From: Phragmitibacter flavus | GTDB taxonomy: Bacteria > Verrucomicrobiota > Verrucomicrobiia > Verrucomicrobiales > Verrucomicrobiaceae | Length of the DNA: 64,000 nt | Direction: 5' to 3' | NCBI RefSeq assembly: GCF_005780165.1 | Contig: NZ_VAUV01000002.1 | Location: 124,001-188,000, forward strand | Part shown: positions 1 to 64,000 of the stretch, piece after piece | Numbering within the stretch: the first letter of the stretch is position 1 | Layout: each line of letters begins with the position of its first letter | The notes under the pieces: model-generated | What the model was told of the DNA's origin: nothing | Database searches by the model: none | The model's input: the letters and a program-made list of their open reading frames with translations, nothing else | Translations under genes and position numbers: made by a program

Positions 1-265
1 AGATGGCCACTCTGGACGCGGGTTCGCCACCTTGATTATAGACGTTGATCAAGGCCACGTGTCCGTTGCGTTGCGTTGACACGGTATGTGCAGACACGTG
101 AATGTCTGGAGGTGATGGAGCCGCTGAAAGGCCTTCGTAAATCAGCAGGCCAATGGCACCAGAAACCAGCGCAAGGCCCAGTGCGCCCACCACCCATTCG
201 ATCATGGGGATCTTGGGGGCGTCCTCTTTATTCTTGGAACGATCGGATGATGATTTAGCGGTCAT
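1..265 (-). CDS. TIGR02588 family membrane-anchored protein (partial, 3' end outside window)
   Basis: The reading frame opens with ATG at 265 and stays open to base 1, so the C-terminus is missing. The product starts with a charged cytoplasmic stretch rich in Ser, Lys and Asp, then has one hydrophobic helix (about residues 21-47), followed by what looks like the start of an external domain. TIGR02588 proteins are short, of unknown function and, as far as I recall, always sit next to TIGR02587. That is exactly the arrangement here, with the TIGR02587 stop 4 bases upstream. The family call rests largely on this context plus the single-TM layout. No function is proposed. Confidence 0.7.
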   Translation of the reverse strand, partial: MTAKSSSDRSKNKEDAPKIPMIEWVVGALGLALVSGAIGLLIYEGLSAAPSPPDIHVSAHTVSTQRNGHVALINVYNQGGEPASRVAI

Positions 266-269
266 GAGA

Positions 270-1115
270 TTAGATGATTAGACGGGCGGCGGCGGCTCCG
301 ATGGAGGCGGGAAAGCCAAGGACCACCATTGACGTCACCAAGGGCTGGATCGCCAGTCCATCAGTTCGACAAAAGGTCCACAACAGAAAAAGACTGGTCA
401 GCAAAGCCAGGGCATAACCGGGGATGGTGTAGCGCAGGAATAAACTCCTGGAAGTCGTGCCTTCTTCAATGGGCTCACTGCCGCGGAACTCCACGGCATA
501 CACAAAGGCATGCATGATCATCAGTGACACCGTGATCAGCGCCAACACATGGACCGTCGACATCTGTTGAGCAATAATGATGATCTCCTCGGTCGGTGCC
601 ACGCTTAGGGCAAGAAACAGAGCGCCAATCAGCATCAGCAAAAATTCTCCGCGATGTCCGCTTCGATCCACCCGCTGGGCATTCCCTTGTCCAAACTCGC
701 TTTGCGCCAGCAGCGCTCCAATGCTGCCGGGGACGGCTTGCAAGGCAACCTTGCCGACCACGTCATCCCAGCGCATGCCGGCATGGAGTTCACCGAACAG
801 CAGCAGCACCACAGATGCCGTGATGAAGCCGACAGCGCAGGCGGCAAAGGCGTCAATCACATCATCCAGCCAGCCAAAAGTTTTTTCGAAACCGCACAAG
901 TGCGACAGGCCGACCAGCAACGGCACCAGCAGGATCATCAGCAGTCCCAGCCGAAGGCGTGCGGCGGTGACTCCCAGCTCCCACATCTCAGCGGTCATGA
1001 AGATCGGGATGGAAAAAATGACCGCGCCTCCGAACGCCCTCGCCAAGGCGACGAGATACTCGTGTGTATCGCTCCTGTCGCGAGTTTGAGGCCGTCCGGT
1101 TGATGATTTTGGCAT
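270..1115 (-). CDS. TIGR02587 / DUF2391 family integral membrane protein
   Basis: About 281 residues with roughly seven hydrophobic helices and little soluble sequence. It begins with a basic, Ser/Thr-rich tail (PKSSTGRPQTRDRSDTHEY) and then enters the membrane. The family (TIGR02587, putative integral membrane protein) is of unknown function and is coupled with TIGR02588, which follows 4 bases downstream. An ATG further upstream at 1178 would add 21 residues lacking family character, so the ATG at 1115 is preferred. The divergent nucleoid-associated gene starts 147 bases away, so 1116-1261 should hold both promoters. Confidence 0.8.
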   Translation of the reverse strand: MPKSSTGRPQTRDRSDTHEYLVALARAFGGAVIFSIPIFMTAEMWELGVTAARLRLGLLMILLVPLLVGLSHLCGFEKTFGWLDDVIDAFAACAVGFITASVVLLLFGELHAGMRWDDVVGKVALQAVPGSIGALLAQSEFGQGNAQRVDRSGHRGEFLLMLIGALFLALSVAPTEEIIIIAQQMSTVHVLALITVSLMIMHAFVYAVEFRGSEPIEEGTTSRSLFLRYTIPGYALALLTSLFLLWTFCRTDGLAIQPLVTSMVVLGFPASIGAAAARLII

Positions 1116-1261
1116 GCGTGCAATGGATCGGTTCAAGCTCAAACAACGGCTGTGCCAAAACCGCATTTCAGAAGGCAATTGTGCGATGCGAGCATGGGAA
1201 AAATAAAGGATTTCATTTTGGCTTTTGCAAAGCGCGATTCCCTCCCTACGCTCTGCCCCCC

Positions 1262-2344
1262 ATGCCTGCCAAAATTCGCTTCAGCTCCTCCATCGCCACC
1301 GGTCTCGTGCTCGCCAAAATCGGCAATCCGCAGCGAGACGAGCCATTGCTGACCTCGCGCGATGTATTCAAGGTGGATGAGGCGGACCAGGCCACCCTGA
1401 CCACCATCTTCGTCAAGCCGTTCCGCAATCTGGTGGGCCACCGGTTCAGCCATCATTCTTCGCTGGAGCAGCATGAAATGAACACGCTGGCCAAGGCGAT
1501 CTTCACTTCGGAAGACGGACTCGGACTGCTGGAAAAGGGTTGCGACATCGCCAAACGGCTTTATTCAAAGTCCAATCATCCCAACATCAAGGCGGGCGAC
1601 CTGTGCATCTCGCTCATCAAGGACATCGAGTTTGACGGCAAAATGACCAAAGGATTGTGCATTCTCAAGTCGGAGAGCGTGACGCCGTTTTTGAGCATCT
1701 CCACGCGCAATGGCGACCTTCAATTGCACACCGAGCAGGGCATCAACCCGGAAAAAATTGACAAGGGCTGCCTGATCATTGATGTGCATTCCGATCAGGG
1801 ATATTATGTGCTGACGTTTGACCGCACCAGCGGTGAGTCGCGTTTCTGGGTGCGTGATTTTCTTGGGGTCAAGGTGGTGACCGATGCGTCCTACCTGACC
1901 AAATCCTATGCCGACATGGCGGTGTCGTTTCTTGAGCAAGAAACGCCGAAGGAAGACGACAATTCACCGCCTTGGGAGACTTGTGTGGCCGCCCGTGAGG
2001 CGCTGGAGTTTTTTGAAGGGCGGGAAAGTTTTGATCTGGGTGAGTTTGAGCAACAGGTGCTGAAAAGTCCGGAAGTGGTGGCCAAATTCACCGAACACCG
2101 CAACAAGATTGAGGAAGAAAGCGGTCAGCCATTGGAGAAAAATTTTGAGATCTCCAAGAAGGATATCAGCAAGGCGAAAAAGAAGATCGGTGCCATCATG
2201 AAACTCGACAACGGCGTCGAGATTCATCTCAAATCAAATTTCCTGCTTGAGCCGAGCAATCCGACCATTGAGCGGGGATTCGATGATGAGAAGAAGATGA
2301 AATTCGTGAAGGTGTATTACCATCAGGAAACTCCGGGCTCTTAA
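1262..2344 (+). CDS. nucleoid-associated protein, YejK/NdpA family
   Basis: A 360-residue soluble protein with the features of the NdpA/YejK family (PF04245): an N-terminal part with a VKPFRNLVGHRF stretch, a central ISLIKDIEFDGKMTKGLCILKSE stretch of the type found in this family, and a charged C-terminus rich in Lys. Family members bind the bacterial nucleoid; their exact role is unclear. Length is close to the usual 330-350. The open frame extends upstream to 1064 but overlaps the divergent membrane gene, so ATG 1262 (MPAKIRFSSS) is taken. It stands alone between divergent and convergent neighbours. Confidence 0.8.
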   Translation: MPAKIRFSSSIATGLVLAKIGNPQRDEPLLTSRDVFKVDEADQATLTTIFVKPFRNLVGHRFSHHSSLEQHEMNTLAKAIFTSEDGLGLLEKGCDIAKRLYSKSNHPNIKAGDLCISLIKDIEFDGKMTKGLCILKSESVTPFLSISTRNGDLQLHTEQGINPEKIDKGCLIIDVHSDQGYYVLTFDRTSGESRFWVRDFLGVKVVTDASYLTKSYADMAVSFLEQETPKEDDNSPPWETCVAAREALEFFEGRESFDLGEFEQQVLKSPEVVAKFTEHRNKIEEESGQPLEKNFEISKKDISKAKKKIGAIMKLDNGVEIHLKSNFLLEPSNPTIERGFDDEKKMKFVKVYYHQETPGS

Positions 2345-2365
2345 GAAAAAGAGATCGGCTTAACT

Positions 2366-3103
2366 TCATGATCGGATGCGAAACCATCCGGTGATGCTCC
2401 TGCGTGTTTTGCATGCGGGGAGAACCTCGTGCCAGTGATCCCCAGCCATGAAACACACCAGGGTGCCGAGCCGTGGTTCGACCAGTTCAAATGCACCATC
2501 CTTGTCAGCGGGTTTGGTCCACAACTTGAGCTCGCCGCCGTCACCGGGTTTCCAATCGGCATTGAGGTAGAGGATGACGGAGACGATGCGGTCACCACTT
2601 TCGCGATGCCGATCCAAATGGGCTTTGTAAAATCCGCCCTCGGGATAAACGGCGAAGTGGCCCTCAAAATCGAACAATCCGAGAAACAGTTGTTGGTTGA
2701 TGGCGAGTCGGAGGGATTCGAGCAGCATCAGGTAGGCTCGTTGCGCTGCGGTGGTTTCGCCGTTTTGAAGCCACATGACATGATCGCGACGGACTTCTTC
2801 ACTCACTTGAAGATCAGTGCCGCGTCCCACCCCTGCCCGGCGAAATGCACCTGCATCCCACGCCGTCTGACTCTCTTCGGAAAGCAGCTTTCCTTCTTGG
2901 AGGTCCAGATAAAATGGACAAACAGCCCATCCTCTTTGTTCCAAGGAGTTGACAATGAACGGGTGATGTGGGGAGGATGGGGTGCTCAACAGGTGGCTGC
3001 CTTGGGCGGTTGAGCCGGGTGAGCATTGGAACAGTTTGAGTAATCGTGGAAATCTCGTGCAAGTCCAGAACTGATTGACAGTGAGCAGCAGATTTGCTTG
3101 CAT
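2366..3103 (-). CDS. 2OG-Fe(II) oxygenase (SM-20 / prolyl 4-hydroxylase-like)
   Basis: The C-terminal half is a double-stranded beta-helix dioxygenase. The iron ligands are visible as His162-x-Asp164 in YKAHLDRH and His225 in DHWHEVLP, and an Arg near 235 (TRRSITGWFR) fits the 2-oxoglutarate carboxylate contact. Related bacterial proteins hydroxylate a protein or small-molecule substrate using O2 and 2-oxoglutarate. The substrate here is unknown. The first 45 or so residues have no family character, and the chosen ATG overlaps the start of the divergent gene, so the true start may lie further in (no later ATG before residue 110). It converges with the nucleoid-protein gene 21 bases away. Confidence 0.8.
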   Translation of the reverse strand: MQANLLLTVNQFWTCTRFPRLLKLFQCSPGSTAQGSHLLSTPSSPHHPFIVNSLEQRGWAVCPFYLDLQEGKLLSEESQTAWDAGAFRRAGVGRGTDLQVSEEVRRDHVMWLQNGETTAAQRAYLMLLESLRLAINQQLFLGLFDFEGHFAVYPEGGFYKAHLDRHRESGDRIVSVILYLNADWKPGDGGELKLWTKPADKDGAFELVEPRLGTLVCFMAGDHWHEVLPACKTRRSITGWFRIRS

Positions 3104-3109
3104 CCTTTC

Positions 3110-4027
3110 ATGACCGGTGATCCGTTCGAGCAAACCAATCAGATCGGTCAAAGACAGCAGAAAGGCTGCCTGTTGACGTTCATGGTTTGGGCGGCGGCCA
3201 TTGGTTGGTTGGTCTGGATTGGCCGGCAGTTGGGCAGGCGCGATTCTTGGGAGGACTGGGTGACCTTTGGTGCCTATGTGGTGCTGATTTTTATCGCGCC
3301 AACACTGGGAATCTTGCAGGCGATGGATCTCAAGCCTTATCTGGATTGGAAGAACCGGCGCACGGGCCAATCGTTTTTTTATCGTGGTTTGATCACCTTG
3401 GGTTGTTGGTTGCTCGCATTGGTCATGACGGTTTTTGGGGTGGTTGGTCTGTTCATCGGCATTCGAGAGATGTGGGAAGCCAACTCAATAAAGCAGGGAC
3501 TGACTGCGTTGGGGGTGTGTGGTTTAGGGGGGATGCTAACTTTGGGTGGAGGGTGGTTGTTTGCGATGCCGTTTAGAAATCAAACAGCTTCGACTGAAGA
3601 GGAAGACCGGTTGCGTCTCGATCAGCATCAACATCGTCTTACTCATCCGCATTTTGCATCGATTGAAGAAGCGATCGGCTTTCCATTGCCGGCCTCTTAC
3701 AAGGTGATGTTCATGGCGAGTTCCGATTGGATGACCAAAGAATGGTGGCTTCATCCCAACGGACTGGAAGATGAAGAAGTGATGTATTCGTTCACCGAGC
3801 TGGAACCGGCGCATGTGGAGGCCCTGCGCATCCATCCTGAGATTGACGGGCCGTTTCTGTGTTTCGGACGAGGCGATGATGGTGAAGAAGAACTCTGGCT
3901 ACAACTTGGCGCACCTGATCCACCAGTTTGGCATTCAAATGGAGGATCGCATCCCCCTGCGGATCAGATCGAACCAGTTGCCGGAAGCTTCTCCGAGTTT
4001 TTGCGCTGGCCGAAACAGGAGGCGTAG
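3110..4027 (+). CDS. membrane protein with C-terminal SMI1/KNR4-like domain
   Basis: About 305 residues. Four hydrophobic helices occupy the first 160 residues, followed by a soluble part that looks like an SMI1/KNR4 domain: the IEEAIGFPLPASYKVMF entry motif, a Trp-rich middle, and an LCFGRGDDGEEELWL segment typical of the fold's core. SMI1 domains are common as immunity proteins and as general protein-interaction modules. A fusion to a four-TM unit is less common. No toxin gene is adjacent. The start could be 3098, 3110 or 3182; 3110 avoids extra overlap with the divergent oxygenase. The gene ends 3 bases before the convergent LysR gene. Confidence 0.6.
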   Translation: MTGDPFEQTNQIGQRQQKGCLLTFMVWAAAIGWLVWIGRQLGRRDSWEDWVTFGAYVVLIFIAPTLGILQAMDLKPYLDWKNRRTGQSFFYRGLITLGCWLLALVMTVFGVVGLFIGIREMWEANSIKQGLTALGVCGLGGMLTLGGGWLFAMPFRNQTASTEEEDRLRLDQHQHRLTHPHFASIEEAIGFPLPASYKVMFMASSDWMTKEWWLHPNGLEDEEVMYSFTELEPAHVEALRIHPEIDGPFLCFGRGDDGEEELWLQLGAPDPPVWHSNGGSHPPADQIEPVAGSFSEFLRWPKQEA

Positions 4028-4030
4028 TCT

Positions 4031-4930
4031 TCAAGTTTCAGCGACCGCCAGGGCGGAGTCGATGAGCCTTTGCAGGGCGCGAGTTGGGTTGAAATTTTTG
4101 GAGGGATAAGCAAGGCCAACCACGGCGGGGCTGGGGGCGGGGTGGATGGGAATCAATACGAGTCGTTTGCCTGCGGTTGCACCCAGACTTGAAGAGGTGA
4201 TGGCCACGCCTTTGCCGGATTCGATGGCGGCAATCAACGTCATGCCACTGTCGCACTCTTTGGCGAATTGCAGCTTTCGGTAGGTGCCTGTGCCGACAAT
4301 TCGCCGCAGAAATTCGTGGTAGTCAGGGTATTGAATTCGCGAATAACCCACCAGGGGATGCTTCAATATGTCGGCGATTTCGATACGGCGTTTCTTTGCC
4401 AGAGGATGGAGGGGAGAGGTCGCCACGGCAATGGGATAAGTTTTGAGGGGCACAAAATTCAGGCCGCGCGCCAGGCGTTTCGGAGGTTTCATCATGAAAG
4501 AAGCGTCCAATGATCCGTCATTCATGCCGCTGACCATTTCAGGTGAAGAAAGGTCGTGGAGAGTCATCTTGACCTCCTGATTTCTCTTGTTGAATCGACG
4601 TAGCACCTTGGGGAGAATCTCAACGGTGGGCGAGGGGGCGTATCCAATGTTCAACTCGATTTGTGATCGTTGAAGCGAAGACTGAAGATTGCGCACTGCG
4701 GCCTCTGCCCGATTCAGAACGGCCCTGGCTTCCCGAAGAAAGAGATTTCCGGCGTCGGTGAGGTGGATCGATTTCCCGGTGCGCCGAAACAAAGCGATAC
4801 CCAGCTCGGCCTCCAGGTCCTGAATCTGTCGCGTCAGAGGTGGTTGGGTAACATGCAACCTTAAGGCGGCCCGGGTGACGTTCTGTTCCTCCGCCACCGC
4901 CACAAAGTATCGAAGATGGCGAAGTTCCAT
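4031..4930 (-). CDS. LysR family transcriptional regulator
   Basis: A 299-residue protein of standard LysR length. The N-terminal winged helix-turn-helix is textbook (MELRHLRYFVAVAEEQNVTR, then TQPPLTRQIQDLEAELG and LFRR), followed by a periplasmic-binding-like effector domain (LNIGYAPSPTVEILPKVLRRF). LysR regulators usually control the divergent gene, and here an MBL-fold protein starts 82 bases away on the other strand, making it the likely target. The effector cannot be read from the sequence. Confidence 0.93.
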   Translation of the reverse strand: MELRHLRYFVAVAEEQNVTRAALRLHVTQPPLTRQIQDLEAELGIALFRRTGKSIHLTDAGNLFLREARAVLNRAEAAVRNLQSSLQRSQIELNIGYAPSPTVEILPKVLRRFNKRNQEVKMTLHDLSSPEMVSGMNDGSLDASFMMKPPKRLARGLNFVPLKTYPIAVATSPLHPLAKKRRIEIADILKHPLVGYSRIQYPDYHEFLRRIVGTGTYRKLQFAKECDSGMTLIAAIESGKGVAITSSSLGATAGKRLVLIPIHPAPSPAVVGLAYPSKNFNPTRALQRLIDSALAVAET

Positions 4931-5011
4931 GAGACCGAGAATACTTGAAAGGTATGGTCACACAAGCAAAATGACATTTCCAAGCGGAGTCGTCGTGAAT
5001 CAGCGTTCAAG

Positions 5012-5953
5012 ATGAATCCATCCGCTTTTTCCCGTCGTCGTCTGCTCGCCAAAGGTGCGTTGGCGCTGTCTGCTCTTTCTTTGATCAAAGCCCAGAATCC
5101 GACCATCATTGAAGAAGTCATTTCGGCGAGGTCCAATCAGAGGCAGCATCACCTTTGCATGACCTGCGGAACGCAGTTTCCGGCGACATTTGGACCGCCG
5201 AAGGAGTGCCCGATTTGTTTGGATGAACGCCAGTATGTCGGTTTGGACGGGCAGCAGTGGACCACGTTGGAGAAAATGCGGCGGGGGGGATGGCGTAATG
5301 TGTATCGCGGACAGGGACCTAATTTAATTGGGATCGGAACGGAGCCGAAGTTTGGCATCGGTCAGCGAGCATTGTTGCTGCGGACGCCTCAAGGCAATGT
5401 TCTGTGGGATTGCATCAGCTATCTGGATGAGCAAACGGTTGCAGCCATTCAGAATCTCGGTGGCATCAGCGCCATCGCCATTTCACATCCTCATTACTAC
5501 ACATCGATGATCGAGTGGAGCCAGGCATTTGGCAATGCCCCCGTCTACCTTCACGAATCGGACCGGCAATGGGTCATTAGGCCGGACAAGTGCATTGAGT
5601 TTTGGAGCGGCGAGACCAAGTCCATCGGCGACGGATTGACCCTGCTTCGCACGGGCGGGCATTTTGTTGGGTTTCAAGTGTTGCACTGGCGCGATGGCGC
5701 GGGCGGTGGGGGTGCGCTCCTTGCGGGCGATCAGCCACAGGTGGCGGCGGATCGAAATTGGGTGAGTTTTATGTATAGCTATCCCAATTTCATCCCGCTG
5801 AATCGTCCGGCCATTGAAAGAATTGTCAGGGTATTGGCTCCGTATGAGTTTGATCGGCTGTATGGTCCTTTCTGGCAGAGCATCGTTTCGGCCAATGCCA
5901 AAGAGGTGGTGAAACGGTCGGCGGATCGATATCTCAAGGCCATTCGCGGATGA
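5012..5953 (+). CDS. Tat-type exported MBL-fold protein with N-terminal zinc ribbon
   Basis: The product begins with an SRRRLLAKGALALSALSL segment that resembles a twin-arginine signal. Next is a CxxC...CxxC knuckle (CMTCGTQF and CPICLDERQ, about residues 50-70), then a metallo-beta-lactamase-like domain. The first metal motif is ISHPHYYTSM rather than the classic HxHxDH; later metal-site candidates are GGHFVGF and LLAGDQP. I recall this variant motif as a feature of a subgroup of MBL proteins, so it need not mean loss of activity. The substrate is unknown. The divergent LysR gene probably regulates it. Confidence 0.75.
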   Translation: MNPSAFSRRRLLAKGALALSALSLIKAQNPTIIEEVISARSNQRQHHLCMTCGTQFPATFGPPKECPICLDERQYVGLDGQQWTTLEKMRRGGWRNVYRGQGPNLIGIGTEPKFGIGQRALLLRTPQGNVLWDCISYLDEQTVAAIQNLGGISAIAISHPHYYTSMIEWSQAFGNAPVYLHESDRQWVIRPDKCIEFWSGETKSIGDGLTLLRTGGHFVGFQVLHWRDGAGGGGALLAGDQPQVAADRNWVSFMYSYPNFIPLNRPAIERIVRVLAPYEFDRLYGPFWQSIVSANAKEVVKRSADRYLKAIRG

Positions 5954-6025
5954 TTGAAAATTCACCGACTTTTCATCAGGCGTTCGCGGAAGCCTCATGA
6001 ACGAACGGCATCATGATGTCGAACC

Positions 6026-6033
6026 AAGGAGGA
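6026..6033 (+). promoter_or_regulatory. strong Shine-Dalgarno sequence
   Basis: AAGGAGGA lies 4 bases before the ATG at 6038. It is a nearly perfect anti-16S match and fixes the start of the ferritin-like gene. Most other starts in the window have weak or no such motif. Confidence 0.8.
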
Positions 6034-6037
6034 CATC

Positions 6038-6814
6038 ATGAACATCAAACAATGGACCAAACATTTTGAAAGAAACCGTCTGAATCGTGTCGAGCCAAAC
6101 TGGCAGGCTCCCATCACCATCGGAGGCCGGGCGTTGGACAAGCTCAAGAGGTCACTGCAACAGTTTCAATTGGGTGACGGCGGTGGCCCGGCCTATTTGA
6201 TCGCATGGAATCGGGATGGGATATTGGCCTGTGATCTAGGCATGAAGACCCTGGTGGATCTGTGGTTCGCGGAGGAGAAAGAGCATTCCCGGTTGCTCGG
6301 AGATGCCTTGAAAAGGTTTGATGTCGAAGAGATTCATACCCATTGGAGTTTTGAACTGTTTTGTGGATTGAGAAAGTATCTGGGCGTGCAGTTTGAGTTG
6401 AGCGCGTTGTTGCTCACGGAGATCGTGAGCCATGTGTATTACAAGATGCTGCGCAAGCATTGCGAGGATGAGGCGGTTCGGGGCATGTGCCAGTTGATCA
6501 TTCGGGATGAGACCGGCCACATCGCTTTTCATCGGGCACGTCTGGCACATGAGGCGACGACAAATGGGCGTCAACCGGGCTATTTTTGGGAAGGGTTGTT
6601 TCGGATGCGCGGTTTGATGGCAGGCACGGTTTTGTGGATCAATCATCGCAGTGCATTGATCGCTTTAGGCGCGACTGATGCGGAATTTTACCGGGCCATC
6701 TGGCGGGATATGGATTTGTTCATCAAAGGCTTGCACGATGATGCGGCCAAGGTCCCCAAACCACAACGCAAGTTACCGGCTCATCGGCAGATGGTCGCGC
6801 AACCGCGCCATTGA
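6038..6814 (+). CDS. ferritin-like diiron-carboxylate protein
   Basis: A 258-residue all-helical protein with a repeated diiron signature: Glu80-x-x-His83 (AEEKEH), Glu128 in LLLTEIVSH, and Glu158-x-x-His161 (IIRDETGHIAFH). Two ExxH motifs spaced like this are the hallmark of ferritin-like diiron carboxylate enzymes. The closest relatives are probably uncharacterised hypothetical proteins rather than true ferritins. It could be an oxygenase/desaturase or an oxidant-handling protein; the sequence does not decide. It stands alone between the MBL-fold gene and an SGNH hydrolase, with a strong ribosome-binding site. Confidence 0.75.
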   Translation: MNIKQWTKHFERNRLNRVEPNWQAPITIGGRALDKLKRSLQQFQLGDGGGPAYLIAWNRDGILACDLGMKTLVDLWFAEEKEHSRLLGDALKRFDVEEIHTHWSFELFCGLRKYLGVQFELSALLLTEIVSHVYYKMLRKHCEDEAVRGMCQLIIRDETGHIAFHRARLAHEATTNGRQPGYFWEGLFRMRGLMAGTVLWINHRSALIALGATDAEFYRAIWRDMDLFIKGLHDDAAKVPKPQRKLPAHRQMVAQPRH

Positions 6815-6883
6815 GGCTGAACGATGAAATTTCTGGGTAGTCCTGCGGAAGTGTTGACGTAAGATTCATGGTCTCCTCACGCC

Positions 6884-7711
6884 ATGAAAACATCTTTCGC
6901 CGCACTCTTTCTGCTGATCGCTTCAACAGTCATCTCCCAACAGCCAACCACGGTCCCGCAAGGCGAGCCGACCAATGCCAAGGAGGCGGAGGCCCAAAAG
7001 AAGGAGCAGGCGCAACAGAAGCTTGACGAAGAATATGCAGACTTGGTGGCCAAGCTGCCAACGGACCAGCGAGCTTGGGAGAAGGTGCTTCAGGACAATC
7101 TGGGCGGCTTTTATTTTCCCATCCACCAGAAGGAGAAGCTGAGTGGCAAATCCAATGCCTGGGATTTTGTGCAGGATGATCCCACCTTGCCACGGGTGCT
7201 GTTGATCGGTGATTCAGTGTCGCGAGGCTATACGCTGGCAGTTCGCAAGGCCCTCGCGGGCAAAGCGAATGTGCATCGGGCGCCGGAAAATTGTGGTCCG
7301 ACAGCCAATGGACTGAAGAAGATCGACATCTGGCTGGGCGACGGCAAGTGGGATCTGATTCACTTCAACTTCGGCATTCATGATCGTGCCACGCCGCTGC
7401 CTGACTACACGCAAAGGCTGGAGAAGTTGATCGAGCGCATGAAGTCAACGGGAGCGAAACTGATGTGGGCGAGCACCACCCCAATTCCTGATGATGCCGC
7501 CAAAAAACAAACCGCAGTTTCGATCATTGAGCGCAATGAAGCGGCGGCGGAGGTGATGAAAAAGCAGGGTGTAATTGTGAACGATCTCGCTGCGGCCATC
7601 ACCCCACTTCTCGCGACACTACAGAATCCCAACGACGTGCATTTTACGGCTGAGGGATACGAATTTTTAGGGGAGCGGGTGGCAAAGGCGATTGAGTCAG
7701 AGTTGAAGTAG
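6884..7711 (+). CDS. secreted SGNH/GDSL hydrolase
   Basis: Signal peptide (MKTSFAALFLLIASTVIS), then a Lys/Glu/Gln-rich linker of about 50 residues and an SGNH hydrolase domain. The catalytic Ser is in LLIGDSVSRGY (Ser111) and the Asp/His pair is in NDVHFTAEGY (Asp251, His253). Such enzymes in Verrucomicrobiota and Planctomycetes usually act as esterases on acylated polysaccharides. The precise substrate is unknown. It is one of two SGNH hydrolases in the window; the other (29416-30099) is shorter and not closely similar. Confidence 0.85.
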   Translation: MKTSFAALFLLIASTVISQQPTTVPQGEPTNAKEAEAQKKEQAQQKLDEEYADLVAKLPTDQRAWEKVLQDNLGGFYFPIHQKEKLSGKSNAWDFVQDDPTLPRVLLIGDSVSRGYTLAVRKALAGKANVHRAPENCGPTANGLKKIDIWLGDGKWDLIHFNFGIHDRATPLPDYTQRLEKLIERMKSTGAKLMWASTTPIPDDAAKKQTAVSIIERNEAAAEVMKKQGVIVNDLAAAITPLLATLQNPNDVHFTAEGYEFLGERVAKAIESELK

Positions 7712-7733
7712 GTGTCTTCATGAACCAGACCGT

Positions 7734-8585
7734 CTATCTGCCCAGATTAAGCTGGGTTTGATATTCAATGCACACCTTGTTGGCGGATTGATGGAGGTCG
7801 AATAGGCGGCGTAGCTCCGCGATCATTTCAGCATGTCCGGGTTCGCCCTCGACGGGAGCATAGGAGGAGGACATCAAGCGACCTTCAAGGGATGGATGGT
7901 CGAGCCATTGCAAATTGGGGAAGCAGTGGGTGGTGTAGGGGCCGTTGAAAAAGCGAGTCAGTTCGACTGTATCAATTTGCTCGTGGCGAACCTTGGCGTA
8001 GTCGGTGCCGAACCGTAGCAACAAGGCTTCGTAATCGCGAAGAAACGGTGTGCTATCCGAGTCTCGCACGTTCCAGATGAGGGCAATTTGGCCCTTGGGT
8101 TGTGGTTTTGGTTTAAGGATGCGGCTGAATTCCTGGCGTGTTTCCGGCAGGTTAAACCAGTGAAAAGCTTGGGCAGCCACGATCAGATCAACGGATTGGT
8201 CGGGCAGTCCGGTCTCCTGGGCTTTGCCGTTGATGGTGTGAAATTTGGGATAGCCAGAGAGAAGGTTTTCCGCTGCGGTGCGCATTTCCATGTTGGGCTC
8301 CACTCCGAATACGGAGCAGCCAGCTTCGAGGAAAAGTTTGCTGGAAATGCCGGTGCCGGAGCCGATATCGGCGACTGTCGACGCTTCGGAAAGACCGGTT
8401 TCGCGACGCAAAAGGGGCATCATTTCCGCCGGGTAACTGGGGCGGTAGCGCACATAATTGGCCACTCGATTGGAGAATCGCTGTTCCGGCGCGGGTGATT
8501 CTGGAGTTCTCACCGGGCATTTTGGGCGAAAAATCTTGCTCGCGCAAAGCGAAGTCTTGTGGAATGTGCTGTCTGCTAGTCTCAT
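7734..8585 (-). CDS. class I SAM-dependent methyltransferase
   Basis: Rossmann methyltransferase: motif I is VADIGSGTGISSKLFLEAGC, followed by an acidic residue ending strand 2 (VFGVEPN), and a post-I motif in VDLIVAAQAFHWF. The AFHWF signature is typical of the family with an N-terminal RFSNRVANYVRYRPSYP entry motif, of unknown substrate. The ATG at 8585 has an AAGGAAG sequence upstream. A GTG at 8513 would match the family N-terminus better and would leave more room for promoters, because fabV starts only 16 bases away on the other strand. Confidence 0.85.
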   Translation of the reverse strand: MRLADSTFHKTSLCASKIFRPKCPVRTPESPAPEQRFSNRVANYVRYRPSYPAEMMPLLRRETGLSEASTVADIGSGTGISSKLFLEAGCSVFGVEPNMEMRTAAENLLSGYPKFHTINGKAQETGLPDQSVDLIVAAQAFHWFNLPETRQEFSRILKPKPQPKGQIALIWNVRDSDSTPFLRDYEALLLRFGTDYAKVRHEQIDTVELTRFFNGPYTTHCFPNLQWLDHPSLEGRLMSSSYAPVEGEPGHAEMIAELRRLFDLHQSANKVCIEYQTQLNLGR

Positions 8586-8601
8586 CACGTCCGACTTCCT
8601 T

Positions 8602-9792
8602 ATGATCGTTACACCCAAGATTCGCGGATTCATCTGCACCACCGCCCATCCTGAAGGATGCGCGAAACACGTTTCCGACCAGATTGCTGTCGTCAAAAGC
8701 GGGGGGATTCTCGCTGAGGGCCCCAAAAAGGTGCTGGTGATCGGCTCGTCGACCGGTTATGGCCTGTCCTCGCGAATCGCGGCCGCTTTCGGTTCGAATG
8801 CCGCGACCATTGGCGTGTTTTTTGAGCGTCCTGCCGAAGATGGCCGCACCGCGACCGCAGGCTGGTATAACACGGCGGCGTTTGAAAAAGAGGCGAAGGA
8901 AGCGGGATTGTATGCGCGTTCGTTCAATGGAGATGCCTATTCAGATCCGATCAAGGCAGAGGTCATTGAAGCCATCAAGGCGGATCTCGGTCAGGTGGAT
9001 TGTGTCGTTTACAGTCTGGCATCGCCGCGTCGGACCGATCCCAAGACGGGCGAAGTTTTCAAGTCGGTCTTGAAGCCGATTGGCGGTGTTTACACCAACA
9101 AGACCCTCAACACCACCACGGGCGTGGTGAGCGAGATTTCGATTGAACCCGCCCAGGGCGATGACATTGCGCAAACGGTGGCGGTGATGGGTGGTGAAGA
9201 TTGGGAATTGTGGATTGATGCTTTGATGGCAGCAGGCGTCCTTGCCGACGGAGTTCAGACGGTTTCCTATTCTTACATTGGGCCTGAAGTGACCTGGCCG
9301 ATTTACAAAAATGGCACCATTGGCAAAGCCAAGGAAGATCTTGAACGCGTGCAGCAGGCGCTTGATGAGAAGCTCGCTCCGCTCAATGGCAAGGCGTGGG
9401 TTTCGGTGAACAAGGCGCTGGTGACGCAGGCGAGTTCGGCGATTCCGGTCGTGCCGCTTTATATCTCGTTGCTTTACAAAATCATGAAGGCGGAAGGCAC
9501 GCATGAAGATTGCATTGAGCAGATGGACCGTCTATTCCGCGATCGTCTTTACAGTGGCGCGCCGCTGCCTGATGAGTCGGGTCGGATTCGTGTGGATGAT
9601 TGGGAAATGAAGCCGGCCGTGCAGGCGCTTATTGCGAAGCGCTGGACGGAAGTGAATACCGAGAACCTGGCGGAGTTTGGTGACTTTGCAGGTTATCAGT
9701 CCAGCTTCCTGCGTCTGTTTGGTTTTGGCCTAGATGGCGTGGATTACAGTGCGGACACCGACACGGCGGTTTCGATTCCGTCGATTGGGTGA
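8602..9792 (+). CDS. fabV: enoyl-[acyl-carrier-protein] reductase FabV
   Basis: A 396-residue member of the FabV/TER family, which reduces trans-2-enoyl-ACP with NAD(P)H in the last step of fatty acid elongation. The dinucleotide fold is visible in KVLVIGSSTGYGLSSRIAAAF, and the family's Tyr-x8-Lys active-site pattern is present in IYKNGTIGKAK. The start at IVTPKIRGFICTTAHP matches the family N-terminus. FabV replaces FabI and commonly gives insensitivity to triclosan; that is known for the family and not shown here. No other fab gene is adjacent. Confidence 0.95.
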   Translation: MIVTPKIRGFICTTAHPEGCAKHVSDQIAVVKSGGILAEGPKKVLVIGSSTGYGLSSRIAAAFGSNAATIGVFFERPAEDGRTATAGWYNTAAFEKEAKEAGLYARSFNGDAYSDPIKAEVIEAIKADLGQVDCVVYSLASPRRTDPKTGEVFKSVLKPIGGVYTNKTLNTTTGVVSEISIEPAQGDDIAQTVAVMGGEDWELWIDALMAAGVLADGVQTVSYSYIGPEVTWPIYKNGTIGKAKEDLERVQQALDEKLAPLNGKAWVSVNKALVTQASSAIPVVPLYISLLYKIMKAEGTHEDCIEQMDRLFRDRLYSGAPLPDESGRIRVDDWEMKPAVQALIAKRWTEVNTENLAEFGDFAGYQSSFLRLFGFGLDGVDYSADTDTAVSIPSIG

Positions 9793-9835
9793 GGTGAGGT
9801 TCGTTATCCTGCGCCATTCCGCACGATGGATTTTT

Positions 9836-9917
9836 CGTCCCGTCGGGACGTTTCATAACAGCCCGGCACAAGGTGCCGGGTTTCGGTTGAGGTTCGGATG
9901 GCGTCCTACAGGGACGC
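9836..9917. repeat. cluster of three short palindromes (REP-like) after fabV
   Basis: Three perfect inverted repeats follow one another: CGTCCCG-T-CGGGACG (9836-9850), CCCGGCAC-AAG-GTGCCGGG (9862-9880) and GCGTCC-N5-GGACGC (9901-9917), each followed by similar text (TTTCATAAC, CTTCATACC). They look like parts of a dispersed REP-type element. The middle hairpin could also end fabV transcription, although no T-run follows. Confidence 0.6.
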
Positions 9918-9987
9918 TTCATACCGCGTATGTTTGGCGACCCTGAATGCGCATGAGGCGTCCATGCAGACCTTTGGCTTCACCCGA

Positions 9988-10335
9988 TCATGAGCGTTTG
10001 CGCGTGAGCATGATTTCGTTGCCGTCAGGATCGATGCACATGGCGAGATGGGGAGGTTCTCCGTTTTCGGGTTCGGGTTCGCGGGACAGTTGACCGCCGG
10101 CGGCAACGATCTCGGCGGCCCCGGCGATGACGTCGGGAACTTGAAAGCTCAGTCCGGTCCAGGTGCGTGAGCCTTCACCGCCGCCATGGATGCCGATGAT
10201 GCCGTTGGCAACGGCGACTTCGCTGATGAAATCGTTCTTCTTCAGCACCTCGCCGCCAAACACGGTGACGTAAAAATTCAAGGCGCGATCCATGTCCGCA
10301 GCCCAGATGACATACTTGAGTCGTTCCACTTGCAT
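9988..10335 (-). CDS. VOC family (glyoxalase/bleomycin-resistance fold) protein
   Basis: A 115-residue single-domain VOC protein. It has the usual opening (ERLKYVIWAADMDRALNFYVTVFGGEV), a central LSFQVPDV strand, and the C-terminal metal-site strand (HLAMCIDPDGNEIMLTRKR) ending at the normal place. Function in this superfamily ranges from dioxygenases to antibiotic binding, so no substrate is proposed. The frame is open up to 10464, which would add 43 residues without family character; ATG 10335 gives normal domain length. It is divergent from msrP. Confidence 0.85.
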   Translation of the reverse strand: MQVERLKYVIWAADMDRALNFYVTVFGGEVLKKNDFISEVAVANGIIGIHGGGEGSRTWTGLSFQVPDVIAGAAEIVAAGGQLSREPEPENGEPPHLAMCIDPDGNEIMLTRKRS

Positions 10336-10481
10336 GCCGAGCTTTGGCACAGTTGGAGCTCGATGAACAGGGATAGTTTCGGGTTCGGTGAATCTGCCGG
10401 GTTGCAGAAAACGGAATATTCTGGGAATATTTTTGATCGTCGCTTCTCTCACCTTCAGCCCCACCTTTTAATTTCTCTCCG

Positions 10482-11456
10482 ATGAGTGACAGCAGTCCCA
10501 AAATTCCATCCAGCGAGATCACGCCTGAGGCCACGTTTCTCAATCGGCGTTTTTTCATGAAGTCGTCCATCTGGGCAGGCACTTCACTGGCCACAGCAGG
10601 GATCTATCGGGCATTCAGTCCACGACCTGAAGTGGTCAACACTGGAACGGAAATCGCGACAGTGGCTGAAACAGCGGGAGAGGCGGCGGAGTTGCCGGTG
10701 CTGAATGAGAAGCTGACGGCGTTTGATGACATCGCGGGATATAACAATTTTTATGAGTTCTCCACCAGCAAGTCGGCGGTGGCGGCCAAGGCGAAAAATT
10801 TCATTACCAATCCGTGGAGTCTGCAGATCGATGGACTGGTCAATCAACCGCGCACCTTTGATCTCGATGAATTGCTCAAGATCGAAAGCGTGGAACGCAC
10901 CTATCGTTTTCGTTGTGTCGAAGGCTGGTCGATGGTGATTCCCTGGGTGGGTTTTCCGCTTTCGAAATTGCTCAGCATGGCCGATCCGAAAAGTCAGGCG
11001 ACGCATGTGGCGTTTGAGACTTATTATGACATCAAGCAAATGCCTGACTCAGGTTATGCAGGCATTGATCTACCTTACGTGGAAGGTTTGCGGCTTGATG
11101 AGGCGATGCATCCGCTGACGTTGATGGCGACCGGGTTGTATGGCAAGACCCTGCCGAATCAGAATGGGGCGCCGATCCGTTTGGTGGTGCCTTGGAAGTA
11201 TGGATTCAAGAGCATTAAGTCGGTGGTGAAAATCACGCTCACGGACAAGGAACCGCCCATCACCTGGAACCTCGCCAACCCGAACGAGTATGGTTTTTAT
11301 TCCAATGTGAATCCAGAGGTGAGTCATCCGCGTTGGTCGCAGGCGAGGGAGCGGCGCATTGGTGAGGGCGGCACGCGCGAGACCTTGATGTTTAATGGCT
11401 ACGCCGATCAGGTGGCGCATTTGTATGCGGGCATGGACTTGCGGGTGAATTATTAA
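10482..11456 (+). CDS. msrP: protein-methionine-sulfoxide reductase catalytic subunit MsrP (YedY)
   Basis: A molybdopterin oxidoreductase of 324 residues with a twin-arginine signal ([22 protein letters not shown]). The conserved Cys that ligates molybdenum lies in [14 protein letters not shown]. The sulfite-oxidase fold continues with [19 protein letters not shown] and the C-terminal [16 protein letters not shown]. Known role of the family: repair of oxidised methionines in periplasmic proteins, with electrons from the heme membrane protein MsrQ. msrQ begins 7 bases downstream, so the pair forms an operon. Confidence 0.95.
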
Positions 11457-11462
11457 ACGGCC

Positions 11463-12071
11463 ATGACTTTTTCAACTGACTTCAAGTTCCATCGGGCGCT
11501 TTTTGTGTTTCACGGACTGCTGCCGTTGATGCTGATTTTGGTGGATGCATGGCGAGGCAATTTGGGGGCCAATCCGGTGGAATTTGTAACGCGTGCAACC
11601 GGGGTGTTGTCGTTGGTGTTTTTGATCATCACCTTGTTGGTGACCCCTTTAAGGAAGGCATTCGGATGGAACTGGCTGCTCAAACAACGGCGATTGCTGG
11701 GGCTGTATGCGTTCTTTTATGGGGTGGCGCATTTGCTCACGTATCTGGCATTTGATCGCGACTGGCAGTTGCAGACCGTGGTGGGCGATGTGTTGAAAAG
11801 ACCATTCATCGCGGTGGGCATGCTGGCTTTTGCGTTGATGATTCCGCTGGCGGTGACTTCGACGAACGCGATGATCAAAAAGCTGGGTGGGAAACGCTGG
11901 GCGCAGCTGCATCGATTGACCTATGTGGTCGCCATTGGCGGGGTGGTGCATTATTACATGATTGAGAAGTCCGACATCCGGTATCCCGTGGTGTTCGGCA
12001 TGGTGGTGGTGCTGTTGTTGGGATATCGGCTTGCCAACCGACCCAAGCCATTGGTGCGAACGGCGAAGTAA
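11463..12071 (+). CDS. msrQ: protein-methionine-sulfoxide reductase heme-binding subunit MsrQ (YedZ)
   Basis: A 202-residue membrane protein with six predicted helices. It belongs to the ferric-reductase-like heme-b family: His residues occur in helices at GVAHLLTYL, WAQLHRLTYVVA and GVVHYYM, as expected for heme ligation. It hands quinone-pool electrons to MsrP. It follows msrP directly and is co-transcribed. The length fits known MsrQ proteins. Confidence 0.94.
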   Translation: MTFSTDFKFHRALFVFHGLLPLMLILVDAWRGNLGANPVEFVTRATGVLSLVFLIITLLVTPLRKAFGWNWLLKQRRLLGLYAFFYGVAHLLTYLAFDRDWQLQTVVGDVLKRPFIAVGMLAFALMIPLAVTSTNAMIKKLGGKRWAQLHRLTYVVAIGGVVHYYMIEKSDIRYPVVFGMVVVLLLGYRLANRPKPLVRTAK

Positions 12072-12127
12072 AATAGGGTCACGTTCATGCTTCTTGCGTA
12101 GGCGAAAGTTGCTGCGATGATCTCACC

Positions 12128-12610
12128 ATGAGATTCAGCTTCCTGTTTTGCTTTCTGGTCCTTTGTAACTCGGCGGTCGCTCAAAAAGACACGGCGCATC
12201 ACCGGGAAGTGTATGCGGAGATCAACAAAAACGAGGGATCCTACCAAAAGGTCAAGGCATCGTATGGGGAAGATGAGACGACGTTTGAGATTGTGGGATT
12301 TTTTGACGGGGCGACATTGCGCAAAATTGTCGCCAGGGTGCCGGGTGAGGATGGCAATGGTCACGACGAGTATTATGTCGAGAATGGTCAGCCGTTGTTT
12401 GTTTTTAATACTTATGACTCGGTTGATCCTGTCTCCGAGAAAGACATGAAAGTGGAGAACCGCCTGTATTTCAAAGATGGCAGGATGGTCAAGTGGCTGG
12501 ACACGAAGAAGAAGCCCGTCGATCCGAAGTCTGAAGATTTTCAGTTGGAGGCGGAAAGGCTCACGACCAACTTCAAAAACTTCGTGGTGGCGCTCAAAGC
12601 GAAGCGTTGA
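12128..12610 (+). CDS. secreted protein of unknown function
   Basis: I do not recognise the family. The product has a clear signal peptide (MRFSFLFCFLVLCNSAVAQ) and a 140-residue mature part rich in charged residues, with alternating hydrophobic positions suggesting beta structure (ETTFEIVGFFDGATLRKIVARV, then DEYYVENGQPLFVFNTY). The layout is that of a small periplasmic protein. It sits 57 bases after msrQ and could be co-transcribed. It ends 1 base before the convergent transporter gene. Confidence 0.6.
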   Translation: MRFSFLFCFLVLCNSAVAQKDTAHHREVYAEINKNEGSYQKVKASYGEDETTFEIVGFFDGATLRKIVARVPGEDGNGHDEYYVENGQPLFVFNTYDSVDPVSEKDMKVENRLYFKDGRMVKWLDTKKKPVDPKSEDFQLEAERLTTNFKNFVVALKAKR

Positions 12611-12611
12611 T

Positions 12612-14381
12612 TCAAAGCGGCCAGAACACGGGGATCAACACCAGGGTGATCACCAGGATTCCCAGGCTGAGGGGCAGTCCCACCAGGAAGAAATCACGAA
12701 ACCGGTATCCTCCTGGTCCATACACCATGAGACAGGCGGGTTCGAGGGGAGTCAGGAAGGAGCAGCTCGCAGCGACGGCGACGGTCATGGCCAATGCCCT
12801 TGGATTGAGGTCCATCTGCACGGCGGCGGCAACGGCAATGGGCAGCACCAGCGCGGCGGCGGCCTGGTTCGACATGGGTTGAGAAAGGGCCACGGTGAGC
12901 AGGAAAATACCGGCGATCAACCATCGCGGACTCAGGCCGGATGCCAGGTGATTGATCCATTGGCCGATCAGTTGATCAGCTCCAGACGCCTGCATCGCGG
13001 CTCCGACGCTTAACATGCAGGCGATGAGGATGACGGCCTTCCATTCAACTTCGCGATAGATGACTTCAGGGGAGACTAGTCCGCTGGCGAGCATCGCAAA
13101 AGCTCCTCCCAACACGGCAACAGGAAGGGGAGCGATTTTGAAGATGCCAATGAGCAGGGCGATGATGAAACAGGCGGCCATCAGGCCGGCACGGAGGGCG
13201 GGCATGGATTTGGTCTCCGGCTCGCCGATCATCCGGAAGGCACCCATGTCCTGCAGGGTGGCCAGTTCGCCGGGAGGACCTTGCAGGAGAAGCACATCGC
13301 CGACCGCGAGGTTGACCTGACTCATTTTACGCACGGCGCGGCCTTTGTGTTGAAGTCCGAGGGCGATGACGCCGAAACGATCACGGAAACGCGCGTCTTT
13401 GAGGGAGCGTCCAATGAGGGTCGATTTTGGCAGCAGCAGGGCTTCGACGATTTTGGTGTCCGGGTCGGCTTCGGACAAGGCGGACAGTTTGGCATCGGCC
13501 TTTAGCTGCACGGCATGCATGTCCTTGATGCGCAGCAGGGCATCGTGCGGACCTTCGACCAGCAGCACGTCGCCATCACGCAGGGTGACGTTGCCACGGG
13601 GACGAAGGTTTTGGTCTTTGTTGCGCACGATGCGCAACACGTTGAGGTCGTAGTCCTCGCCCAGGCGGCTGTCGACCAGCGTTTTTCCCGCGAAGGAGGA
13701 GCCCTCAGTGAGCACCAGTTCGCCGAGATACTTGCCTTCTTTTAGCTCGTCTTCGACCGAGGTGTAGTGGCGCTTGGGGAGGAGTCGGAGGCCGATCAGT
13801 CCAATGTAGACGATGCCGAGCAACAAGATGGGCAGTCCGACAGGGGCGAGTTCAAACATGTCCATCGCGGGCATGCCGAGATTTTGCATCAATCCGCTGA
13901 CGACCAGATTGGTGGAGGTGGCAATGAGCGAGACGGAACTGGCGAGGATGGAAGCAAATGCCAGAGGCAGCAGAAACATGGCTCCGGGCGTTTTCATGCG
14001 TCGGGCCACGGCGAGCACCACCGGGATGAAGAAGGCGGTGGTGGCGGTATTGCTGACAAACGCGCTCAAGAAGCCCACCGAGATCATCATCAGCCAAAGG
14101 AAGCGGGTGGGGCTTTGACCGGTGGCACGCAGCAGTTGCCTTGAGACCACCTCCATCAATCCGGTTCGCGACAGGACGGTGGTCATGAGCAGCAGCCCGA
14201 GGATCATCATCACGGTATCGCTGGCAAAACCGGCAAAGGCTTGTTCGGGACTGAGCACACCGGAGATGACAAAGGCAAGCATGAGGCCGAGCGCGACAAT
14301 CTCAGCCGCCACCCATTCAAACGAGAAACACAGCACGGCGATGGCGAGCAATGCGAGGACAATGCCTATTTCAAATGTCAT
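12612..14381 (-). CDS. SLC13-type anion permease with two TrkA-C (RCK_C) domains
   Basis: A 589-residue transporter. Helices occupy residues 1-200 and 395-589, and between them are two soluble RCK_C units (about 205-285, ending GDVLLVEGPHDALLRI, and about 305-385, ending GDVLLLQGPPGELATL). This domain order is that of the SLC13/CitM-like families that move sulfate, dicarboxylates or similar anions with Na+. TSTNLVVSGLM resembles the family's first SNT substrate/sodium motif and MSNQAAAALVLPIA the second. The substrate cannot be chosen from sequence alone. Confidence 0.88.
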   Translation of the reverse strand: MTFEIGIVLALLAIAVLCFSFEWVAAEIVALGLMLAFVISGVLSPEQAFAGFASDTVMMILGLLLMTTVLSRTGLMEVVSRQLLRATGQSPTRFLWLMMISVGFLSAFVSNTATTAFFIPVVLAVARRMKTPGAMFLLPLAFASILASSVSLIATSTNLVVSGLMQNLGMPAMDMFELAPVGLPILLLGIVYIGLIGLRLLPKRHYTSVEDELKEGKYLGELVLTEGSSFAGKTLVDSRLGEDYDLNVLRIVRNKDQNLRPRGNVTLRDGDVLLVEGPHDALLRIKDMHAVQLKADAKLSALSEADPDTKIVEALLLPKSTLIGRSLKDARFRDRFGVIALGLQHKGRAVRKMSQVNLAVGDVLLLQGPPGELATLQDMGAFRMIGEPETKSMPALRAGLMAACFIIALLIGIFKIAPLPVAVLGGAFAMLASGLVSPEVIYREVEWKAVILIACMLSVGAAMQASGADQLIGQWINHLASGLSPRWLIAGIFLLTVALSQPMSNQAAAALVLPIAVAAAVQMDLNPRALAMTVAVAASCSFLTPLEPACLMVYGPGGYRFRDFFLVGLPLSLGILVITLVLIPVFWPL

Positions 14382-14515
14382 TCGGGAAAAGAAGGTGGTG
14401 GCGTTTCAAATAGGGCATGGCTCGGAAGGATGGTCCGTCCATCAGGAAGGCGTGCTTGTCGAGGCTGAAACGCTGGCCCCTGCGAGGTTGCGTGTGGGCA
14501 ATTGTGGCTGGTGCT

Positions 14516-15337
14516 TCAGTCGGGTCGTTGCGCCGGAGCCAATTTTTGCTGACTGCGTGACACCATGGCTTTGACCCGGTTGGGAGCATCCTCGATCAGC
14601 GAAGGAATAAGGGCGGCTTCGGGGAGATTTTTCCAGTATTTCTTGGGCATCTCGGATTGCATCGCCTGAATTTTTACCCGGGCAGGATTGAAGATGCTGC
14701 CGAAGTAGGTGAGCCATAAATCTTCCACGGCGTCGGCGTCGGGAGCTTGCGCTTTGGTGGCCGGAGGGGTGAATTGCAGTTCGGTTCCATCCCAATGCAC
14801 ACAGCGGTCGGGGGTGAGAATGGACCAGCGCATGCTGGCGAAGCGATCGCGGAAGAATGGGGCGTTGAGTTCGACGATGAGATGCTCGGGTTCGAACCAG
14901 GCGACATACCATTGGCCCTGCTCCGTTTGAACTGCCCGGAAGCGCACGAAGGCGCGCATTTTGTGGGAGTCACGGCGCACGGCCTTGTCCATTTGGATGA
15001 GGGTGTGCATGTCGTCATCGACAGAGATTTGCATGAGGTGGGATTCGCCATGGGTGTGCCGCCACAGGAGTCGGTAAAGAAGGGTCCAACGTTTGGGATC
15101 GCGATGACAGGACACCCGTTTGGCCAGCGGCAGGAAGTCGCGCGGGACGCGAATGGTGGGGTCGGGAGCGGCTGCCGATGGGGGAGTAGAGGTGGGGGAA
15201 TCGAACAGCGCGAGGGATGGCTGATGGGTGTCGAGTTCTTCCCAGTTGGCGAGGAGGGGAGGGACTTGTTCGCGCAGGGCGAGACGGGCGGCGGTTTGCC
15301 AGTCCGGGAAGGTGGGTCGAAATCTAAACGTTTGCAT
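14516..15337 (-). CDS. TIGR03915 family DNA-metabolism protein (partner of TIGR03916)
   Basis: A 273-residue soluble protein whose opening (FRPTFPDWQTAARLALREQ), HGESHLMQISVDDDMHTLIQMDKAVRRDSHKMRAFVRFR middle and Pro-rich linker match TIGR03915. This family is found beside the TIGR03916 radical SAM protein and is sometimes fused to a UdgX-like uracil-DNA glycosylase domain, which is absent here. The radical SAM gene ends 14 bases upstream, so both share the LexA-type promoter at 16596-16609. The molecular activity is unknown; a role in DNA repair is inferred from family naming and from the SOS-like box. Confidence 0.85.
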   Translation of the reverse strand: MQTFRFRPTFPDWQTAARLALREQVPPLLANWEELDTHQPSLALFDSPTSTPPSAAAPDPTIRVPRDFLPLAKRVSCHRDPKRWTLLYRLLWRHTHGESHLMQISVDDDMHTLIQMDKAVRRDSHKMRAFVRFRAVQTEQGQWYVAWFEPEHLIVELNAPFFRDRFASMRWSILTPDRCVHWDGTELQFTPPATKAQAPDADAVEDLWLTYFGSIFNPARVKIQAMQSEMPKKYWKNLPEAALIPSLIEDAPNRVKAMVSRSQQKLAPAQRPD

Positions 15338-15351
15338 TTTTCGTGCTGGAG

Positions 15352-16596
15352 TTAGCCAACGGCAAGCGGGGTGAAAACATCGGGCGCAAACAACTCCATT
15401 TGCTTCTCGGAGCGGGCCATGACTGCCGTGTGTTTTTCGATGCGATGAGGCGTGTGATCGGCGGTGATGATGAACGGCAGGACCTTTTTCATGGGCATGC
15501 GCATGCGCATCAGATCGGTCAAACGAAGGGTGTGCCAGCGCCGAATTTGCAGGATGCGATCGACGTTGCGGACGCCGAGTCCGGGAACACGCAGCAGGGT
15601 TTCGCGTGGAGCACGATTGATATCGGTGGGGAACTCGTCGCGATGATTTAATGCCCAGGCGAGCTTGGGATCGATGTCGAGTGGCAGGTTGGGCGAGTCG
15701 GGGGTGGTGAGTTCGGTGACCTTGAATCCGTAAAAACGCAGCAGCCAGTCGGCTTGATACAATCGATGTTCGCGAACCAGTGGAGGTGAGATCAGCGGCA
15801 GTTGACTCGATGCATCGGGGATGGGACTGAAGGCGGAATAATAAACGCGTTTGAGTTGGTGGTTTTGGTAGAGGGAAGAGGCTTGATCGAGGATGGCGCG
15901 GTCCGCGGTGGGTGTGGCGCCAACGATCATTTGCGTGCTTTGACCGGCGGGTGAGAACGCGGAAGCCTTGCGGTTTTCGCGCTTTTCTATCTTGGCCTGG
16001 GTGATGCGCTTGCCGATGACGGTCATGGCTCCGCGAATGCGATCAAGGTTCTTTTCCGGCGCGAGCTGGTCGAGATCGGCCGGCGTGGGGAGTTCCACGT
16101 TGATGCTTAATCGATCCGCCCAGCGGCCAGCTTCTTCGATCAATTCGGGGGCTGCTTCGGGGATGGTTTTAAGATGGATGTAACCGCGAAACTGATGATC
16201 CACGCGCAGCGTTTTTGCGACCCGCACCACTTGTTCCATGGTGTGGTTCGAACTGCGGACAATGCCGGAACTGAGGAACAGGCCTTCGATGTAGTTGCGG
16301 CGGTAGAAATCGAGGGTGAGATCGACCACTTCTTCGGGGGTGAAACGGGCGCGGCGCACGTTGCTGGAGGAACGATTGATGCAATACAGGCAGTTGTAAA
16401 TGCAGGAGTTGGTCATCAAGATTTTCAGCAGCGAAACGCAGCGTCCATCGGGCGTGTAGCTGTGGCAGATGCCCATGCCGGTGGTGCTGCCAAGACCACC
16501 CGCGCGTGAATCGCGTTTGTTGGTGCCGCTGCTGGCGCAGGAGGCATCATATTTGGCGGCATCGGCCAGAATCGAAAGCTTATCGCGAATTTGCAT
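15352..16596 (-). CDS. putative DNA modification/repair radical SAM protein (TIGR03916)
   Basis: A 414-residue radical SAM protein. The [4Fe-4S] motif CxxxCxxC is at CIYNCLYC, within the family signature TNSCIYNCLYCINR. The C-terminal part holds a helix-hairpin-helix (RAPRETLLRVPGLGVRNVDRIL) that suggests contact with DNA. The family is annotated as putative DNA modification or repair and travels with TIGR03915, which follows in the same operon. The ATG at 16596 (MQIRDKLSIL) matches the family start; a longer frame to 16635 would run through the LexA-type palindrome, so it is not used. Confidence 0.9.
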   Translation of the reverse strand: MQIRDKLSILADAAKYDASCASSGTNKRDSRAGGLGSTTGMGICHSYTPDGRCVSLLKILMTNSCIYNCLYCINRSSSNVRRARFTPEEVVDLTLDFYRRNYIEGLFLSSGIVRSSNHTMEQVVRVAKTLRVDHQFRGYIHLKTIPEAAPELIEEAGRWADRLSINVELPTPADLDQLAPEKNLDRIRGAMTVIGKRITQAKIEKRENRKASAFSPAGQSTQMIVGATPTADRAILDQASSLYQNHQLKRVYYSAFSPIPDASSQLPLISPPLVREHRLYQADWLLRFYGFKVTELTTPDSPNLPLDIDPKLAWALNHRDEFPTDINRAPRETLLRVPGLGVRNVDRILQIRRWHTLRLTDLMRMRMPMKKVLPFIITADHTPHRIEKHTAVMARSEKQMELFAPDVFTPLAVG

Positions 16597-17050
16597 GTTC
16601 AATAGAACATTAATTGAGCTTAACAAAATTGGCAACCCAATAACCGGAGATGCTGCAAATGATGAAGGTCAATCGACGAAAGCTTTGCGTGAAGGTCTGA
16701 TTGCTGCTGCTACCATGGATCGCATGTATACCGCATCCATCCCCTGGAAAGTGCTCTCATCAAAAGTCGGCGTCGGTGTGCTTACGGAGGGTTGGAATCT
16801 GGCGGGGGTTGAAGAGGACACGCAGGAAATCCGCACCTTTGTGGTGGACGTGTTTTTTGACTCGACATTTGTGTCGCCTCCAGTCGTGCAACTTGGCCTT
16901 ACTGGATTTGATATTGATGATCGCGACAGTTCACGGCTCACGCTGACGGCGGAGAACATCACGCAATCGGGTTTTCAGGTATTGGTCACCACCTGGGCGG
17001 GCACGCGTGTTTATGCGGCGGAGTTCAACTGGCTGGCGATTGGGGCTTGA
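16595..17050 (+). CDS. H-type lectin domain protein
   Basis: The C-terminal 85 residues show the H-type lectin pattern (PF09458): TFVVDVFFDSTFVSPPVV, an LGLTGFDIDD strand, the Arg and AENIT core, then GFQVLVTTWAGTRVYAAEFNWLAIG. Such domains bind sugars (GalNAc) in snail agglutinins and occur in scattered bacterial proteins. There is no signal peptide. The frame opens at ATG 16595, inside the LexA-type box; ATG 16714 (MDRMYTASIP) is a good alternative and keeps the whole lectin domain. The gene abuts the convergent methyltransferase stop to stop. Confidence 0.65.
   Translation: MFNRTLIELNKIGNPITGDAANDEGQSTKALREGLIAAATMDRMYTASIPWKVLSSKVGVGVLTEGWNLAGVEEDTQEIRTFVVDVFFDSTFVSPPVVQLGLTGFDIDDRDSSRLTLTAENITQSGFQVLVTTWAGTRVYAAEFNWLAIGA
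16596..16609. promoter_or_regulatory. LexA-type operator (perfect palindrome)
   Basis: TGTTC-AATA-GAACA is a perfect match to the TGTTC-N4-GAACA LexA motif that I recall for Verrucomicrobia. It lies immediately upstream of, and overlaps by one base, the start codon of the TIGR03916 gene. A repressor here would cover the start region of the repair operon. It also overlaps the first codons of the divergent lectin frame. Confidence 0.75.
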
Positions 17051-17866
17051 TCAGCCATCTTGGGAATGGTCGGGTTTGCGGAAGCACCAGGAGCGGTAGG
17101 ACAGTTCGCCTGATCGCAGGGCCTCATACACGCGTGATCCCGGCACGCCGGCGAAGTCGCGACCGAGATCGTGCAAAAGTTTTGGAAGGCGTTTTTGCAC
17201 CAGGGCGAGACTGCTGGCGGCATTGGCATCCATGCCTCTTAAGACTTCGGAACTGATGTCGCGTTGGTTCACGATTTCAAGAGGTGCAGAGTTGACGGCT
17301 TTTTGCCAAACATCGAAGCCGTCGCCGAAGCGGAAGTCGGCATACAGAAAATGGCCACCGGGACGCAGCACACGCGCCACTTCGTTGAGGAAGGTCGGGA
17401 AGTCGGGGTAGCAGTGGGACGCTTCGACATTGATGACCGCATCCATCGACTGATCGGCAAACGGCAGCTTTTGGGCATCGCCTTGAACGAAGGTAAGTCC
17501 GGTCACCGCATGACGTTTCTGGCAGAAGCGCACGCCTTCGGGATTGAGATCGAGCCCGGTGTAGGATTGGGGGTGTTTGGTCCGGGTGATCCACGAAGCG
17601 CCTCCTCCATGGCCGCAACTGACTTCCAGCACCTCCTTGCCACTCAGATCGATGGCCGAAGCGACGTGATGATAGAGCTGGATGCAGGCGCGATTGGGTT
17701 CATCCTCGGGGTCCAACGCTAGGCCCACGGGAGGATCGGTTTCAAACGCGTAGTTGAGGAACAGGATGTCGTCGCTGCGCAGGCGGCGGGTGAGAAACGG
17801 ATACCACCAGGCCCAAAGGGTTTTGCGGATGCGGCCAATGGCGAAGAGATGTTCGAGGAGGGACAT
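17051..17866 (-). CDS. class I SAM-dependent methyltransferase (phthiotriol-methyltransferase-like)
   Basis: A 271-residue methyltransferase with motif I VLEVSCGHGGGASWI, an acidic end of strand 2 (YTGLDLNPEG), a Gly-Asp-Ala-Gln motif (VQGDAQKLPFADQSMD) and NVEASHCYPDFPTFLNEVARVLRPGG. The SCGxGGG and VEASHCYP pattern resembles actinobacterial phthiotriol/phenolphthiotriol dimycocerosate methyltransferases and related polyketide methylases. The substrate here is unknown. It is unrelated in detail to the other methyltransferase (7734-8585). Its start at 17866 is closely followed upstream by heptamer repeats. Confidence 0.85.
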   Translation of the reverse strand: MSLLEHLFAIGRIRKTLWAWWYPFLTRRLRSDDILFLNYAFETDPPVGLALDPEDEPNRACIQLYHHVASAIDLSGKEVLEVSCGHGGGASWITRTKHPQSYTGLDLNPEGVRFCQKRHAVTGLTFVQGDAQKLPFADQSMDAVINVEASHCYPDFPTFLNEVARVLRPGGHFLYADFRFGDGFDVWQKAVNSAPLEIVNQRDISSEVLRGMDANAASSLALVQKRLPKLLHDLGRDFAGVPGSRVYEALRSGELSYRSWCFRKPDHSQDG

Positions 17867-17873
17867 GGTTTAA

Positions 17874-17904
17874 AAGGCGGAAGGCGGAAGGCGGAAGGCG
17901 GAAG
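17874..17904. repeat. heptanucleotide tandem array (AAGGCGG)n
   Basis: Four exact copies of AAGGCGG plus a partial fifth, directly upstream of the methyltransferase start. It is one of five heptamer arrays in the window. Confidence 0.95.
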
Positions 17905-17941
17905 TAGCCAAGGAGCGGCGTTCTCCAGGACGCCGTTAGTA

Positions 17942-17974
17942 GCAGTAGGCAGTGGGCAGTGGGCAGTAGGCAGT
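17942..17974. repeat. heptanucleotide tandem array (GCAGTRG)n
   Basis: GCAGTAG, GCAGTGG, GCAGTGG, GCAGTAG and a partial fifth copy stand in tandem, 40 bases beyond the AAGGCGG array. The unit length is again seven although the sequence is different. Confidence 0.95.
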
Positions 17975-18142
17975 CTCCCTCGCCCCGGCGAACGAGATTC
18001 GCGAACGAATATCCCCTCCATTTATCGATGGCTGCGCCTTGCTTTGCGCGGTCATTTGGATAATGCTGGTAGAGATCCGTCGCCGCAGGCATTTTTTGTG
18101 CTTTGCAGGACGACGTAAAGATAACTTTCTGCTGATGCTGCC

Positions 18143-18247
18143 ATGAAATCCAACGACGCCAAAAAAGAGAAAAAGAAAGCTCCCACCAAAACGCCCAAGG
18201 AGAAGAAGCTCGCCAAGGCCGAGAGGAAGGCGATGAAAGGCAAGTAG
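18143..18247 (+). CDS. 34-residue lysine-rich small protein
   Basis: The frame reads MKSNDAKKEKKKAPTKTPKE followed by KKLAKAERKAMKGK and a stop. Nearly half the residues are Lys or Arg and there is no hydrophobic core, so a nucleic-acid-binding or disordered tail-like peptide is plausible. It stands alone in a 550-base gap between the methyltransferase and the K+ channel. The ordered start, stop and composition suggest a real gene, but no homology is claimed. Confidence 0.5.
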   Translation: MKSNDAKKEKKKAPTKTPKEKKLAKAERKAMKGK

Positions 18248-18414
18248 GCGATGGCGGTGACGTGGCGACAGTGGCCAGCTGCTGTATTTTCGTGACACTG
18301 GCAGCGGTCTGATCCTTTTGGGGAGAACGGAATTGGCGGGTGGGTTTTGACTAGGGGGCTGGGTGTTTTTCTCCACGCATCGGCCCTGGAATTGCTTTGT
18401 TTGGGTGCGCCAGC

Positions 18415-19446
18415 ATGGCGTTACGCAAACTTTACTTCGGTCTTGGCCTCTTCGTTTTTATCATTCTGGCCTCCACCTTCGGCTACTGGCTGGCGGGTTG
18501 GCCATGGCTGGATGCCCTCTACATGGTGGTTATCACGGTTTTTGGGGTCGGATTTGGTGAGGTGCGACCCATTGATACCGTCGGGCTTAGGGTATTTACC
18601 ATGCTGGTCATCGTGGCGGATTCCACGGCCGTTGTTTACATCATTGGCAGCATTGTCCGCATCATCACGGAGGGTGAAATCAGGCGCAGCCTTGGCATGA
18701 TCAAAATGAAACGCAGCATCGAAGAGTTACAATCGCACGCCATCCTTTGCGGTTATGGGCGCATTGGTCAAATTCTCGCGAAGGAGCTCGCGGCGAGCAA
18801 ACATCCGTTTGTGGTTGTGGACATTGATGCGGAGCGGCTGGCAGCTGCGGAAGCGCTTGGCTATCTGACCTTGCGTGGCAGCGCGATGGAGGAAGAATGC
18901 CTCATCAGCGCGGGGATCGAGCGGGCCAAGGTGCTGGCCACGGTGTTGCCTCAAGATACGCTGAATGTCTTCATCACACTGACCGCCCGCAATCTCAATC
19001 GGTCCATTCGGATCATGGCAAGAGGGGAACAACCTTCGACAGAGAAGAAGCTGCGCCAGGCGGGGGCGGACGAAGTGGTGTTGCCTTCGTCGATCGGTGC
19101 GCATCGGTTTGCCAACAGTATCATCCGACCGTCGGTGATGCAGTTTCTTGGTGATCCCAAAGGTCTTGTGGGGCAGGAGTTGAAATACCTCGGGTTGGAA
19201 GTCGATGAGCTGTCCATTCAGCACGATGCGAGTTTCGAGGGAATGAAAATCCGGGACATTCAACAAAAGACCAAAAACTCTTTTTTGGTAGTGGCGCTGA
19301 AGTGTGCCGACGGCAGGATCATGCGTGATCATTTTGCCGATCACCACATGGTCGAGGGAGATGCGATGATCGTTTTAGGACGATCCGCCGATATGAACAC
19401 CTCGTTGAGCAAAGCGAGTGGCGTCGAACGCAACGAACTGCTCTGA
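18415..19446 (+). CDS. potassium channel with TrkA-N and TrkA-C domains
   Basis: Two transmembrane helices (about residues 4-28 and 60-85) enclose a pore loop with the filter sequence GVGFGE in place of the usual TVGYGD. Then come an RCK domain with a Rossmann nucleotide site (HAILCGYGRIGQILAKEL, about 115-230) and a TrkA-C domain (about 255-335, ending EGDAMIVLGRS). The layout is that of MthK/GsuK-type bacterial K+ channels gated by ligand binding to RCK. TVGFGE-like filters occur in this group, but the leading Thr is replaced here. ATG 18415 fits; an in-frame ATG at 18397 adds six residues. Confidence 0.88.
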   Translation: MALRKLYFGLGLFVFIILASTFGYWLAGWPWLDALYMVVITVFGVGFGEVRPIDTVGLRVFTMLVIVADSTAVVYIIGSIVRIITEGEIRRSLGMIKMKRSIEELQSHAILCGYGRIGQILAKELAASKHPFVVVDIDAERLAAAEALGYLTLRGSAMEEECLISAGIERAKVLATVLPQDTLNVFITLTARNLNRSIRIMARGEQPSTEKKLRQAGADEVVLPSSIGAHRFANSIIRPSVMQFLGDPKGLVGQELKYLGLEVDELSIQHDASFEGMKIRDIQQKTKNSFLVVALKCADGRIMRDHFADHHMVEGDAMIVLGRSADMNTSLSKASGVERNELL

Positions 19447-19541
19447 GAGCCGTTCGCCCGCTGGGTCGAGTGTTATTTGTTATGCAACAACCTGATAGCC
19501 TGTCGCTTCCCGCTTCCTGCAGAGCCATGAGGCGCGCCGAA

Positions 19542-19869
19542 CACCCGGTTGGGTGAGAATTTCGCTTGCCGAACTCAACACAACAGGGCTTCAGAAGGTT
19601 GTAGTGCGCGGACGGAACCTCGGCATGAGCTTTCGGTAGATTGGGCGTCCGACCGGAAATTCCGTTCATCCCACTTCTCAACCGGACAGAATGTCCGGCA
19701 CACGCACCGACTGAAAGTCCGTGTTACTTCCCACCCAAACTCAAATGGTCTACAACCTCCTCGTCAACCGCAGCGAGTCGCCACCGGGATACATTCAACT
19801 TCATTCGAGTTGAGCGCCCGGATGTAACACAGGTTTTTAACCTGTGCGTGCAACGGACATTCTGTCCGT
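19542..19869. repeat. palindrome-rich spacer (REP-like)
   Basis: This gene-free stretch contains a series of short inverted repeats: CACCC-GGTT-GGGTG (19542-19555), CCGGACA-GAA-TGTCCGG (19682-19698), CACAGGTT-TTT-AACCTGTG (19828-19846) and ACGGACA-TTC-TGTCCGT (19853-19869). A phrase GGCACACGCACCGAC(T/G)GAAAGTC occurs twice, near 19697 and 19900. This looks like decayed dispersed repeats at the left edge of the AT-rich island. The rest of 19447-20200 shows no gene beyond the transposase remnant. Confidence 0.6.
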
Positions 19870-20070
19870 CTCCGATTCCCGCAACCCAAACCGAATGCCC
19901 GGCACACGCACCGACGGAAAGTCAGTTCCGACCATGCCGAACTCGGCAACACGCACCAGCCGTTTATGCCCCGCATTGCGGTTGATGCCGAACTCCTCGC
20001 AGAGTTCCTTGATGGTGAAATGACCGCTGTGGGCTTGACTGACAAATCGTTGTTGTTCCGTAGGAGACAC
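19837..20070 (-). pseudogene. remnant of IS481-type transposase (N-terminal helix-turn-helix)
   Basis: The first 45 residues of this frame (SPTEQQRFVSQAHSGHFTIK, then ELCEEFGINRNAGHKRLVR) match the start of IS481/ISL3-like transposases, where an SPMEQR entry and an ITELCxEFGISRKTGYKW helix-turn-helix are typical. The similarity stops after about 45 residues and the DDE catalytic domain is missing. The opening codon would be GTG. It is a truncated scar of an insertion sequence beside the AT-rich island. Confidence 0.6.
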
Positions 20071-20200
20071 GTTTTTCTAGGGCATTCGCCCAGTTTATCG
20101 TGTAACCGTTGTTCCCTGCCAATGTGTTACCGATGTGTCGGTTCATACCCCCAGCTACGAATACCCAACACCGACCGAAACGAAAACAGTTAAAATCAGA

Positions 20201-20230
20201 TTGACATTTGGTATCAATTGATACCATATT
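20201..20230 (+). promoter_or_regulatory. promoter with embedded 18-bp operator palindrome
   Basis: TTGACA (20201-20206) is followed after 18 bases by CATATT (20225-20230), a reasonable sigma-70 pair. The spacer holds the perfect palindrome TGGTATCAATTGATACCA (20209-20226). This placement is what one expects of an autoregulated toxin-antitoxin operon whose helix-turn-helix antitoxin binds the operator. The first gene starts 40 bases downstream. Confidence 0.7.
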
Positions 20231-20269
20231 AGGTCGTGAGCAATTTTGCATTTCTTTTAATTTCAAACC

Positions 20270-20626
20270 ATGGCACAACAGGAAATCCCGCAAGCTTGGC
20301 GAAAATCTGTTTGCGCGGTCCTGAAGTCGGGCCGCACCGGCTGCGAAATTCTATGGACCAAGGACGCTGTGACTCGGTATGGTGGGGATTTTCTGTCTGT
20401 GTTTCAGAATGATCTTTATCCAGTTCTTATTCAACATTTCAAGGACTCCCAGAATCTTACAGGCTGTTCAGTGACGATGGACAAGCCGTCTGGCATTACA
20501 TACGAGTTTTATTTCCACTTTAAGACAAAGAAGACATACGGGAAGGTGTTGCTTCACACTGATCGTAAAAAAATCACGATCTTCTCTGCGCATCTTCCAC
20601 TCAAACCAAAGCTGTCCTGCGATTGA
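20270..20626 (+). CDS. small protein in toxin position of a putative TAC operon
   Basis: A 118-residue soluble protein. I do not recognise the family. It has an N-terminal helical half and a C-terminal run of predicted beta strands (ITYEFYFHFKTKKTYGKVLL, then KKITIFSAHLPLK), a layout compatible with the small RelE/MqsR-type ribonuclease fold. No catalytic motif can be assigned with confidence. It is the first gene after the operator-containing promoter and is followed after 15 bases by an MqsA-type antitoxin-like gene and then a SecB-like gene, so the toxin role is inferred from position. Codon use is AT-rich compared with flanking DNA. Confidence 0.6.
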   Translation: MAQQEIPQAWRKSVCAVLKSGRTGCEILWTKDAVTRYGGDFLSVFQNDLYPVLIQHFKDSQNLTGCSVTMDKPSGITYEFYFHFKTKKTYGKVLLHTDRKKITIFSAHLPLKPKLSCD

Positions 20627-20641
20627 AGGACTTTACAAGAC

Positions 20642-21277
20642 ATGAAGACGAAATACGAAGATTTTGATGTGCTGATTCCAAATTTTGAAGGAACGGACAT
20701 CGCCGAACGCATAAAAGTAATAATCCCTCTTCGGTTTGACGAGGAAACTGGGGATTGGGTTCTGACCGAAGAGGCACATGAAATTATCGAAAGCACTAAG
20801 GCACGTCACATGGGGCTTTTATTGCCTGAGCAATTTAAGTTGTTGCGCAAACGATTGAATCTCAGCCAAAAAGAAATGGGGGAGCTCTTCCAAGTAGGGG
20901 AGAAGAGCTGGACGCGTTGGGAGTCAGGCAACCAACGACCCAGTAGGGTAATTAGCCTTCTTATAAAAGGTGTTTTTGAGGGGGCCATTCCAGTCAACTA
21001 CCTACTAAAACAGGCGGGCAAACAGCCAATATCAGATTGTGGATTTGAATCTAATCGATGGTGGGAAATACTCTCTTCTATGGACTCAGAGTCGAATGCA
21101 AACTGGCCGTTTATACGAGATAGATCTGATACAGCTATTCTCGGAATTGGGCTCCAAGAAAACTCAAGAAATGCTTCTTGTAATGCCATACACGGTTTCA
21201 CTAAATGGGTTCCAAAATTAGAAATGATTTTGTGTTACAGCAATGAACAAAAAAATTATACTGCTGAAGTGTCATGA
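20642..21277 (+). CDS. MqsA/XRE-type antitoxin-like regulator with long C-terminal extension
   Basis: A 211-residue protein. Residues 60-120 form an XRE helix-turn-helix of the MqsA antitoxin type (LLRKRLNLSQKEMGELFQVG, then EKSWTRWESGNQRPSR). Upstream, TGDWVLTEEAHEIIESTKAR resembles the linker of that family, but the N-terminal zinc-binding CxxC pairs of MqsA are absent. After the HTH there is an 80-residue extension, richer in Trp, Asn and Ser. Antitoxins of SecB-linked TAC systems need such a chaperone-addiction (ChAD) tail. It overlaps the SecB-like gene by 4 bases (ATGA). Confidence 0.75.
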   Translation: MKTKYEDFDVLIPNFEGTDIAERIKVIIPLRFDEETGDWVLTEEAHEIIESTKARHMGLLLPEQFKLLRKRLNLSQKEMGELFQVGEKSWTRWESGNQRPSRVISLLIKGVFEGAIPVNYLLKQAGKQPISDCGFESNRWWEILSSMDSESNANWPFIRDRSDTAILGIGLQENSRNASCNAIHGFTKWVPKLEMILCYSNEQKNYTAEVS

Positions 21278-21747
21278 ATCTCTCCCCTCTGCAATTGATT
21301 CGCTATTTGGTGCCGGAGATTAGCTGCGTCGCTAACGAACATTACGATGTGGAGCGCTCTTCGGACCTCAACGACAATACGTTCAAGGTCGAATCTCAAA
21401 TTTACCCTTTGGAATCTAAAGAGCCGAAAAAATATACAGCCTGGAGTGTAGAGTTGGATTTATGCCAGCTTCCTGACGAGAGTGCTAACATTCCATATCA
21501 ATTCAAAGTAAAAATTGTTGGATTATTCCGATGCAGTAAGAAAAAAGCAGATCTTACTCCGGAGGTTTTCGTCCGCACAAACGGAAGTTCGATCTTATAC
21601 GGTATTGCGCGTGAAACACTGCGTAGCATCACCTCCGTAGGTCCATGGGGTGACATGCTTTTACCAACCATTTCATTTTACAAGGAACCAGCCGCAGATA
21701 AGCCACTGATTCCCAAAAAATCTAGGGAACGGAAAGAGAAAAAATAG
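21274..21747 (+). CDS. SecB-like chaperone (putative TAC chaperone)
   Basis: A 157-residue protein whose second half follows the SecB pattern: a beta strand ending VGLFRC, then SSILYGIARETLRSITSVGP and WGDMLLPTISFYKEP. These correspond to the SecB stretches around GIF, NILFPYAREC and LAPVNF. The N-terminal half also has the expected beta layout. The C-terminus is a basic tail (KKSRERKEKK) rather than the acidic tail of export SecB. Its overlap with an antitoxin-like gene argues for a toxin-antitoxin-chaperone role rather than general protein export. Confidence 0.75.
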   Translation: MNLSPLQLIRYLVPEISCVANEHYDVERSSDLNDNTFKVESQIYPLESKEPKKYTAWSVELDLCQLPDESANIPYQFKVKIVGLFRCSKKKADLTPEVFVRTNGSSILYGIARETLRSITSVGPWGDMLLPTISFYKEPAADKPLIPKKSRERKEKK

Positions 21748-21820
21748 CATTTCTCTATATCATAATGGAAACACATTTCAGCTGTAATACAGGACTCGAT
21801 TGCCCGAATCCAATTCTTTG

Positions 21821-23269
21821 ATGTTAGGAAAAACTAAGGGGTTTTCGGATTTCAAATGCGACATGAAAAAACCACCCATATTCTATCTGATCGAGAGTGT
21901 AAAGATCACCATTTGGATCGCAATAATCGCGAAAGTTTTTTTCGTTGATTTTGACGAATTGATTGTTTCGCATTGGTTTCCACAGGGTAGATGGTTTTTG
22001 GACCACGGATTCTTGTTTAGTCTCTTCATGTTTGCGTTGGCGCTCATATTTATGGGAGGCAAAAAAATTGCCTATTTCGTATCATCGATATTGTTGTATC
22101 CTTTTTTGTTGGCATGGCGCTTAACAAAGAGATTTGCGATTCATTGGCCCATTCTGTTTGCAATAATTCCGGCGCTTCATGAGCTGTCTGGGAGAATTAA
22201 GGCCGTATTTATTTCTTACGTATTTTTTCTTTTCTCCATTCTGGTAATCTTTACTAGCGATTGGAGACCATCAATAGTAATTTCGCTATGTTATTTGGCT
22301 GTTTTTTTGACGCTTCATTACGCAAGTGCGATCAAGCGAGCCTATGCAGCAAATGTTTTCAGAGGGATGGCCAAATTTGCGGGAAAGATTAGAATGGCGA
22401 TCGCCGACGGGATTCTAGAAAAGCGGCCCCGAACCAAAAATTTTGCTGAAATAGAAGCGCTAAATCAAGTAGATAATAAAGCAACAATCGCTCAGGTAGA
22501 ACATCGCTGGACATACTACTTAACTGATAATCTCATTAATTATATCGAGAGTAAGTTCACGGATTTCACGCATTCAAGAAAGTTTGAGCTGATGTTGATG
22601 GTCTCTCTAGTTTATACGTTTCTCCTAACGACTGTGACATTTGCGCTGATATATAGTGCAATATTTATGCTTAATGCACAGGCATTTTCCATTGGGAGTA
22701 ATACTTCATTTTGGAGTTTTCTAGGCTTAAGCTTGAGCCGTATGACCGCGTCTGGTTTATCCGAGCTTGTAGCACATTCAAACCTGGCAATCGCCGCTTC
22801 TCATTTCCAGTCGGTCTTCCAGATGGGCATGATAGTGCTATTCGTTTTCATATTATTGACATCCAAAAGAGAGAGATTCTATCAAGGAGCTCTCGAGTTT
22901 AAAGAGGAGTTGACTAAAATTGCGAAAGCAATTGAAGAAAGGGTATTTTTTGTAACCGATCAAACACTCGAAGCAGTTGAATTGGATTTGAGTTCTTCTA
23001 ATGGAAGCGTTGTGAATTTCATTCGTAAACTGAGGGGTAAACCTGAGATGGTGTTAGTCGGATCTACCGACTCAGGGACAATCGTTACGCCTTCCGATAG
23101 TCCATCTTCTGCCAATCAAATTGACATTGGCGTTCTTTCCGAAAGGAAAGGCTTTGTCTACCCACCTGGCCGGGAACCAATTGAATCAAATTTAGTAGAT
23201 GTCAGGGACTTCAATAAGGGCCAAAAAGTTCGCGATCCGGTATCACTCAAAATATTTATCGTGCCATAA
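21821..23269 (+). CDS. orphan multi-pass membrane protein (island gene)
   Basis: I do not recognise the family. The 482-residue product has four hydrophobic helices in the first 165 residues, then an amphipathic charged region (170-240), then two or three further helices (about 255-350). The segment FWSFLGLSLSRMTASGLSEL between the last two helices resembles a pore loop of ion channels but lacks a K+ filter. After the last helix comes a 120-residue soluble tail ending VDVRDFNKGQKVRDPVSLKI plus FIVP. It lies 73 bases after the SecB-like gene and shares its AT-rich composition. A TTG at 21800 or ATG 21863 are other starts. Confidence 0.6.
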   Translation: MLGKTKGFSDFKCDMKKPPIFYLIESVKITIWIAIIAKVFFVDFDELIVSHWFPQGRWFLDHGFLFSLFMFALALIFMGGKKIAYFVSSILLYPFLLAWRLTKRFAIHWPILFAIIPALHELSGRIKAVFISYVFFLFSILVIFTSDWRPSIVISLCYLAVFLTLHYASAIKRAYAANVFRGMAKFAGKIRMAIADGILEKRPRTKNFAEIEALNQVDNKATIAQVEHRWTYYLTDNLINYIESKFTDFTHSRKFELMLMVSLVYTFLLTTVTFALIYSAIFMLNAQAFSIGSNTSFWSFLGLSLSRMTASGLSELVAHSNLAIAASHFQSVFQMGMIVLFVFILLTSKRERFYQGALEFKEELTKIAKAIEERVFFVTDQTLEAVELDLSSSNGSVVNFIRKLRGKPEMVLVGSTDSGTIVTPSDSPSSANQIDIGVLSERKGFVYPPGREPIESNLVDVRDFNKGQKVRDPVSLKIFIVP

Positions 23270-23418
23270 CTTCATTCGTGACGATGTGGCGCTCAGTGGT
23301 AAGCGTCACCGGTAGCCCCATTTGAACATGCTAGCATCTAAACGTCGTAGGAACTATTCTGCGATCTAGGCGTCACGCCAAGCTCTGTTGGTTGTTCGTT
23401 GACATGATGGCCTCAGTT

Positions 23419-24492
23419 TCACGCCGCCAGCGCGTCGGGATTGCGCATGCCGGTTTGAATGGCGGGGAGGATTTCTTCCAGGGTGTTGGCGACGACGAAA
23501 TCGCCGGGTTGGGACATGGTTCCGAGGAGTTCGATGAGGGGGTCCCAGAAGCGCAGGCCGTTGGAGCTGGCGCGGTTGAAGATGACGACGGGTTTGCCGA
23601 GCATCAGCGGGTTTTTCTGATGTTTGAAGATCATCAGGGCAAGAAGCTCCTGCACAGTGCCGGCACCGCCGGGGAAGATGACAAAGGCGTTGGAGTTTTC
23701 GATCATGACCTCCATCCGGGTGTAGATGTCGGGACGCAGCCAGAAGCTGGAGAGTCCATCGGGCAGGCCTTCGAGTTCGATGATGTGGGGAACGTTGGAG
23801 CCGCCGGTCCAGCCGCCTGCTTCGACGGAGCCTTTGACCACGGCACCCATGATGCCGGATTTGCCGGCTCCGGAGACACAACCGATTTTGTTCTCGGCAA
23901 GAAGGCGTCCCAGAGCTTCGCCATCGGCAAGATACAAGGGATCTTCCAGGGTGGCGGAACAGAAGACGCAGGCGTTGCCGATGTAGTCGTCGGGGATCGG
24001 AGTTTCAAAGGTGCCGGCCTGACTTTCGCCGATTTTGTGTCGGCCGACGTCGGGGATGCCTTGGGATTTGACGATCTCCAGGGTTTCCAAAACGGCTTCC
24101 GGTGATTCCACGGTGAGCAGGAAGTCGCGGTAGTCTTGTTTGATGGTTCCCATCTTGCGAAGGTGGGCAAGGACGGCGAACAAGGGGTCCCAGGAAAAGT
24201 CGCCGTTGAGGATGACGGTGGGTTTGCCGCTCAGGTTGCGGTCGAGCGTCTGAAAACCCACAAAGATGGAGATCGCCTTAAACATGTCCTCCAGTGTGGC
24301 GCCTGGAGTGAACACAAAGGCGTCGGATTCGATGATTTTTCGTTCGATGTTCGACAGCGTGATGCGCTGGTCGCCGTTGGAATTGTAGATGTCCCATCCA
24401 CCTGCAAACAGGAGATAGAGGAGGCGGGCACGTGATGCGCGACCTGGGTCTTCGGCACCGAGAACAGTTCCTGACAGTCTTACTTTGGACAT
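23419..24492 (-). CDS. LOG family protein (two-domain Rossmann)
   Basis: A 357-residue protein with the LOG/TIGR00730 nucleotide-binding signature FPGGAGTVQELLALMIF in the C-terminal half, preceded by CVSGAGKSGIMGAVVKGSVEAGG. The N-terminal half contains a weaker copy of the fold (ESDAFVFTPGATLEDMFKAIS), so this is a double-length member; ordinary LOG proteins have about 190 residues. Small LOG enzymes are phosphoribohydrolases that release cytokinin-type bases from nucleotides. For the long members the function is unknown. The start at MSKVRLSGTVLG is chosen over a longer frame to 24621, which would cross the LexA-type box. Confidence 0.85.
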   Translation of the reverse strand: MSKVRLSGTVLGAEDPGRASRARLLYLLFAGGWDIYNSNGDQRITLSNIERKIIESDAFVFTPGATLEDMFKAISIFVGFQTLDRNLSGKPTVILNGDFSWDPLFAVLAHLRKMGTIKQDYRDFLLTVESPEAVLETLEIVKSQGIPDVGRHKIGESQAGTFETPIPDDYIGNACVFCSATLEDPLYLADGEALGRLLAENKIGCVSGAGKSGIMGAVVKGSVEAGGWTGGSNVPHIIELEGLPDGLSSFWLRPDIYTRMEVMIENSNAFVIFPGGAGTVQELLALMIFKHQKNPLMLGKPVVIFNRASSNGLRFWDPLIELLGTMSQPGDFVVANTLEEILPAIQTGMRNPDALAA

Positions 24493-24614
24493 AATGTTCC
24501 TTTCAGATACGCTTCCCAAGCATCGACCGTGCCGAAATGCGGAGGAGGATTGATGTAGGGGCATTGGGTGAGGCATCGAGCAAATCGAGGTGAGAAGATT
24601 CTTAAGTTGAAATG

Positions 24615-24628
24615 CGTTCAAGAGAACA
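24615..24628. promoter_or_regulatory. LexA-type operator upstream of Y-family polymerase
   Basis: CGTTC-AAGA-GAACA matches the TGTTC-N4-GAACA motif in nine of ten fixed positions and sits 11 bases before the polymerase ATG. It resembles the perfect box at 16596-16609. Damage-inducible control of the polymerase is the natural reading. Confidence 0.7.
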
Positions 24629-24638
24629 CTACTAATTA

Positions 24639-25946
24639 ATGGTGGATCACCGCATTCTGTTCATTGATTTCAACTCGTATTTTGCCTCGGTGGAGCAGCA
24701 GATGCGGCCGGAATTGCGTGGTCGGCCGGTGGCGGTGGTGCCGGTGATCACCGATTCGACCTGTGCGATTGCGGCGAGTTATGAGGCGAAGGCGTTTGGA
24801 GTGAAGACGGGGACGCGGATCGGGGATGCGAAGAAGATGTGTCCGGGGTTGGTGTGTGTGCTGGCGCAGCATGACGCTTATGTGCATTTTCACGGGAAAC
24901 TGAAGAAGGAGATCGACCGGCACATTCCCATTTTGCGGGTGGAGTCGATTGATGAGATGTCCTGCGAGCTGTATGGCCGCTTTCACGAGGAATCGGCGGC
25001 AGTGGAACTTGCCCAAGCCATCAAGGCGGGTATCGCGGAAAATGTGGGGGTGTGTTTGACGAGTTCGATTGGGATTTCGACGAACCGGTTTCTGGCGAAG
25101 GTGGCCAGTGACATGGTGAAACCCAACGGCATCACGGTGTTGCATCCGAGTCAGATGCCGGATCGCTTGAATGGGCTGAAACTGCGGGACCTGCCGGGCA
25201 TCGGACGCAACATGGAGACGCGTCTTTATGCCAAGGGGATCACGACGATCTGGCAGCTCTGGCATTGTGCGCCGAAACAGGCGGGCGGCTTGTGGGGCAG
25301 CGTTGAGGGCGAGCGTTTCTGGCATGCCTTGCACGGCAGGGAAGTGGAGCGTGCGGAGACGGTGCGTCGGATGATCACGCACAGTCATGTGCTGGGTCCG
25401 GTGGATCGTCCGTTGGCGAGGGCGGAGAATGTGGGTCGGCGTTTGTTGTTGAAGGCGGCCAGTCGCATGCGGAAGTTGAACATGAAGGCAACGCATCTGG
25501 ACATCAGCGTGCGTGTTGAGCGTGGGGAGAGATTGGAGGGGAGTGTCCGGTTCTCGCCCGTGTGTGACAGCTTTGCGTTGTTGAAGATTTTTGGGGAATT
25601 GTGGGCGAAGGTGGTGCGGGATCGGCCTGCGCATTTGAAGAAGGTTAGCCTGGCTTTGCATGGGTTGGTCCCGGTGGAGGCGGCGGAGCAGTTGAGCTTG
25701 TTTCCGGCGGAGAACGGGGTGGATGCCAGAAGTCCGCAGCAGCGGGAGTTGCGGGAGCGGTTGTCGCAGGTGTTGGATAACGTGACTCAACGGTTTGGTC
25801 GTGATGCGTTGACGTTGGGTCTGACGGAGTCCGATGGCAGCAGTTTTACCGGGACGAAGATTGCGTTTAATCGGATCCCGGAGACGTCCGATTTTGAGCA
25901 ATGGCAGGAGAAGGAGGCAAGGCGGGAGGCAACGGGTCCGCTTTGA
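24639..25946 (+). CDS. Y-family DNA polymerase (DinB/UmuC-type)
   Basis: A 435-residue translesion polymerase. The metal-binding aspartate of motif I is in FIDFNSYFASVE and the catalytic pair is in VESIDEMSCEL (SIDE). The helix-hairpin-helix of the thumb is visible in LRDLPGIGRNMETRLYAKGI, and a little-finger domain occupies about 240-360. The C-terminus is extended relative to minimal DinB. It bypasses DNA lesions or acts in mutagenesis. A LexA-type box lies just upstream, consistent with SOS control. No recA or imuA is adjacent. Confidence 0.9.
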   Translation: MVDHRILFIDFNSYFASVEQQMRPELRGRPVAVVPVITDSTCAIAASYEAKAFGVKTGTRIGDAKKMCPGLVCVLAQHDAYVHFHGKLKKEIDRHIPILRVESIDEMSCELYGRFHEESAAVELAQAIKAGIAENVGVCLTSSIGISTNRFLAKVASDMVKPNGITVLHPSQMPDRLNGLKLRDLPGIGRNMETRLYAKGITTIWQLWHCAPKQAGGLWGSVEGERFWHALHGREVERAETVRRMITHSHVLGPVDRPLARAENVGRRLLLKAASRMRKLNMKATHLDISVRVERGERLEGSVRFSPVCDSFALLKIFGELWAKVVRDRPAHLKKVSLALHGLVPVEAAEQLSLFPAENGVDARSPQQRELRERLSQVLDNVTQRFGRDALTLGLTESDGSSFTGTKIAFNRIPETSDFEQWQEKEARREATGPL

Positions 25947-25961
25947 AGCGCGATGGGGATG

Positions 25962-26144
25962 TGGAGTGCGGGGCTCTGCACCGCTTTTGGCTGGGGGGAT
26001 GGGTGGGATGCGGAGTGGCGATGGGGAAGTTCTTGGTTCTTGGTTCTTGGTTCTTCGTCGATGAAAGTGGTGGAGTGATTGGGGACTTGTGATGCAGAGG
26101 GGGCGTGTGGAGAATATCCAAAGCGGTGCGAAGCCCGCAGTCCA
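25962..26144. mobile_element. MITE-like element, copy 1
   Basis: A 183-bp unit with imperfect terminal inverted repeats of about 27 bases: the left end begins TGGAGTGCGGGGCTCTGCAC and the right end reads as its reverse complement in CGGTGCGAAGCCCGCAGTCC. Between them lies a heptamer array GGTTCTT (26028-26055). It has no coding capacity. A second copy of the same length and orientation follows 67 bases later. The form is that of a non-autonomous miniature inverted-repeat element. Confidence 0.7.
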
Positions 26145-26211
26145 GAGGTGAGTCCTCAGCCGGGTTGCACTGGCCAAGGTCATTCGGCAGGAGTTGCGTT
26201 GATGCGCGATA

Positions 26212-26394
26212 TGGAGTGCGGTGCTATGCACCGCTTTTGGCTGGTTGGGCGGGTGGGTTGCGGAGTGGCGATGGGGAAGTTATTGGTTCTTGGTTCTTGG
26301 TTCTTCGTTGATGAAAGTGGTGGAGTGGTTGGGGACTTGTGATGCAGAGGGGGCGTGGGGCGAAATCCAAAGCGGTGCTAAGCCCCGCACTCCA
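26212..26394. mobile_element. MITE-like element, copy 2
   Basis: The second 183-bp copy, roughly 90% identical by eye to copy 1, again with terminal inverted repeats (TGGAGTGCGGTGCTATGCAC at the left, GCGGTGCTAAGCCCCGCACT at the right) and three GGTTCTT heptamers (26285-26305). The left end itself folds as GCGGTGC-TAT-GCACCGC. The rest of the gap 25947-26429 shows no gene. Confidence 0.7.
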
Positions 26395-26429
26395 AGATAG
26401 AACATGGCGTTTGCACGACTATAGAGCTC

Positions 26430-27713
26430 ATGCGTTTCGTCTTCGTTTTGTTGATTGGTTTGGTGGCGGGGCCATGGGCATCGGCGTCGGCGAAAGAGCT
26501 GCGGGTTGCCAATCCGGCTGCGCTGGAGAAGGCGATTCGAGCGGCGGAGGCGGGTGACGTTATTAGTTTGAACGAAGGGGAATGGCGGGATGTGGAGATC
26601 GTTTTCACTGGGAAGGGAACGGAGGCGGCGCCGATCACCTTGAAGGCGGCAACACCCGGAAAAGCGGTATTAACCGGCGCCAGCACTTTGCGCATCGGCG
26701 GAGAACATCTGGTGGTGGAGGGTTTGCTATTTAAAGATCCCGACAATCGCGTGGGAGATTTGATTCTGTTCCGCAAAGACTCAAAATTGCTGGCCAACCA
26801 TTGTCGGATGACGCAGTGCGCGGTCATCAATACCCAACCAGCGGAAGGGGCGGCGGATTGTCGTTGGGTTGGGATCTATGGGGCGGGCAATCGCGTCGAC
26901 CATTGCAGCTTTCAAGGCAAGACGGGGAAGGGCACGACCTTGGTGGTCTGGCTGGGGAACGAAGGCGAAGGGGATGGGCGGCATCGCATCGACCACAACT
27001 ACTTTGGTCCACGTGAAAAACTGGGCAAGAACGGTGGTGAAACCATTCGCATTGGCGACAGCAAAACCTCCATGCTCAGCGCCGAGTGCGTGGTCGAGCG
27101 CAACCTGTTTGAGAAATGCAATGGCGAGGTGGAATGCATCTCCAACAAATCTTGCGACAACGTTTATCGCGAGAACACCTTTCTGGAAGTGGGTGGCACG
27201 CTCACCCTGCGTCATGGCAATCGATGCACCGTGGAGAAAAATGTGTTTATCGGGAATCAGGCCAATGGCACTGGCGGTGTTCGGATCATTGGCGAGGATC
27301 ATGTGGTGCGTGGCAACTACCTTGAAAATCTCACGGGCGATGATGCGCGTGCCGGTATCTGTTTCATGATGGGCATTCCCGAGTCGCCCGCGCATCGTTA
27401 TTTCCAAGTCAAGCGCGCGCGGATTGAAGACAACGTTTTGGTGAACTGCAAACACTCGATTTTGATCGGGCTCAGTGATGACAAAAACGGGGTTTTGCCA
27501 CCGGTGGAAACCCTCATCATTGGCAATCGGATTTCTGCCCCCGGGCAGGTCATCGTGGAAGCTCGATGCTCGCTTTCAGGGATCGAATGGAGAAAGAATC
27601 AGTTTGCCGGAAAGGAACTGGGGATACCTGCCACCGAAGGTATTGAAGGGGTGGAGCCTCAGATCGTGAGACTCGAACCTTTGAAGGCAACTGATGTCGG
27701 GGTGAGGTGGTGA
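26430..27713 (+). CDS. secreted polysaccharide lyase family 6 (alginate lyase / chondroitinase B-like)
   Basis: A signal peptide (MRFVFVLLIGLVAGPWASASA) and a 400-residue right-handed beta-helix. PL6 hallmarks are present: the opening VANPAALEKAIRAAEAGDVI, and the catalytic base and acid as a Lys in CISNKSCDNVYRENTF (about residue 240) and an Arg in TLTLRHGNRCTVEKNVF (about 261), as in chondroitinase B. Family members cleave alginate or dermatan sulfate by beta-elimination. Which of the two applies cannot be read. It stands downstream of the MITE-like pair and has no visible transport genes beside it. Confidence 0.9.
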   Translation: MRFVFVLLIGLVAGPWASASAKELRVANPAALEKAIRAAEAGDVISLNEGEWRDVEIVFTGKGTEAAPITLKAATPGKAVLTGASTLRIGGEHLVVEGLLFKDPDNRVGDLILFRKDSKLLANHCRMTQCAVINTQPAEGAADCRWVGIYGAGNRVDHCSFQGKTGKGTTLVVWLGNEGEGDGRHRIDHNYFGPREKLGKNGGETIRIGDSKTSMLSAECVVERNLFEKCNGEVECISNKSCDNVYRENTFLEVGGTLTLRHGNRCTVEKNVFIGNQANGTGGVRIIGEDHVVRGNYLENLTGDDARAGICFMMGIPESPAHRYFQVKRARIEDNVLVNCKHSILIGLSDDKNGVLPPVETLIIGNRISAPGQVIVEARCSLSGIEWRKNQFAGKELGIPATEGIEGVEPQIVRLEPLKATDVGVRW

Positions 27714-27727
27714 GCTTCGGCGCTGCG

Positions 27728-28948
27728 TCATCGGAGCAGGACGCAGAGGCTTGAACTTTCCAGGCTGGCGCGAAGTTCCTTTATCTGGGAGGACGAGAGT
27801 TTGCGCAGTTCGGCGGGGACTTTTTTGCTTCCTTCGATGAAATGTTTCAGAGCGGTCAGGTAGATGGCAGGTTGTTCTTCGGCTTCGATTTCCAGAGTTT
27901 CTGGGAAGAAGGCATCGAGAAGGGCAATGCCGCTTTCGGTTTCGCCGCCCAGTTCCTCTGCCCAGCGCAAAACGGTATCGATAGGCGGAACATCGGAGAA
28001 TCGTTGTTGAATCAGCGGTAGAAGGTCTTTTTTGGTGGGCACATTCATCAGCAGAGCGAGGAAAAAGCGGTGTTCTGGATCGGTGATGGAGCCGCGCATT
28101 TCCTTGATCACATCGCGCCTGACATACTCTTCCAAGGTGGCGGGGATTCCTGAGGCGAGGTCGCCATGTTTTTTTTGATAAGTCTCCAAAACCGCATCCC
28201 ACGCGCCAAGTTGATGGAGGGGACCCATGCAGTTTTGCAGGATGAAAAATCCGCGCTCGAAGTCGAGTTCGTTGATCATTTCGATGACCACCTCCACGTA
28301 GTCGGGATCTTCAACCTGCGCCATGACATCAAGCAGTTGTTTGCGCCGCATGGTGAGCGAGTCGTCCAGCACCGGGTCCATCGCGACATGGGGGGGCAGG
28401 TAGTTGAACTGCGGTCCCGTGCCGGGATCGTGCTGCGTTCGCACCACGACGGTGATGGAAGGGGTGTCCAAATGAAAGAGGGAGTGAATGCAGCTGGAGC
28501 CTGAGATGATGGGCACGGTGCGGCCCGTTTCCAGCAGTTCGATGTTCTGCATGCGCACGTCGCCGACGCGGAAGTGCGGCGTAATGGACTGGGCGTTCTC
28601 GAACTTAAAATGGGCGTGGATGCTGGATCCTGACATCACATGAAATGCGCCGGAAAATTCGTGTTGATGGATGTCGGTGGTGCCATCGAGCCAGAACAGC
28701 AGCTGGATGTAGAACTTGGGATGATGATAAGCGACGAGTTCGGGTTGACCGAAGCCGGAATGCGTTTGTTGGGGTTGCTCGTCGTTCAGAAGAAACTCTC
28801 GCATGAACTCGCTGAGATCGACTGAGGTTGCCGGGGGATGATCCTCCAGCGCCTTCTGGGCGATGCCGGGGAAACTGGAGAGCGAAAAGTTCTCGCGTTT
28901 CCATTGCTCAAGCACCGTGCGGCCGAGATCCTTAAAAAAATCGTTCAT
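27728..28948 (-). CDS. cupin-like protein of unknown function
   Basis: The first 200 residues resemble a cysteine-dioxygenase-like cupin: a His pair in TDIHQHEFSGAFHVMSGSS, further His in IHAHFKF, and a third motif in SGSSCIHSLFHLD, which could supply metal ligands. The second half (210-400) is helical and Glu-rich without a recognised domain. No signal peptide is seen. The frame may begin with a GTG two codons earlier, but ATG 28948 (MNDFFKDLG) is preferred. I do not know a family name for the full-length architecture. Confidence 0.6.
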   Translation of the reverse strand: MNDFFKDLGRTVLEQWKRENFSLSSFPGIAQKALEDHPPATSVDLSEFMREFLLNDEQPQQTHSGFGQPELVAYHHPKFYIQLLFWLDGTTDIHQHEFSGAFHVMSGSSIHAHFKFENAQSITPHFRVGDVRMQNIELLETGRTVPIISGSSCIHSLFHLDTPSITVVVRTQHDPGTGPQFNYLPPHVAMDPVLDDSLTMRRKQLLDVMAQVEDPDYVEVVIEMINELDFERGFFILQNCMGPLHQLGAWDAVLETYQKKHGDLASGIPATLEEYVRRDVIKEMRGSITDPEHRFFLALLMNVPTKKDLLPLIQQRFSDVPPIDTVLRWAEELGGETESGIALLDAFFPETLEIEAEEQPAIYLTALKHFIEGSKKVPAELRKLSSSQIKELRASLESSSLCVLLR

Positions 28949-29048
28949 AGGCACCCTTCCACCCTATCGAAGGCAGCGACAAGCAGCATTCATGTGCGAC
29001 ACCAAGTGAGCCCTTGTCATTCACCTTCCGGGGGTGTTTGGTGGTCCC

Positions 29049-29396
29049 ATGAGCGAACCCTCCTGTCCGATGTGTGAAATGACCGAACTGTTGACTCTGG
29101 CCGACCACTATGAATGCGTCACCTGCGGTCATGAATGGCCGCTTGTGGCGGAGACCGACGCTGAAGTGCCTGCGGGTGATCGGGTCGTCAAAGATGCTTA
29201 TGGCAATGTGCTGGCGGATGGCGATGTTGTTGCCATGATAAAAGACCTCCAGTTGAAGGGTTCTTCGCAGGTGCTTAAAATCGGCACGAAATCAAAAGGG
29301 ATCAAGCTGGTCGATGGCGATCACGAAATCTCCTGCAGGATGGACGGATTGATGATTGGTTTGAAGGCGTGTTTCGTAAAAAAGGTGCTCAACTAG
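29049..29396 (+). CDS. PhnA domain protein (zinc ribbon, YjdM-like)
   Basis: A 115-residue protein with the PhnA/YjdM layout: an N-terminal zinc ribbon (CPMCEMTELLTLADHYECVTCG) followed by the PhnA domain with its VVKDAYGNVLADGDVVAMIK and LKGSSQVLKIGTKSKGIKLV strands. Despite the old name, the family has no demonstrated role in alkylphosphonate use. Length agrees with the family. ATG 29049 (MSEPSCPMC) is chosen because the zinc ribbon starts there. Confidence 0.93.
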   Translation: MSEPSCPMCEMTELLTLADHYECVTCGHEWPLVAETDAEVPAGDRVVKDAYGNVLADGDVVAMIKDLQLKGSSQVLKIGTKSKGIKLVDGDHEISCRMDGLMIGLKACFVKKVLN

Positions 29397-29415
29397 GATC
29401 TGCGTTCTGATCGTT

Positions 29416-30099
29416 ATGGCTAAAACTCTTTGTCTGCTTTGCACATTGATTTTTGGGATGGTTGTTCACGTCCACGCACAATCGATTCCGAAGCCGTTCA
29501 CCATGGTGGTGTTTGGTGACTCCATCACCGCAGGTGGCGCGTTGCCAGCGGACCAACGTGGGCAGCTTTGGGTGAAATTGGTGGAAGCGGCATCGGCTGG
29601 TGATTTGAAATTGATCAACGAAGGCAAGGGAGGACGTCCGACGAATTCGTTGAAGGAGTTTGAGGAGGTGTTACAGCGACACCCCAGGCCTGACGCCCTG
29701 GTGATTGCGTTGGGCATGAATGATTCGAGAGACATCACTGATGCTTGTGTGCCCAAAGCCGCGACTCACATCAGCAGTATGATCGAGAAAGCCCGCCAGA
29801 CCTACGGAGCAGAGTTTCCCATCATGCTGATCGGGCCGACCAATATCAACAAGACGGCGCTTGGTCCGACAAAGCCAATCGGAGATCAGCGCGAGGGCAA
29901 ACTCAAGGAACTCGGTCAGGCGTTTGCTGATCTCGCCAACGAAACGGGCTGTGATTTCATGAGTTTGTTCGGTGTGGTGCCTGATTATGCCCTGTTGAAA
30001 GATGGGGTTCATCCGGATGGCGAAGGGAACGTGGCCATGGCGAAGGTGCTCGCTCCGGCTTTGCAAGCTTGGGCGGTGAAGATGAGTGGTGAGCCATGA
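29416..30099 (+). CDS. secreted SGNH/GDSL hydrolase
   Basis: Signal peptide (MAKTLCLLCTLIFGMVVHVHA), then a compact SGNH domain: block I VVFGDSITAGG with Ser36, block II Gly in NEGKGGRPTNS, block III LGMNDSRD, and block V DGVHPDGEGN with Asp and His. Likely a carbohydrate or lipid esterase. It lies 19 bases after the PhnA gene, and a ceramidase-like gene follows on the same strand, so a shared transcript is possible. Confidence 0.88.
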   Translation: MAKTLCLLCTLIFGMVVHVHAQSIPKPFTMVVFGDSITAGGALPADQRGQLWVKLVEAASAGDLKLINEGKGGRPTNSLKEFEEVLQRHPRPDALVIALGMNDSRDITDACVPKAATHISSMIEKARQTYGAEFPIMLIGPTNINKTALGPTKPIGDQREGKLKELGQAFADLANETGCDFMSLFGVVPDYALLKDGVHPDGEGNVAMAKVLAPALQAWAVKMSGEP

Positions 30100-30163
30100 C
30101 ATGACTTGACCGTTCGAATCGAACTGAACGACAGGGATATGTGGTTGGTTGCGTATGAGATGC

Positions 30164-31687
30164 ATGCGCATGCGATACCTTCTGACGTTGGGAGTTTTTA
30201 TTCATTGGGGATTGGTAAATCTGATGGCCGTGGAGCCCGTGGAACAGGGAGGGATCAAGGCGGGATTTGCGGAGCAGGACATCACGCCGTCGATTGGGAT
30301 GGAGCAACCGGGAGGCTATGGGAAGTCGTTTCACAAGAGCTTTCATGATGCCTGCAAGGTGCGTGCAGCGGTGTTTGACGACGGAAAAAAGCGCGTGGCG
30401 TTGGTGGGGTTTGATGCATTGATCACGCCACGCACCCTGGCTTTGGAGGTGAGAAAGGAGATCGAGGAGAGGTGCGGCATTCCCGGTGATGCGGTGATGA
30501 TCGGTGCTTCGCATTCCCATTCCTCCGGGCCAGTCGGAATGGTGTTGCCGGGGGAGTTGGATTTTGCATCAGAGTTGGTGCAGCGATTGGGATATGAGGA
30601 GTCTTCGATGGCGGATGCGGGGTATCTTTTGAAGGTGCGCAAGGCGATGGTGGACGCGGTGGTGATGGCTGATAAAACGAAGGTGCCGGCCACGCTCGGT
30701 TTTGGAAGTGGGCAGGAAGGGTCGGTATCGTTCAATCGGAGGTTGAGGATGAAAAACGGGCTGACCTTTAGTCATCCTGGACCGGGCAATCCGGACATTC
30801 TTGAATACGCGGGGCCGATTGATCCCGAGGTGGGAGTCATTGCCGCCTGGGATGAGAATGGGACTTTGCTGGGAACGGTGGTGAATTTTGCGTGTCATGC
30901 GACGGCGAGTCCGGGTGGGATCTCGGCGAACTGGATTTGTTATCTGGAGCAGACCATGCAGGGCGCGCTGGGATCGCGGGCACCGGTGGTGTTTTTGACA
31001 GGGGCGAGCGGAGATGTGACACAGGTGGACAACCTCAGCACGACACAACGTCCAGCCCCTGAGACGTGGTCGCGACTGGTGGGCGGAAGGGTGGGGGCGG
31101 AGGCGGTGAAGGTGATTCTGGGAATGACGCGGACGAGTGAGGTGAAGCTGGATGCGAAGCAGAAAATTTGGAACATCAAGAGGCGGGTGCCATCGGCCCA
31201 GCGGGTGTCGAAAGCGTTGGAGGTGGTGAGTCAGCCAAAGCCGTTGGGGGACACGACGGAGTGGATGTTTGCGAAAGAGATCGTCATGTTGGATGCATTA
31301 GTGAAACATCAGCCTCAGAGTGAGGTGGAGGTGCAGGCAATTCAGATTGGACCGGTGGGGTTGGCGAGCAATCCGGCGGAGTATTTTGTGGAGAACGGAC
31401 TGCGGATCAAAAAGGAGGGAGGTTTTGCGCTGACATTTCCGGTTTCGTTGGCGAATGGATCAGCGGGGTATGTGCCGACGGAGAAAGCGTTTCAACCAGA
31501 TGGGGGCGGTTATGAAACGCGGCTGACTTATTACAGCAACCTTGAGGTGACGGCGGGAACGCAGATGGCCGATGCAGGCATTGAGTTACTGAAAAGCATG
31601 CAACCCATGGCGCTGCCAGTGCCGCCGAAGGCTCCCTTGTTCAAACAACCGTGGCGATATGGCAATGTGCCGCCGGAGTTGGAGTGA
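30164..31687 (+). CDS. neutral/alkaline non-lysosomal ceramidase N-terminal domain protein
   Basis: About 507 residues with an N-terminal signal-like helix, then the neutral ceramidase fold: GIKAGFAEQDITPSIG, a metal-site motif SHSHSSGP, the FACHATASPG motif, and FLTGASGDVTQVD. These correspond to zinc ligands and the catalytic region of neutral ceramidases. In Planctomycetes and Verrucomicrobiota such proteins are numerous and act on unknown amide or ester substrates, so ceramide cleavage should not be assumed. Several in-frame starts (30155, 30164, 30170) lie close together. Confidence 0.82.
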   Translation: MRMRYLLTLGVFIHWGLVNLMAVEPVEQGGIKAGFAEQDITPSIGMEQPGGYGKSFHKSFHDACKVRAAVFDDGKKRVALVGFDALITPRTLALEVRKEIEERCGIPGDAVMIGASHSHSSGPVGMVLPGELDFASELVQRLGYEESSMADAGYLLKVRKAMVDAVVMADKTKVPATLGFGSGQEGSVSFNRRLRMKNGLTFSHPGPGNPDILEYAGPIDPEVGVIAAWDENGTLLGTVVNFACHATASPGGISANWICYLEQTMQGALGSRAPVVFLTGASGDVTQVDNLSTTQRPAPETWSRLVGGRVGAEAVKVILGMTRTSEVKLDAKQKIWNIKRRVPSAQRVSKALEVVSQPKPLGDTTEWMFAKEIVMLDALVKHQPQSEVEVQAIQIGPVGLASNPAEYFVENGLRIKKEGGFALTFPVSLANGSAGYVPTEKAFQPDGGGYETRLTYYSNLEVTAGTQMADAGIELLKSMQPMALPVPPKAPLFKQPWRYGNVPPELE

Positions 31688-31694
31688 AATCAAA

Positions 31695-33377
31695 TCAGGC
31701 TGCCCGCGACTGAGATTGCGGGGCGGCGTGATGGATCTGCAGGATGTGATGATGCACCAGAGCGGCGACATCGGGAGCCAGATAAGGTTTGGGGAGGATG
31801 TCGCAGAAGCCGAGTTGCAGGTAGTGTTCGCGAGTCTCTTCAACAAGGCCACCACTGGAGGCGATGACTTTGGCGGAGGTGTTGAGGCTGCGGATGCCAC
31901 GCATGGATTCTTCACCGCTGAGTCCGCCTTTGAGGGTGAGGTCCATGATGACGAGATCAATCTCCTGTCCCTGACGCATGAGGTTGCGGTAGAGGTCGAC
32001 CGCTTCGCTGCCGCCGGGGGCTTCGTAGACCCGATAACCACATTGCTTCAGCACGGTGACGATGACCTGGCGCAGGCGATCTTCATCGTCGACGACCAGC
32101 ACGGAACCGGTGCCGCGGATCAGTTCGTTTTTTTCCTGAATGGTTTCGACTGGCGCAAGCAGCGGATTGCTGGCGGGAAGCCAGAAATGGACTTCGGTCC
32201 CGATGCCGCTCATGGACGAGATGTGCATCTTGCCGCCGTGCTCTTCAATGACGCGTCGGCAGGTGGTGAGTCCGATGCCGTTGCCTTGAGCCTTGGTGGT
32301 AAAAGGTTCGTGCATGACCCGGGTGAGCAGGTCGGGTGGCATGCCGCAGCCGCGATCACGCACCAGCACTTCGACATAAGGACCGGGTTGCAGCAGGCTG
32401 TGGCCTTGGGGGACCATGACGTTGCGGGCACCGACGTCCATCGAGCCGCTGTTGTTCATGGCCTGGATGCCGTTGATGACCAGATTTTGCACCACTTGAG
32501 CGAGACTGGATCGATCAGCCACGGTCCACCACAGGTCTTTGGGGACATGCATGTGGAGTTTGACGCCGCTGCCACTCTGGGCAATGCGCGTGGCTTCGCG
32601 CACAATCTGGGCGAGCTCAAGCGGTTCGCGGGTGGCGGGCACGTCCTTGGCCATGCGCAGGGTTTGGGTGGTGAATTCGCGGGCCTGCGCGGCGGCATCA
32701 AGGGCTTCCTGAACGTGGTGCGCGGCCTGCTCGTTGCCTTCGCCCCATTGGGAGACGGCCGACAGATTGGTCATGATGATGCCGAGCAGGTTGTTAAGGT
32801 CATGCAGCACGCCTTGCGACATGGTCGCGAGGTTGTCGTTGCGCATGCGCCGTGCGTCCTGGGCTTCGTTATTGGACGATGATTGAAGGGCTGCGGTCGC
32901 TGTCGGCTCTGGCTTGGCGGGAGTAACGGTGAGGGTGTAATTTTGCAGGCGACCGAAGTCGTTCTGCACGGCACGGATGCGCCAATGGCAGCGTTGGGTG
33001 CGCTGACCGTAGCAGGTGCGAAGATCGCCCACCCATTGACCGGCACCGCCCTGGCGGTCGGCTTGATGGAGGGCTTCGAGAAGGTCGGCGTATTCAGCAT
33101 CGCCGGGGAGAAGGTCCTTCAACAAGGTGCCACGCATGCCTGATCGCGGATCGGCTCCGGAAAGCATCGCCATGCGGGAGTTGCTGAAGATGACCTTGGG
33201 GCCAACCACTTCATCGTGGGCAGGTTGAAGGATCATCACGCCTTCGGTCGATTGATCAAGGGCGGTGCGAAGGTAAAAACTGGCAAGATGGGCGGCCTTC
33301 AACGGATCAGCCTGGCCAGGCGTGGAAGCCTGTCGCGGGCGGGGGGGATCACAGGTGAGGGACGACACGGCAGCCAT
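31695..33377 (-). CDS. hybrid sensor histidine kinase (PAS - HisKA - HATPase - REC)
   Basis: A 560-residue cytoplasmic protein without membrane helices. A PAS-like domain (about 30-150: GVMILQPAHDEVVGPKVIFS) is followed by a kinase core with the phospho-accepting His in QGVLHDLNNLLG, an N box VVQNLVINGIQAM, and G boxes RDRGCGMPPDL and GNGIGLTTC. The C-terminal receiver has an acidic pair in VLVVDDEDRLRQ, the phosphorylated Asp in VIMDLTLKGGLSG, and a Lys in LPKPYLAP. It ends 7 bases from the convergent ceramidase-like gene. No separate response regulator adjoins it. Confidence 0.92.
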   Translation of the reverse strand: MAAVSSLTCDPPRPRQASTPGQADPLKAAHLASFYLRTALDQSTEGVMILQPAHDEVVGPKVIFSNSRMAMLSGADPRSGMRGTLLKDLLPGDAEYADLLEALHQADRQGGAGQWVGDLRTCYGQRTQRCHWRIRAVQNDFGRLQNYTLTVTPAKPEPTATAALQSSSNNEAQDARRMRNDNLATMSQGVLHDLNNLLGIIMTNLSAVSQWGEGNEQAAHHVQEALDAAAQAREFTTQTLRMAKDVPATREPLELAQIVREATRIAQSGSGVKLHMHVPKDLWWTVADRSSLAQVVQNLVINGIQAMNNSGSMDVGARNVMVPQGHSLLQPGPYVEVLVRDRGCGMPPDLLTRVMHEPFTTKAQGNGIGLTTCRRVIEEHGGKMHISSMSGIGTEVHFWLPASNPLLAPVETIQEKNELIRGTGSVLVVDDEDRLRQVIVTVLKQCGYRVYEAPGGSEAVDLYRNLMRQGQEIDLVIMDLTLKGGLSGEESMRGIRSLNTSAKVIASSGGLVEETREHYLQLGFCDILPKPYLAPDVAALVHHHILQIHHAAPQSQSRAA

Positions 33378-33505
33378 AAACTTCGCAATACTTAACTGTT
33401 AGCAGTTACGTATGTTTGGGCAATGGCTATTTTCAATAATTGGCAGATTCTCGTTTTTGCGACGAGGTTATTGAGAAGGTGCTCAGCAGAGGCTGAAGTT
33501 GATGA

Positions 33506-34293
33506 TCAAAACACGCTGCGAACCAGTCCACCATCGACGCGCAGGGCGGCTCCATTGATGGCACCGGCAAGCGGACTGCTGACAAAAGTGACGAAGTCGG
33601 CGATCTCTTTGGGGTCGATAAGCCGTTCGATGAGGGAGGTAGGACGGTTTTCCTTCACGAACCGGCGCTCGGCATCTTGAAGCGATTCTCGGGAAAGATG
33701 TCTTGGACAAATTTTTCCACGCCTTCGGTTTTGGTGGAGCCGGGCAGGATGGTGTTGACGGTGACGGCGGTGCCTTTGGTCAGTTCGGCGAGACTGCGCG
33801 AGATCGACAATTGCATGGTTTTGGTGGCGGCGTAATGGGCCATTTCCGGCGAGGGGCTGATGGCGGATTCGCTGGAAACAAAAATGATGCGACCCGTGCC
33901 CTGATCGAGCATGGATTTTAAATAATGGCGGGCGAGACGGACTCCGCTCATGATGTTGACCTCAAACAAATGCTGCCAGGCTTCGTCGGTTTCGTCGAAA
34001 AATTCAACGGCTTCGTAAATGCCGAGGTTGTTGACGAGGATGTCGATTTTCGGGAACTGGCGGATGCTGACGGCGGTTCCTTCAGCAGTGGCGTTGTCGG
34101 CGGCGAGGGCGAGAAGCCTGGCTCGTGGCACTTTGGTTTGGATGTCGGCCATGGCGGCTTCGACGCTGGCAGCGCTGCGGCCATTGATGATGACGGTAGC
34201 ACCTTCAAGGGCGAGTGAGGTGGCGATCTCTTTGCCGATGCCACCAGTGGAGGCGGTGACGAGTGCGGTTTTGCCGATAAGTTGGAGGTCCAT
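33506..34293 (-). pseudogene. SDR family oxidoreductase broken by a frameshift
   Basis: The product starts [20 protein letters not shown] with the nucleotide motif, has NNLGIYEAV and the catalytic YAATK motif ([13 protein letters not shown]), and is normal up to about residue 203 (FPENRFK). There the frame runs into a stop after MPSAGS. One base to the side, the sequence continues as [40 protein letters not shown] and [16 protein letters not shown], which is the proper SDR C-terminus. A single-base deletion near 33685 explains it. It is either a true recent pseudogene or a sequencing error. A sister SDR with intact ends lies at 35058. Confidence 0.8.
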
Positions 34294-34466
34294 AATAAGA
34301 TGAGTAAAAATGGAACGAGCCTGCTGGAGTTGATGGATGCAGGACGGACTGGTCGTCCCCTGATGCCTTAGTCGGGGGACCGCCTTTTGAAGAGGCTGCG
34401 ATCTTTCTATGTCAACGGAGACATCGAAGTCTCCTCTCGTGATCAACACTTACCTTAACTATTACC

Positions 34467-34961
34467 ATGAATACTACTGCCAATACCCCAGATGCGAAAG
34501 ATGTGCGCGGAGTCCTCGACAACCTGATCGAGATCAGCAAAGACGGCCAGGAAGGTTATCGGCTCGCGTCGGAGCATGCCACTGACCCTGCCTTGAAACA
34601 GGCGTTCTCCGAGCGCAGTGCTTCCCGTGCCCGTTTCGTGAGCCAGTTGCAGGATTTGCAGACGAGATACGGAACGAGTGATCCACAGGACAGCGGTTCC
34701 GTTAGTGGAAGCCTGCATCGTGCCTGGCTGCAGATTCGCTCGACGGTGGCCCGTCGCGAAGATCAGGCCATTCTTGAAGAAGCCGAGCGTGGTGAGGATG
34801 CAGCCGTTGCCGCCTATCGTGAAGCACTCACGCATCAACCACCCCTTCCTGCCGATGCGGTGACCACGGTCCAGGCCCAAGCCGCGGAAGTGAAGGAAGA
34901 TCATGATTTTGTGCGTGATCTGCGTGACAGCGGACGGTTCGAGGTGAAAACGAATTCGTAA
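34467..34961 (+). CDS. PA2169 family (DUF2383) four-helix-bundle protein
   Basis: A 164-residue all-alpha protein. VRGVLDNLIEISKDGQEGYR and DPALKQAFSERSASRARFV are typical of the PA2169/DUF2383 family, a ferritin-like four-helix bundle of unknown function that is often stress-related. It is a single-gene unit: a 173-base gap precedes it and an intrinsic terminator (34997-35042) follows. Confidence 0.88.
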   Translation: MNTTANTPDAKDVRGVLDNLIEISKDGQEGYRLASEHATDPALKQAFSERSASRARFVSQLQDLQTRYGTSDPQDSGSVSGSLHRAWLQIRSTVARREDQAILEEAERGEDAAVAAYREALTHQPPLPADAVTTVQAQAAEVKEDHDFVRDLRDSGRFEVKTNS

Positions 34962-34996
34962 TCGATCGTCCGACTGAATAGTCAAAATCCCCTCTA

Positions 34997-35042
34997 GCCC
35001 GCATCTGGAATATTCTTCCGTGATGCGGGCTTTTCTTTTTTG
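34997..35042 (+). terminator. intrinsic terminator after PA2169-family gene
   Basis: Stem GCCCGCATC (34997-35005) pairs with GATGCGGGC (35022-35030), with a 16-base loop and then a T-rich run (TTTTCTTTTTTG). It serves the gene ending at 34961. The reverse-strand SDR gene ends at 35058, on the other side. Confidence 0.85.
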
Positions 35043-35057
35043 TTTGGCTGATTGGAA

Positions 35058-35804
35058 TTAAACCATGCCACCGTTGGCGCGGATCGTTTGTCCGTTCACC
35101 CATGTTCCATCAGGACCAACGAGGAAGGACACCACACCGGCGATATCGTCGGGGCTGCCGAGGCGTTCAAGCGGGGCGAGTTTTGCCATGCCAGCGATTT
35201 GTTCGGGCGTTTTGCCATTCAGGAAAAGGTCGGTGGCGGTCGGACCGGGAGCCACGGCGTTGACGGTGATTTCCCGACCTCGGAGTTCCTTGGCGAAGAT
35301 ATTGGTCATCATTTCCACCGCTGCCTTGGTTGCGCCGTAAGCCGCGTATCCAGGCAGGGCAAGCCCGATCACGCTGCTCGAAAAGTTCACGATGCGTCCA
35401 CCTTGGCGGAGTCGTGTGGCGGCGAGGCGAAGGGTGTTGAAAGTGCCTTTGACGTTGATGGAGAAGAGGCGATCAAACCACGCGTCATCGATGTCGGCGA
35501 GGGGAACGAGTCCAGGTTGCATGACCCCGGCATTGTTGATGATCACGTCGATGCCGCCGTAGGTTTGTTCGGTCTGATCAAACATGGCAGTGACTTCCGA
35601 CACGTTGGAGACATCGGCTTGAATGGCGATGGCTTGTCCTCCGGCGGATTCGATCTCGTTGACGACCCGGGCGGCATCGGCAGCGCGTCCGGCGTAGTTG
35701 ATGACCAGATTAAATCCATCGGCGGCAAGGCGTCTGGCAATGGCAGCACCGATGCCGCGTGACGATCCAGTGACGATGGCGGTTTTGTTTGAGCTGGCAG
35801 TCAT
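35058..35804 (-). CDS. SDR family oxidoreductase (3-oxoacyl-ACP reductase-like)
   Basis: A 248-residue classical short-chain dehydrogenase: nucleotide motif TGSSRGIGAAIARRL, NNAGVMQPG, the catalytic Ser in VNFSSSV, YAAYGATKAAVEMM with Tyr and Lys, and the C-terminal GQTIRANGGMV. The closest type is FabG-like or glucose-dehydrogenase-like; the substrate is not decided. It is 1.5 kb from the frameshifted SDR, but the two sequences differ enough to be old paralogues rather than a recent copy. Confidence 0.93.
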   Translation of the reverse strand: MTASSNKTAIVTGSSRGIGAAIARRLAADGFNLVINYAGRAADAARVVNEIESAGGQAIAIQADVSNVSEVTAMFDQTEQTYGGIDVIINNAGVMQPGLVPLADIDDAWFDRLFSINVKGTFNTLRLAATRLRQGGRIVNFSSSVIGLALPGYAAYGATKAAVEMMTNIFAKELRGREITVNAVAPGPTATDLFLNGKTPEQIAGMAKLAPLERLGSPDDIAGVVSFLVGPDGTWVNGQTIRANGGMV

Positions 35805-35818
35805 GTGATTTGGTAAGT

Positions 35819-37138
35819 TCAGAGAACAAGATCAAGTTGTTCGGCAAAGATCTGAAGTGCAGAGAGTTTTTTGGAGTCATGAATTCGATTCCATTTACCA
35901 CGAACCTGAACCACCTTGCGCGTCTGGGGATCGACTTCAATGGTGAGGTGATGGGATTCATATTTTTGCTCCTTGATGATGTCATAGGATTGCAGGCTGA
36001 AAATGGCCGAGTGACCCGCTTTGCAGCAGCCACCGTAGGCGTGAACACAGTGCCTCAATGTCTGGCTTTCGGCGATGAGTTGAGCATGGGAGTTGAGTTC
36101 CTGCATTTTCCAATGCCGAGTCCGACCACCATGGTGGGTGATTAGTTCAGCTGGAGTTGACCCGGTAATGAGAGGCCAGGTTGACGCGCCAAGATAGCGG
36201 AGTTCGGCTCGATAACTGGGGCGGTTCACATCGTCAATTTTGAAGTCCGGCAATGAAGCTCGGATGCTTGTGATGAAGGAACGCCAGTATTTTTGACTGA
36301 AGCACAGCAGTTCCTTTAATGGTCGATCCACCAGAGTCTTTGCGCGTTTCAAGCCGTGTTTGTCGAGCACCTCCAAAAGGGTGTCGGAGATGATGCCGAA
36401 ATCATTTGGCGGCAGCTCAAGTGAAACGCTGAACTTCTCGACAAGCCGTGACCAGATCACGTCATTGGAGAAATCGTAGACCATGCGACTGGAAAGAACC
36501 GCATGGATGAGGGACTCGCTCCCGTTCATGGCTTTGACCTGTCCCCAGCGGAGGGCTTGCCGGATCGTCAGATGCGCTGGTGCGGTCTGGCTGAGATGCA
36601 ATGCTCTCGAACTGATTGAGGGCGGCATGCCTGGGAGATTCCGGAGACTTGCACCGCTGCCGAGCAGGCAATACCAATCCCGCTCCAGATACACCAGATC
36701 GCCGTTCACCAGCCAGGCGGAGTGCAGGTATTCCGGCACGGGCCAAAGGACAAAGAGATGTTCAAGCAAATGTTGGATTTGTTCTTTTGGCGATGCCGAT
36801 GAGTTTGGTCTCGGGATCCAGTCTTCTGGCTGGCGAATCCAATGTTTCGAATAAGCCGCGACACGCACCTGCACGGTGATGCAGGGGTATTCATCCGGAT
36901 GGCTGGTGGTAAACAGGTCGGTATCGTTGATGAGGGTCACAAGAAGTCTTCGGAGGGATTGCCGGAGGTGGGGTAACTGTTGAGGGTGCCGGAAGATCTT
37001 TCCCACGCGCCGACAATGCTGGCGAAGGTTGTTGTTGCGGACGAGGCGCGCATTCCAGGCTTTTCCGTCGATGATGTTTAACAAAACGGAGGCGGAGCGA
37101 GGCAAGCGCGATTCCTCCGAATCGCGATGATGATTCAT
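35819..37138 (-). CDS. PcfJ-like domain protein
   Basis: A 439-residue basic protein. Residues 330-430 show the PcfJ pattern: LIAESQTLRHCVHAYGGCCK, then AIFSL, HLTIEVDPQTRKVVQVRGKW and NR. PcfJ was named from enterococcal conjugation plasmids, but such domains also occur widely in chromosomal proteins of unknown role. No conjugation genes are near. The long N-terminal part (1-320) is helical and not recognised. It lies 14 bases upstream of the SDR gene on the same strand's template side; a shared transcript is possible. Confidence 0.75.
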   Translation of the reverse strand: MNHHRDSEESRLPRSASVLLNIIDGKAWNARLVRNNNLRQHCRRVGKIFRHPQQLPHLRQSLRRLLVTLINDTDLFTTSHPDEYPCITVQVRVAAYSKHWIRQPEDWIPRPNSSASPKEQIQHLLEHLFVLWPVPEYLHSAWLVNGDLVYLERDWYCLLGSGASLRNLPGMPPSISSRALHLSQTAPAHLTIRQALRWGQVKAMNGSESLIHAVLSSRMVYDFSNDVIWSRLVEKFSVSLELPPNDFGIISDTLLEVLDKHGLKRAKTLVDRPLKELLCFSQKYWRSFITSIRASLPDFKIDDVNRPSYRAELRYLGASTWPLITGSTPAELITHHGGRTRHWKMQELNSHAQLIAESQTLRHCVHAYGGCCKAGHSAIFSLQSYDIIKEQKYESHHLTIEVDPQTRKVVQVRGKWNRIHDSKKLSALQIFAEQLDLVL

Positions 37139-37419
37139 GTGATTTAATTCCTGATGAAGATTTGAGGGTCCAAAGCAGGCGCAGGGGCTGCTGTTTAGGA
37201 CGCGTGTGCGCTTGCTCAGTGAGCGCGCGAGGACAGTGGCTGGATATCTGCTTAAATAATTTGTAGCAGCAGCAGTCCGAATCAGGAATGAGCGGTTAAG
37301 AACATGACATTGATGTTATTGCGCATGCGAACCGATAAATCAAATGGAATGCGAATTTTCAGAAGGCGAGTTCATAGGGTTCGGGTTGTCTTTGCCTTGG
37401 ACAAGCACTACCTTCTTCC

Positions 37420-37785
37420 ATGAAGACACTCGCGGACTATGAGCAGAAGTTCGACCGATTACGGGATGAATGTCCGGTGAGGGCGGCGCTGGATGTGATT
37501 CGTGGGCGGTGGAAACCTTCCATCTTGTGGGAATTGCATCTTGGAACAAAAAGGTTTTCGGATTTGCAGTCGGCATTGCCTGGAGTGACGGCCCAGGCGT
37601 TGACGGTGCAGCTTCGTCAACTGGAGGCAGACGGTGTGGTGGTGCGGACGGTGTATCCTGAAATGTCGGTGCGTGTTGAGTATGGGCTGACGGAACATGG
37701 CCATGCCTTGTCGGGGGTGATGGATCAACTGCAGGATTGGGGTGAGGCTTATCTGAAGCGGCAGGGTGCGGTCACAAAGTTGTGA
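37420..37785 (+). CDS. HxlR family transcriptional regulator
   Basis: A 121-residue single-domain winged helix protein with the HxlR signature: CPVRAALDVIRGRWKPSILW, RFSDLQSALPGVTAQALT, and QLRQLEADGVVVRTVYPEMS plus YGLTEHG. HxlR regulators often respond to redox or electrophile stress and control nearby oxidoreductases. An azoreductase begins 58 bases downstream on the same strand. The conserved Cys in DECPVRAAL is the usual redox-sensitive position in some members. Confidence 0.93.
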   Translation: MKTLADYEQKFDRLRDECPVRAALDVIRGRWKPSILWELHLGTKRFSDLQSALPGVTAQALTVQLRQLEADGVVVRTVYPEMSVRVEYGLTEHGHALSGVMDQLQDWGEAYLKRQGAVTKL

Positions 37786-37843
37786 GCCGGTCACAATCTT
37801 GGGACGAGGCAGGGGTGAGATTGCGGGTGCATGCTCGGCTCCT

Positions 37844-38521
37844 ATGAAACCGAAATCCTTGTTAGTGATCAATGCCAGCGGACGTGTGACGCGTTCGGTT
37901 ACACGCCATCTAACTCAGCGGTTTGTGGATCGGTGGATCGGTTTGGATGACGGGGCAGCCGTGACTTATCGGGACGTGGGATTGGAACCTCCAACGGCGA
38001 TTGATGAGGCGTGGATTGCGGCGGGTTTTACGGAAGATCATCAACGCACCCCTGAGATGCGGGAGGCCTTGTCGACCAGTGAGGCGTTGATCGAAGAGAT
38101 TGAAAATGCGAGGGTGGTGGTGATGGGGGTGCCGATGTATAACTTTGGCATGCCCGCAGCGATGAAGGCCTATCTGGACCAAATCGTGAGGGTGGGAAGG
38201 ACGTTTGCCTTGACGGGAGATGATTCCCATCCGTATCAGCCGTTGCTGGAGTCAAAGCCGCTGGTGATCATCTCGGCGGCGGGAACGTCGGGATATGAAC
38301 CGGGAGGTCACAGCGAGCATCTCAATTTTTTGGATCCGCATCTGAGAGCGGTGATGGCATTCATTGGACTGGACGACGCAGCGTTTGTTCGCGTGGTGTT
38401 TGAGGAGCAGCAGGATGGCCAGTTCAAGCGATCATTGAGTGCCGCGGAAGCGCAGGTGGATGCGAAGGTGGATGAGCTATTGGGCACGCTGGCGCTGAGT
38501 GGTGGAGGGTTGAAACCATGA
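37844..38521 (+). CDS. FMN-dependent NADH-azoreductase-like flavodoxin-fold protein
   Basis: A 225-residue AzoR-type protein: N-terminal LLVINASGRVTRSVTRHL corresponds to the FMN phosphate loop, GVPMYNFGMPAAMKAYLDQIVRVGRTF is the family signature around the flavin, and GHSEHLNFLDPHLRAVMAFIG follows. Such enzymes reduce quinones and azo or nitro compounds with NAD(P)H. It is likely controlled by the HxlR gene just upstream. Its stop overlaps the next start (ATGA at 38518-38521). Confidence 0.9.
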   Translation: MKPKSLLVINASGRVTRSVTRHLTQRFVDRWIGLDDGAAVTYRDVGLEPPTAIDEAWIAAGFTEDHQRTPEMREALSTSEALIEEIENARVVVMGVPMYNFGMPAAMKAYLDQIVRVGRTFALTGDDSHPYQPLLESKPLVIISAAGTSGYEPGGHSEHLNFLDPHLRAVMAFIGLDDAAFVRVVFEEQQDGQFKRSLSAAEAQVDAKVDELLGTLALSGGGLKP

Positions 38522-39012
38522 TCACGATGAATGAATTGGACGACAGTTTGCGGTTTGTGGCTGCGCTGGGATGTGGTCTGATGGCGGGGGTGTTTTTTGC
38601 GTTTTCGACCTTGGTGATGAAAGCGCTGGGAAGGCTTCCGACGGAGGATGGAATCGCGGCGATGCAGGCGATCAATGTGGGTGCCTTGAAGTCGTGGTTT
38701 TTGCCGGTGTTCATGGGGACGGCACTGCTGTGCCTGTTGGTGTTGGTTGGGTCCTTCGGGCAATGGGGAATGACGTCGACCTATTGGAGTATGGCCGGAG
38801 CGGCCTTGTATCTGGGTGGAACGTTTTTGGTGACGGTGATTTTTAATGTTCCCTTGAATGATGCATTGGCAGGCCTGACTTCCTCAGCTCCAGAGAGGAC
38901 GACTTTTTGGGCGAACTATCAGGCGAGTTGGAATTTTTGGAATTATGTGAGGACGATGAGTTCGCTTGCGGGGTTGGGATTTTTGATGATGGGTTTTTGG
39001 AGATGGACATAA
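38518..39012 (+). CDS. DUF1772 domain membrane protein
   Basis: A 164-residue protein with four hydrophobic helices and the DUF1772 signature: GVFFAFSTLVMKALGRLP near the start, AINVGALKSWFLPVFMGTA in the middle, then NVPLNDALAGL and TFWANYQASWNFWNYVRTMSSL. The function of the family is unknown. It overlaps the azoreductase gene by 4 bases and therefore belongs to the same operon. An ATG at 38527 is an alternative start. Confidence 0.9.
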   Translation: MITMNELDDSLRFVAALGCGLMAGVFFAFSTLVMKALGRLPTEDGIAAMQAINVGALKSWFLPVFMGTALLCLLVLVGSFGQWGMTSTYWSMAGAALYLGGTFLVTVIFNVPLNDALAGLTSSAPERTTFWANYQASWNFWNYVRTMSSLAGLGFLMMGFWRWT

Positions 39013-39015
39013 AAA

Positions 39016-39053
39016 ATCCGGTGGGCGTTTCCCAAATGGGAGGCTCACCGGAT
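39016..39053 (-). terminator. intrinsic terminator after OsmC gene
   Basis: On the minus strand, ATCCGGTG pairs with CACCGGAT (39053-39046 and 39023-39016) with further pairing of the GGGA/TCCC core, and the stem is followed by a TTTTTT run (complement of 39011-39016). It lies 28 bases beyond the OsmC-like stop. It may also limit read-through from the DUF1772 gene on the other strand. Confidence 0.8.
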
Positions 39054-39080
39054 AGAGGTGGACAAGGGACTGAGCGGGGA

Positions 39081-39503
39081 TCAACCGAGCTTGGCGTCCA
39101 GCGTGATTTCTGCGTTGAGCAATTTTGAAACTGGGCAGCCGGTTTTGGCTTTGCCGGCGAGGTCTTGGAAGGTGGCTTCGTCGATACCGGGGATGACGGC
39201 GGTCATTTCAAGGTGGCTGGCAGTGATGGCGAATCCGCCGTCCTTGGGTTCCAATGAAATCGTGGCGGTGGTTTCAATTTTGTCAGGGGTGAATCCCGCA
39301 CCACCGAGGATCATCGAGAACGCCATTGAGAAGCAGCCGGCGTGGGCGGCGCCGATGAGTTCTTCTGGATTGGTGCCCTGCTCGCCTTCAAAGCGGGTTT
39401 TGAAGGAATACGGTTTTTCGACCAGTGCGCCTGAGCCTGTCGAGACGGTGCCGGTGCCTTCCTTGAGGCTGCCCTGCCATACTGCGGATGCTTTTTGTTT
39501 CAT
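39081..39503 (-). CDS. OsmC family peroxiredoxin
   Basis: A 140-residue OsmC protein. The catalytic thiols are visible in NPEELIGAAHAGCFSMAFSM and KTGCPVSKLLNAEITL, and the conserved Glu lies in NPEELIG. OsmC enzymes reduce organic hydroperoxides in the cytoplasm. An intrinsic terminator follows. It is transcribed toward the DUF1772 gene, together with a DoxX-like gene 53 bases upstream, so this corner forms a redox-stress neighbourhood. Confidence 0.95.
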   Translation of the reverse strand: MKQKASAVWQGSLKEGTGTVSTGSGALVEKPYSFKTRFEGEQGTNPEELIGAAHAGCFSMAFSMILGGAGFTPDKIETTATISLEPKDGGFAITASHLEMTAVIPGIDEATFQDLAGKAKTGCPVSKLLNAEITLDAKLG

Positions 39504-39556
39504 GATGAATCGATGGTGTTGGGATGAGTCTGATATTACGGGTGGGGATTACCCTG

Positions 39557-39940
39557 TTAACGCAACAAACCGAGGAAGCGGTTGCGTTCAACCCACAAAA
39601 GAAACAGGGCGGAGAAGCAGATGATGATGATCATGGGGTTGAGAAGGCCCTGGCCATTGAGGACAAACTGATGGTAGGCGAGGACGTTGATGATGATGGG
39701 ACCGAGGACCAGCAGGCCAAAGTTGCGGGTTTTGGGGATGATGACGAGGATGGCACCGATGAGTTCGAAGACCTTGACGAAGGTCATGTAACCCGTGGGA
39801 CCGAAGGCTCCCATGAACATCGCAGCTGGCGAGCCTTCGGGAAATTTTGGCGCTTCAGCGAGCTGGAAAAGGCCAACGACGGAGGCCATGAGGAAGAGCA
39901 GACCGAGAATGGTGGCGGCGACGTGAGCAACGATTTTCAT
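39557..39940 (-). CDS. DoxX-like family membrane protein
   Basis: A 127-residue protein with four hydrophobic helices in the DoxX pattern: an N-terminal LGLLFLMASVVGLFQLAEAP, TGYMTFVKVFELIGAILVII with the conserved Glu, LGPIIINVLAYHQFV, then a last helix ending ERNRFLGLLR. Family members are linked to membrane redox or stress functions. It lies upstream of the OsmC gene, 53 bases away, and they may share a transcript. Confidence 0.85.
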   Translation of the reverse strand: MKIVAHVAATILGLLFLMASVVGLFQLAEAPKFPEGSPAAMFMGAFGPTGYMTFVKVFELIGAILVIIPKTRNFGLLVLGPIIINVLAYHQFVLNGQGLLNPMIIIICFSALFLLWVERNRFLGLLR

Positions 39941-40049
39941 TTGGTGATTCGGATTAGAGATGAATGGGTTGTAGAATGGTGGACGGTCAACGACTCACAA
40001 CGAATGGCACCGCCAGGTGAGGACAATTTTTTGTGATGTTGCCGTCGAC

Positions 40050-43000
40050 TCAATTGCCGTTGCTGTCCGCACGAACACGGAAAAAGGCGCTGGGAGGGTT
40101 TCCGAGGGATGGATCGAGGGTGATCTCCCAAGTGGTGGTGCCTTTAATGGGATCGGCAGAGACTTCGTCCATGATGATTCCAGAAGAACTCCATGAATCG
40201 GGGTGAAGGTTGGTTGACCATTCGGGGACGATGCTCACAGGACCGAGCTGGGTGCGGGTGGTGACGATGAGTTTGGCACCCGATTCGCCGGGCGGATTGA
40301 GGCTCATGGCTTTCGACATGGAATCCGATTGCCTGGGTGCAAGAGCAAGGGCGAACTCGAGGAGGTTGCTGATGCCGTCGTTGTCGGGGTCTGCGTAGTC
40401 GGACCAGAGCGTTTCTTCGCTTTCAAGATGGAGCAGTTGATTGGGGGCGAAGTTGAGGTTTCGCCAGGTGGCGAGGGCGTTGGGGGCGACGACCTTCAGT
40501 TCGACGGGAAGTTGGAGGGAAAGGCGGTCGGGATCGTTGGTGGCGAGCGCGAGCAGGATGTTGTAGGTGCCGGGTGCGAGGCCGAAGGTGTTGACTTCCA
40601 AGTCGATGCTGGAGGCCAATCCGGGGCCGACGGTGCCGCTGGTGGTGAGGGGATTGATCCAGGTTTCAGGCATTTTGCGGAGGCTCTGATAGACGTTGAG
40701 GCGTCCGTCGCTGGCGACTTTTTGATTGAGAGCAGGGGGGTAGTCGGTGGAAACCATCAGGTAAGATTTCACCTGGTGGTTCGGATAATCTGGGTTGGCG
40801 CTCATCAACAGCGCGGCCGCACCGGTAACATGTGGGGCGGCCATGGAGGTGCCGCTGTAACTGGCATAGCGGGCACCGGGGAGGCAACTGATGATGTCGC
40901 TGCCGGGAGCGGCGAGGTCGACACTGATTTTGCCGTAGTTGGAAAAACTCGAGAGCTGGCTGGATTTGGTGGTCGAAGCGACGGAGATGATTCCTGCAGT
41001 GGTGTAGTTGGAGGGATAATGGGGAGCGCTGTCGTTGTTGGTTCCCTGATTGCCTGCGGCGGCGACGAAGAGGCCGTTGTTGGTGGCGCAGAAGTTTTGG
41101 ATGCTTTGTTGGAGGTAGCTGGAAAAGCCGCCGCCACCCCAACTGGCGTTGATAAGACGGGCACCGCGTTGTCTGGCGTAGTCGACGGAGGCGATGGCGT
41201 CGGAGGTGTATCCGGAGCCGCCAGCGCTGAGAAACTGGACGGGCAATACTTTGGAATTCCAAGAAACGCCGACCACGCCGGTGGCGTTGTTGCCGAGGGC
41301 GGCGATGGTGCCGGAGACATGGGTGCCGTGGCCATTGACGTCGTCGGCATTGGAGGTGTCGGAATAGAAGTTCCAACCGCGGACATCATCCACGAATCCA
41401 TTGTGATCATCGTCGATCTGATTACCCGCGATCTCGGCGCTGTTTTGTTTGATGTTGGCAGCGAGATCGGGGTGACTTAGAGAAACGCCGGTGTCGATGA
41501 CGGCGACGGTGATGTTGGCTGAACCGGTGTTTTGATTCCAAGCTGCCTGGGCATCGATACCTCCCTGAAGGGAGCTTAGCATTCCCCATAGAAAGGGAAG
41601 TTGGGGATCGTTGGTGTTGCGTGGTGCGGGTGTGCCGCCGCCGGTTGGCTGGAGGCGGATGATCTGCCAGTTAAGGGGGGAGGTGCCGGTGTTGCGAATG
41701 GTGAAGCGTTCGGTGCCTTTGGTGTCCGCGACCATGTTAACCCTCAAATGGGCGGGTTCGAGGGAGATTCGGGGAGGGGTCTGAACCGTGCCGGACAGGG
41801 GGATAGTTACTATGGGTTTGTTGGGATCGTTGGTGGCAACGCGCAGTTCTGCGGTCGGAGAACCCGTAGTGGTGGGAGTGAATCTCGTGGAAAGGAAGAA
41901 GGGTTGACCTGCACCCAGTTGTGCGGGCAACGGCGCATCAAGGGAGAATTGGGGGTCGCTGATCGACAGGACCTGGAGCGTTAATGGAGAGAGCCCGGCG
42001 TTGCGGAATTCGATGAGACGGGTAACGGAAGATCCCAATGCAACGGTGGGGAAGGTGAGCCCTGCACTCGGAAACACCGTAGCAATGGGGGCGGTGGTTT
42101 GTTCGCCGATTTGGAAGGCGCTGATGCGCACGTTATCGATGGCTGAACCGCCTTGGGTGCCACCGTCTGAGGTGCTGAAGCGGATGGCGGCAACGTCGGC
42201 CAGGACGCTGGTGATGCTGCCGGTGACCGGGGTTTGGTTGTTCAACTGGAGGGTATAGGTGTTGGTCGTTAGATTGACGTCAATGACCACCCGATTGAGA
42301 GCGCTGGCGGAGAAAGGGATCGAGACGAGAGATCCTCCATGCATGGAAATGGAAGAGGGTGAAAACGTAAACCTGACGAAGTTGGTTATTCCATCAAAAA
42401 ACACCGAGGTGGAATCGCTGTTGTCCAGCGAGGTCAGATCAAATTCGACGCGGTAGGTTTTTGCATTGAGCTTAAGATCGAAGCGAGGCTGGCTGTAGTT
42501 GCTGGAGTTGCCTCCGTCGATGAGTTCCAAAGGACGATTATTGAGCACTCCGAAGGTTTCGCGGACGATGGGGTTGCCGAAATTGAGGCTGCTGGGTGCA
42601 TGGTGCCCGCCAACGGCACTGACTTGTCCGATGACATGAGGAGCTTCATCCCAGTTGACGTCGTAGATGACTGGCAGCGTCGGGGGAACAGGCGGGGGCG
42701 TTTCCTGGCCATTCAAGGTGACCAGAAGGTTGTCGAGCATGAACGGTTGATCGGAGAAGCGCAGTTTCACCAGTGAGTCAAAACTGGCCGGAAATTGGAA
42801 GGTTTGGAAATCCTTCTGGGGACCTGCGCCATCGATGATGCCATCAGTGGTGAACTGGGTGAACACGGTTGTGCCGTCTTGTTTGGTGCCGGTGACCCGA
42901 ACGGTTTTAGGGGTGGGAAAAACGGTGCTGTATTCTGCCAGATCGACAGAATGGGCCTTGAAGGGAAGGCCATCCTTGTGTTCAAAGTCGGTGTCAAGGT

Positions 43001-44042
43001 CTCCATACAGCGAGCGTAGGTAAAAGCCGCCATTCTCCGGGTAACCGCTGGTGTAGGCATTCTGGATGTAGACGGAAGATTCGTTGGTAGAGCGAGCGAT
43101 CTTGAAGCCGTGCCGGTAAGCGTAAGGCCGGTAGTCACCGGAACGATTCTCAAAATCCAACAAACGGCTGCCATCACTGGAAGTCGAGGTCGCGGCGTCT
43201 GCCTGGATGAGTGAGGTCAAAGCGCTTGGCACCGAAGGTCCGTTGTCATTGTCCTGCCACCAATTTTGAGTTTCGGGATCAAGGAACCGCTGGGCTTCGG
43301 GCACCCAAATGAGTTCTTTGGCGCTTCCGAGGGTCTCCTGGGTGAAGACGAGATAATCGGGTTCTGCCCGGGCGAGGAGTTTGGTGGCGCGATCCACGGC
43401 GTCGATCGAGCCGTTCCCCACGGATACGAGGTGGATATTTGAATTGGGCAGAGTTTTGAGAATGCGGTAGCCGAATTGATTGAGCCGAGTTTGAAAAGCA
43501 TCTGAACTCTCATCGGCTTCTGGAGTGATCAGAACGTGGTCGGCAACGAAGGCAGACTCCTGACGCAAGTTCTCAGCGACGGGTGAGTCGCCGGAAAAAT
43601 TTTGGCGCACGACGACGGTGGGATATTTGCCGGTGGTTTTGACCAGGGTGTCGACCCGCGTGGATTGGCCGCCAGTGGCAGAGGTTTTCTGAACTTTGAC
43701 GATTTCGGTGGCGCGCAGTCGACGGAAAGTGTCGCTGACGATGATTCGATTTGACTGGTTGGTTTGTGCGGTTGGGGCAGGCGCAATCGTGGTCGCGGGT
43801 GGTTTGGCGGCTTCGGTTGAGGAGACTGCGCTGGCTCCCGTGATAACTTGATCGGGCAAATTAGGATGATTGGTGGCCGTTGGTGGGATGGGGCTCTGAC
43901 GTGCCGAAGGTGCTGCATCCTGCCTTTGTTGTTGGGATGCATCATGTTTCCACAATGACAAAAAAGCTATGGCTGCCAAAAGCGGGATGATTGCTACCAG
44001 CAAAATCCACCGCGACAATTTGAATCGAAATCTAGTTTTCAT
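40050..44042 (-). CDS. very large S8 (subtilisin-type) serine protease with choice-of-anchor-type domain
   Basis: A 1330-residue protein. An N-terminal membrane helix (WILLVAIIPLLAAIAFLSLW) precedes a long region with PVPPTLPVIYDVNWDEAPH-type beta sequence and a repeated immunoglobulin-like section (LTFPTVALGSSVTRLIEFRN, about residues 660-780) that resembles a choice-of-anchor domain. The protease core has Asp in VAVIDTGVSLSHPDL (about 849), His in GHGTHVSGTIAALG (about 905) and Ser in YSGTSMAAPHVTG (about 1062). The C-terminal part carries an ADPDNDGISNLLEFALAL motif seen in calcium-binding tails. It is a single-gene unit, divergent from the helicase gene. Confidence 0.9.
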   Translation of the reverse strand: MKTRFRFKLSRWILLVAIIPLLAAIAFLSLWKHDASQQQRQDAAPSARQSPIPPTATNHPNLPDQVITGASAVSSTEAAKPPATTIAPAPTAQTNQSNRIIVSDTFRRLRATEIVKVQKTSATGGQSTRVDTLVKTTGKYPTVVVRQNFSGDSPVAENLRQESAFVADHVLITPEADESSDAFQTRLNQFGYRILKTLPNSNIHLVSVGNGSIDAVDRATKLLARAEPDYLVFTQETLGSAKELIWVPEAQRFLDPETQNWWQDNDNGPSVPSALTSLIQADAATSTSSDGSRLLDFENRSGDYRPYAYRHGFKIARSTNESSVYIQNAYTSGYPENGGFYLRSLYGDLDTDFEHKDGLPFKAHSVDLAEYSTVFPTPKTVRVTGTKQDGTTVFTQFTTDGIIDGAGPQKDFQTFQFPASFDSLVKLRFSDQPFMLDNLLVTLNGQETPPPVPPTLPVIYDVNWDEAPHVIGQVSAVGGHHAPSSLNFGNPIVRETFGVLNNRPLELIDGGNSSNYSQPRFDLKLNAKTYRVEFDLTSLDNSDSTSVFFDGITNFVRFTFSPSSISMHGGSLVSIPFSASALNRVVIDVNLTTNTYTLQLNNQTPVTGSITSVLADVAAIRFSTSDGGTQGGSAIDNVRISAFQIGEQTTAPIATVFPSAGLTFPTVALGSSVTRLIEFRNAGLSPLTLQVLSISDPQFSLDAPLPAQLGAGQPFFLSTRFTPTTTGSPTAELRVATNDPNKPIVTIPLSGTVQTPPRISLEPAHLRVNMVADTKGTERFTIRNTGTSPLNWQIIRLQPTGGGTPAPRNTNDPQLPFLWGMLSSLQGGIDAQAAWNQNTGSANITVAVIDTGVSLSHPDLAANIKQNSAEIAGNQIDDDHNGFVDDVRGWNFYSDTSNADDVNGHGTHVSGTIAALGNNATGVVGVSWNSKVLPVQFLSAGGSGYTSDAIASVDYARQRGARLINASWGGGGFSSYLQQSIQNFCATNNGLFVAAAGNQGTNNDSAPHYPSNYTTAGIISVASTTKSSQLSSFSNYGKISVDLAAPGSDIISCLPGARYASYSGTSMAAPHVTGAAALLMSANPDYPNHQVKSYLMVSTDYPPALNQKVASDGRLNVYQSLRKMPETWINPLTTSGTVGPGLASSIDLEVNTFGLAPGTYNILLALATNDPDRLSLQLPVELKVVAPNALATWRNLNFAPNQLLHLESEETLWSDYADPDNDGISNLLEFALALAPRQSDSMSKAMSLNPPGESGAKLIVTTRTQLGPVSIVPEWSTNLHPDSWSSSGIIMDEVSADPIKGTTTWEITLDPSLGNPPSAFFRVRADSNGN

Positions 44043-44203
44043 GGCGGCGGAGATGAGGAAATGGATCGCTCGAGCTGGGGCGCATCGAATTCATGGCAGG
44101 AAATAAGTTTTAGGTCAACCTACAATTGAGGAGTAGGTGCGGATGTAACAATCCGCAGTCTGGCGTTGCTCATCTTTTGTGAGAGGTGAAGAGTGGATGT
44201 TCC

Positions 44204-46756
44204 ATGTCCGACCACCCTCTTTTGCGCCGACTTCCTGAATCGCCGGATTGTTCCAATGACGAATTGTTGGACAGGTTTCTGGATTATGTGATGGAGAAAA
44301 AACTGGAGCTTTACCCGGCGCAGGAGGAGGCGATTCTTGAACTGTTTGAGGACAAGCATGTCATCTTGAACACACCGACGGGATCGGGGAAGTCGCTGGT
44401 CGCAACGGCTTTGCATTTTCGATCTTTGGCGAAGAAGCGGAGGTCGGTTTATACCTGTCCGATCAAGGCATTGGTGAACGAGAAGTTTCTCGCGCTGTGT
44501 CGGGATTTCGGGCCGGATCAGGTGGGGATGGCGACGGGGGATGCAACGGTGAACCGGGATGCGCCGATCCTTTGCTGCACGGCGGAGATTTTGGCAAATT
44601 ATGCTTTGGGCAACGGCAGTGAGGCACCGTTTGGGGAAGTGATCATGGACGAGTTTCATTATTACTCGGATCAGGAGCGCGGGGTGGCGTGGCAGGTGCC
44701 GTTGCTGACGATGAGCAAGTCGCGGTTTTTGTTGATGTCGGCGACCATGGGTTCGACGGAGTTTTTTCAGAAGGAGTTGACGAGGCTGACGGGCGCGGAG
44801 GCCGTGATTGTTTCGTCAAGGGATCGCCCGGTGCCGTTGGAGTTTAGTTATGTGGAGTCATCGGTGGATGTCACCTTGCAAGAGTTGATTGGCGAGAGAA
44901 AGGCTCCGGTCTATCTGGTGCATTTCACGCAGAACGATGCGGCACAGGCGGCACAGGACTTGATGAGCCTTAACTTCTGTTCGGCGGAGGAGAAGTTATC
45001 CATCAAAGAGTATCTGGTGGGGGTGAAGTTCACGAGTCCTTATGGCAAGGAAGTGAAGAAATACCTGAGTCATGGGATCGGGATCCATCATGCGGGATTG
45101 TTGCCGAAGTATCGGGTGTTGGTGGAGCAGCTGGCTCAGCGCGGATTGTTGAAGGTGATTTGTGGAACGGATACGTTGGGAGTGGGGGTGAATGTGCCGA
45201 TTCGCACGGTGTTGTTTACCAAGTTGAGCAAATATGGCGGACAGAAAGTGGCGACGTTGTCGGCGCGGGATTTTCATCAGATCTCGGGTCGCGCAGGAAG
45301 AAAAGGATTTGATGATGTGGGGTTCGTGGTGGCACAGGCACCTGAGCATGTGATCGAGAATGCGAAGATGGATGCGAAAGCGGCGGGCGATCCGAAGAAG
45401 TTGAAGAAGATGGTGAAGAAAAAACCACCGGAAGGTTTTGTTGGGTGGAATGAGGAGACGTTCAAAAAGTTGCAGGGGGCGGCGCCGGAGCCGTTGGTTT
45501 CGAGGTTTCAGGTTACGCACGGGATGTTGCTGGAGGTGTTGAGCCGGGATGGTGATGGGTGTGCGGCGATGCAGCAGATCATTCGGGATTCGCATGAGAC
45601 GGCGGCGCAGAAGAAAAAACATCGGGCGCGGGCCTGGGAGTTGTTTCGGGCGTTGATCAATCGGAAGATCATTGAGATCCTGCCGAAGTCGGAGCAAGTG
45701 AAGGGTGGAAGGAAGTTGCGGGTGAATGTCGAGTTACAGCAGGATTTTTCGCTGAACTATTCGTTGTCGTTGTATCTCATTGACACGCTGGCGTTGATCG
45801 ATCCGGCGTCACCGACTTATGCGGCAGATATCCTCACGCTTTGCGAGTCGATCATGGAAAATCCGGATCTACTTTTGCGCAGGCAACTTAGCAAGGTGAA
45901 GGACGAAGCGATGGCGGCGATGAAGGAGGAGGGGATTCCGTATGAGGAGAGGATCGCGCGATTGGAGGAGTTGGAATATCCCAAACCTTGCCGGGATTTT
46001 ATTTACAACACGTTCAATGCTTTTTCTGAAGCGCATCCGTGGGTGGGGCAGGAAAACATTCGACCGAAGAGCATTGCGCGGGAGATGTTCGAGAATTTTC
46101 GGGGATTTGCGGATTACATCAATGACTATGAGCTGCATCGGGCGGAAGGGGTGTTACTGAGACATATTTCCGGGGTGCACAAGATTCTTGCGCAGACGGT
46201 GCCGGACCGGTTCAAAACAGAGCCGGTGCAGGAAATGGAAGCTTGGCTGGCGGGAGTGTTGCGTGGGACGGACTCGAGTTTGTTGGATGAGTGGGAGCGT
46301 TTGCGTGATCCGAACTGGAAGCCTGATGAAGACGAGGATGAGAAGAAAAAAGACGAGGTGGTGGATGTAACACGGAACAAACGGGAGTTTACGGCATTGG
46401 TGAGGACGGAGATCTTCCGGTTCATGAAGGGGTTAATCGGCGGCAGTCCGGGCGCGGCGTTGAAGATGGTGGGATCGGTGTTGAAGGAGGAGGTGTTGCT
46501 AACGGCGCTGGATGACTATCTTGACGGGCATGAGCGGATTTGTCTGGATAATGAGGCGCGCAATGGTCGGCATACTTATGTGGAGGTTGCGGAGGATGTG
46601 AAGAGTTGGAGGGTTTGTCAGGTATTGGTAGACCCCGAGGGGTTGAATGACTGGCAGTTGGAGTTTCGAGTGGACCTGGTGTTGGCGAGGGAGGAGGGGA
46701 AGGTGTCGTTGATGTTGCAATCGATGGCTCCCGTGCATGAATTTAAGGTGGAGTGA
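44204..46756 (+). CDS. Ski2-like DEAD/DEAH-box RNA helicase (DUF3516 C-terminus)
   Basis: An 850-residue helicase. Walker A is TPTGSGKS (residues 57-64), the DExH box reads DEFHYY (about 149), motif III is MSATMGS, and [13 protein letters not shown] (about 360) is motif VI. The C-terminal half matches the DUF3516 region found with this helicase type. Such proteins unwind RNA and some act in RNA decay. It is followed 6 bases later by an AlkD-like gene, so both are likely transcribed together. Start ATG 44204 ([13 protein letters not shown]) is preferred over 44186. Confidence 0.9.
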
Positions 46757-46762
46757 TGGGTT

Positions 46763-47512
46763 ATGAAAAAGAAGGGAGCAACTACAGTCGAGACGGAATG
46801 GACCGCCAGGCAGCTTGAAGAAGCGGTGGCAACGATCCTGATTTGGTTGGAGGAGCATCGCAGTGACAACGTGCGTGCGGGGATGGCGAGATATGCAATT
46901 CCTGCGGAGAAGGCGTTGGGAATTTCGGTCGGTGACTTGCGGCGATATGCGAAGCTGTTGGGGCGGGATCAGAGGTTAAGTGAGGCGCTATGGAAAACGG
47001 ATGTTTATGAGGCGAGGATGCTAGCCGTTTTTGTGGGTGATCCCTTGAAAGTAAGTGCGAAGGTGATGGATGAGTGGTGTGGGGATTTTGATAGCTGGGC
47101 GATTTGCGACACGGCCTGTTTTCATTTGTTTGATCAGACGCCGCATGCGTTGAAGAAGATTTTTAAGTGGGCGAAGGAGAAAGGGGAGTTTCAGAAAAGA
47201 GCGGCGTTTGCGTTGCTGGCGAGTGCGGGAGATTTGTCGGTGGAAGAGAATTTGAGGTGTTTGCCGCTGATTGGGAAAGCGGCGGGTGATGAGCGGAATT
47301 TTGTGAAGAAAGGGGTAAGTTGGGCGTTGCGGGCGATGGGGAGTCGGCATGCAACGTTGCATGCGGCGGCGCTTGAAATGGCCGAACGGCTGGTGGAATC
47401 GGAAAGTGCGTCGGCGCGATGGATTGGAAGGGATGCGTTGAGATTTCTGAAGAGTGCGGCGACGTTGAGGCGATTGGAGGCGAAATCGCGGGCGAGCAGG
47501 GTGGCGGTGTGA
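46763..47512 (+). CDS. DNA alkylation repair (AlkD-like, HEAT-repeat) protein
   Basis: A 249-residue alpha-helical protein of AlkD-like type: MARYAIPAEKALGISVGDLRR, the central EARMLAVFVGDPLKVSAKVM and DEWCGDFDSWAICDTACFHL motif, and a series of HEAT-like helices afterwards. AlkD proteins excise alkylated bases such as 7-methylguanine from DNA. The catalytic Asp and Trp are plausibly those in DFDSWAICD. It lies 6 bases downstream of the helicase gene. The SOS-like box was not seen here. Confidence 0.88.
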   Translation: MKKKGATTVETEWTARQLEEAVATILIWLEEHRSDNVRAGMARYAIPAEKALGISVGDLRRYAKLLGRDQRLSEALWKTDVYEARMLAVFVGDPLKVSAKVMDEWCGDFDSWAICDTACFHLFDQTPHALKKIFKWAKEKGEFQKRAAFALLASAGDLSVEENLRCLPLIGKAAGDERNFVKKGVSWALRAMGSRHATLHAAALEMAERLVESESASARWIGRDALRFLKSAATLRRLEAKSRASRVAV

Positions 47513-47571
47513 TGGCTGCCGACCGTTGTGAGGACATTCATCCCTCCTACACCCAGACGCAAAATCTGAGT

Positions 47572-48570
47572 TTATGATCGGAGCCAGATGTTGCGGTAGC
47601 GGACCGGGTCGCCGTGGTTTTGTAGGTAAATGGGACCAGGGGTGGGAGTTTCGGTTTTGATGGGGGAGGACCCGGTGGGGCCGGGAATTTCCTGGTTTTC
47701 GTGAATGAGGACACCGTTGTGTTTGACGGTGACTTTGGCGTTGGCGGTCTTTTTGCCTTCGGCATCGAATTTCGCGGCGGTGAAGTCGATGTCGTAGGTT
47801 TGCCAGCTGAGGGGCGGGTAACACATGTTGACTTTGGGAACGGCGATTTTGTAGAGGCCGCCACATTCGTTGTCTTTGCCTTCGAGGCCGAAGCTGTCGA
47901 GCATCTGGATTTCATATCGTCCCTGGAGGTAGATGCCGCTGTTACCGCGTTTTTGGCCGCGCCCGGTGGGGGTGTAGGGGAGGCGGAATTCGAGATGGAG
48001 GGAGAAGTCGTTGAAGAGGTCGGTGCTGGTGGCGCCTTGCGTGAGGAGACCGTCTTCCGTGACGTTGGATTTGATGAAGCGGTTGATGTCTTTGCCGTCG
48101 AAGAGAACTTGGGCACCGGTTGGAGGGGTTGCGTTGAGGGTGGGGGATTCACGGGTGACGCGGTCGAGCTCCATGAGGCTTTTGCCGTGGGGATCGGTGA
48201 CGAAGATCTTGTTGCCGTCGACTTCACCGACGTATTCTTCGGACCTGAAGATGACAGTGGTGTCGCCGGGATTGCGGCTGCCCTGGCGGCGATCGATTTT
48301 TGATTTGTCGCCATCCCAGCCCTCGCCGGGGAGACCACCATGATAAGAGACGGCTTCGAAGGTGTTGTCGCCGAGGGCGATGATTTGGACGGCGAATTTG
48401 CCGCCGTCGGGAGCGGTGCCGGTGTATTCGCCCTGAATGATGAAGTCGTCGTCGGTGCTGGCGGGATTGTCGTAGGCCTTGGGTGGCGGTGGTTTGGGAG
48501 CGTCTGGCGGTTTAGGGGCGGCGATGAGAGCGAAGGTGCCGAGAAGAAAGAGGAGCAGGGAGAGGCGCAT
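47572..48570 (-). CDS. DUF1080 (3-keto-disaccharide hydrolase-type) secreted protein
   Basis: A 332-residue protein with a signal peptide (MRLSLLLFLLGTFALIAA) and a Pro-rich start. The DUF1080 domain occupies the second half: PTGAQVLFDGKDINRFI, then GNSGIYLQGRYEIQMLDSFG, CGGLYKIAVPK and PIYLQNHGDPVRYRNIWLR. This is a concanavalin-like fold typical of Planctomycetes and Verrucomicrobiota. Some members hydrolyse 3-keto-glycosides. The N-terminal 140 residues form an extra domain that is not recognised. It is downstream of an NtrC-type regulator gene on the same strand. Confidence 0.9.
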   Translation of the reverse strand: MRLSLLLFLLGTFALIAAPKPPDAPKPPPPKAYDNPASTDDDFIIQGEYTGTAPDGGKFAVQIIALGDNTFEAVSYHGGLPGEGWDGDKSKIDRRQGSRNPGDTTVIFRSEEYVGEVDGNKIFVTDPHGKSLMELDRVTRESPTLNATPPTGAQVLFDGKDINRFIKSNVTEDGLLTQGATSTDLFNDFSLHLEFRLPYTPTGRGQKRGNSGIYLQGRYEIQMLDSFGLEGKDNECGGLYKIAVPKVNMCYPPLSWQTYDIDFTAAKFDAEGKKTANAKVTVKHNGVLIHENQEIPGPTGSSPIKTETPTPGPIYLQNHGDPVRYRNIWLRS

Positions 48571-48612
48571 CGGAGGGATACGCGGTAGGGCGGGAGGATT
48601 TTGCGGACGATG

Positions 48613-50004
48613 TCAGTCGGCGTCGGTGGAATTGAGGGCGAGCTTTTTGCGGAGGGTGGCGCGGTTCATTTGCAGGGCGCGGGCGAGCAGGGTGGGTTTG
48701 TGTTCATAGCGGGGGAGGAGGGCGGCGAGGAGTCGGTTTTCGAGTTCGTCGTGAAGAGAGTCATAGCTGGCGGGGTCGCTGTTGTCGTTGTTAGCGGTGA
48801 GCCGGGTGTCGAGCCACTGATGGAGAGCTTGGTCGATGAGATCGGAAGAGGGGGGAAGTGGGTGACGGAGTTCGCGAGGGAGGTGGGCAGGATGGAGGAT
48901 GTTGCTGGTGGAGGTGCTGACGGCGTATTCGAGGACGTTGCGGAGTTCGCGGACGTTGCCGGGCCAGGGGTGATTTTTGAGGAGGGTGAGGGTTTCTGCG
49001 GTTAGGGTGATGGGTCGGTGGGGACTGATGTGATGGAGAAGGTTTTGACAGAGAATGGGGAGATCGCCAAGGCGGTCGGCGAGGGGGGGGAGGGGGACTT
49101 CGAGGACACGCAGGCGGTAATACAAGTCTTCGCGAAAACGTTTTTCGGCGACGGCGCGGTTGAGGTTTTGATTGGTGGCGGCGATGAGGCGGAGGTCGAC
49201 GCTGAGGTCGTCGCGACCACCGACGCGGGTGAAGGTTTTTTCTTCGACGAAGCGGAGAAGTTTGACCTGGATGGAGAGGGGGATTTCGGCAATTTCGTCG
49301 AGGAACAGGGTGCCACCGGCGGCACGTTCGAGGTGGCCGGTTTTGGTGGTGAGGGCTCCGGTGAAGGCTCCTTTTTCGTGGCCGAAGAGTTCGGCTTCGA
49401 GAAGGGTTTCAGGGAGGCTGGCGCAGGAGAGGGTGATGAAGGGTTGCTGCTGACGAGGGCTGTGGTGGTGGATGACTTTGGCGGCGAGGGATTTGCCGAT
49501 CCCGGTGGGGCCAGTGATGAGGACGGGGGAGGATGAGGAGATGGCGTGGGCGATGGCGGCAAATGCGGGTTGCATGGCCGGAGAGTTGCCGACGAGTTGA
49601 GGAAGCTCGGAAAGGGCGGTGGTGGTTGCAGGGGGAAGGGTGGTGGGAGAGGGGAGGATCGAGTGGAGGGTTTGTTGGAGTTCGTGGAGGTCGAGGGGTT
49701 TGACGAGGTAGGCGGATGCGCCGCGTTTGCGGGCTTCGACGGCGTTGTGAAGGTTGCCGTGGGCGGTGATGATGAGAACGGGGAGATCGGGATGGTCGAG
49801 GCGGATGGTGTTGAGGACTTCGAGGCCGTTGTTGTCAGGAAGGCCGATGTCGAGGATCACGAGGGATGGGGTGGTTTGGTTGAGTTTCTGCAGGCCCATC
49901 GCGGCGGAGGCGCAGAGGATGGGATGCATTTGGAAGCGCTGGATGAACTGGCCGAGGGCGGCGGCGAGGGCGGCTTCGTCTTCGATGATGAGAACGGGAT
50001 GCAT
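48613..50004 (-). CDS. sigma-54-dependent response regulator (NtrC family)
   Basis: A 463-residue activator in canonical order: receiver (IIEDEAALAAALGQFI, phosphorylated Asp in VILDIGLPDNNG, Lys in YLVKPLDLHE), AAA+ domain (Walker A GPTGIGKS, the sigma-54 contact loop GAFTGA, GGTLFLDEIAEI, and NHPWPGNVRELRN), and a C-terminal Fis-type helix-turn-helix (LLARALQMNRATLRKKL). ATG 50004 (MHPVLIIEDE) is chosen over an upstream GTG at 50034. The partner sensor kinase is the next gene upstream (61-base gap). The likely target is the divergent TonB-dependent receptor with a sigma-54-like promoter. Confidence 0.93.
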   Translation of the reverse strand: MHPVLIIEDEAALAAALGQFIQRFQMHPILCASAAMGLQKLNQTTPSLVILDIGLPDNNGLEVLNTIRLDHPDLPVLIITAHGNLHNAVEARKRGASAYLVKPLDLHELQQTLHSILPSPTTLPPATTTALSELPQLVGNSPAMQPAFAAIAHAISSSSPVLITGPTGIGKSLAAKVIHHHSPRQQQPFITLSCASLPETLLEAELFGHEKGAFTGALTTKTGHLERAAGGTLFLDEIAEIPLSIQVKLLRFVEEKTFTRVGGRDDLSVDLRLIAATNQNLNRAVAEKRFREDLYYRLRVLEVPLPPLADRLGDLPILCQNLLHHISPHRPITLTAETLTLLKNHPWPGNVRELRNVLEYAVSTSTSNILHPAHLPRELRHPLPPSSDLIDQALHQWLDTRLTANNDNSDPASYDSLHDELENRLLAALLPRYEHKPTLLARALQMNRATLRKKLALNSTDAD

Positions 50005-50065
50005 GAGGTCAGAATGGGTGTTTGATTTGGCCACAAAAGATCACAAAGAACACAGAGTGGGGAAG

Positions 50066-51370
50066 CTAGGCTGGAAGAGAGATGGTGACGGAAGCACCTT
50101 GGGCGGGAGGAGTTCGGTTGGTGATGGTGAGGGTGCCGTGGTGGGCTTTGAGGATTTCGGAGACCACGCTGAGGCCGATGCCCATGCCGCCTTCCTTTTC
50201 ACTGAAGAAGAATTCGGCGTGGCGTTCGAGGGCGGCCGGGGAGAAACCGCCGCCGGTGTCGGTGAAGGTGAGGGTGGTTTGGTGGGAAGTGGACTGATGG
50301 ATGCCGGTGATGGTAAGGGTGCCGCCTTGGGGCATGGACTGGATGGCGTTGTTGATGAGGTTGTTGAAGACTTGCAGGAGCCGGCGTTGATCGGCTTCGA
50401 CGATGAGGTCGGTGGGGAGGTCAAGATCGATGGTGATCTGGGAATGTTGCGTTTGGGAAGCGTGGGATTGCAGAGATTGCTGGAGAAGGGTTTGGAGGTT
50501 GACTGCGGATTTGACGGGTGGGTCGGGTTTGCTGAGAAAGAGCCATTGGTTGACGAGGTCGCTGATGCGGTCGGCTTCGGTATTGATGAGGTGGGCAGCG
50601 GGGAGGTTGGCATCGAGGGCCGCGAGTTGGGCGTGCATTTTGATGGCACTGACGGGGTTTTGAATTTCGTGGGCGAGGGCGGCGGTCATGCGACCGAGGA
50701 CCGCGAGTTTTTCGGCTTGTTCCCGTTGCTGGCGCTCGTGTTTGAGGGCTTGGTTGGTGCGGAGAAAAGCGCGGGCGAGGTCGCCGATTTCGTCGTGACG
50801 GGATGCTTCTGGGAGATGGAGGGGATCGGCGGTTTCGATGGCCGGGAGTTGGCTGGCGAGGTTTTGAAGTGGTCGGACCAACCCGCGGGTGATGAGCCAG
50901 GCGAGCAGAAGGGCGACGCACCAGAAGGCGGCGAGGATGGCATAGGTGCGGGGTTGCATGACGGATCGCCAGGCGGTGAAGGCGGGTCGGGTGATGAAAA
51001 GATCGTGACCGGATGGAAGGGGAACGGCGACGGCCTCCATGCTGCCGCTGCGGTGACAATTGGCGTCTGCGGGGATGGTTGCAAGGTTGGGTGTGCTGGA
51101 CAGCCACAGTGGCTGGGGAACGAGGTTGCCATTGGAGCGAAAGTGGACCTGGATGCCGAGCACTTCGGTAAGCTGGCGCGCCATGCGGTCGGAGGCGGGC
51201 AGATTCATGCGACTGAGGAAGCTGGCGTTGGTGCGGGCGAGTTTTTCGAACTGGGCACGGTCTTCTCGGGTGAGGTTCCAGCCCATCCAGACAACGAGGG
51301 CGATGGTGCCAGTGAGGACGAAGGCGAAGAAGGGCAGGCTGATGCGCCATGGCAGCCGTGGGAGTGGCAT
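50066..51370 (-). CDS. sensor histidine kinase (NtrB/ZraS-type)
   Basis: A 434-residue kinase with two membrane helices (about 10-35 and 160-185) enclosing a periplasmic sensor loop of roughly 120 residues, a HAMP segment (LITRGLVRPLQNLASQLP), a His box LGRMTAALAHEIQNPVSAIK, N box NLINNAIQSMPQG and G boxes DTGGGFSP and GGMGIGLSVVSEI. The HEIQNP form of the His box is typical of NtrB-like kinases paired with sigma-54 activators, which is what follows. ATG 51370 is chosen; the frame runs to 51469. Confidence 0.92.
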   Translation of the reverse strand: MPLPRLPWRISLPFFAFVLTGTIALVVWMGWNLTREDRAQFEKLARTNASFLSRMNLPASDRMARQLTEVLGIQVHFRSNGNLVPQPLWLSSTPNLATIPADANCHRSGSMEAVAVPLPSGHDLFITRPAFTAWRSVMQPRTYAILAAFWCVALLLAWLITRGLVRPLQNLASQLPAIETADPLHLPEASRHDEIGDLARAFLRTNQALKHERQQREQAEKLAVLGRMTAALAHEIQNPVSAIKMHAQLAALDANLPAAHLINTEADRISDLVNQWLFLSKPDPPVKSAVNLQTLLQQSLQSHASQTQHSQITIDLDLPTDLIVEADQRRLLQVFNNLINNAIQSMPQGGTLTITGIHQSTSHQTTLTFTDTGGGFSPAALERHAEFFFSEKEGGMGIGLSVVSEILKAHHGTLTITNRTPPAQGASVTISLPA

Positions 51371-51531
51371 GAAGGTGTTTTGGGAGCGGGTTGAGCGGAT
51401 AAACTTTATCCATGGGAGGCTGACTTGTGAATGTTTTTTATCCATGATTTGAAAGGAAACGATGGACATTGAAAATTGTGAGTGAGCCGGAAGCTTAGTG
51501 AGAGTGGGGTTGCAGGCTTTGAGTGGTGGGG

Positions 51532-51547
51532 TGGCATGCTCTGTGCC
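51532..51547 (+). promoter_or_regulatory. candidate sigma-54 promoter for TonB-dependent receptor
   Basis: TGGCATGCTCTGTGCC matches TGGCAC-N5-TTGCW with the invariant GG and GC at the correct 10-base spacing; two of the ten informative bases differ. Transcription would start near 51557 and the receptor ATG is at 51574. The adjacent NtrC-type activator makes this assignment attractive. It is a short match by eye and could be chance. Confidence 0.4.
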
Positions 51548-51573
51548 TTACCGCGCGGCGCTTACCTCACCCT

Positions 51574-53778
51574 ATGAAAAGAATAACACACCCAATCAAA
51601 ATGCACTTCCCGTTGGCCATGGCGGCGGGATGTTGTTTGTTTCAGGCCGCAGCGGCAGAACCCAACTTTTCGACGACGGAGATCGAGCCGGTCGTGGTCA
51701 CTGCGACGCGCAGTGCAACACCTTTGGCTGAAGTCCCTTACACAGTGCATTTGATTGATCAGGAGCGCGTCACGGAGATGGCACCACAAAGTTTTCCGGA
51801 GGCGTTGAAGGAGATTCCGGGAGTGTTCATTCAGCAGACTTCGCATGGTCAGGGGTCGCCTTACCTGCGGGGTTTCACGGGGTTTCGGACGTTGACAATG
51901 ATTGACGGGATTCGCTTGAACAACTCGGTTTTTCGCGATGGTCCGAATCAGTATTTGAGCACGATTGATGTGTTGTCGCTGCGCGGAATCGAAGTGGTGA
52001 AAAGCCAGGGTTCGGTGCTTTATGGGAGTGACGCGATTGGCGGGGTGATCAATGCCTTGACCAAAGGTCCGGTGTATCGTGCGCCGGATCCACTGGCGAT
52101 CACCCCCGTGGCTAAAGGGGCGAAGAATGTGCAGCCGACGGCCCCTGCTCCGTTAGCGGGCGGGCCTTACATCACCGGCTTGATGTCGACGCGTTATGCG
52201 ACGGCGGAGGATAGCTGGACAGGGCGTCTTGAGGGCAGCATCAGTGAATACGAAAAGTATGGTTTCTACCTTGGGCTTACTGGACGCACGTTTGGGGATC
52301 TGCGTGCGGCGGGTGTGGGGCGGCTTCCAGAGACGGGTTACGATGAATTGGGATTGGATGCGAAACTGGAGCTGTTTTTGGCTGACAATGTGAAGCTGAC
52401 GATCGCGCACAATCAGATGGTGCAGGAGGATGTATGGCGCACGCATCGCACCATCTTTGCGGTGCCTTATGAAGGGAGTTCAATTGGCAATGAGCGGGAG
52501 CATTATTTTGATCAGCATCGTCATCTCAGTTATGTGAGATTGGAAGGCACGCCGGACAATGGCTGGTTGGATCGCTGGCAGGCGACGTTGTCTTATCAAC
52601 GTCAGAGTGAAGACATTCATCGCACGGCGGCGGATCGCAGCAGCCGGATTGATGGGTTTGATGCAGATACCTTTGGGTTTGATTTACAATTCGAAAGCGG
52701 CACGGCGATGGGTGACCTGACTTATGGTGTGAGTTATTATCTGGACAAGGTGGATTCGTTCTCGGATCGGTTCCGCGCGGACGGCAGCTTCAATCGTTCG
52801 GCCATTCAGGGGCCGGTGGGGGATGACTCCGACTATCATCTGGGCAGCGCGTTTTTACAGGATGTGATCAAGCTCAATGACCGCTTGGAATTGACCCTTG
52901 GTGCTCGTTACACCTATGCGAAGGCAGAGGTTGGAAAGGCGGAAGATCCGATCAGCGGGGAAGAGGTGTCGTTTGATGATGACTGGAACGATGTGTCGGG
53001 CAATGCGCGGTTGTTGTTTGGTGTGGATGAAGAGAAGCACTTGAAGCTTTTCACCGGGGTCTCGCAGAGCTTCCGTGCGCCCAATCTTTCGGACGTTTCG
53101 CGGTTGGATTCGGCTCGTTCCAATGAGCTGGAAACGGCGGCACCTGGCCTTGATCCGGAGAAGTTTTTGACCGGGGAAATCGGGATGCGTTGGGATAGTG
53201 AGACGGTGTCGGCGGGCCTTGCTTATTTTTATACGGATGTGAAGGACATGATTGTGCGGGCACCGACCGGGCGGATCGTGGATGGGTTAGACGAGGTGAC
53301 CAAGCTGAATGCAGGAGATGGCTACATTCAGGGCATTGAGTTTGATTTGAGCTGGCAGTTTCATCCGCAGTGGCGGGTGTTTGGCAGCGTGGCCTGGCAG
53401 GATGGAAAGGTGGAGGGGTTTCCGAATTCAACGACGGAACGGGTGGAAGAGCCGGTGAGCCGCTTGTTGCCTTTGTCGGGCTTGGTGGGGTTGCGTTGGG
53501 ATAGTCCAGCGGAGCGTTTCTGGGTGGAAGGCACGGTGTTGATGGTGGATCGGCAGGATCGGCTGAATGCCGGGGATCGTGCGGACACGCAGCGCATTCC
53601 GCCCGGGGGCACGCCGGGTTATACGGTGGCGACTTTGAGGAGTGGATGGCGGGTGACGGATGCGTTCACGCTGACGGCGGCGGTGGAGAACCTGAGCGAT
53701 GAGGCTTATCGCGTGCACGGTTCCGGGGTGAACGAGCCGGGGGTGAATTTTGTGTTTGGGGCGGAGGTGAGGTTTTAG
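51574..53778 (+). CDS. TonB-dependent outer membrane receptor
   Basis: A 734-residue receptor with a signal peptide (MHFPLAMAAGCCLFQAAAAE), a plug domain (VVVTATRSATPLAEVPYTVH, then EIPGVFIQQTSHGQGSPYLR and GSVLYGSDAIGGVINALTKG) and a beta-barrel ending in Phe (NFVFGAEVRF), as needed for outer-membrane assembly. YRGSD-like plug features resemble siderophore, vitamin B12 or sugar receptors; no ligand can be named. The upstream gap holds a sigma-54-like promoter and the divergent kinase, so control by the NtrB/NtrC-like pair is likely. No TonB/ExbB genes are adjacent. Confidence 0.92.
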   Translation: MKRITHPIKMHFPLAMAAGCCLFQAAAAEPNFSTTEIEPVVVTATRSATPLAEVPYTVHLIDQERVTEMAPQSFPEALKEIPGVFIQQTSHGQGSPYLRGFTGFRTLTMIDGIRLNNSVFRDGPNQYLSTIDVLSLRGIEVVKSQGSVLYGSDAIGGVINALTKGPVYRAPDPLAITPVAKGAKNVQPTAPAPLAGGPYITGLMSTRYATAEDSWTGRLEGSISEYEKYGFYLGLTGRTFGDLRAAGVGRLPETGYDELGLDAKLELFLADNVKLTIAHNQMVQEDVWRTHRTIFAVPYEGSSIGNEREHYFDQHRHLSYVRLEGTPDNGWLDRWQATLSYQRQSEDIHRTAADRSSRIDGFDADTFGFDLQFESGTAMGDLTYGVSYYLDKVDSFSDRFRADGSFNRSAIQGPVGDDSDYHLGSAFLQDVIKLNDRLELTLGARYTYAKAEVGKAEDPISGEEVSFDDDWNDVSGNARLLFGVDEEKHLKLFTGVSQSFRAPNLSDVSRLDSARSNELETAAPGLDPEKFLTGEIGMRWDSETVSAGLAYFYTDVKDMIVRAPTGRIVDGLDEVTKLNAGDGYIQGIEFDLSWQFHPQWRVFGSVAWQDGKVEGFPNSTTERVEEPVSRLLPLSGLVGLRWDSPAERFWVEGTVLMVDRQDRLNAGDRADTQRIPPGGTPGYTVATLRSGWRVTDAFTLTAAVENLSDEAYRVHGSGVNEPGVNFVFGAEVRF

Positions 53779-53785
53779 GTGTGGT

Positions 53786-53859
53786 GGCGGGTGTCCCACA
53801 CGCCTTTGTTGAATAGTTTTTCTATGTTTTCAGGGCGGGTGTGGGACACCCCCGACCAC
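53786..53859. repeat. REP-like palindromic element, left of RAYT gene
   Basis: Contains GGCGGGTGTCCCACACGCC (53786-53804) and, in the opposite sense, GTGTGGGACACCCCCGACCAC (53839-53859), which together can fold into a long hairpin. The second phrase recurs on the other side of the transposase gene. It immediately follows the TonB receptor stop and may serve as its transcription end. Confidence 0.7.
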
Positions 53860-53867
53860 TCACTCGC

Positions 53868-54569
53868 TCAACCAAGGGTAAACCCATCTTGCAGGCCGGC
53901 CTTGAGGGGGTTTTGGAGGATGTAATTCTCGATGCGTTGCAGCTCAGCCTCATCCCGCACGATGTGATCGTAGCTTTCTGATTGCCATAACTCTCCCTTT
54001 CGGCCGAGGGCTTCGTTGATCTTCCGGGCAGTGAAACGTTTCCATGAGTGCAGGATGTCTTTCAAGGCGTGCTCGCCTTGCGGGCATATCAGAGCGTGCA
54101 CATGATTCGGCATGATGACGAAGCGACCCAAGGTATACCGCTCGTTGTGAAAGTAGCGCAGGGCATTTTCCACGACGTTGCGGGATTCCGGGTTGCGCAG
54201 GAGGCAGGAGCCGTGGCCGTCGTCGAGCATGCGTTCGAAGGTTTGGGTGAAGCGGGTGCGGAACTCCCGGCGCAGGGCTTCGGGGAGGGTTTGGAGTTTG
54301 TGCCGCCACTGATTTTCGGAATCGTAGGTGATGCCATGCACGCGTAGCCAGATGGTGCGTTGTTCTTCCCAGCTTCGCAGTAGAGGCGCGGGCACGGAGT
54401 CGGCGAGGCGGAAGTTGACGAAGTAGGTGACGTGTTGTTGCGTCCAGTGGGGAAGCTGCTGCCGGGTGACGGTGATGGGTTTGTCGAAGTCGAGTGGGTG
54501 CACGGGTTGCAGGGGTGGTGTCGGATGTCCCATACAACTGTAGAATAATCTGGCAGGCTGCGCCTGCAA
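53868..54569 (-). CDS. REP-associated tyrosine transposase (RAYT, Y1_Tnp)
   Basis: A 233-residue HUH-type single-stranded DNA transposase of the IS200/IS605 Y1 superfamily. The HUH motif is in FVIMPNHVHALICP and the catalytic Tyr should be in RIENYILQNPLKAG. The 5' part (DKPITVTRQQLPHWTQQHVT, YFVNFRLADSVP) is typical of RAYTs. It is flanked by REP-like palindromes carrying GTGTGGGACACCCC on both sides. RAYTs are domesticated and normally do not move themselves but spread REPs. The start may be at ATG 54533 (MGHPTPPLQ). Confidence 0.9.
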   Translation of the reverse strand: MQAQPARLFYSCMGHPTPPLQPVHPLDFDKPITVTRQQLPHWTQQHVTYFVNFRLADSVPAPLLRSWEEQRTIWLRVHGITYDSENQWRHKLQTLPEALRREFRTRFTQTFERMLDDGHGSCLLRNPESRNVVENALRYFHNERYTLGRFVIMPNHVHALICPQGEHALKDILHSWKRFTARKINEALGRKGELWQSESYDHIVRDEAELQRIENYILQNPLKAGLQDGFTLG

Positions 54570-54607
54570 AAAAGATTTTGGTTCAGGTGTGGGACACCCC
54601 TGACCAC
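54515..54607. repeat. REP-like element, right of RAYT gene
   Basis: Contains GGTGTCGGATGTCCCATACA (near 54516-54535) and the phrase GTGTGGGACACCCCTGACCAC (54587-54607), which differs from the left-hand copy in one base. The left part overlaps the 5' end of the transposase frame. A short palindrome (GCAGGCTGCGCCTGC, 54554-54568) lies between. Confidence 0.65.
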
Positions 54608-54620
54608 ACCACGGCAGGAG

Positions 54621-54747
54621 TCAGGTTTGCCGGTCGATGTGGACTTCGACGATCATTTCGCGGGTTCCTTTGCCGCGGAAGTTGCCGCTCAAGGGGCGGA
54701 TGTCTCCGTAGTCAGCACCGACGGCAAGTTTGATGTAACGGGTGTCG
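54621..54747 (-). pseudogene. 3' remnant of a second transglutaminase gene
   Basis: The segment 54631-54747 matches 58505-58621, the last 39 codons of the intact transglutaminase gene, at 112 of 117 positions. All five differences are silent in the coding frame. It keeps its own stop codon (TGA at 54623-54621) and ends IDRQT instead of IDRV. Everything upstream of the fragment is missing. It is the tail of a former, probably functional, paralogue rather than a random copy. Confidence 0.85.
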
Positions 54748-54811
54748 TATCTGGCGGGGCGGACCAATGTTTCCTCCAGAATTTTTCTCCCGTTCCGCTA
54801 AGTGGTGCGTG

Positions 54812-54829
54812 AATAACAAAATTGTTATT
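54812..54829. promoter_or_regulatory. inverted repeat upstream of OmpR-type regulator
   Basis: AATAACAA-AA-TTGTTATT is a perfect inverted repeat with 2-base centre, 76 bases before the response regulator start. It has no T-run of a terminator and lies in the only gap before the operon, so it is a candidate operator for autoregulation. Confidence 0.45.
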
Positions 54830-54904
54830 ATCTTATCGGCCAAAATCTGATTGAGTGGGTGAATGCTGGTGGTTTTGTTTCCTGGTTCGTTAATTTTGTG
54901 ACTT

Positions 54905-55585
54905 ATGCGCATTCTTATTGTGGAAGATGAATCGCGCAGTCGCGAATTTTTGATCAAGGGGCTGCGGGAGTCAGGTTTTGCGGTGGATGGGGCAGAAGAT
55001 GGAGATGAGGGGTTGAGTCTTGCTGAGGAGGTTGATCATGATTTGATTGTGCTGGATGTGATGCTGCCGGGTAAGACGGGGTGGCAGGTGCTTGAGAAAT
55101 TGAGGGCGCTGGGTCGGGAGACTCCTGTGTTGTTTCTGACGGCGAGGGATGCGATTGAGGATCGGGTGCGGGGGTTGGAGTTGGGGGCAGATGACTATTT
55201 AGTGAAGCCGTTTGCTTGGGTTGAGTTCCTGGCACGAGTAAGGGCGTTGTTGAGGCGGGGGCCTGTGAAACAAATGGAGTCTTCGGGAATTGCCGATCTG
55301 GAACTGGATTTGCGTCGAATGAAGGCGAAGCGAGGTAAAAATGTGATTGATCTTACGGCGAAGGAGTTTCAGTTGCTGAGCTTGTTGGTGAGGCGGACGG
55401 GTGAGGTGTTGTCCCGGACGACGATTGCTGAATTGGTTTGGGATATGAATTTTTCGACAGAGTCCAATGCCGTGGATGTGGCGATGGGGCGGCTGAGAAG
55501 AAAGGTGGATGAGCCGTTTGAAAGGAAGCTCATTCATACCCAAAGGGGTTTGGGTTATGTTTTGGAGGATCGTGATGAAGATTGA
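54905..55585 (+). CDS. OmpR/CopR-type response regulator
   Basis: A 226-residue regulator: receiver with [16 protein letters not shown], phosphorylated Asp in [14 protein letters not shown], Thr in FLTARDA and Lys in DYLVKPFAW, followed by a winged helix-turn-helix ([40 protein letters not shown], then [20 protein letters not shown]). The last 11 bases overlap the kinase gene. The recognition helix sequence is that of the heavy-metal (CusR/CopR) subgroup. Composition appears less GC-rich than that of flanking genes. Confidence 0.94.
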
Positions 55586-57011
55586 ACATCCTTCATTGCC
55601 TCCAGCGCTGGCGCTGACGACAAGGTTGGTGCTTGGGTATATGCTGGTGGCGTTTTTCACGCTGTCGGCGGCAGCAGTGTTTTTGCATGAAATTTTGGAT
55701 TATGGATTTGAAGTGGAAGATGCGGGGTTGATGTCAGATCATGTGCGTTTGCTGCGTCGGGAGATGCTGGAAAGTCCTGAGGAGTTGGGACGGGTGCGTG
55801 AGATTATTGGGGCGACGGCGAATGCGCAAAGTTTGGAAAAATATTTTGGGCGGTTGTTGGAGGATGATGGGACAACGCTGGTTGAAACCAGAGGGTATGA
55901 AGAGCTGGCGGTTGCGCGTGAAGCTTTTCCAAAGCCCGTAGGTGTTTCGGACAATCTTCAGAAAGTGGTTCGTTCAAGGTCGTTGTCGGGCACGCCGTTG
56001 TTTCTTGCTTCCGCATTGATGACACGTCGTGCGGGGGAGCCTCCGCTGGTCTATCTTGTTGCTTTGGACATTACGCATGTTGACAATTGGTTGGAAAAAT
56101 TTCGGGTGCAGTTGTTTTTTGTGGTGGTTACAGGGACGGTAATTTCAGGCTTGTTGGCGTGGTTTTTGACTCGGACGGGATTGAGGCCGTTGCAGGAGAT
56201 TACTGCGGGCATGCAACGGGTGGGTGCGAAGGGGTTGGATGAGCGGTTGAGTCGTAATCGATGGCCACATGAGCTTGCGGCGATGGCGGGCGAGTTTGAC
56301 TTGATGCTGGAGCGTTTGCATGAGGCGTTTCAGAGGCTTTCACAATTTTCCGCTGATGCTGCGCATGAATTCCGCACGCCGTTGAACAACCTGATGGTGT
56401 CGACGAGCTTTCTGCTTTCGCGTGATCATGATAAAGAGGAATACCGGCAGGCACTGGTGGCAAACTTCGCGGAGTTTGAGCGGATGAAGCGGTTGGTGGA
56501 CAGTTTGCTTTTTCTTGCGCGTGCGGACAATGCGGAGGCGGTGATCAAAAAAACCGTGGTGGATGCTCGGGTGCTTGCTGGTGGGGTGGTGGATTTTTTT
56601 TCGGCTTTGGCGGAAGAGCATGGGGTGATGCTGGTGAGTGATGGGAGTGGCGAGTTGCTGGCGGATGAGACGTTACTGCGCATGGCGCTTGCGAATCTTG
56701 TTTCCAATGCTTTGCGGCATACTCCAAGGGGGGGGAGGGTGAGCGTGCTGATTGATGGCCGATTAGACGACTGTAAGATTACGGTAACTGATTCGGGCAT
56801 CGGTATCGACGAAGTGCATTTACCGCGGTTATTCGACCGGTTTTACAGGGTTGATGCGGCGCGATCCAGTGTGGCTGCGGATGCTGGTGTGGGGTTGGGT
56901 TTGGCTTTGGTGAAGACGGTAGCGAGTTTGCATGGTGGGTCGGTAGAGGTATGGAGCAAGCAGGGGTTGGGAACGTCCATGACGCTGCTGCTGCCCCGAA
57001 GGTGTGATTAA
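55575..57011 (+). CDS. heavy-metal-type sensor histidine kinase (CusS-like)
   Basis: A 478-residue kinase with two membrane helices (about 15-40 and 175-195), a periplasmic loop, HAMP ([20 protein letters not shown]), His box [21 protein letters not shown] box [15 protein letters not shown], and G boxes [20 protein letters not shown] and [20 protein letters not shown]. The His box and RFYR motif match the CusS/PcoS group. The metal or other signal is unknown. It overlaps the regulator gene by 11 bases, with the ATG at 55575. Confidence 0.93.
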
Positions 57012-57155
57012 CACGAATGTTAGGCGGGCGTCATGATCCCGTCACGTGGGGAAGGTAACATGACAGGACTGATCGATCTGGTTCGAGCAGTGGTGCCGCG
57101 ACGCAAATTCAGGCCGTTGTGTTCGCTGCCCATGAGGATCCCTGGCCCAAGAAAC

Positions 57156-57827
57156 ATGCATTTGTCAAATTTCCCCACGTCAATATTGGACAAGCCATCG
57201 TCACGGTTTTCTTCGGAGTTTACCGGCTGGAGGAGAGGGCGCATTCTTTTCACGAGGCTGATTCTGTTGGTGTCAGTGGTTTTGCTTTTGGCCTCAGGGA
57301 ATAGGATGGCTGGACATGATCAAGTGGAGGTCATGATGGCGGTGATGGGGTTGTTGTTAGTGGCAATGGGGGTGTGGGGTAGGATTTGGTGCACGCTTTA
57401 TATTGGCGGCAGGAAGGATCAGATGCTGGTGACGGATGGGCCGTATGCAAGGTGTCGTAATCCGCTTTATTTTTTCAGTGCGTTGGCAGGGTTGGGGGTG
57501 GCTGCGGCGGCTGGGTCTGTTGTTGTTTTGGGTGTGGTGATGGCGTTTTTTGCTGTTGGATACCATTTTGTCATCAGGGCTGAGGAAAAGAAGTTGTTGG
57601 GTTTGCATGGGGAGAGTTTTTTGAACTATTGCAAGGAGGTTCCACGGTTTTGGATGAGGCTGCGCCTGCAGAGGTCAATGGCTCCTGAACAGCAGGTGTT
57701 TAGTTCCAAGCTGTTTCATCGCACGTCGCGAGATGCTTCGTGGTTTTTCGTGGCCTGGTCAGCGGTGCTTTGGGTGAAGATTTTGCATCAATCTGGAGCG
57801 CTGCCGTGTTGGTGGAATATCCCATGA
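57156..57827 (+). CDS. isoprenylcysteine carboxylmethyltransferase / PEMT-type membrane methyltransferase
   Basis: The conserved section (about residues 28-180) has a charged opening (EFTGWRRGRILFTRLILLVS), several hydrophobic helices and the signature LVTDGPYARCRNPLYFFSAL followed by RAEEKKLLGLHGESFLNYCK. This is the ICMT/PEMT-like family that methylates small or lipid substrates in the membrane. The N-terminus is uncertain: ATGs at 57033, 57132 and 57156 are all open. It follows the sensor kinase and its last codons overlap the TPR gene. Confidence 0.75.
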   Translation: MHLSNFPTSILDKPSSRFSSEFTGWRRGRILFTRLILLVSVVLLLASGNRMAGHDQVEVMMAVMGLLLVAMGVWGRIWCTLYIGGRKDQMLVTDGPYARCRNPLYFFSALAGLGVAAAAGSVVVLGVVMAFFAVGYHFVIRAEEKKLLGLHGESFLNYCKEVPRFWMRLRLQRSMAPEQQVFSSKLFHRTSRDASWFFVAWSAVLWVKILHQSGALPCWWNIP

Positions 57828-58456
57828 GGAAGATGCCACTTTTTTGGATGAGGGGATGGTTAAACCTCGTTGTTGTGGCGGGACTGAGTTTGGTTGCGCA
57901 AGCGACGCCTGATGGAGTGACGCTTTATGCAAAGGGGAGATATGAGGAGGCGGTGGATGTTTTCCGCAGGGAACTGGCGGCGGCAGAACACGATTTTGGT
58001 GCTGACAGCGTGGAGAGTTTGAAGTGTCGGAATAATCTCGCGAATGCTTTGAATGCAAACGGGAGGTCTGCGGAGGCTGAGGTGGAACATCGCAAGGTGC
58101 TGATGGTCAGGGAGCGGGTGCTTGGCAGGGAGCATGCTGAAACGTTGTCGAGTCGGAGTAATCTTGCGGTTGCCTTGCATGCGCAGGGTAAGTATATGGC
58201 GGCGGAGATAGAGTATCGTGAAGTGCTGACGATTCGGGTGCGTGTCAGGGGGGTTGAGGATAGGGATGTTTTGAAGACATCGTTTGCTCTGGCTTTGTGT
58301 GTTGAGTCCCAAGGGCGACTGGGGGATGCGTTAACATTGGCGCGGCAGGCGGAGAATGGGTGGACCAAACAATTGGGAGCGAGTCACCCGGTTACTCTGC
58401 GGGCGAGGATGGCCCGGTTACGCATGGAAAATGCTGGGATGGTGCGGCAGGAGTAG
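57824..58456 (+). CDS. secreted tetratricopeptide-repeat protein
   Basis: A 210-residue protein with a probable signal or anchor (LNLVVVAGLSLVAQA) and at least three kinesin-light-chain-type TPRs: SVESLKCRNNLANALNANGR, ETLSSRSNLAVALHAQGKYM, and DVLKTSFALALCVESQGRLG. The first ATG at 57824 overlaps the previous stop (ATGA). It probably completes the operon that began with the response regulator. Function unknown; TPRs normally mediate protein contacts. Confidence 0.7.
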   Translation: MRKMPLFWMRGWLNLVVVAGLSLVAQATPDGVTLYAKGRYEEAVDVFRRELAAAEHDFGADSVESLKCRNNLANALNANGRSAEAEVEHRKVLMVRERVLGREHAETLSSRSNLAVALHAQGKYMAAEIEYREVLTIRVRVRGVEDRDVLKTSFALALCVESQGRLGDALTLARQAENGWTKQLGASHPVTLRARMARLRMENAGMVRQE

Positions 58457-58497
58457 GGTGGATGTGTCGGCCCGGATGAGGGGGTGTGGCGGGCGGA

Positions 58498-59403
58498 TCA
58501 GACGCGGTCGATGTGGACTTCGACGATCATTTCGCGGGTGCCTTTGCCTCGGAAGTTGCCGCTCAAGGGGCGGATGTCGCCGTAGTCGGCACCGACGGCG
58601 AGTTTGATGTAACGGGTGTCGGGGATGCGGTCGTGGGTGGGGTCGTAGCCCTTCCAGCCGTAGCCGGGGAGATAAACTTCGATCCACGCGTGGCTGGCTT
58701 CGATTTCGCCGGGAGTCTTGTTGGGATTGTGGAAATAGCCGCTGACGTAGCGGGCGGGGATGTCCCGGCTGCGGCACATGCCGAGAAGCAGGTGGGCGAA
58801 GTCCTGGCAGACACCTTTGCGGAGGCGCAGGACGTCGGTGGGTTTGGTGTTGACGGTGGTGAGCTGGGGGGAGTAGGTGAAATTGGAATGGATGTAAGCA
58901 CCCATGGTGAGGGTGGCTTTCCAGAGGTCGGTGATGGGGTCTTCCGTGAGCGCATCAATGGCGGCGCGCCAGATTTCGACCTCTAGTGAGACATAAGCCG
59001 AACTGTGGAGGTAGGAGAAATGATCTTCGGTGGCGGGAAGGTTTTTGAGGGCGTCCGGATGGTTGTCGGCAGGGACTGGGCCGCGCAGGTCGGGATGGGT
59101 GTTGACGAGGGAGATGGCTTCAACAGCAAGGTCCTGATGGGGGGCGATGATGTCGAAATAATGGACGTGGTTGTTGAACACATCGGGGTAGTCTCGCACA
59201 GCGGCGTGCGGGGTGATGTTGAGATCGAACTGAACGCAGGTTTGAGTGGGATCACTAAACGGCTGGAGACGGGCTTCGTTGAAGCTGTCCCGGACGATGT
59301 CGTTGTAGTGGTAGCGGGTGAGGTGACGGACGCGAAGGGAAAGGGGTTCGGTCCATTCGCGATGAGTGTCAGTAGGATCAGCCGCAGGGGCGGGGTCGCT
59401 CAT
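58498..59403 (-). CDS. transglutaminase-like domain protein
   Basis: A 301-residue protein of the bacterial transglutaminase family, with an N-terminal beta domain (SLRVRHLTRYHYNDIVRDSF) and the catalytic triad region: Cys in LRKGVCQDFAHLLLGMCRSR, His in ASHAWIEVYLPGYGWKGYDP and the following Asp (DPTHDR). It may act as a peptidase or amidase. It forms an operon with alpha-E (1-base overlap of stop and start) and ATP-grasp genes, the known three-gene arrangement. A 3' remnant of a paralogue lies at 54621. Confidence 0.93.
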   Translation of the reverse strand: MSDPAPAADPTDTHREWTEPLSLRVRHLTRYHYNDIVRDSFNEARLQPFSDPTQTCVQFDLNITPHAAVRDYPDVFNNHVHYFDIIAPHQDLAVEAISLVNTHPDLRGPVPADNHPDALKNLPATEDHFSYLHSSAYVSLEVEIWRAAIDALTEDPITDLWKATLTMGAYIHSNFTYSPQLTTVNTKPTDVLRLRKGVCQDFAHLLLGMCRSRDIPARYVSGYFHNPNKTPGEIEASHAWIEVYLPGYGWKGYDPTHDRIPDTRYIKLAVGADYGDIRPLSGNFRGKGTREMIVEVHIDRV

Positions 59404-60485
59404 CAGGCTGATTTTTTCTGCTGCTGCTGCATCTCCTGCTGGTGAAGGCGGATTTCGGCTTCGAGGTCGATGGGCGGGTGATACATGAAGGTTTGATAGA
59501 TGAAGTCATCGATGTGATCAAGATCGCTTTGAACACGCTGCATGAATTCATGAAGACCGCTGGAGAGGATTTGTTTGATGGTCAGGGTGCGGAGGTCGGC
59601 AACAAGCTTGCCGAAATCTTCGCCTTCCTGGCTATAGTATTCGTCGGACTGGGTCTCGGCGAGGAGGTGATGGTAGTGATCGACGCGGTTGACGCAATAA
59701 CGGATGGAGCGCGGGAAGGTGTCGGAAAGGATGAGGAACTCGGCAACTTTCGCGGGGGTGACGTCGGCGGGGTGGAAGCGACGGTAAGCCTCCATGGCGC
59801 TGGCGGAACGAAGGAGGGCCTGCCACTGGGCGGCATCAACGGCTCCACCGACATCAAAAACGCTGGGGAGCAGGATGTGGTATTTGATGTCGAGAATGCG
59901 GCTGGTTTTGTCGGCGCGCTCGAGAAATTTGCCGAACTGGATGAACTCGTATCCGTCGACGCGGGAGAAGGTGGCGTCGGTGAGGCCTTGGAAGAGGTGG
60001 GAGTATTTTTTGATTTGTTCGTAGAACTCATGGGCACCGGAGTTCCACACGGCGCGGGCGTTTTTCGACTTCAGGAAGAGGTAGGCTTCGTTGAGCGTTT
60101 CAAACATTTCGCCGGAGATCTGGTCGCGCACCTGACGGGCGTTTTCACGGGCGGAGAAGATGCAGGAGAGCACGGAGTTGGGGTTCTCCTCGCTGAAGGT
60201 CATGAACTCGGTGACCGTGGTGCTGTTGGCCTGATCGTGATGTTTGAAGAACAGTTCTTCATCACCGGCGGAGCGGAGGATGGGGAGCCAGTGTTCCTTG
60301 AGCTGCTGGTCGTCGAGATTGACGAAGTCGAGCATGAGCTGGAGGTTGACGTCGAGCAGGCGCGCGATGTTTTCGGCGCGCTCGATGTAGCGACTCATCC
60401 AGTAAAGGGAGTTGGCCACGCGGGAGAGCATGGCTTCGCTGCTACGCCGGGTGGCGTGGGAGTTGGCGGGGAGAGGAGCGGACAT
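59403..60485 (-). CDS. alpha-E domain protein
   Basis: A 360-residue mostly helical protein of the alpha-E family: AMLSRVANSLYWMSRYIERA, ENIARLLDVNLQLMLDF, SVLSCIFSARENARQVRDQI, and IRYCVNRVDHYHHLLAET. The family almost always accompanies circularly permuted ATP-grasp and transglutaminase proteins and its own activity is unknown. Its stop overlaps the transglutaminase start by one base. A heptamer repeat lies in the 97-base gap to the ATP-grasp gene. Confidence 0.93.
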   Translation of the reverse strand: MSAPLPANSHATRRSSEAMLSRVANSLYWMSRYIERAENIARLLDVNLQLMLDFVNLDDQQLKEHWLPILRSAGDEELFFKHHDQANSTTVTEFMTFSEENPNSVLSCIFSARENARQVRDQISGEMFETLNEAYLFLKSKNARAVWNSGAHEFYEQIKKYSHLFQGLTDATFSRVDGYEFIQFGKFLERADKTSRILDIKYHILLPSVFDVGGAVDAAQWQALLRSASAMEAYRRFHPADVTPAKVAEFLILSDTFPRSIRYCVNRVDHYHHLLAETQSDEYYSQEGEDFGKLVADLRTLTIKQILSSGLHEFMQRVQSDLDHIDDFIYQTFMYHPPIDLEAEIRLHQQEMQQQQKKSA

Positions 60486-60491
60486 ATCAAG

Positions 60492-60521
60492 AAAGGCTAA
60501 AGGATAAGGGATAAAGGATAA
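60492..60521. repeat. heptanucleotide tandem array (AAAGGAT-type)
   Basis: Four heptamers AAAGGCT, AAAGGAT, AAGGGAT and AAAGGAT stand in tandem with a partial fifth, between the ATP-grasp and alpha-E genes of one operon. Another seven-base array of yet another sequence. Confidence 0.85.
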
Positions 60522-60582
60522 ATCTGAAGGGCGGAGGGTTTAACAAAAGATGTTCGACTTCGCGCTTCCGATTTTTTGAGTA

Positions 60583-62031
60583 TCAGCCGTTGTCGCGGAG
60601 GACCCAGGTGTCTTTGGAGCCGCCACCTTGGGAGGAGTTGACAACGAGACTGCCCTTGCGGAGGGCGACGCGGGTGAGGCCTCCGGGGGTGACGCTGATT
60701 TTGTCGCCGTAGAGGATGTAGGGTCGGAGGTCGACGTGGCGGCCTTCAAAATCTTCGCCGCACCAGGTCGGGTGGCGGGAGAGGGAGATGGGCGGCTGGG
60801 CGATGAAGTTGCGGGGATCAGCGATTATGTTTTTGCGGAAGGTTTCGATTTCTTCGCTGCTGGCCCAGGGTCCCATGAGCATGCCGTAGCCGCCGGCTTC
60901 GTTGGCGGATTTGACGACGAGTTTGGCGAGGTTGTCGAGGATGAAGGCGCGGTCGGAGGGCTCGCTGGCGAGATAGGTCTCGACGTTGGGAAGGATGGGG
61001 TCTTCGCCGAGGTAGTATTTGATGATCTTGGGGACGAAGTAGTAGATGACTTTGTCGTCGGCGATTCCGGTGCCGACGGCGTTTGCCAGAGTCACGTTGC
61101 CGGAGCGGCAGGCGTGGATGAGGCCGGGGACGCCGAGGAGGGAGTCGGGACGGAACACGGAAGGATCAAGGAAATCGTCGTCGATGCGGCGGTAGATGAC
61201 GTCGACGGGCATGAGGCCGGCGGTGGTGCGCATGTAGACCTTGGCGTCGCGCACGACGAGGTCGCGTCCTTCGACAATCGGGATGCCCATCTGGCGGGCG
61301 AGGAAGGCGTGTTCAAAGTAGGCGGAGTTGTAGACGCCGGGGGTGAGGAGGACCACGTTGGGGCCGTCGTCGGAGCCGAGGTTGTCGGGCGCGACGAATT
61401 GGAGAACGTTGCGGAGCTGGTTGGGGTAATCGTCGACAGGGTGGACGTTGGCGGACTGGTAGAGATTGGGGAACGCACGCTTGAGGGCGGTGCGGTTTTC
61501 CAGCATGTAGGAGGCGCCGGAAGGACAGCGAAGGTTGTCTTCAAGGACGAGGTAGCCGCCGTCGCGACCGCGGATGAGGTCGGTGCCGCAGATGTGGACG
61601 TAGATGTCTTTGGCGACGTTGCATCCCATGAACTCGCGACGGAAATGCTTGGCGCCGTTGATGTAGTGAGGGGGGATGATGCGGTCCTTGAGGATTTTCT
61701 GTTCGTGGTAGAGATCGTGGAGGAAGAGGTTGAGGGCGGTGATGCGCTGGATGAGGCCTTTTTCGACAATCGCCCATTCATCGGCGGGAATGACGCGGGG
61801 CATGAGGTCGAAGGGGAAGATGCGTTCGGTGCCTTCGTTGTCGTTGTAGACGGTGAAGGTGACGCCGCTGCGCATGAACGAGAGGTCGACAGCGGTTTGA
61901 CGGCGATGGTATTCCTCGGTGTCGAGGCTTTGCATGCGATCAAGGACACGCTTGTAATGTGGTCGCACCAGGCGGCCATCGTTGAACATTTCGTCGAAAA
62001 AATCTTCGGTTAGGTAATTGTCGAGAACCAT
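60583..62031 (-). CDS. circularly permuted ATP-grasp type 2 family protein
   Basis: A 482-residue member of the circularly permuted ATP-grasp type 2 family. The characteristic N-terminus is [20 protein letters not shown], with [59 protein letters not shown] and the C-terminal [19 protein letters not shown]. The enzyme is expected to form an amide or peptide-like bond using ATP, with the alpha-E and transglutaminase-like partners. Start at ATG 62031 ([14 protein letters not shown]) is the family start. It is divergent from eboE, 164 bases away. Confidence 0.95.
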
Positions 62032-62195
62032 GGTGTGATAAGGGAAGTGTGGAAGTTTTATGGCAAAGCAAAATCGAGGCCAAGGGGGCGATTGTTTGCA
62101 GAGGTTGATGATGGTTGGGAAATGTTGACGCTGGATTGGACGAACGGACGATGGCAAAGCATTGCAAAGCTCTGCCAACGATTGCAAACTCCGGC

Positions 62196-63365
62196 ATGGA
62201 ATTGAATCATGGGCTGCATCTGGGTTATTGCACGAACATTCATCGGGGCGAGGACTGGGCGTCGACGTGGCGCGGTCTGGAGGAGTATACTTTGCAGGTG
62301 CGGCGGCGGGTGGCGAAGGGGCGGAAGTATGGGATTGGGCTGCGTTTGAGCGAGCGTGCGGCGCGGGAGTTGTCGGCGCCGTGTCAGATGGCGGAGTTTC
62401 AGGAGTGGCTGGAGAAGCACGATTGTTATGTGTTCACGATCAACGGGTTTCCGTATGGGAACTTCCATGGGGAACGGGTCAAGGAGGAGGTGTTCAAGCC
62501 GGACTGGACGTCGCCGAAGCGGTTGGAATACACGAAGCTGCTGTTTGATCTGCTGGCGCAGTTGCTGCCCGCTGGGATGAGCGGAAGTGTGAGCACTTTG
62601 CCGGGTTCGCACAAGGAGTTCGGGGTGGGTAAAGAGGAGCTTGGTCTGATCTTTGATCATTTGCAGGTTTGCAGTCAACACATTGAATCGCTGCGTGAAA
62701 AAACGGGCAAGGATTTGCATTTGGGACTGGAGCCGGAGCCGCTGGGTTTGGTGGAGACGAGCGGGGAAGTGCTGAAGTTTTTTGGGTTGTATCTGGATCG
62801 GCATCCGCGTGATGGGCGGTTTTTGAGGAATGTGGGGGTGAATTATGATTGCTGTCATCTGGCGGTGGAGTTTGAGGAGGCGGATGAGGCGCTGTCGAGA
62901 ATTGCGGATGCGGGGGTGAGGTTGAGCAAGCTGCATCTGAGTTCGGCGTTGAAGCTGAAGCCGACGGTGGAGAATTTGGAGAGGTTGAAGGAGTTTGATG
63001 AGCCGGTGTATTTTCATCAGGTGATTGCGTCGGATGGTGTGAATCCGTTGCGGAGGTTTAGGGATATTCCGGAGGCACTGGAGTTTGCGCGGTCGATGCC
63101 GGGTCAGGTGGGTGAGGAGTGGCGGGTGCATTTTCATATCCCGCTGCATGCGAGTCCGACGGGGGGATTCGGGGACACGCAGGATCACATTTTAGGATGT
63201 CTGGACTGGCTGGCGGCGCGGCCGAAGGCGTGTCAGCATCTGGAAATGGAGACTTACACTTGGGAGGTATTGCCGGTGGAGTTGCGGGCGGGGGATGTGG
63301 TGGATCAGTTGTGCGCGGAGTATGACTGGACGCTGGGGGAGATGAGGAAGCGGGGGCTGGCGTGA
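62196..63365 (+). CDS. eboE: EboE-like metabolite traffic protein (TIM-barrel, xylose-isomerase-like)
   Basis: A 389-residue TIM-barrel protein whose start ([20 protein letters not shown]) is typical of EboE: the [10 protein letters not shown] stretch is the family hallmark. The barrel continues with [50 protein letters not shown] and HFHIPLHA. EboE belongs to the ebo cluster (eboABCDEF), implicated in transport of metabolite precursors toward the periplasm in cyanobacteria. Function in other bacteria is not known. A UbiA-like EboC gene follows after 61 bases. Confidence 0.9.
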
Positions 63366-63370
63366 AGGAG

Positions 63371-63412
63371 ATTTAGGATTGATGATTTAGGATTGATGAA
63401 TCTTGATTGGTG
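63371..63412. repeat. heptanucleotide repeat (GATTTAG/GATTGAT)
   Basis: GATTTAG, GATTGAT, GATTTAG, GATTGAT, GAATCTT, GATTGGT form six consecutive heptamers in the 55-base gap between eboE and eboC. Confidence 0.8.
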
Positions 63413-63426
63413 AACGGGGGATGACG

Positions 63427-64000
63427 ATGCGTGTTTGGTTGGAGCTGGCTCGAATTTCGAATTTGCCGACGGTTTGGACGAATGTCCTGGCCGGGTGGGT
63501 GCTGGCGGGCGGGAAGTGGGAGGGGGAGTGGGTGACCCTGGCGTGGCTGCTGTTGGGTGGCTCGCTTTTATATACTGGCGGGATGTTTTTGAATGATGCG
63601 GCGGATGCGCGGTGGGATCGGGAACATCGGGCGGAGAGGCCGATTGCGATGGGGAGGGTTAAGGAGCGGATGGTGTGGCTGGTGGCGGTGATTTTTTTGG
63701 CGGTGGGATTGGGGATGGTGGTGATCGGGGGAGGGGCGAATGTTTGGGTGTCGCTGGCGTTAGTGGCGGCGATTGTGGGGTATGACCTTTATCACAAGCC
63801 GTGGAAAGGGTCGGTTTTGGTGATGGGGATGTGCCGGGTGTTGCTGTATTTGATGGCGGGTTCGGCGGTGGCGGGGGGATGGGAATGGGGGGGGAATGGG
63901 GGATTGATTTTTAAGGCGCTGGCGCTGGGGGGGGATGTGGGGGGGTTGAGTTTGGCGGCGCGGGGGGAGGGAGGAAAAGGAGATGGGGGGGGATGGTTGA
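63427..64000 (+). CDS. eboC: EboC-like UbiA-type prenyltransferase (partial, 3' end outside window)
   Basis: Starts MRVWLELARISNLPTVWTNV, with the polyprenyl-pyrophosphate site in LNDAADARWDREHRAERPI (DxxxD type) and several hydrophobic helices thereafter. This is the UbiA superfamily as found in ebo clusters (EboC). The frame is open to the last base, so the C-terminus is missing. An ATG at 63421 is a second possible start. The last 110 bases are unusually G-rich and translate less well than expected for the family, suggesting poor sequence quality or a low-complexity stretch. Confidence 0.85.
   Translation, partial: MRVWLELARISNLPTVWTNVLAGWVLAGGKWEGEWVTLAWLLLGGSLLYTGGMFLNDAADARWDREHRAERPIAMGRVKERMVWLVAVIFLAVGLGMVVIGGGANVWVSLALVAAIVGYDLYHKPWKGSVLVMGMCRVLLYLMAGSAVAGGWEWGGNGGLIFKALALGGDVGGLSLAARGEGGKGDGGGWL

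What the first reader, a model, noticed from the sequence alone, without database searches (positions are those of the whole stretch)
20201..21747. Candidate toxin-antitoxin-chaperone (TAC) operon with a SecB-like third gene
Seen: three genes in close order (118, 211 and 157 residues; gap 15 bases, then a 4-base overlap) in an AT-rich island. Gene 2 has an XRE/MqsA-type helix-turn-helix plus an 80-residue C-terminal extension. Gene 3 follows the SecB pattern around ILYGIARETLRSI and MLLPTISF. Known: TAC systems pair a toxin and an antitoxin, made unstable by a ChAD tail, with a SecB-like chaperone; examples are HigBA-Rv1957 of M. tuberculosis and the phage-defence system CmdTAC. Inferred: the extension is a ChAD and gene 1 the toxin. 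Gene 1 belongs to no toxin family I recognise, so this may be a new TAC class.
Basis: partly seen in the sequence, partly recalled or inferred. Interest (0 to 1): 0.85.

Follow-up and report, generated by a model that had tools for sequence, protein, structure and literature searches.

The report
Divergent MqsR-type toxin-antitoxin-chaperone operon
Three neighbouring genes look like a bacterial self-poisoning switch (toxin, antitoxin and helper chaperone) of a known type but with an unrecognised toxin family, and its relatives have or lack the chaperone together with the antitoxin's long tail, a natural experiment on how such switches are wired.

Summary
Window 20270-21747 holds a co-directional toxin-antitoxin-SecB triad behind one promoter and one perfect palindrome. 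Gene 3 is a SecB-family chaperone by profile and by predicted fold (Z 12.8). Gene 2 has an MqsA-type helix-turn-helix, lacks MqsA's zinc cysteines and carries a long C-terminal tail. Gene 1 matches no family in four libraries, but its confident model has the fold of the MqsR toxin (Z 9.3, 91 residues, 2.6 A), with an invariant Ser-x-His near MqsR's C-terminal lysine. So this is not a new class: it is a divergent, MqsRA-like TAC, a kind already in print. New here: (1) an unannotated toxin family, in 12 of 387 genomes sampled from the phylum; (2) an operator, GTATCAATTGATAC, exact in 28 of 43 loci; (3) at least 7 changes in chaperone presence on the family tree, the long antitoxin tail going with the chaperone and never the other way. 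That is natural evidence that the tail is the chaperone-addiction element. Four relatives lie between hmaA and hmaB of an Hma-type defence locus. Toxicity, neutralisation and phage defence are inferred, not shown.

The parts
20201..20230 (+). sigma-70-type promoter: TTGACA, 18-base spacer, CATATT
   Evidence: 10 of 12 consensus matches (6 promoter-like sites in the region against 6.3 expected by chance, so weak on its own); TTGAC stands just upstream of the palindrome in 26 of the 37 loci whose palindrome has at most 2 mismatches
20210..20225 (.). operator palindrome GGTATCAATTGATACC in the promoter spacer
   Evidence: perfect 16-base palindrome, the only site in the 5.9 Mb genome within 2 mismatches; core TATCAATTGATA exact upstream of the operon in 28 of 43 loci
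20270..20626 (+). gene 1, toxin, 118 aa; MqsR-fold ribonuclease predicted; Y90, K92, S106 and H108 (codons 20537-20539, 20543-20545, 20585-20587, 20591-20593) are the candidate active-site residues
   Evidence: AlphaFold2 mean pLDDT 95.7; VIA-align Z 9.3 to MqsR 3hi2; K92, S106 and H108 in 38 of 38 family members, Y90 in 36 of 38
20642..21277 (+). gene 2, antitoxin, 211 aa, zinc-less MqsA-like
   Evidence: TIGR03830 1.8e-12; hhalign to E. coli MqsA 6.8e-9 over the HTH; no CxxC in the 45 residues before the core, 0 of 38 readable loci
20831..20953 (+). helix-turn-helix of gene 2 (residues 64-104), predicted to bind the palindrome
   Evidence: Pfam HTH_31 6.8e-6
21005..21274 (+). C-terminal tail of gene 2 (residues 122-211), candidate chaperone-addiction (ChAD) region with 4 Trp
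   Evidence: tail comparison with and without the SecB gene
21274..21747 (+). gene 3, SecB-like chaperone, 157 aa
   Evidence: profile to PDB SecB 2e-5; Foldseek 4.8e-6 and VIA Z 12.8 to SecB, Z 10.7 to Rv1957

Best explanation
The operon is a tripartite toxin-antitoxin-chaperone system that works like an MqsRA-type TAC. Gene 1 is an MqsR-fold RNase-type toxin. Gene 2 neutralises it and, through its helix-turn-helix on the 20210-20225 palindrome, represses the operon. The aromatic-rich C-terminal tail of gene 2 makes it unstable unless the SecB-like gene 3 binds the tail. When the chaperone is drawn away (by phage structural proteins in studied TACs), the antitoxin is lost and the toxin stops growth. 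Shown here: anatomy, predicted folds, operator conservation, tail-chaperone association. Inferred: toxicity, RNA cleavage, chaperone dependence, trigger.
For: Triad in the same order and strand in 28 of 43 loci. SecB fold. MqsR fold of gene 1, Z 9.3 against 6.3 and below for the other RelE-type toxins listed. The toxin comes first, as in E. coli mqsRA. Exact operator core in 28 of 43 loci; all 28 copies in 454 kb lie just upstream of the operon or, in L040, of a lone antitoxin. Tail median 48 residues (23-109) with SecB, 29 loci, against 31 (5-38) without, 10 loci; Trp in the tail 22 of 29 against 0 of 10. Tree: at least 7 changes of chaperone state on well supported branches; in about 6.9 of 7 independent pairs the member with SecB has the longer tail at a 39-42 residue cut, p about 0.016; at none of 8 cuts did a pair go the other way. 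No SecB match elsewhere in the genome at E <= 0.001.
Against: No functional data. Gene 1 shares no detectable sequence with E. coli MqsR (hhalign probability 0.1), so toxin identity rests on a predicted fold and gene order. The window's own antitoxin ends in EVS, not the AA end of many relatives, and AA ends did not track SecB in independent pairs. Trp in the tail, tested by pairs, reaches only p 0.125. L084 has SecB but a 23-residue tail without aromatic residues. The tail-length cut was chosen after seeing the data. One search also missed gene 3 itself, so other divergent SecBs could have been missed.
Confidence: 0.85

Rival explanations
1. Toxin-antitoxin pair with a passenger chaperone: gene 2 folds and neutralises by itself, and gene 3 is an ordinary or phage-sensing chaperone that the pair does not need.
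For: 8 of 36 decidable loci have toxin and antitoxin without gene 3, so the pair can exist alone; L084 keeps SecB with a short tail.
Against: The forms without chaperone have shorter, Trp-free tails, and the length association holds across independent changes; genes 2 and 3 overlap by 4 bases.
Confidence: 0.1
2. Gene 1 is an MqsR-fold protein whose target is not mRNA, or is not a toxin.
For: Of the MqsR residues needed for toxicity (K56, Q68, Y81, K96; PMC2791442 passages) only the Tyr is clearly kept; no sequence family.
Against: Invariant K92, S106 and H108 and a near-invariant Tyr on the two C-terminal strands, beside an antitoxin in every toxin locus seen; the C-terminal His resembles the catalytic His of YoeB named in the same paper.
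Confidence: 0.12
3. Gene 3 is this bacterium's export chaperone and the neighbourhood is accidental.
For: SecB fold; no other SecB match in the genome.
Against: Gene 3 accompanies this antitoxin in 30 of 43 loci, and its presence goes with the antitoxin tail.
Confidence: 0.03
4. The operon serves stress response or island maintenance rather than phage defence in this genome.
For: Its neighbour gene 4 (21800-23269) matched no PADLOC family; the GC dip suggests acquisition.
Against: Several relatives lie in or beside defence loci; an E. coli TAC reported as MqsRAC defends against T2 (PMC9519451 passages).
Confidence: 0.35

Closest known systems
MqsRA-type TACs (V. cholerae RC385 Vcho-TAC; an E. 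coli C496_10 system reported as MqsRAC)
   Same: Toxin, MqsA-family antitoxin with C-terminal extension, SecB-like chaperone (PMC5105189, PMC9519451; passages).
   Different: Gene 1 has no MqsR Pfam match and gene 2 no zinc cysteines. I did not compare with the published toxins' sequences. A later paper speaks of higBAC of E. coli C496 (PMC11980606 passage), so the toxin family of the E. coli system is unsure.
E. coli K-12 MqsRA
   Same: MqsR fold; HTH homology of the antitoxin; gene order.
   Different: Antitoxin with a zinc domain and no long tail; no chaperone gene in the stretch seen.
HigBA1-Rv1957 TAC of M. tuberculosis
   Same: SecB-like chaperone (Z 10.7 to 5mtw); antitoxin tail with Trp, as in the ChAD peptide (PMC6377645 passages).
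   Different: Its HigB toxin is a weaker fold match (7nbu Z 4.5).
CmdTAC
   Same: Three-gene TAC with a SecB-like chaperone; CmdA ends LAA (PMC11618068 passages), as several relatives here end in AA.
   Different: Its toxin is an ADP-ribosyltransferase.
Unnamed toxin + MqsA-family antitoxin + SecB on Thiodictyon and Cupriavidus plasmids
   Same: Same layout; toxins end in Y-x-x-K ... S-x-H.
   Different: Antitoxins keep cysteine pairs; toxin similarity to gene 1 is too weak to prove kinship.

Membership tests
TAC system | toxin, antitoxin and SecB-like chaperone genes together, same strand and order | tested here: met
TAC system | third gene has the SecB fold | tested here: met
TAC system | antitoxin carries a C-terminal extension that two-gene homologues lack | tested here: met
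   one exception, L084
TAC system | toxin inhibition requires antitoxin plus chaperone | not testable with these tools
   needs growth assays
MqsR toxin | sequence match to the MqsR family (PF15723) | tested here: not met
   0 of 31 members match it at E <= 1, while E. coli MqsR scores 5.5e-35
MqsR toxin | MqsR three-dimensional fold | tested here: met
   predicted model, Z 9.3, rmsd 2.6, 91 aligned to 3hi2_D
MqsR toxin | toxicity residues K56, Q68, Y81, K96 | tested here: inconclusive
   sequence alignment only: Tyr kept, His aligned with K96; K56 and Q68 cannot be placed reliably; residues from PMC2791442
MqsA antitoxin | N-terminal zinc domain with CxxC pairs | tested here: not met
   0 of 38 readable loci in the 45 residues before the core; none seen further up in the alignment
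MqsA antitoxin | MqsA-type HTH | tested here: met
   scores below curated cut-offs
CmdTAC | ADP-ribosyltransferase toxin | tested here: inconclusive
   none among the PDB fold matches shown for gene 1, which does not exclude it
HigB TAC toxin | HigB-type toxin | tested here: inconclusive
   HigB structures at Z 4.0 to 5.2 against 9.3 for MqsR

The most novel reading that the evidence does not exclude
A Verrucomicrobiota-centred TAC lineage whose MqsR-fold toxin has taken on a YoeB-like histidine chemistry, and which is built into restriction-type defence loci (hmaA-TAC-hmaB, beside pglZ and type IIG genes) as a second line of defence: if a phage disables or escapes the first system, phage protein titrates the SecB and frees the toxin. 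Chaperone addiction is an evolutionary switch that this lineage has flipped at least seven times by gaining or losing tail and chaperone together.
Probability: 0.25. Interest if true: 0.78.

Novelty: new variant of a known kind. Interest (0 to 1): 0.55.

Why it matters
TACs are a recent class of phage-sensing systems, and in the papers seen here chaperone dependence was studied by grafting and swapping antitoxin tails in the laboratory (PMC5105189). This family offers natural pairs of close relatives with and without chaperone and long tail (for example L021 and L041, or L027 and L029), so the origin and loss of chaperone addiction becomes directly testable. It also gives a recognisable signature (operator plus toxin profile) for a toxin family that the copies of Pfam, NCBIfam, PHROGs and PADLOC used here do not see.

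Tried and rejected
New TAC class: rejected, because the predicted fold of gene 1 is MqsR's. Sequence kinship of gene 1 with MqsR: not detectable. DUF4258 toxins, which also occur fused to MqsA (PMC11980606 passage): no member of the gene 1 family matched that or any other Pfam model beyond single-member chance hits. AA ends of the antitoxin as a ClpXP-type mark tied to SecB: 17 of 29 with SecB against 2 of 10 without, p 0.065, and no trend in independent pairs, so not claimed. PF15723 in 194 genomes of the phylum: nothing, but the control genomes rang nowhere either, so uninformative. Gene 1 or gene 2 relatives: none for gene 1 on plasmids or in phages, none for gene 2 of L021 on plasmids or for the window's gene 2 in phages. 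Single-protein hits G006, G050, G102 and G305 are not among the profile hits. Viral fold library for gene 1: no match at E <= 0.001. Literature: operator string in no held paper; Verrucomicrobia + toxin-antitoxin + SecB gave 2 papers, seen as listing with the start of the abstracts, neither on this by title; DISARM + SecB + MqsA none; an Hma search and a SecB/antitoxin/defence island/BREX search were seen as listings only.

Full report
What is there. Genes of 118, 211 and 157 residues lie on the + strand at 20270-20626, 20642-21277 and 21274-21747, with a 15-base gap and a 4-base overlap. GC falls to 0.40-0.45 over 20-23 kb against 0.52-0.62 in the rest of the window. A TTGACA/CATATT promoter-like site starts at 20201 (such sites are no more frequent in the region than in shuffles), and a perfect palindrome, GGTATCAATTGATACC, lies in its spacer at 20210-20225. 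It is the only such site in the 5.9 Mb genome within 2 mismatches.

Gene 3 is SecB-like. Alone it matches Pfam SecB at only E 0.014, and a search with its single sequence finds no solved structure. But all 26 aligned relatives match Pfam SecB at E <= 1, best 2.3e-11, and their profile finds solved SecB at 2e-5. The model (mean pLDDT 91.6) matches SecB at Foldseek 4.8e-6 and VIA Z 12.8, rmsd 3.8, 131 aligned; the M. tuberculosis TAC chaperone Rv1957 scores Z 10.7. The Pfam SecB search of this genome found nothing at E <= 0.001. That search also missed gene 3 itself, so other divergent SecBs cannot be excluded.

Gene 2 is a variant of the MqsA antitoxin. Its HTH matches TIGR03830 at 1.8e-12 and Pfam MqsA at 7.9e-7, both below the curated cut-offs, and the family profile matches E. 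coli MqsA at 6.8e-9 over the HTH. No CxxC pair stands in the 45 residues before the core in 38 of 38 loci that could be read. Beyond the core it has a 90-residue tail.

Gene 1 belongs to no family in Pfam, NCBIfam, PHROGs or PADLOC: 31 members were scanned, and each listed match is to one member only and looks like chance. Its model is very confident (mean pLDDT 95.7). The best solved match is E. coli MqsR, 3hi2: Foldseek probability 1.00 but E 0.013; VIA Z 9.3, rmsd 2.6, 91 of 91 target residues at 12% identity. RelE, HigB, BrnT and YoeB-type toxins follow at Z 6.3 and below. Sequence comparison with MqsR finds nothing. K92, S106 and H108 are kept in 38 of 38 members and Y90 in 36 of 38. By sequence alignment Y90 sits at MqsR Y81, and Ser-x-His at MqsR Ser94-Phe-Lys96; the end of the structural alignment (106 with 95) would place that strand one residue off. 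MqsR needs K56, Q68, Y81 and K96 and lacks the catalytic histidine of YoeB (PMC2791442, passages). A YoeB-like histidine chemistry in an MqsR fold is therefore a plausible inference, not a result.

Relatives. A profile of gene 1 hits 12 of 387 genomes sampled from the phylum and 12 of 384 from the class at E <= 0.001; the samples overlap, 19 genomes in all. An antitoxin-profile scan of the species-genome collection returned 31 loci. Most titles name Verrucomicrobia, Lentisphaerae, Kiritimatiellae or groups within them; the others are unnamed bacteria, a PVC bacterium and one 'Blastochloris' MAG, which by matching coordinates is a genome grouped in the window's class. One viral contig, L058, carries the full triad. 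The profiles came from this phylum, so the searches favour it; other phyla were not scanned with gene 1 except through plasmid and phage records (none).

After removing duplicates there are 43 distinct loci including the window. 28 have all three genes, 28 of 28 in the same order and strand; 10 have toxin and antitoxin, two of which end at a contig edge (L046, L057); 3 have the antitoxin alone; 2 have antitoxin and SecB at contig edges. So 8 of 36 decidable toxin loci lack the chaperone. Most of the 43 were found through the antitoxin, so its presence is partly built in. Of the 19 genomes found through gene 1, 19 have gene 2 (one degenerate, L023) and 14 have gene 3 (G520 taken as L044).

The operator. 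The 12-mer TATCAATTGATA occurs exactly just upstream in 28 of 43 loci, flanked by G and C in 28 of 28 (GTATCAATTGATAC), and these are the only 28 copies in 454 kb. Nine more loci have one or two mismatches; six have no clear site (L023, L025, L032, L036, and L048 and L055, which are cut at the contig start). It also precedes the lone antitoxin of L040. The antitoxins are 30-45% identical to the window's in 28 of 33 comparisons, so such a site marks the likely operator of this family. No held paper contains the string.

Tail and chaperone. I compared the antitoxin tail, meaning residues after the conserved core, in 29 loci with SecB and 10 without. Dropped first: L046 and L057 (contig end), L023 and L056 (broken antitoxin), L080 and L081 (duplicates of L039 and L049). 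L032, counted as without, has only 401 bases downstream. Median length is 48 (23-109) against 31 (5-38), p 8e-6; median aromatic residues 5 against 1, p 2e-5; Trp present in 22 of 29 against 0 of 10, p 3e-5; AA at the end in 17 of 29 against 2 of 10, p 0.065. These p-values ignore kinship. On a tree of antitoxin core plus toxin, the chaperone state needs 9 changes, no fewer than shuffled labels (mean 9.1), and at least 7 on well supported branches. In 7 independent pairs, tail length at a cut of 39-42 goes with the chaperone in 6.9 on average, p about 0.016; other cuts give 3.9 to 5.4 of 7 and p 0.06-0.125. Aromatic count of 3 or more gives 6.3, p 0.03; Trp 4.2, p 0.125; AA ends show no trend. 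No pair went the other way at any length cut from 20 to 48. The best cut was chosen after seeing the data, and gain cannot be told from loss. L084 (SecB, 23-residue tail) is a real exception.

Neighbourhood. I took up to two nearest ORFs on each side (134, called mechanically), scanned the 106 of at least 140 aa against PADLOC at E <= 1e-20, and did the same for 75 control ORFs from 13 of 17 arbitrary stretches of genomes that carry the system (ORFs under 140 aa and one of 3374 aa left out). Only the first 25 of 239 and of 92 matched families are shown. The case list is led by DISARM/Hma/BREX-type helicase models (up to 6 ORFs each), with HmaB methylases (3) and type I specificity subunits (3). 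The control list shows restriction-modification subunits, DarG and PDC candidates, one or two ORFs each, and none of the helicase or HmaB models. In L025, L047, L049 and L053 the toxin-antitoxin genes lie between hmaA and hmaB. In L083 and L049 the called start of the next gene, pglZ or hmaB, overlaps the end of the SecB gene. L086 is followed by a type IIG enzyme. In one search the seven queries came from the case loci and the Thiodictyon locus, which favours case hits; 1 of 17 control stretches matched (HsdS). Two of ten neighbours scanned singly matched nothing (L082, L022). The window's own neighbour, gene 4, matched no PADLOC model, so defence in this genome rests on its relatives.

Outside the phylum. 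A Thiodictyon plasmid has an unnamed 106-residue protein, an MqsA-family antitoxin, SecB and then drmA of DISARM. Cupriavidus has the same triad, and Mitsuaria the pair without SecB. Their toxins end in Y-x-x-K ... S-x-H as gene 1 does, but profile scores are too weak to prove kinship (0.0023 at best, in a set of 4 sequences). The forward primer printed for the V. cholerae 'MqsR' TAC (PMC5105189, passages) encodes a start resembling the Cupriavidus toxin, a hint only.

What is known. HigBA, HicAB and MqsRA TACs, the ChAD tail and its transfer are established (PMC5105189, PMC6377645; passages). A TAC of E. coli C496_10, reported as MqsRAC, defends against T2, and its toxin is rescued only by antitoxin plus chaperone (PMC9519451, passages); a later paper speaks of higBAC of E. 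coli C496 (PMC11980606, passage), so that toxin's family is unsure. CmdTAC is triggered by T4 capsid protein competing for the chaperone (PMC11618068, passages). The window operon works like an MqsRA-type TAC. I do not file it as a member of the MqsRA family, because the Pfam match and the zinc domain were tested and not met.

Verdict. A real and very probably functional TAC; a new variant of a known kind. Its value is the unannotated toxin family, the near-invariant operator and the repeated paired change of tail and chaperone.

Noticed in passing
window 21800-23269: 489-residue protein with six hydrophobic segments in the same AT-rich island, no family. Apart from itself, the matches listed cover only about its last 30-80 residues, in frames of varied length; 10 of 19 related genomes match, own included, with 3 matches in this genome.
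   Followed up: partly
window 19837-20070 (-): Short ORF just upstream of the operon that looks, from recall, like the N-terminus of an IS-type transposase: a possible remnant of the mobile element that brought the island.
   Followed up: no
L025, L047, L049, L053: Toxin-antitoxin(-chaperone) genes lying between hmaA and hmaB of an Hma-type defence locus.
   Followed up: partly
L058 5000-8169: Full triad on an IMG/VR contig, with an integrase-like ORF (by eye) at 7012-8169 (-): possible provirus carriage.
   Followed up: no
L020 5654-5905 (-): Second, truncated SecB-like fragment about 1 kb downstream of a complete triad, perhaps the remnant of a second TAC.
   Followed up: no
L088 (Thiodictyon plasmid pTs485): MqsA-family TAC with an unannotated toxin directly upstream of the DISARM gene drmA.
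   Followed up: partly

Follow-up and report, generated by a model that had tools for sequence, protein, structure and literature searches.

What is the role of the 14-nt palindrome CGTTC-AAGA-GAACA (CGTTCAAGAGAACA, positions 24615-24628, plus strand), located just upstream of a Y-family DNA polymerase gene in Phragmitibacter flavus? Throughout, the window is the whole stretch of 64,000 nucleotides of this genome that we analysed. An earlier note on it had proposed that this palindrome and a similar one at 16596 are LexA-type boxes and together form a small local SOS regulon. We conclude with high confidence that 24615-24628 functions as a LexA operator of Verrucomicrobia type, which would block the polymerase promoter as a member of a genome-wide, non-local SOS regulon. 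What can be read directly in the sequences is the box, its conservation, the other members of the regulon and a LexA whose recognition helix and cleavage residues fit; from these we infer LexA binding, repression and induction at 24615-24628 as well as the exact promoter position.

The two half-sites of 24615-24628 are separated by a 4-bp spacer and carry 9 of the 10 fixed bases of TGTTC-N4-GAACA, the Verrucomicrobia consensus. The only deviation lies in the left half-site, with C where the consensus has T; this first base deviates in two of the orthologous boxes as well, being C in L032 and A in L027. The ATG at 24639 begins 10 nt past the last base of the box, its A being the 11th base after it. 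Sequence, distance and the IMS domain match of the encoded protein thus agree with the initial description of a LexA-type box 11 bases before a Y-family polymerase.

One could suspect a chance palindrome without function, since the box is one base off the consensus and a looser threshold gives only a chance-level motif count in the window (64 sites with up to two mismatches, compared to 67.5 expected). As matches with two mismatches are no commoner than chance, only near-perfect sites are informative. YGTTC-N4-GAACR occurs only twice in the 64-kb window, at 24615-24628 and 16596-16609. Shuffled windows contained 0.28 such sites on average and at least two were reached in 4 of 100 shuffles, in line with the earlier view that two boxes within 8 kb are unlikely to be fortuitous. 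Chance was further gauged by means of control patterns and of 400 kb sampled from the genome itself. A scoring matrix derived from orthologous polymerase sites only, the window's own site being left out, gave 17.8 bits at 24615-24628 and 24.4 bits at 16596. In the same scan, 399,740 positions drawn from elsewhere in the genome all stayed below 17.8 bits, and within the window only these two sites came within 4 bits of this threshold.

Orthologous upstream regions were also compared. Among 57 genomes searched, 29 encode the polymerase at E below 1e-60, representing genera both of family f1 and of two further families in the order. A box with at least 9 of 10 bases was observed upstream of the start in 29/29 polymerase loci (28 relatives and P. 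flavus), and in 25 of them it was perfect (10/10). The flanks of the box differ among the 28 orthologous loci while the box persists. Such retention, together with the absence of any site scoring as high across about 400 kb sampled from this genome, renders a chance palindrome extremely improbable.

The box could also be thought to control mainly the divergent TIGR00730 (LOG-like) gene (23419..24492, minus strand), whose ORF could be lengthened as far as a TTG within the box. Nevertheless, its likely ATG is located 120 nt from the box and the gene is missing next to the polymerase in 28/28 relatives, in all of which the box is retained. We consider this assignment very unlikely and rejected the LOG-like gene as target, judging it to be outside the system. 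The operator belongs to the polymerase, because the box is kept at orthologues where neither the LOG-like gene nor the radical-SAM gene described below is a neighbour.

The polymerase (435 aa, 24639..25946, plus strand) matches Pfam IMS (PF00817, E 6e-35) and IMS_C. Catalytic residues D10, D105 and E106 and the steric-gate F15 are invariant in an alignment of 15 orthologues, a clamp-type motif QLSLF is found at residues 351-355, and among solved structures Dbh and Dpo4 come closest. Four Y-family proteins are encoded in the genome, including a separate DinB, UmuC and ImuB; identity of the window polymerase to this DinB is 36% over 208 aa. Against curated Pol IV models it scored at best 173.8 bits, far below the cut-off of 367. 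The label ‘dinB-like’ given previously was therefore loose: the protein does belong to the Y family, but identity as DinB itself was rejected since Pol IV cut-offs are missed and the genome has a separate DinB. As judged by its sequence, it appears to be a relative of Pol IV within the Y family.

The second predicted operator in the window (16596-16609, minus strand, TGTTCTATTGAACA) is a perfect TGTTC-N4-GAACA; the box reads TGTTCAATAGAACA. It touches the probable ATG (16597) of a gene for a radical-SAM DNA repair/modification protein (TIGR03916, 15352..16597, minus strand; the ORF is listed from a TTG at 16635). The same operon includes a putative DNA repair partner, TIGR03915/DUF4130 (14516..15337, minus strand). 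Orthologues of the radical-SAM gene mostly carry a box of 8-10 out of 10 close to the start, in many cases in contact with the start codon, while no box was seen near the start in several of them. On the plus strand, an ORF encoding an H-type lectin domain (16469-17050) spans the window's 16596-16609 box. Conservation, genome context and the matching LexA strongly support the predicted SOS control of both the polymerase and the radical-SAM gene, as the earlier note had supposed.

Its proposal of a local regulon did not hold. The exact motif TGTTC-N4-GAACA occurs 8 times in the 5.9-Mb genome compared to once for a reversed control pattern, and 185 times compared to 21 when summed over the 23 family genomes searched; the refuting condition set in the earlier note, a frequency no higher than in shuffled sequence, thus fails. 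Perfect boxes are spread over contigs C2, C8, C11, C13, C20 and C21. Besides 16596, before the radical-SAM repair gene, they are found before recA (C2:317901, ATG 49 nt away), on the same contig as the 24615 box and 169 kb from it, and before imuA, with imuB behind (C13:60883). Both recA and imuA were named by reading translations, imuA also by the adjoining imuB match. A further perfect box precedes by 20 nt the gene of a D12-class adenine DNA methyltransferase (C8:290808; L010 1501-1514), making SOS control of this methylase possible. At C8:246369 (L009 1501-1514), the box precedes by 16 nt a 41-codon integrase-like remnant ORF. The N-terminus encoded there weakly resembles SAM-like domains of phage/integron integrases (Phage_int_SAM_4, E 0.0026, below the cut-off), and the ORF is possibly the remnant of an integron-type integrase with a retained operator. 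The remaining perfect boxes stand behind dinB and before a 45-aa basic ORF (C11:229743; L013 1501-1514), for which no homologue was found in 34 relatives; 2 nt before the start codon of a 128-aa protein (C20:50368; L018 1569-1582); and 8 nt before that of a 110-aa protein (C21:71713; L019 1514-1527). The 128-aa and 110-aa proteins gave no family match over the cut-off and are candidate new SOS genes. No box was seen upstream of UmuDC. Variants ending in C/G (e.g. CGTTC-N4-GAACG) elsewhere in the genome were rejected as operators, being mostly inside ORFs or repeats.

In favour of a small local regulon, the two boxes lie within 8 kb and are the only near-perfect ones in the window. Yet perfect boxes occur on five further contigs and at recA, and the polymerase and radical-SAM genes are unlinked in relatives, where they sit on separate contigs or some 750 kb from each other (2,176,200 and 1,422,960, respectively, in relative G011, a single contig of 8,220,857 bases). 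We give a local regulon next to no credence; the 8-kb spacing of the two window boxes is incidental.

The genome encodes a LexA (C2:196638-197228, about 8.6 kb past the window end) scoring 133.8 bits against a curated cut-off of 110.95. In an alignment with LexA of 12 relatives, its recognition region, FGFASQTAAMSHLRALERKGVIRRLA, shows one K/R difference from that of G011, and the self-cleavage residues Ala-Gly, Ser and Lys are present as in G011. Could another repressor, S24-type or phage-type, read the palindrome instead of LexA or besides it? Several relatives do encode extra LexA-like proteins. In P. flavus, however, a single LexA exceeds the cut-off, and the same box stands before recA and imuA-imuB. 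In the second S24 match no HTH part was matched, and its gene immediately precedes umuC; it is therefore taken as UmuD-like. Another repressor is thus quite improbable, and LexA is the preferred reader of the box. No good box was found in the genome's own lexA promoter (L020 about 2090-2160, minus strand), which carries a degenerate version of the tandem box arrangement of G011. Since only a degenerate box is present there, lexA autoregulation may be weak in this genome.

How could LexA act at this site? Around the box we read a probable -35 hexamer TTGAAA (24607..24612, plus strand) and a probable -10 hexamer TACTAA (24630..24635, plus strand), the 17-nt spacer of which holds the operator. 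A strict promoter scan of the window did not call these hexamers, which counts against the operator reading, as do the C in the left half-site, the matrix score below that of 16596 and the degenerate box at lexA. In an alignment anchored on the box, orthologues outside genus g8 tend to have a hexamer resembling TTGATA 1-2 nt upstream, and TAttnT beginning at the second base downstream, a T being present there in 14/14. A LexA dimer on 24615-24628 would occupy the -35/-10 spacer and block transcription of the polymerase gene. Upon DNA damage, RecA filaments would provoke LexA self-cleavage and the operator would be freed; the polymerase would then be produced and could copy past lesions.

With this promoter, transcription is predicted to start near 24641-24643, and the candidate start codons, ATG 24639 and the in-frame GTG 24642 (24639..24644, plus strand), are located at the predicted transcription start. 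In most loci outside g8 the start codon is pinned by two features: it is the earliest in-frame start past the box, and usually the sole one, and the catalytic Asp follows within 7-11 codons. The distance from box to start codon is 10-15 nt in 11 loci, representing 7 genera, and mostly 26-33 nt in genera g8 and g4. The position of the start codon at the predicted transcription start in these 11 loci suggests a leaderless mRNA, a reading that draws on related species. Some Verrucomicrobiota have been reported to be SD-scarce (PMC10783764). Among 340 first-ATG gene starts taken from the window and from L091-L110, a crude choice of starts, TAnnnT occurs at -15 to -11 in 31, compared to 8-12 at control positions (about threefold). 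Since TAnnnT is enriched before start codons, a leaderless gene class is plausible in this genome.

We further searched for homologues in other phyla. While a single-protein query gave no match, an alignment query retrieved 80 named loci, of which 160 nt upstream were scanned. The alphaproteobacterial operator GTTC-N7-GTTC was present upstream in 29/80 loci (0.3 in letter shuffles), CTGT-N8-ACAG in 4/80 (0.25 in shuffles) and the Verrucomicrobia box in 5/80 (0.25 in shuffles). At least one of the 29 GTTC-N7-GTTC sites (L182, Thiobacillus) is probably due to chance. At locus L187, whose record is titled Bacillus subtilis SK6B4, both the polymerase and its operator are of alphaproteobacterial type; this assembly is probably mislabelled or contaminated.

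In the tree, Verrucomicrobiota copies fall into two distant groups. Sequences of g1, g9, g4 and g8 branch among alphaproteobacterial ones, although deep forks are weak (90/76), whereas g2, g3, g5 and g6, with f3 and f6 sequences, are found in another clade (support 100/99). Prosthecobacter and Verrucomicrobiaceae sequences group with genus g8. Because homologues of other phyla bear their own LexA operators and the Verrucomicrobiota copies are split in the tree, the simplest reading would be horizontal movement of the polymerase with repeated local gain of an operator. It has already been argued that error-prone polymerases come back under LexA regulation, by convergence, once the motif has changed (PMC7739468).

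Joined together, these observations could be read as a leaderless SOS polymerase mRNA, in two lineages, whose gene crossed phyla and repeatedly gained an operator, promoter, operator and start being rebuilt compactly. We advance this combined reading tentatively, with somewhat less than even confidence. If the leaderless part is true, translation of an error-prone polymerase would have to begin with no ribosome-binding site at hand, a feature of possible importance under stress. More generally, these results assign to the SOS response of the family Verrucomicrobiaceae a distinct Y-family polymerase of wide distribution, and provide a natural series in which SOS control of a gene persists through changes of the repressor motif or of the host phylum.

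The Verrucomicrobia LexA-binding motif TGTTC-N4-GAACA and the corresponding SOS regulon were reportedly described by Erill et al. in 2016 (Front Mol Biosci 3:33). The site at 24615-24628, one base off this consensus, would be a further operator of an already known motif, i.e. ordinary regulation with an evolutionary angle. The system examined here has in common with the Verrucomicrobia LexA system the 14-bp palindrome and its spacing, with a LexA recognition helix nearly that of G011, and the same kinds of targets, namely recA, a mutagenesis cassette and a UDG-type repair pair. The Verrucomicrobia motif study is cited in PMC8565304 and PMC7739468; the former also states that a uracil-DNA-glycosylase-based repair system has been reported to be under SOS control in Verrucomicrobia.

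With DNA polymerase IV (DinB) and archaeal Dbh/Dpo4, the window polymerase shares the Y-family fold, as judged by sequence, the catalytic D/D/E and the steric-gate aromatic residue; it differs from DinB in falling far under the curated Pol IV cut-offs. The closest parallel in another phylum is the alphaproteobacterial arrangement, in which a related polymerase lineage (up to 52% identity) is also located behind a local LexA operator. There, in contrast to the palindrome of P. flavus, the GTTC-N7-GTTC operator is a direct repeat.
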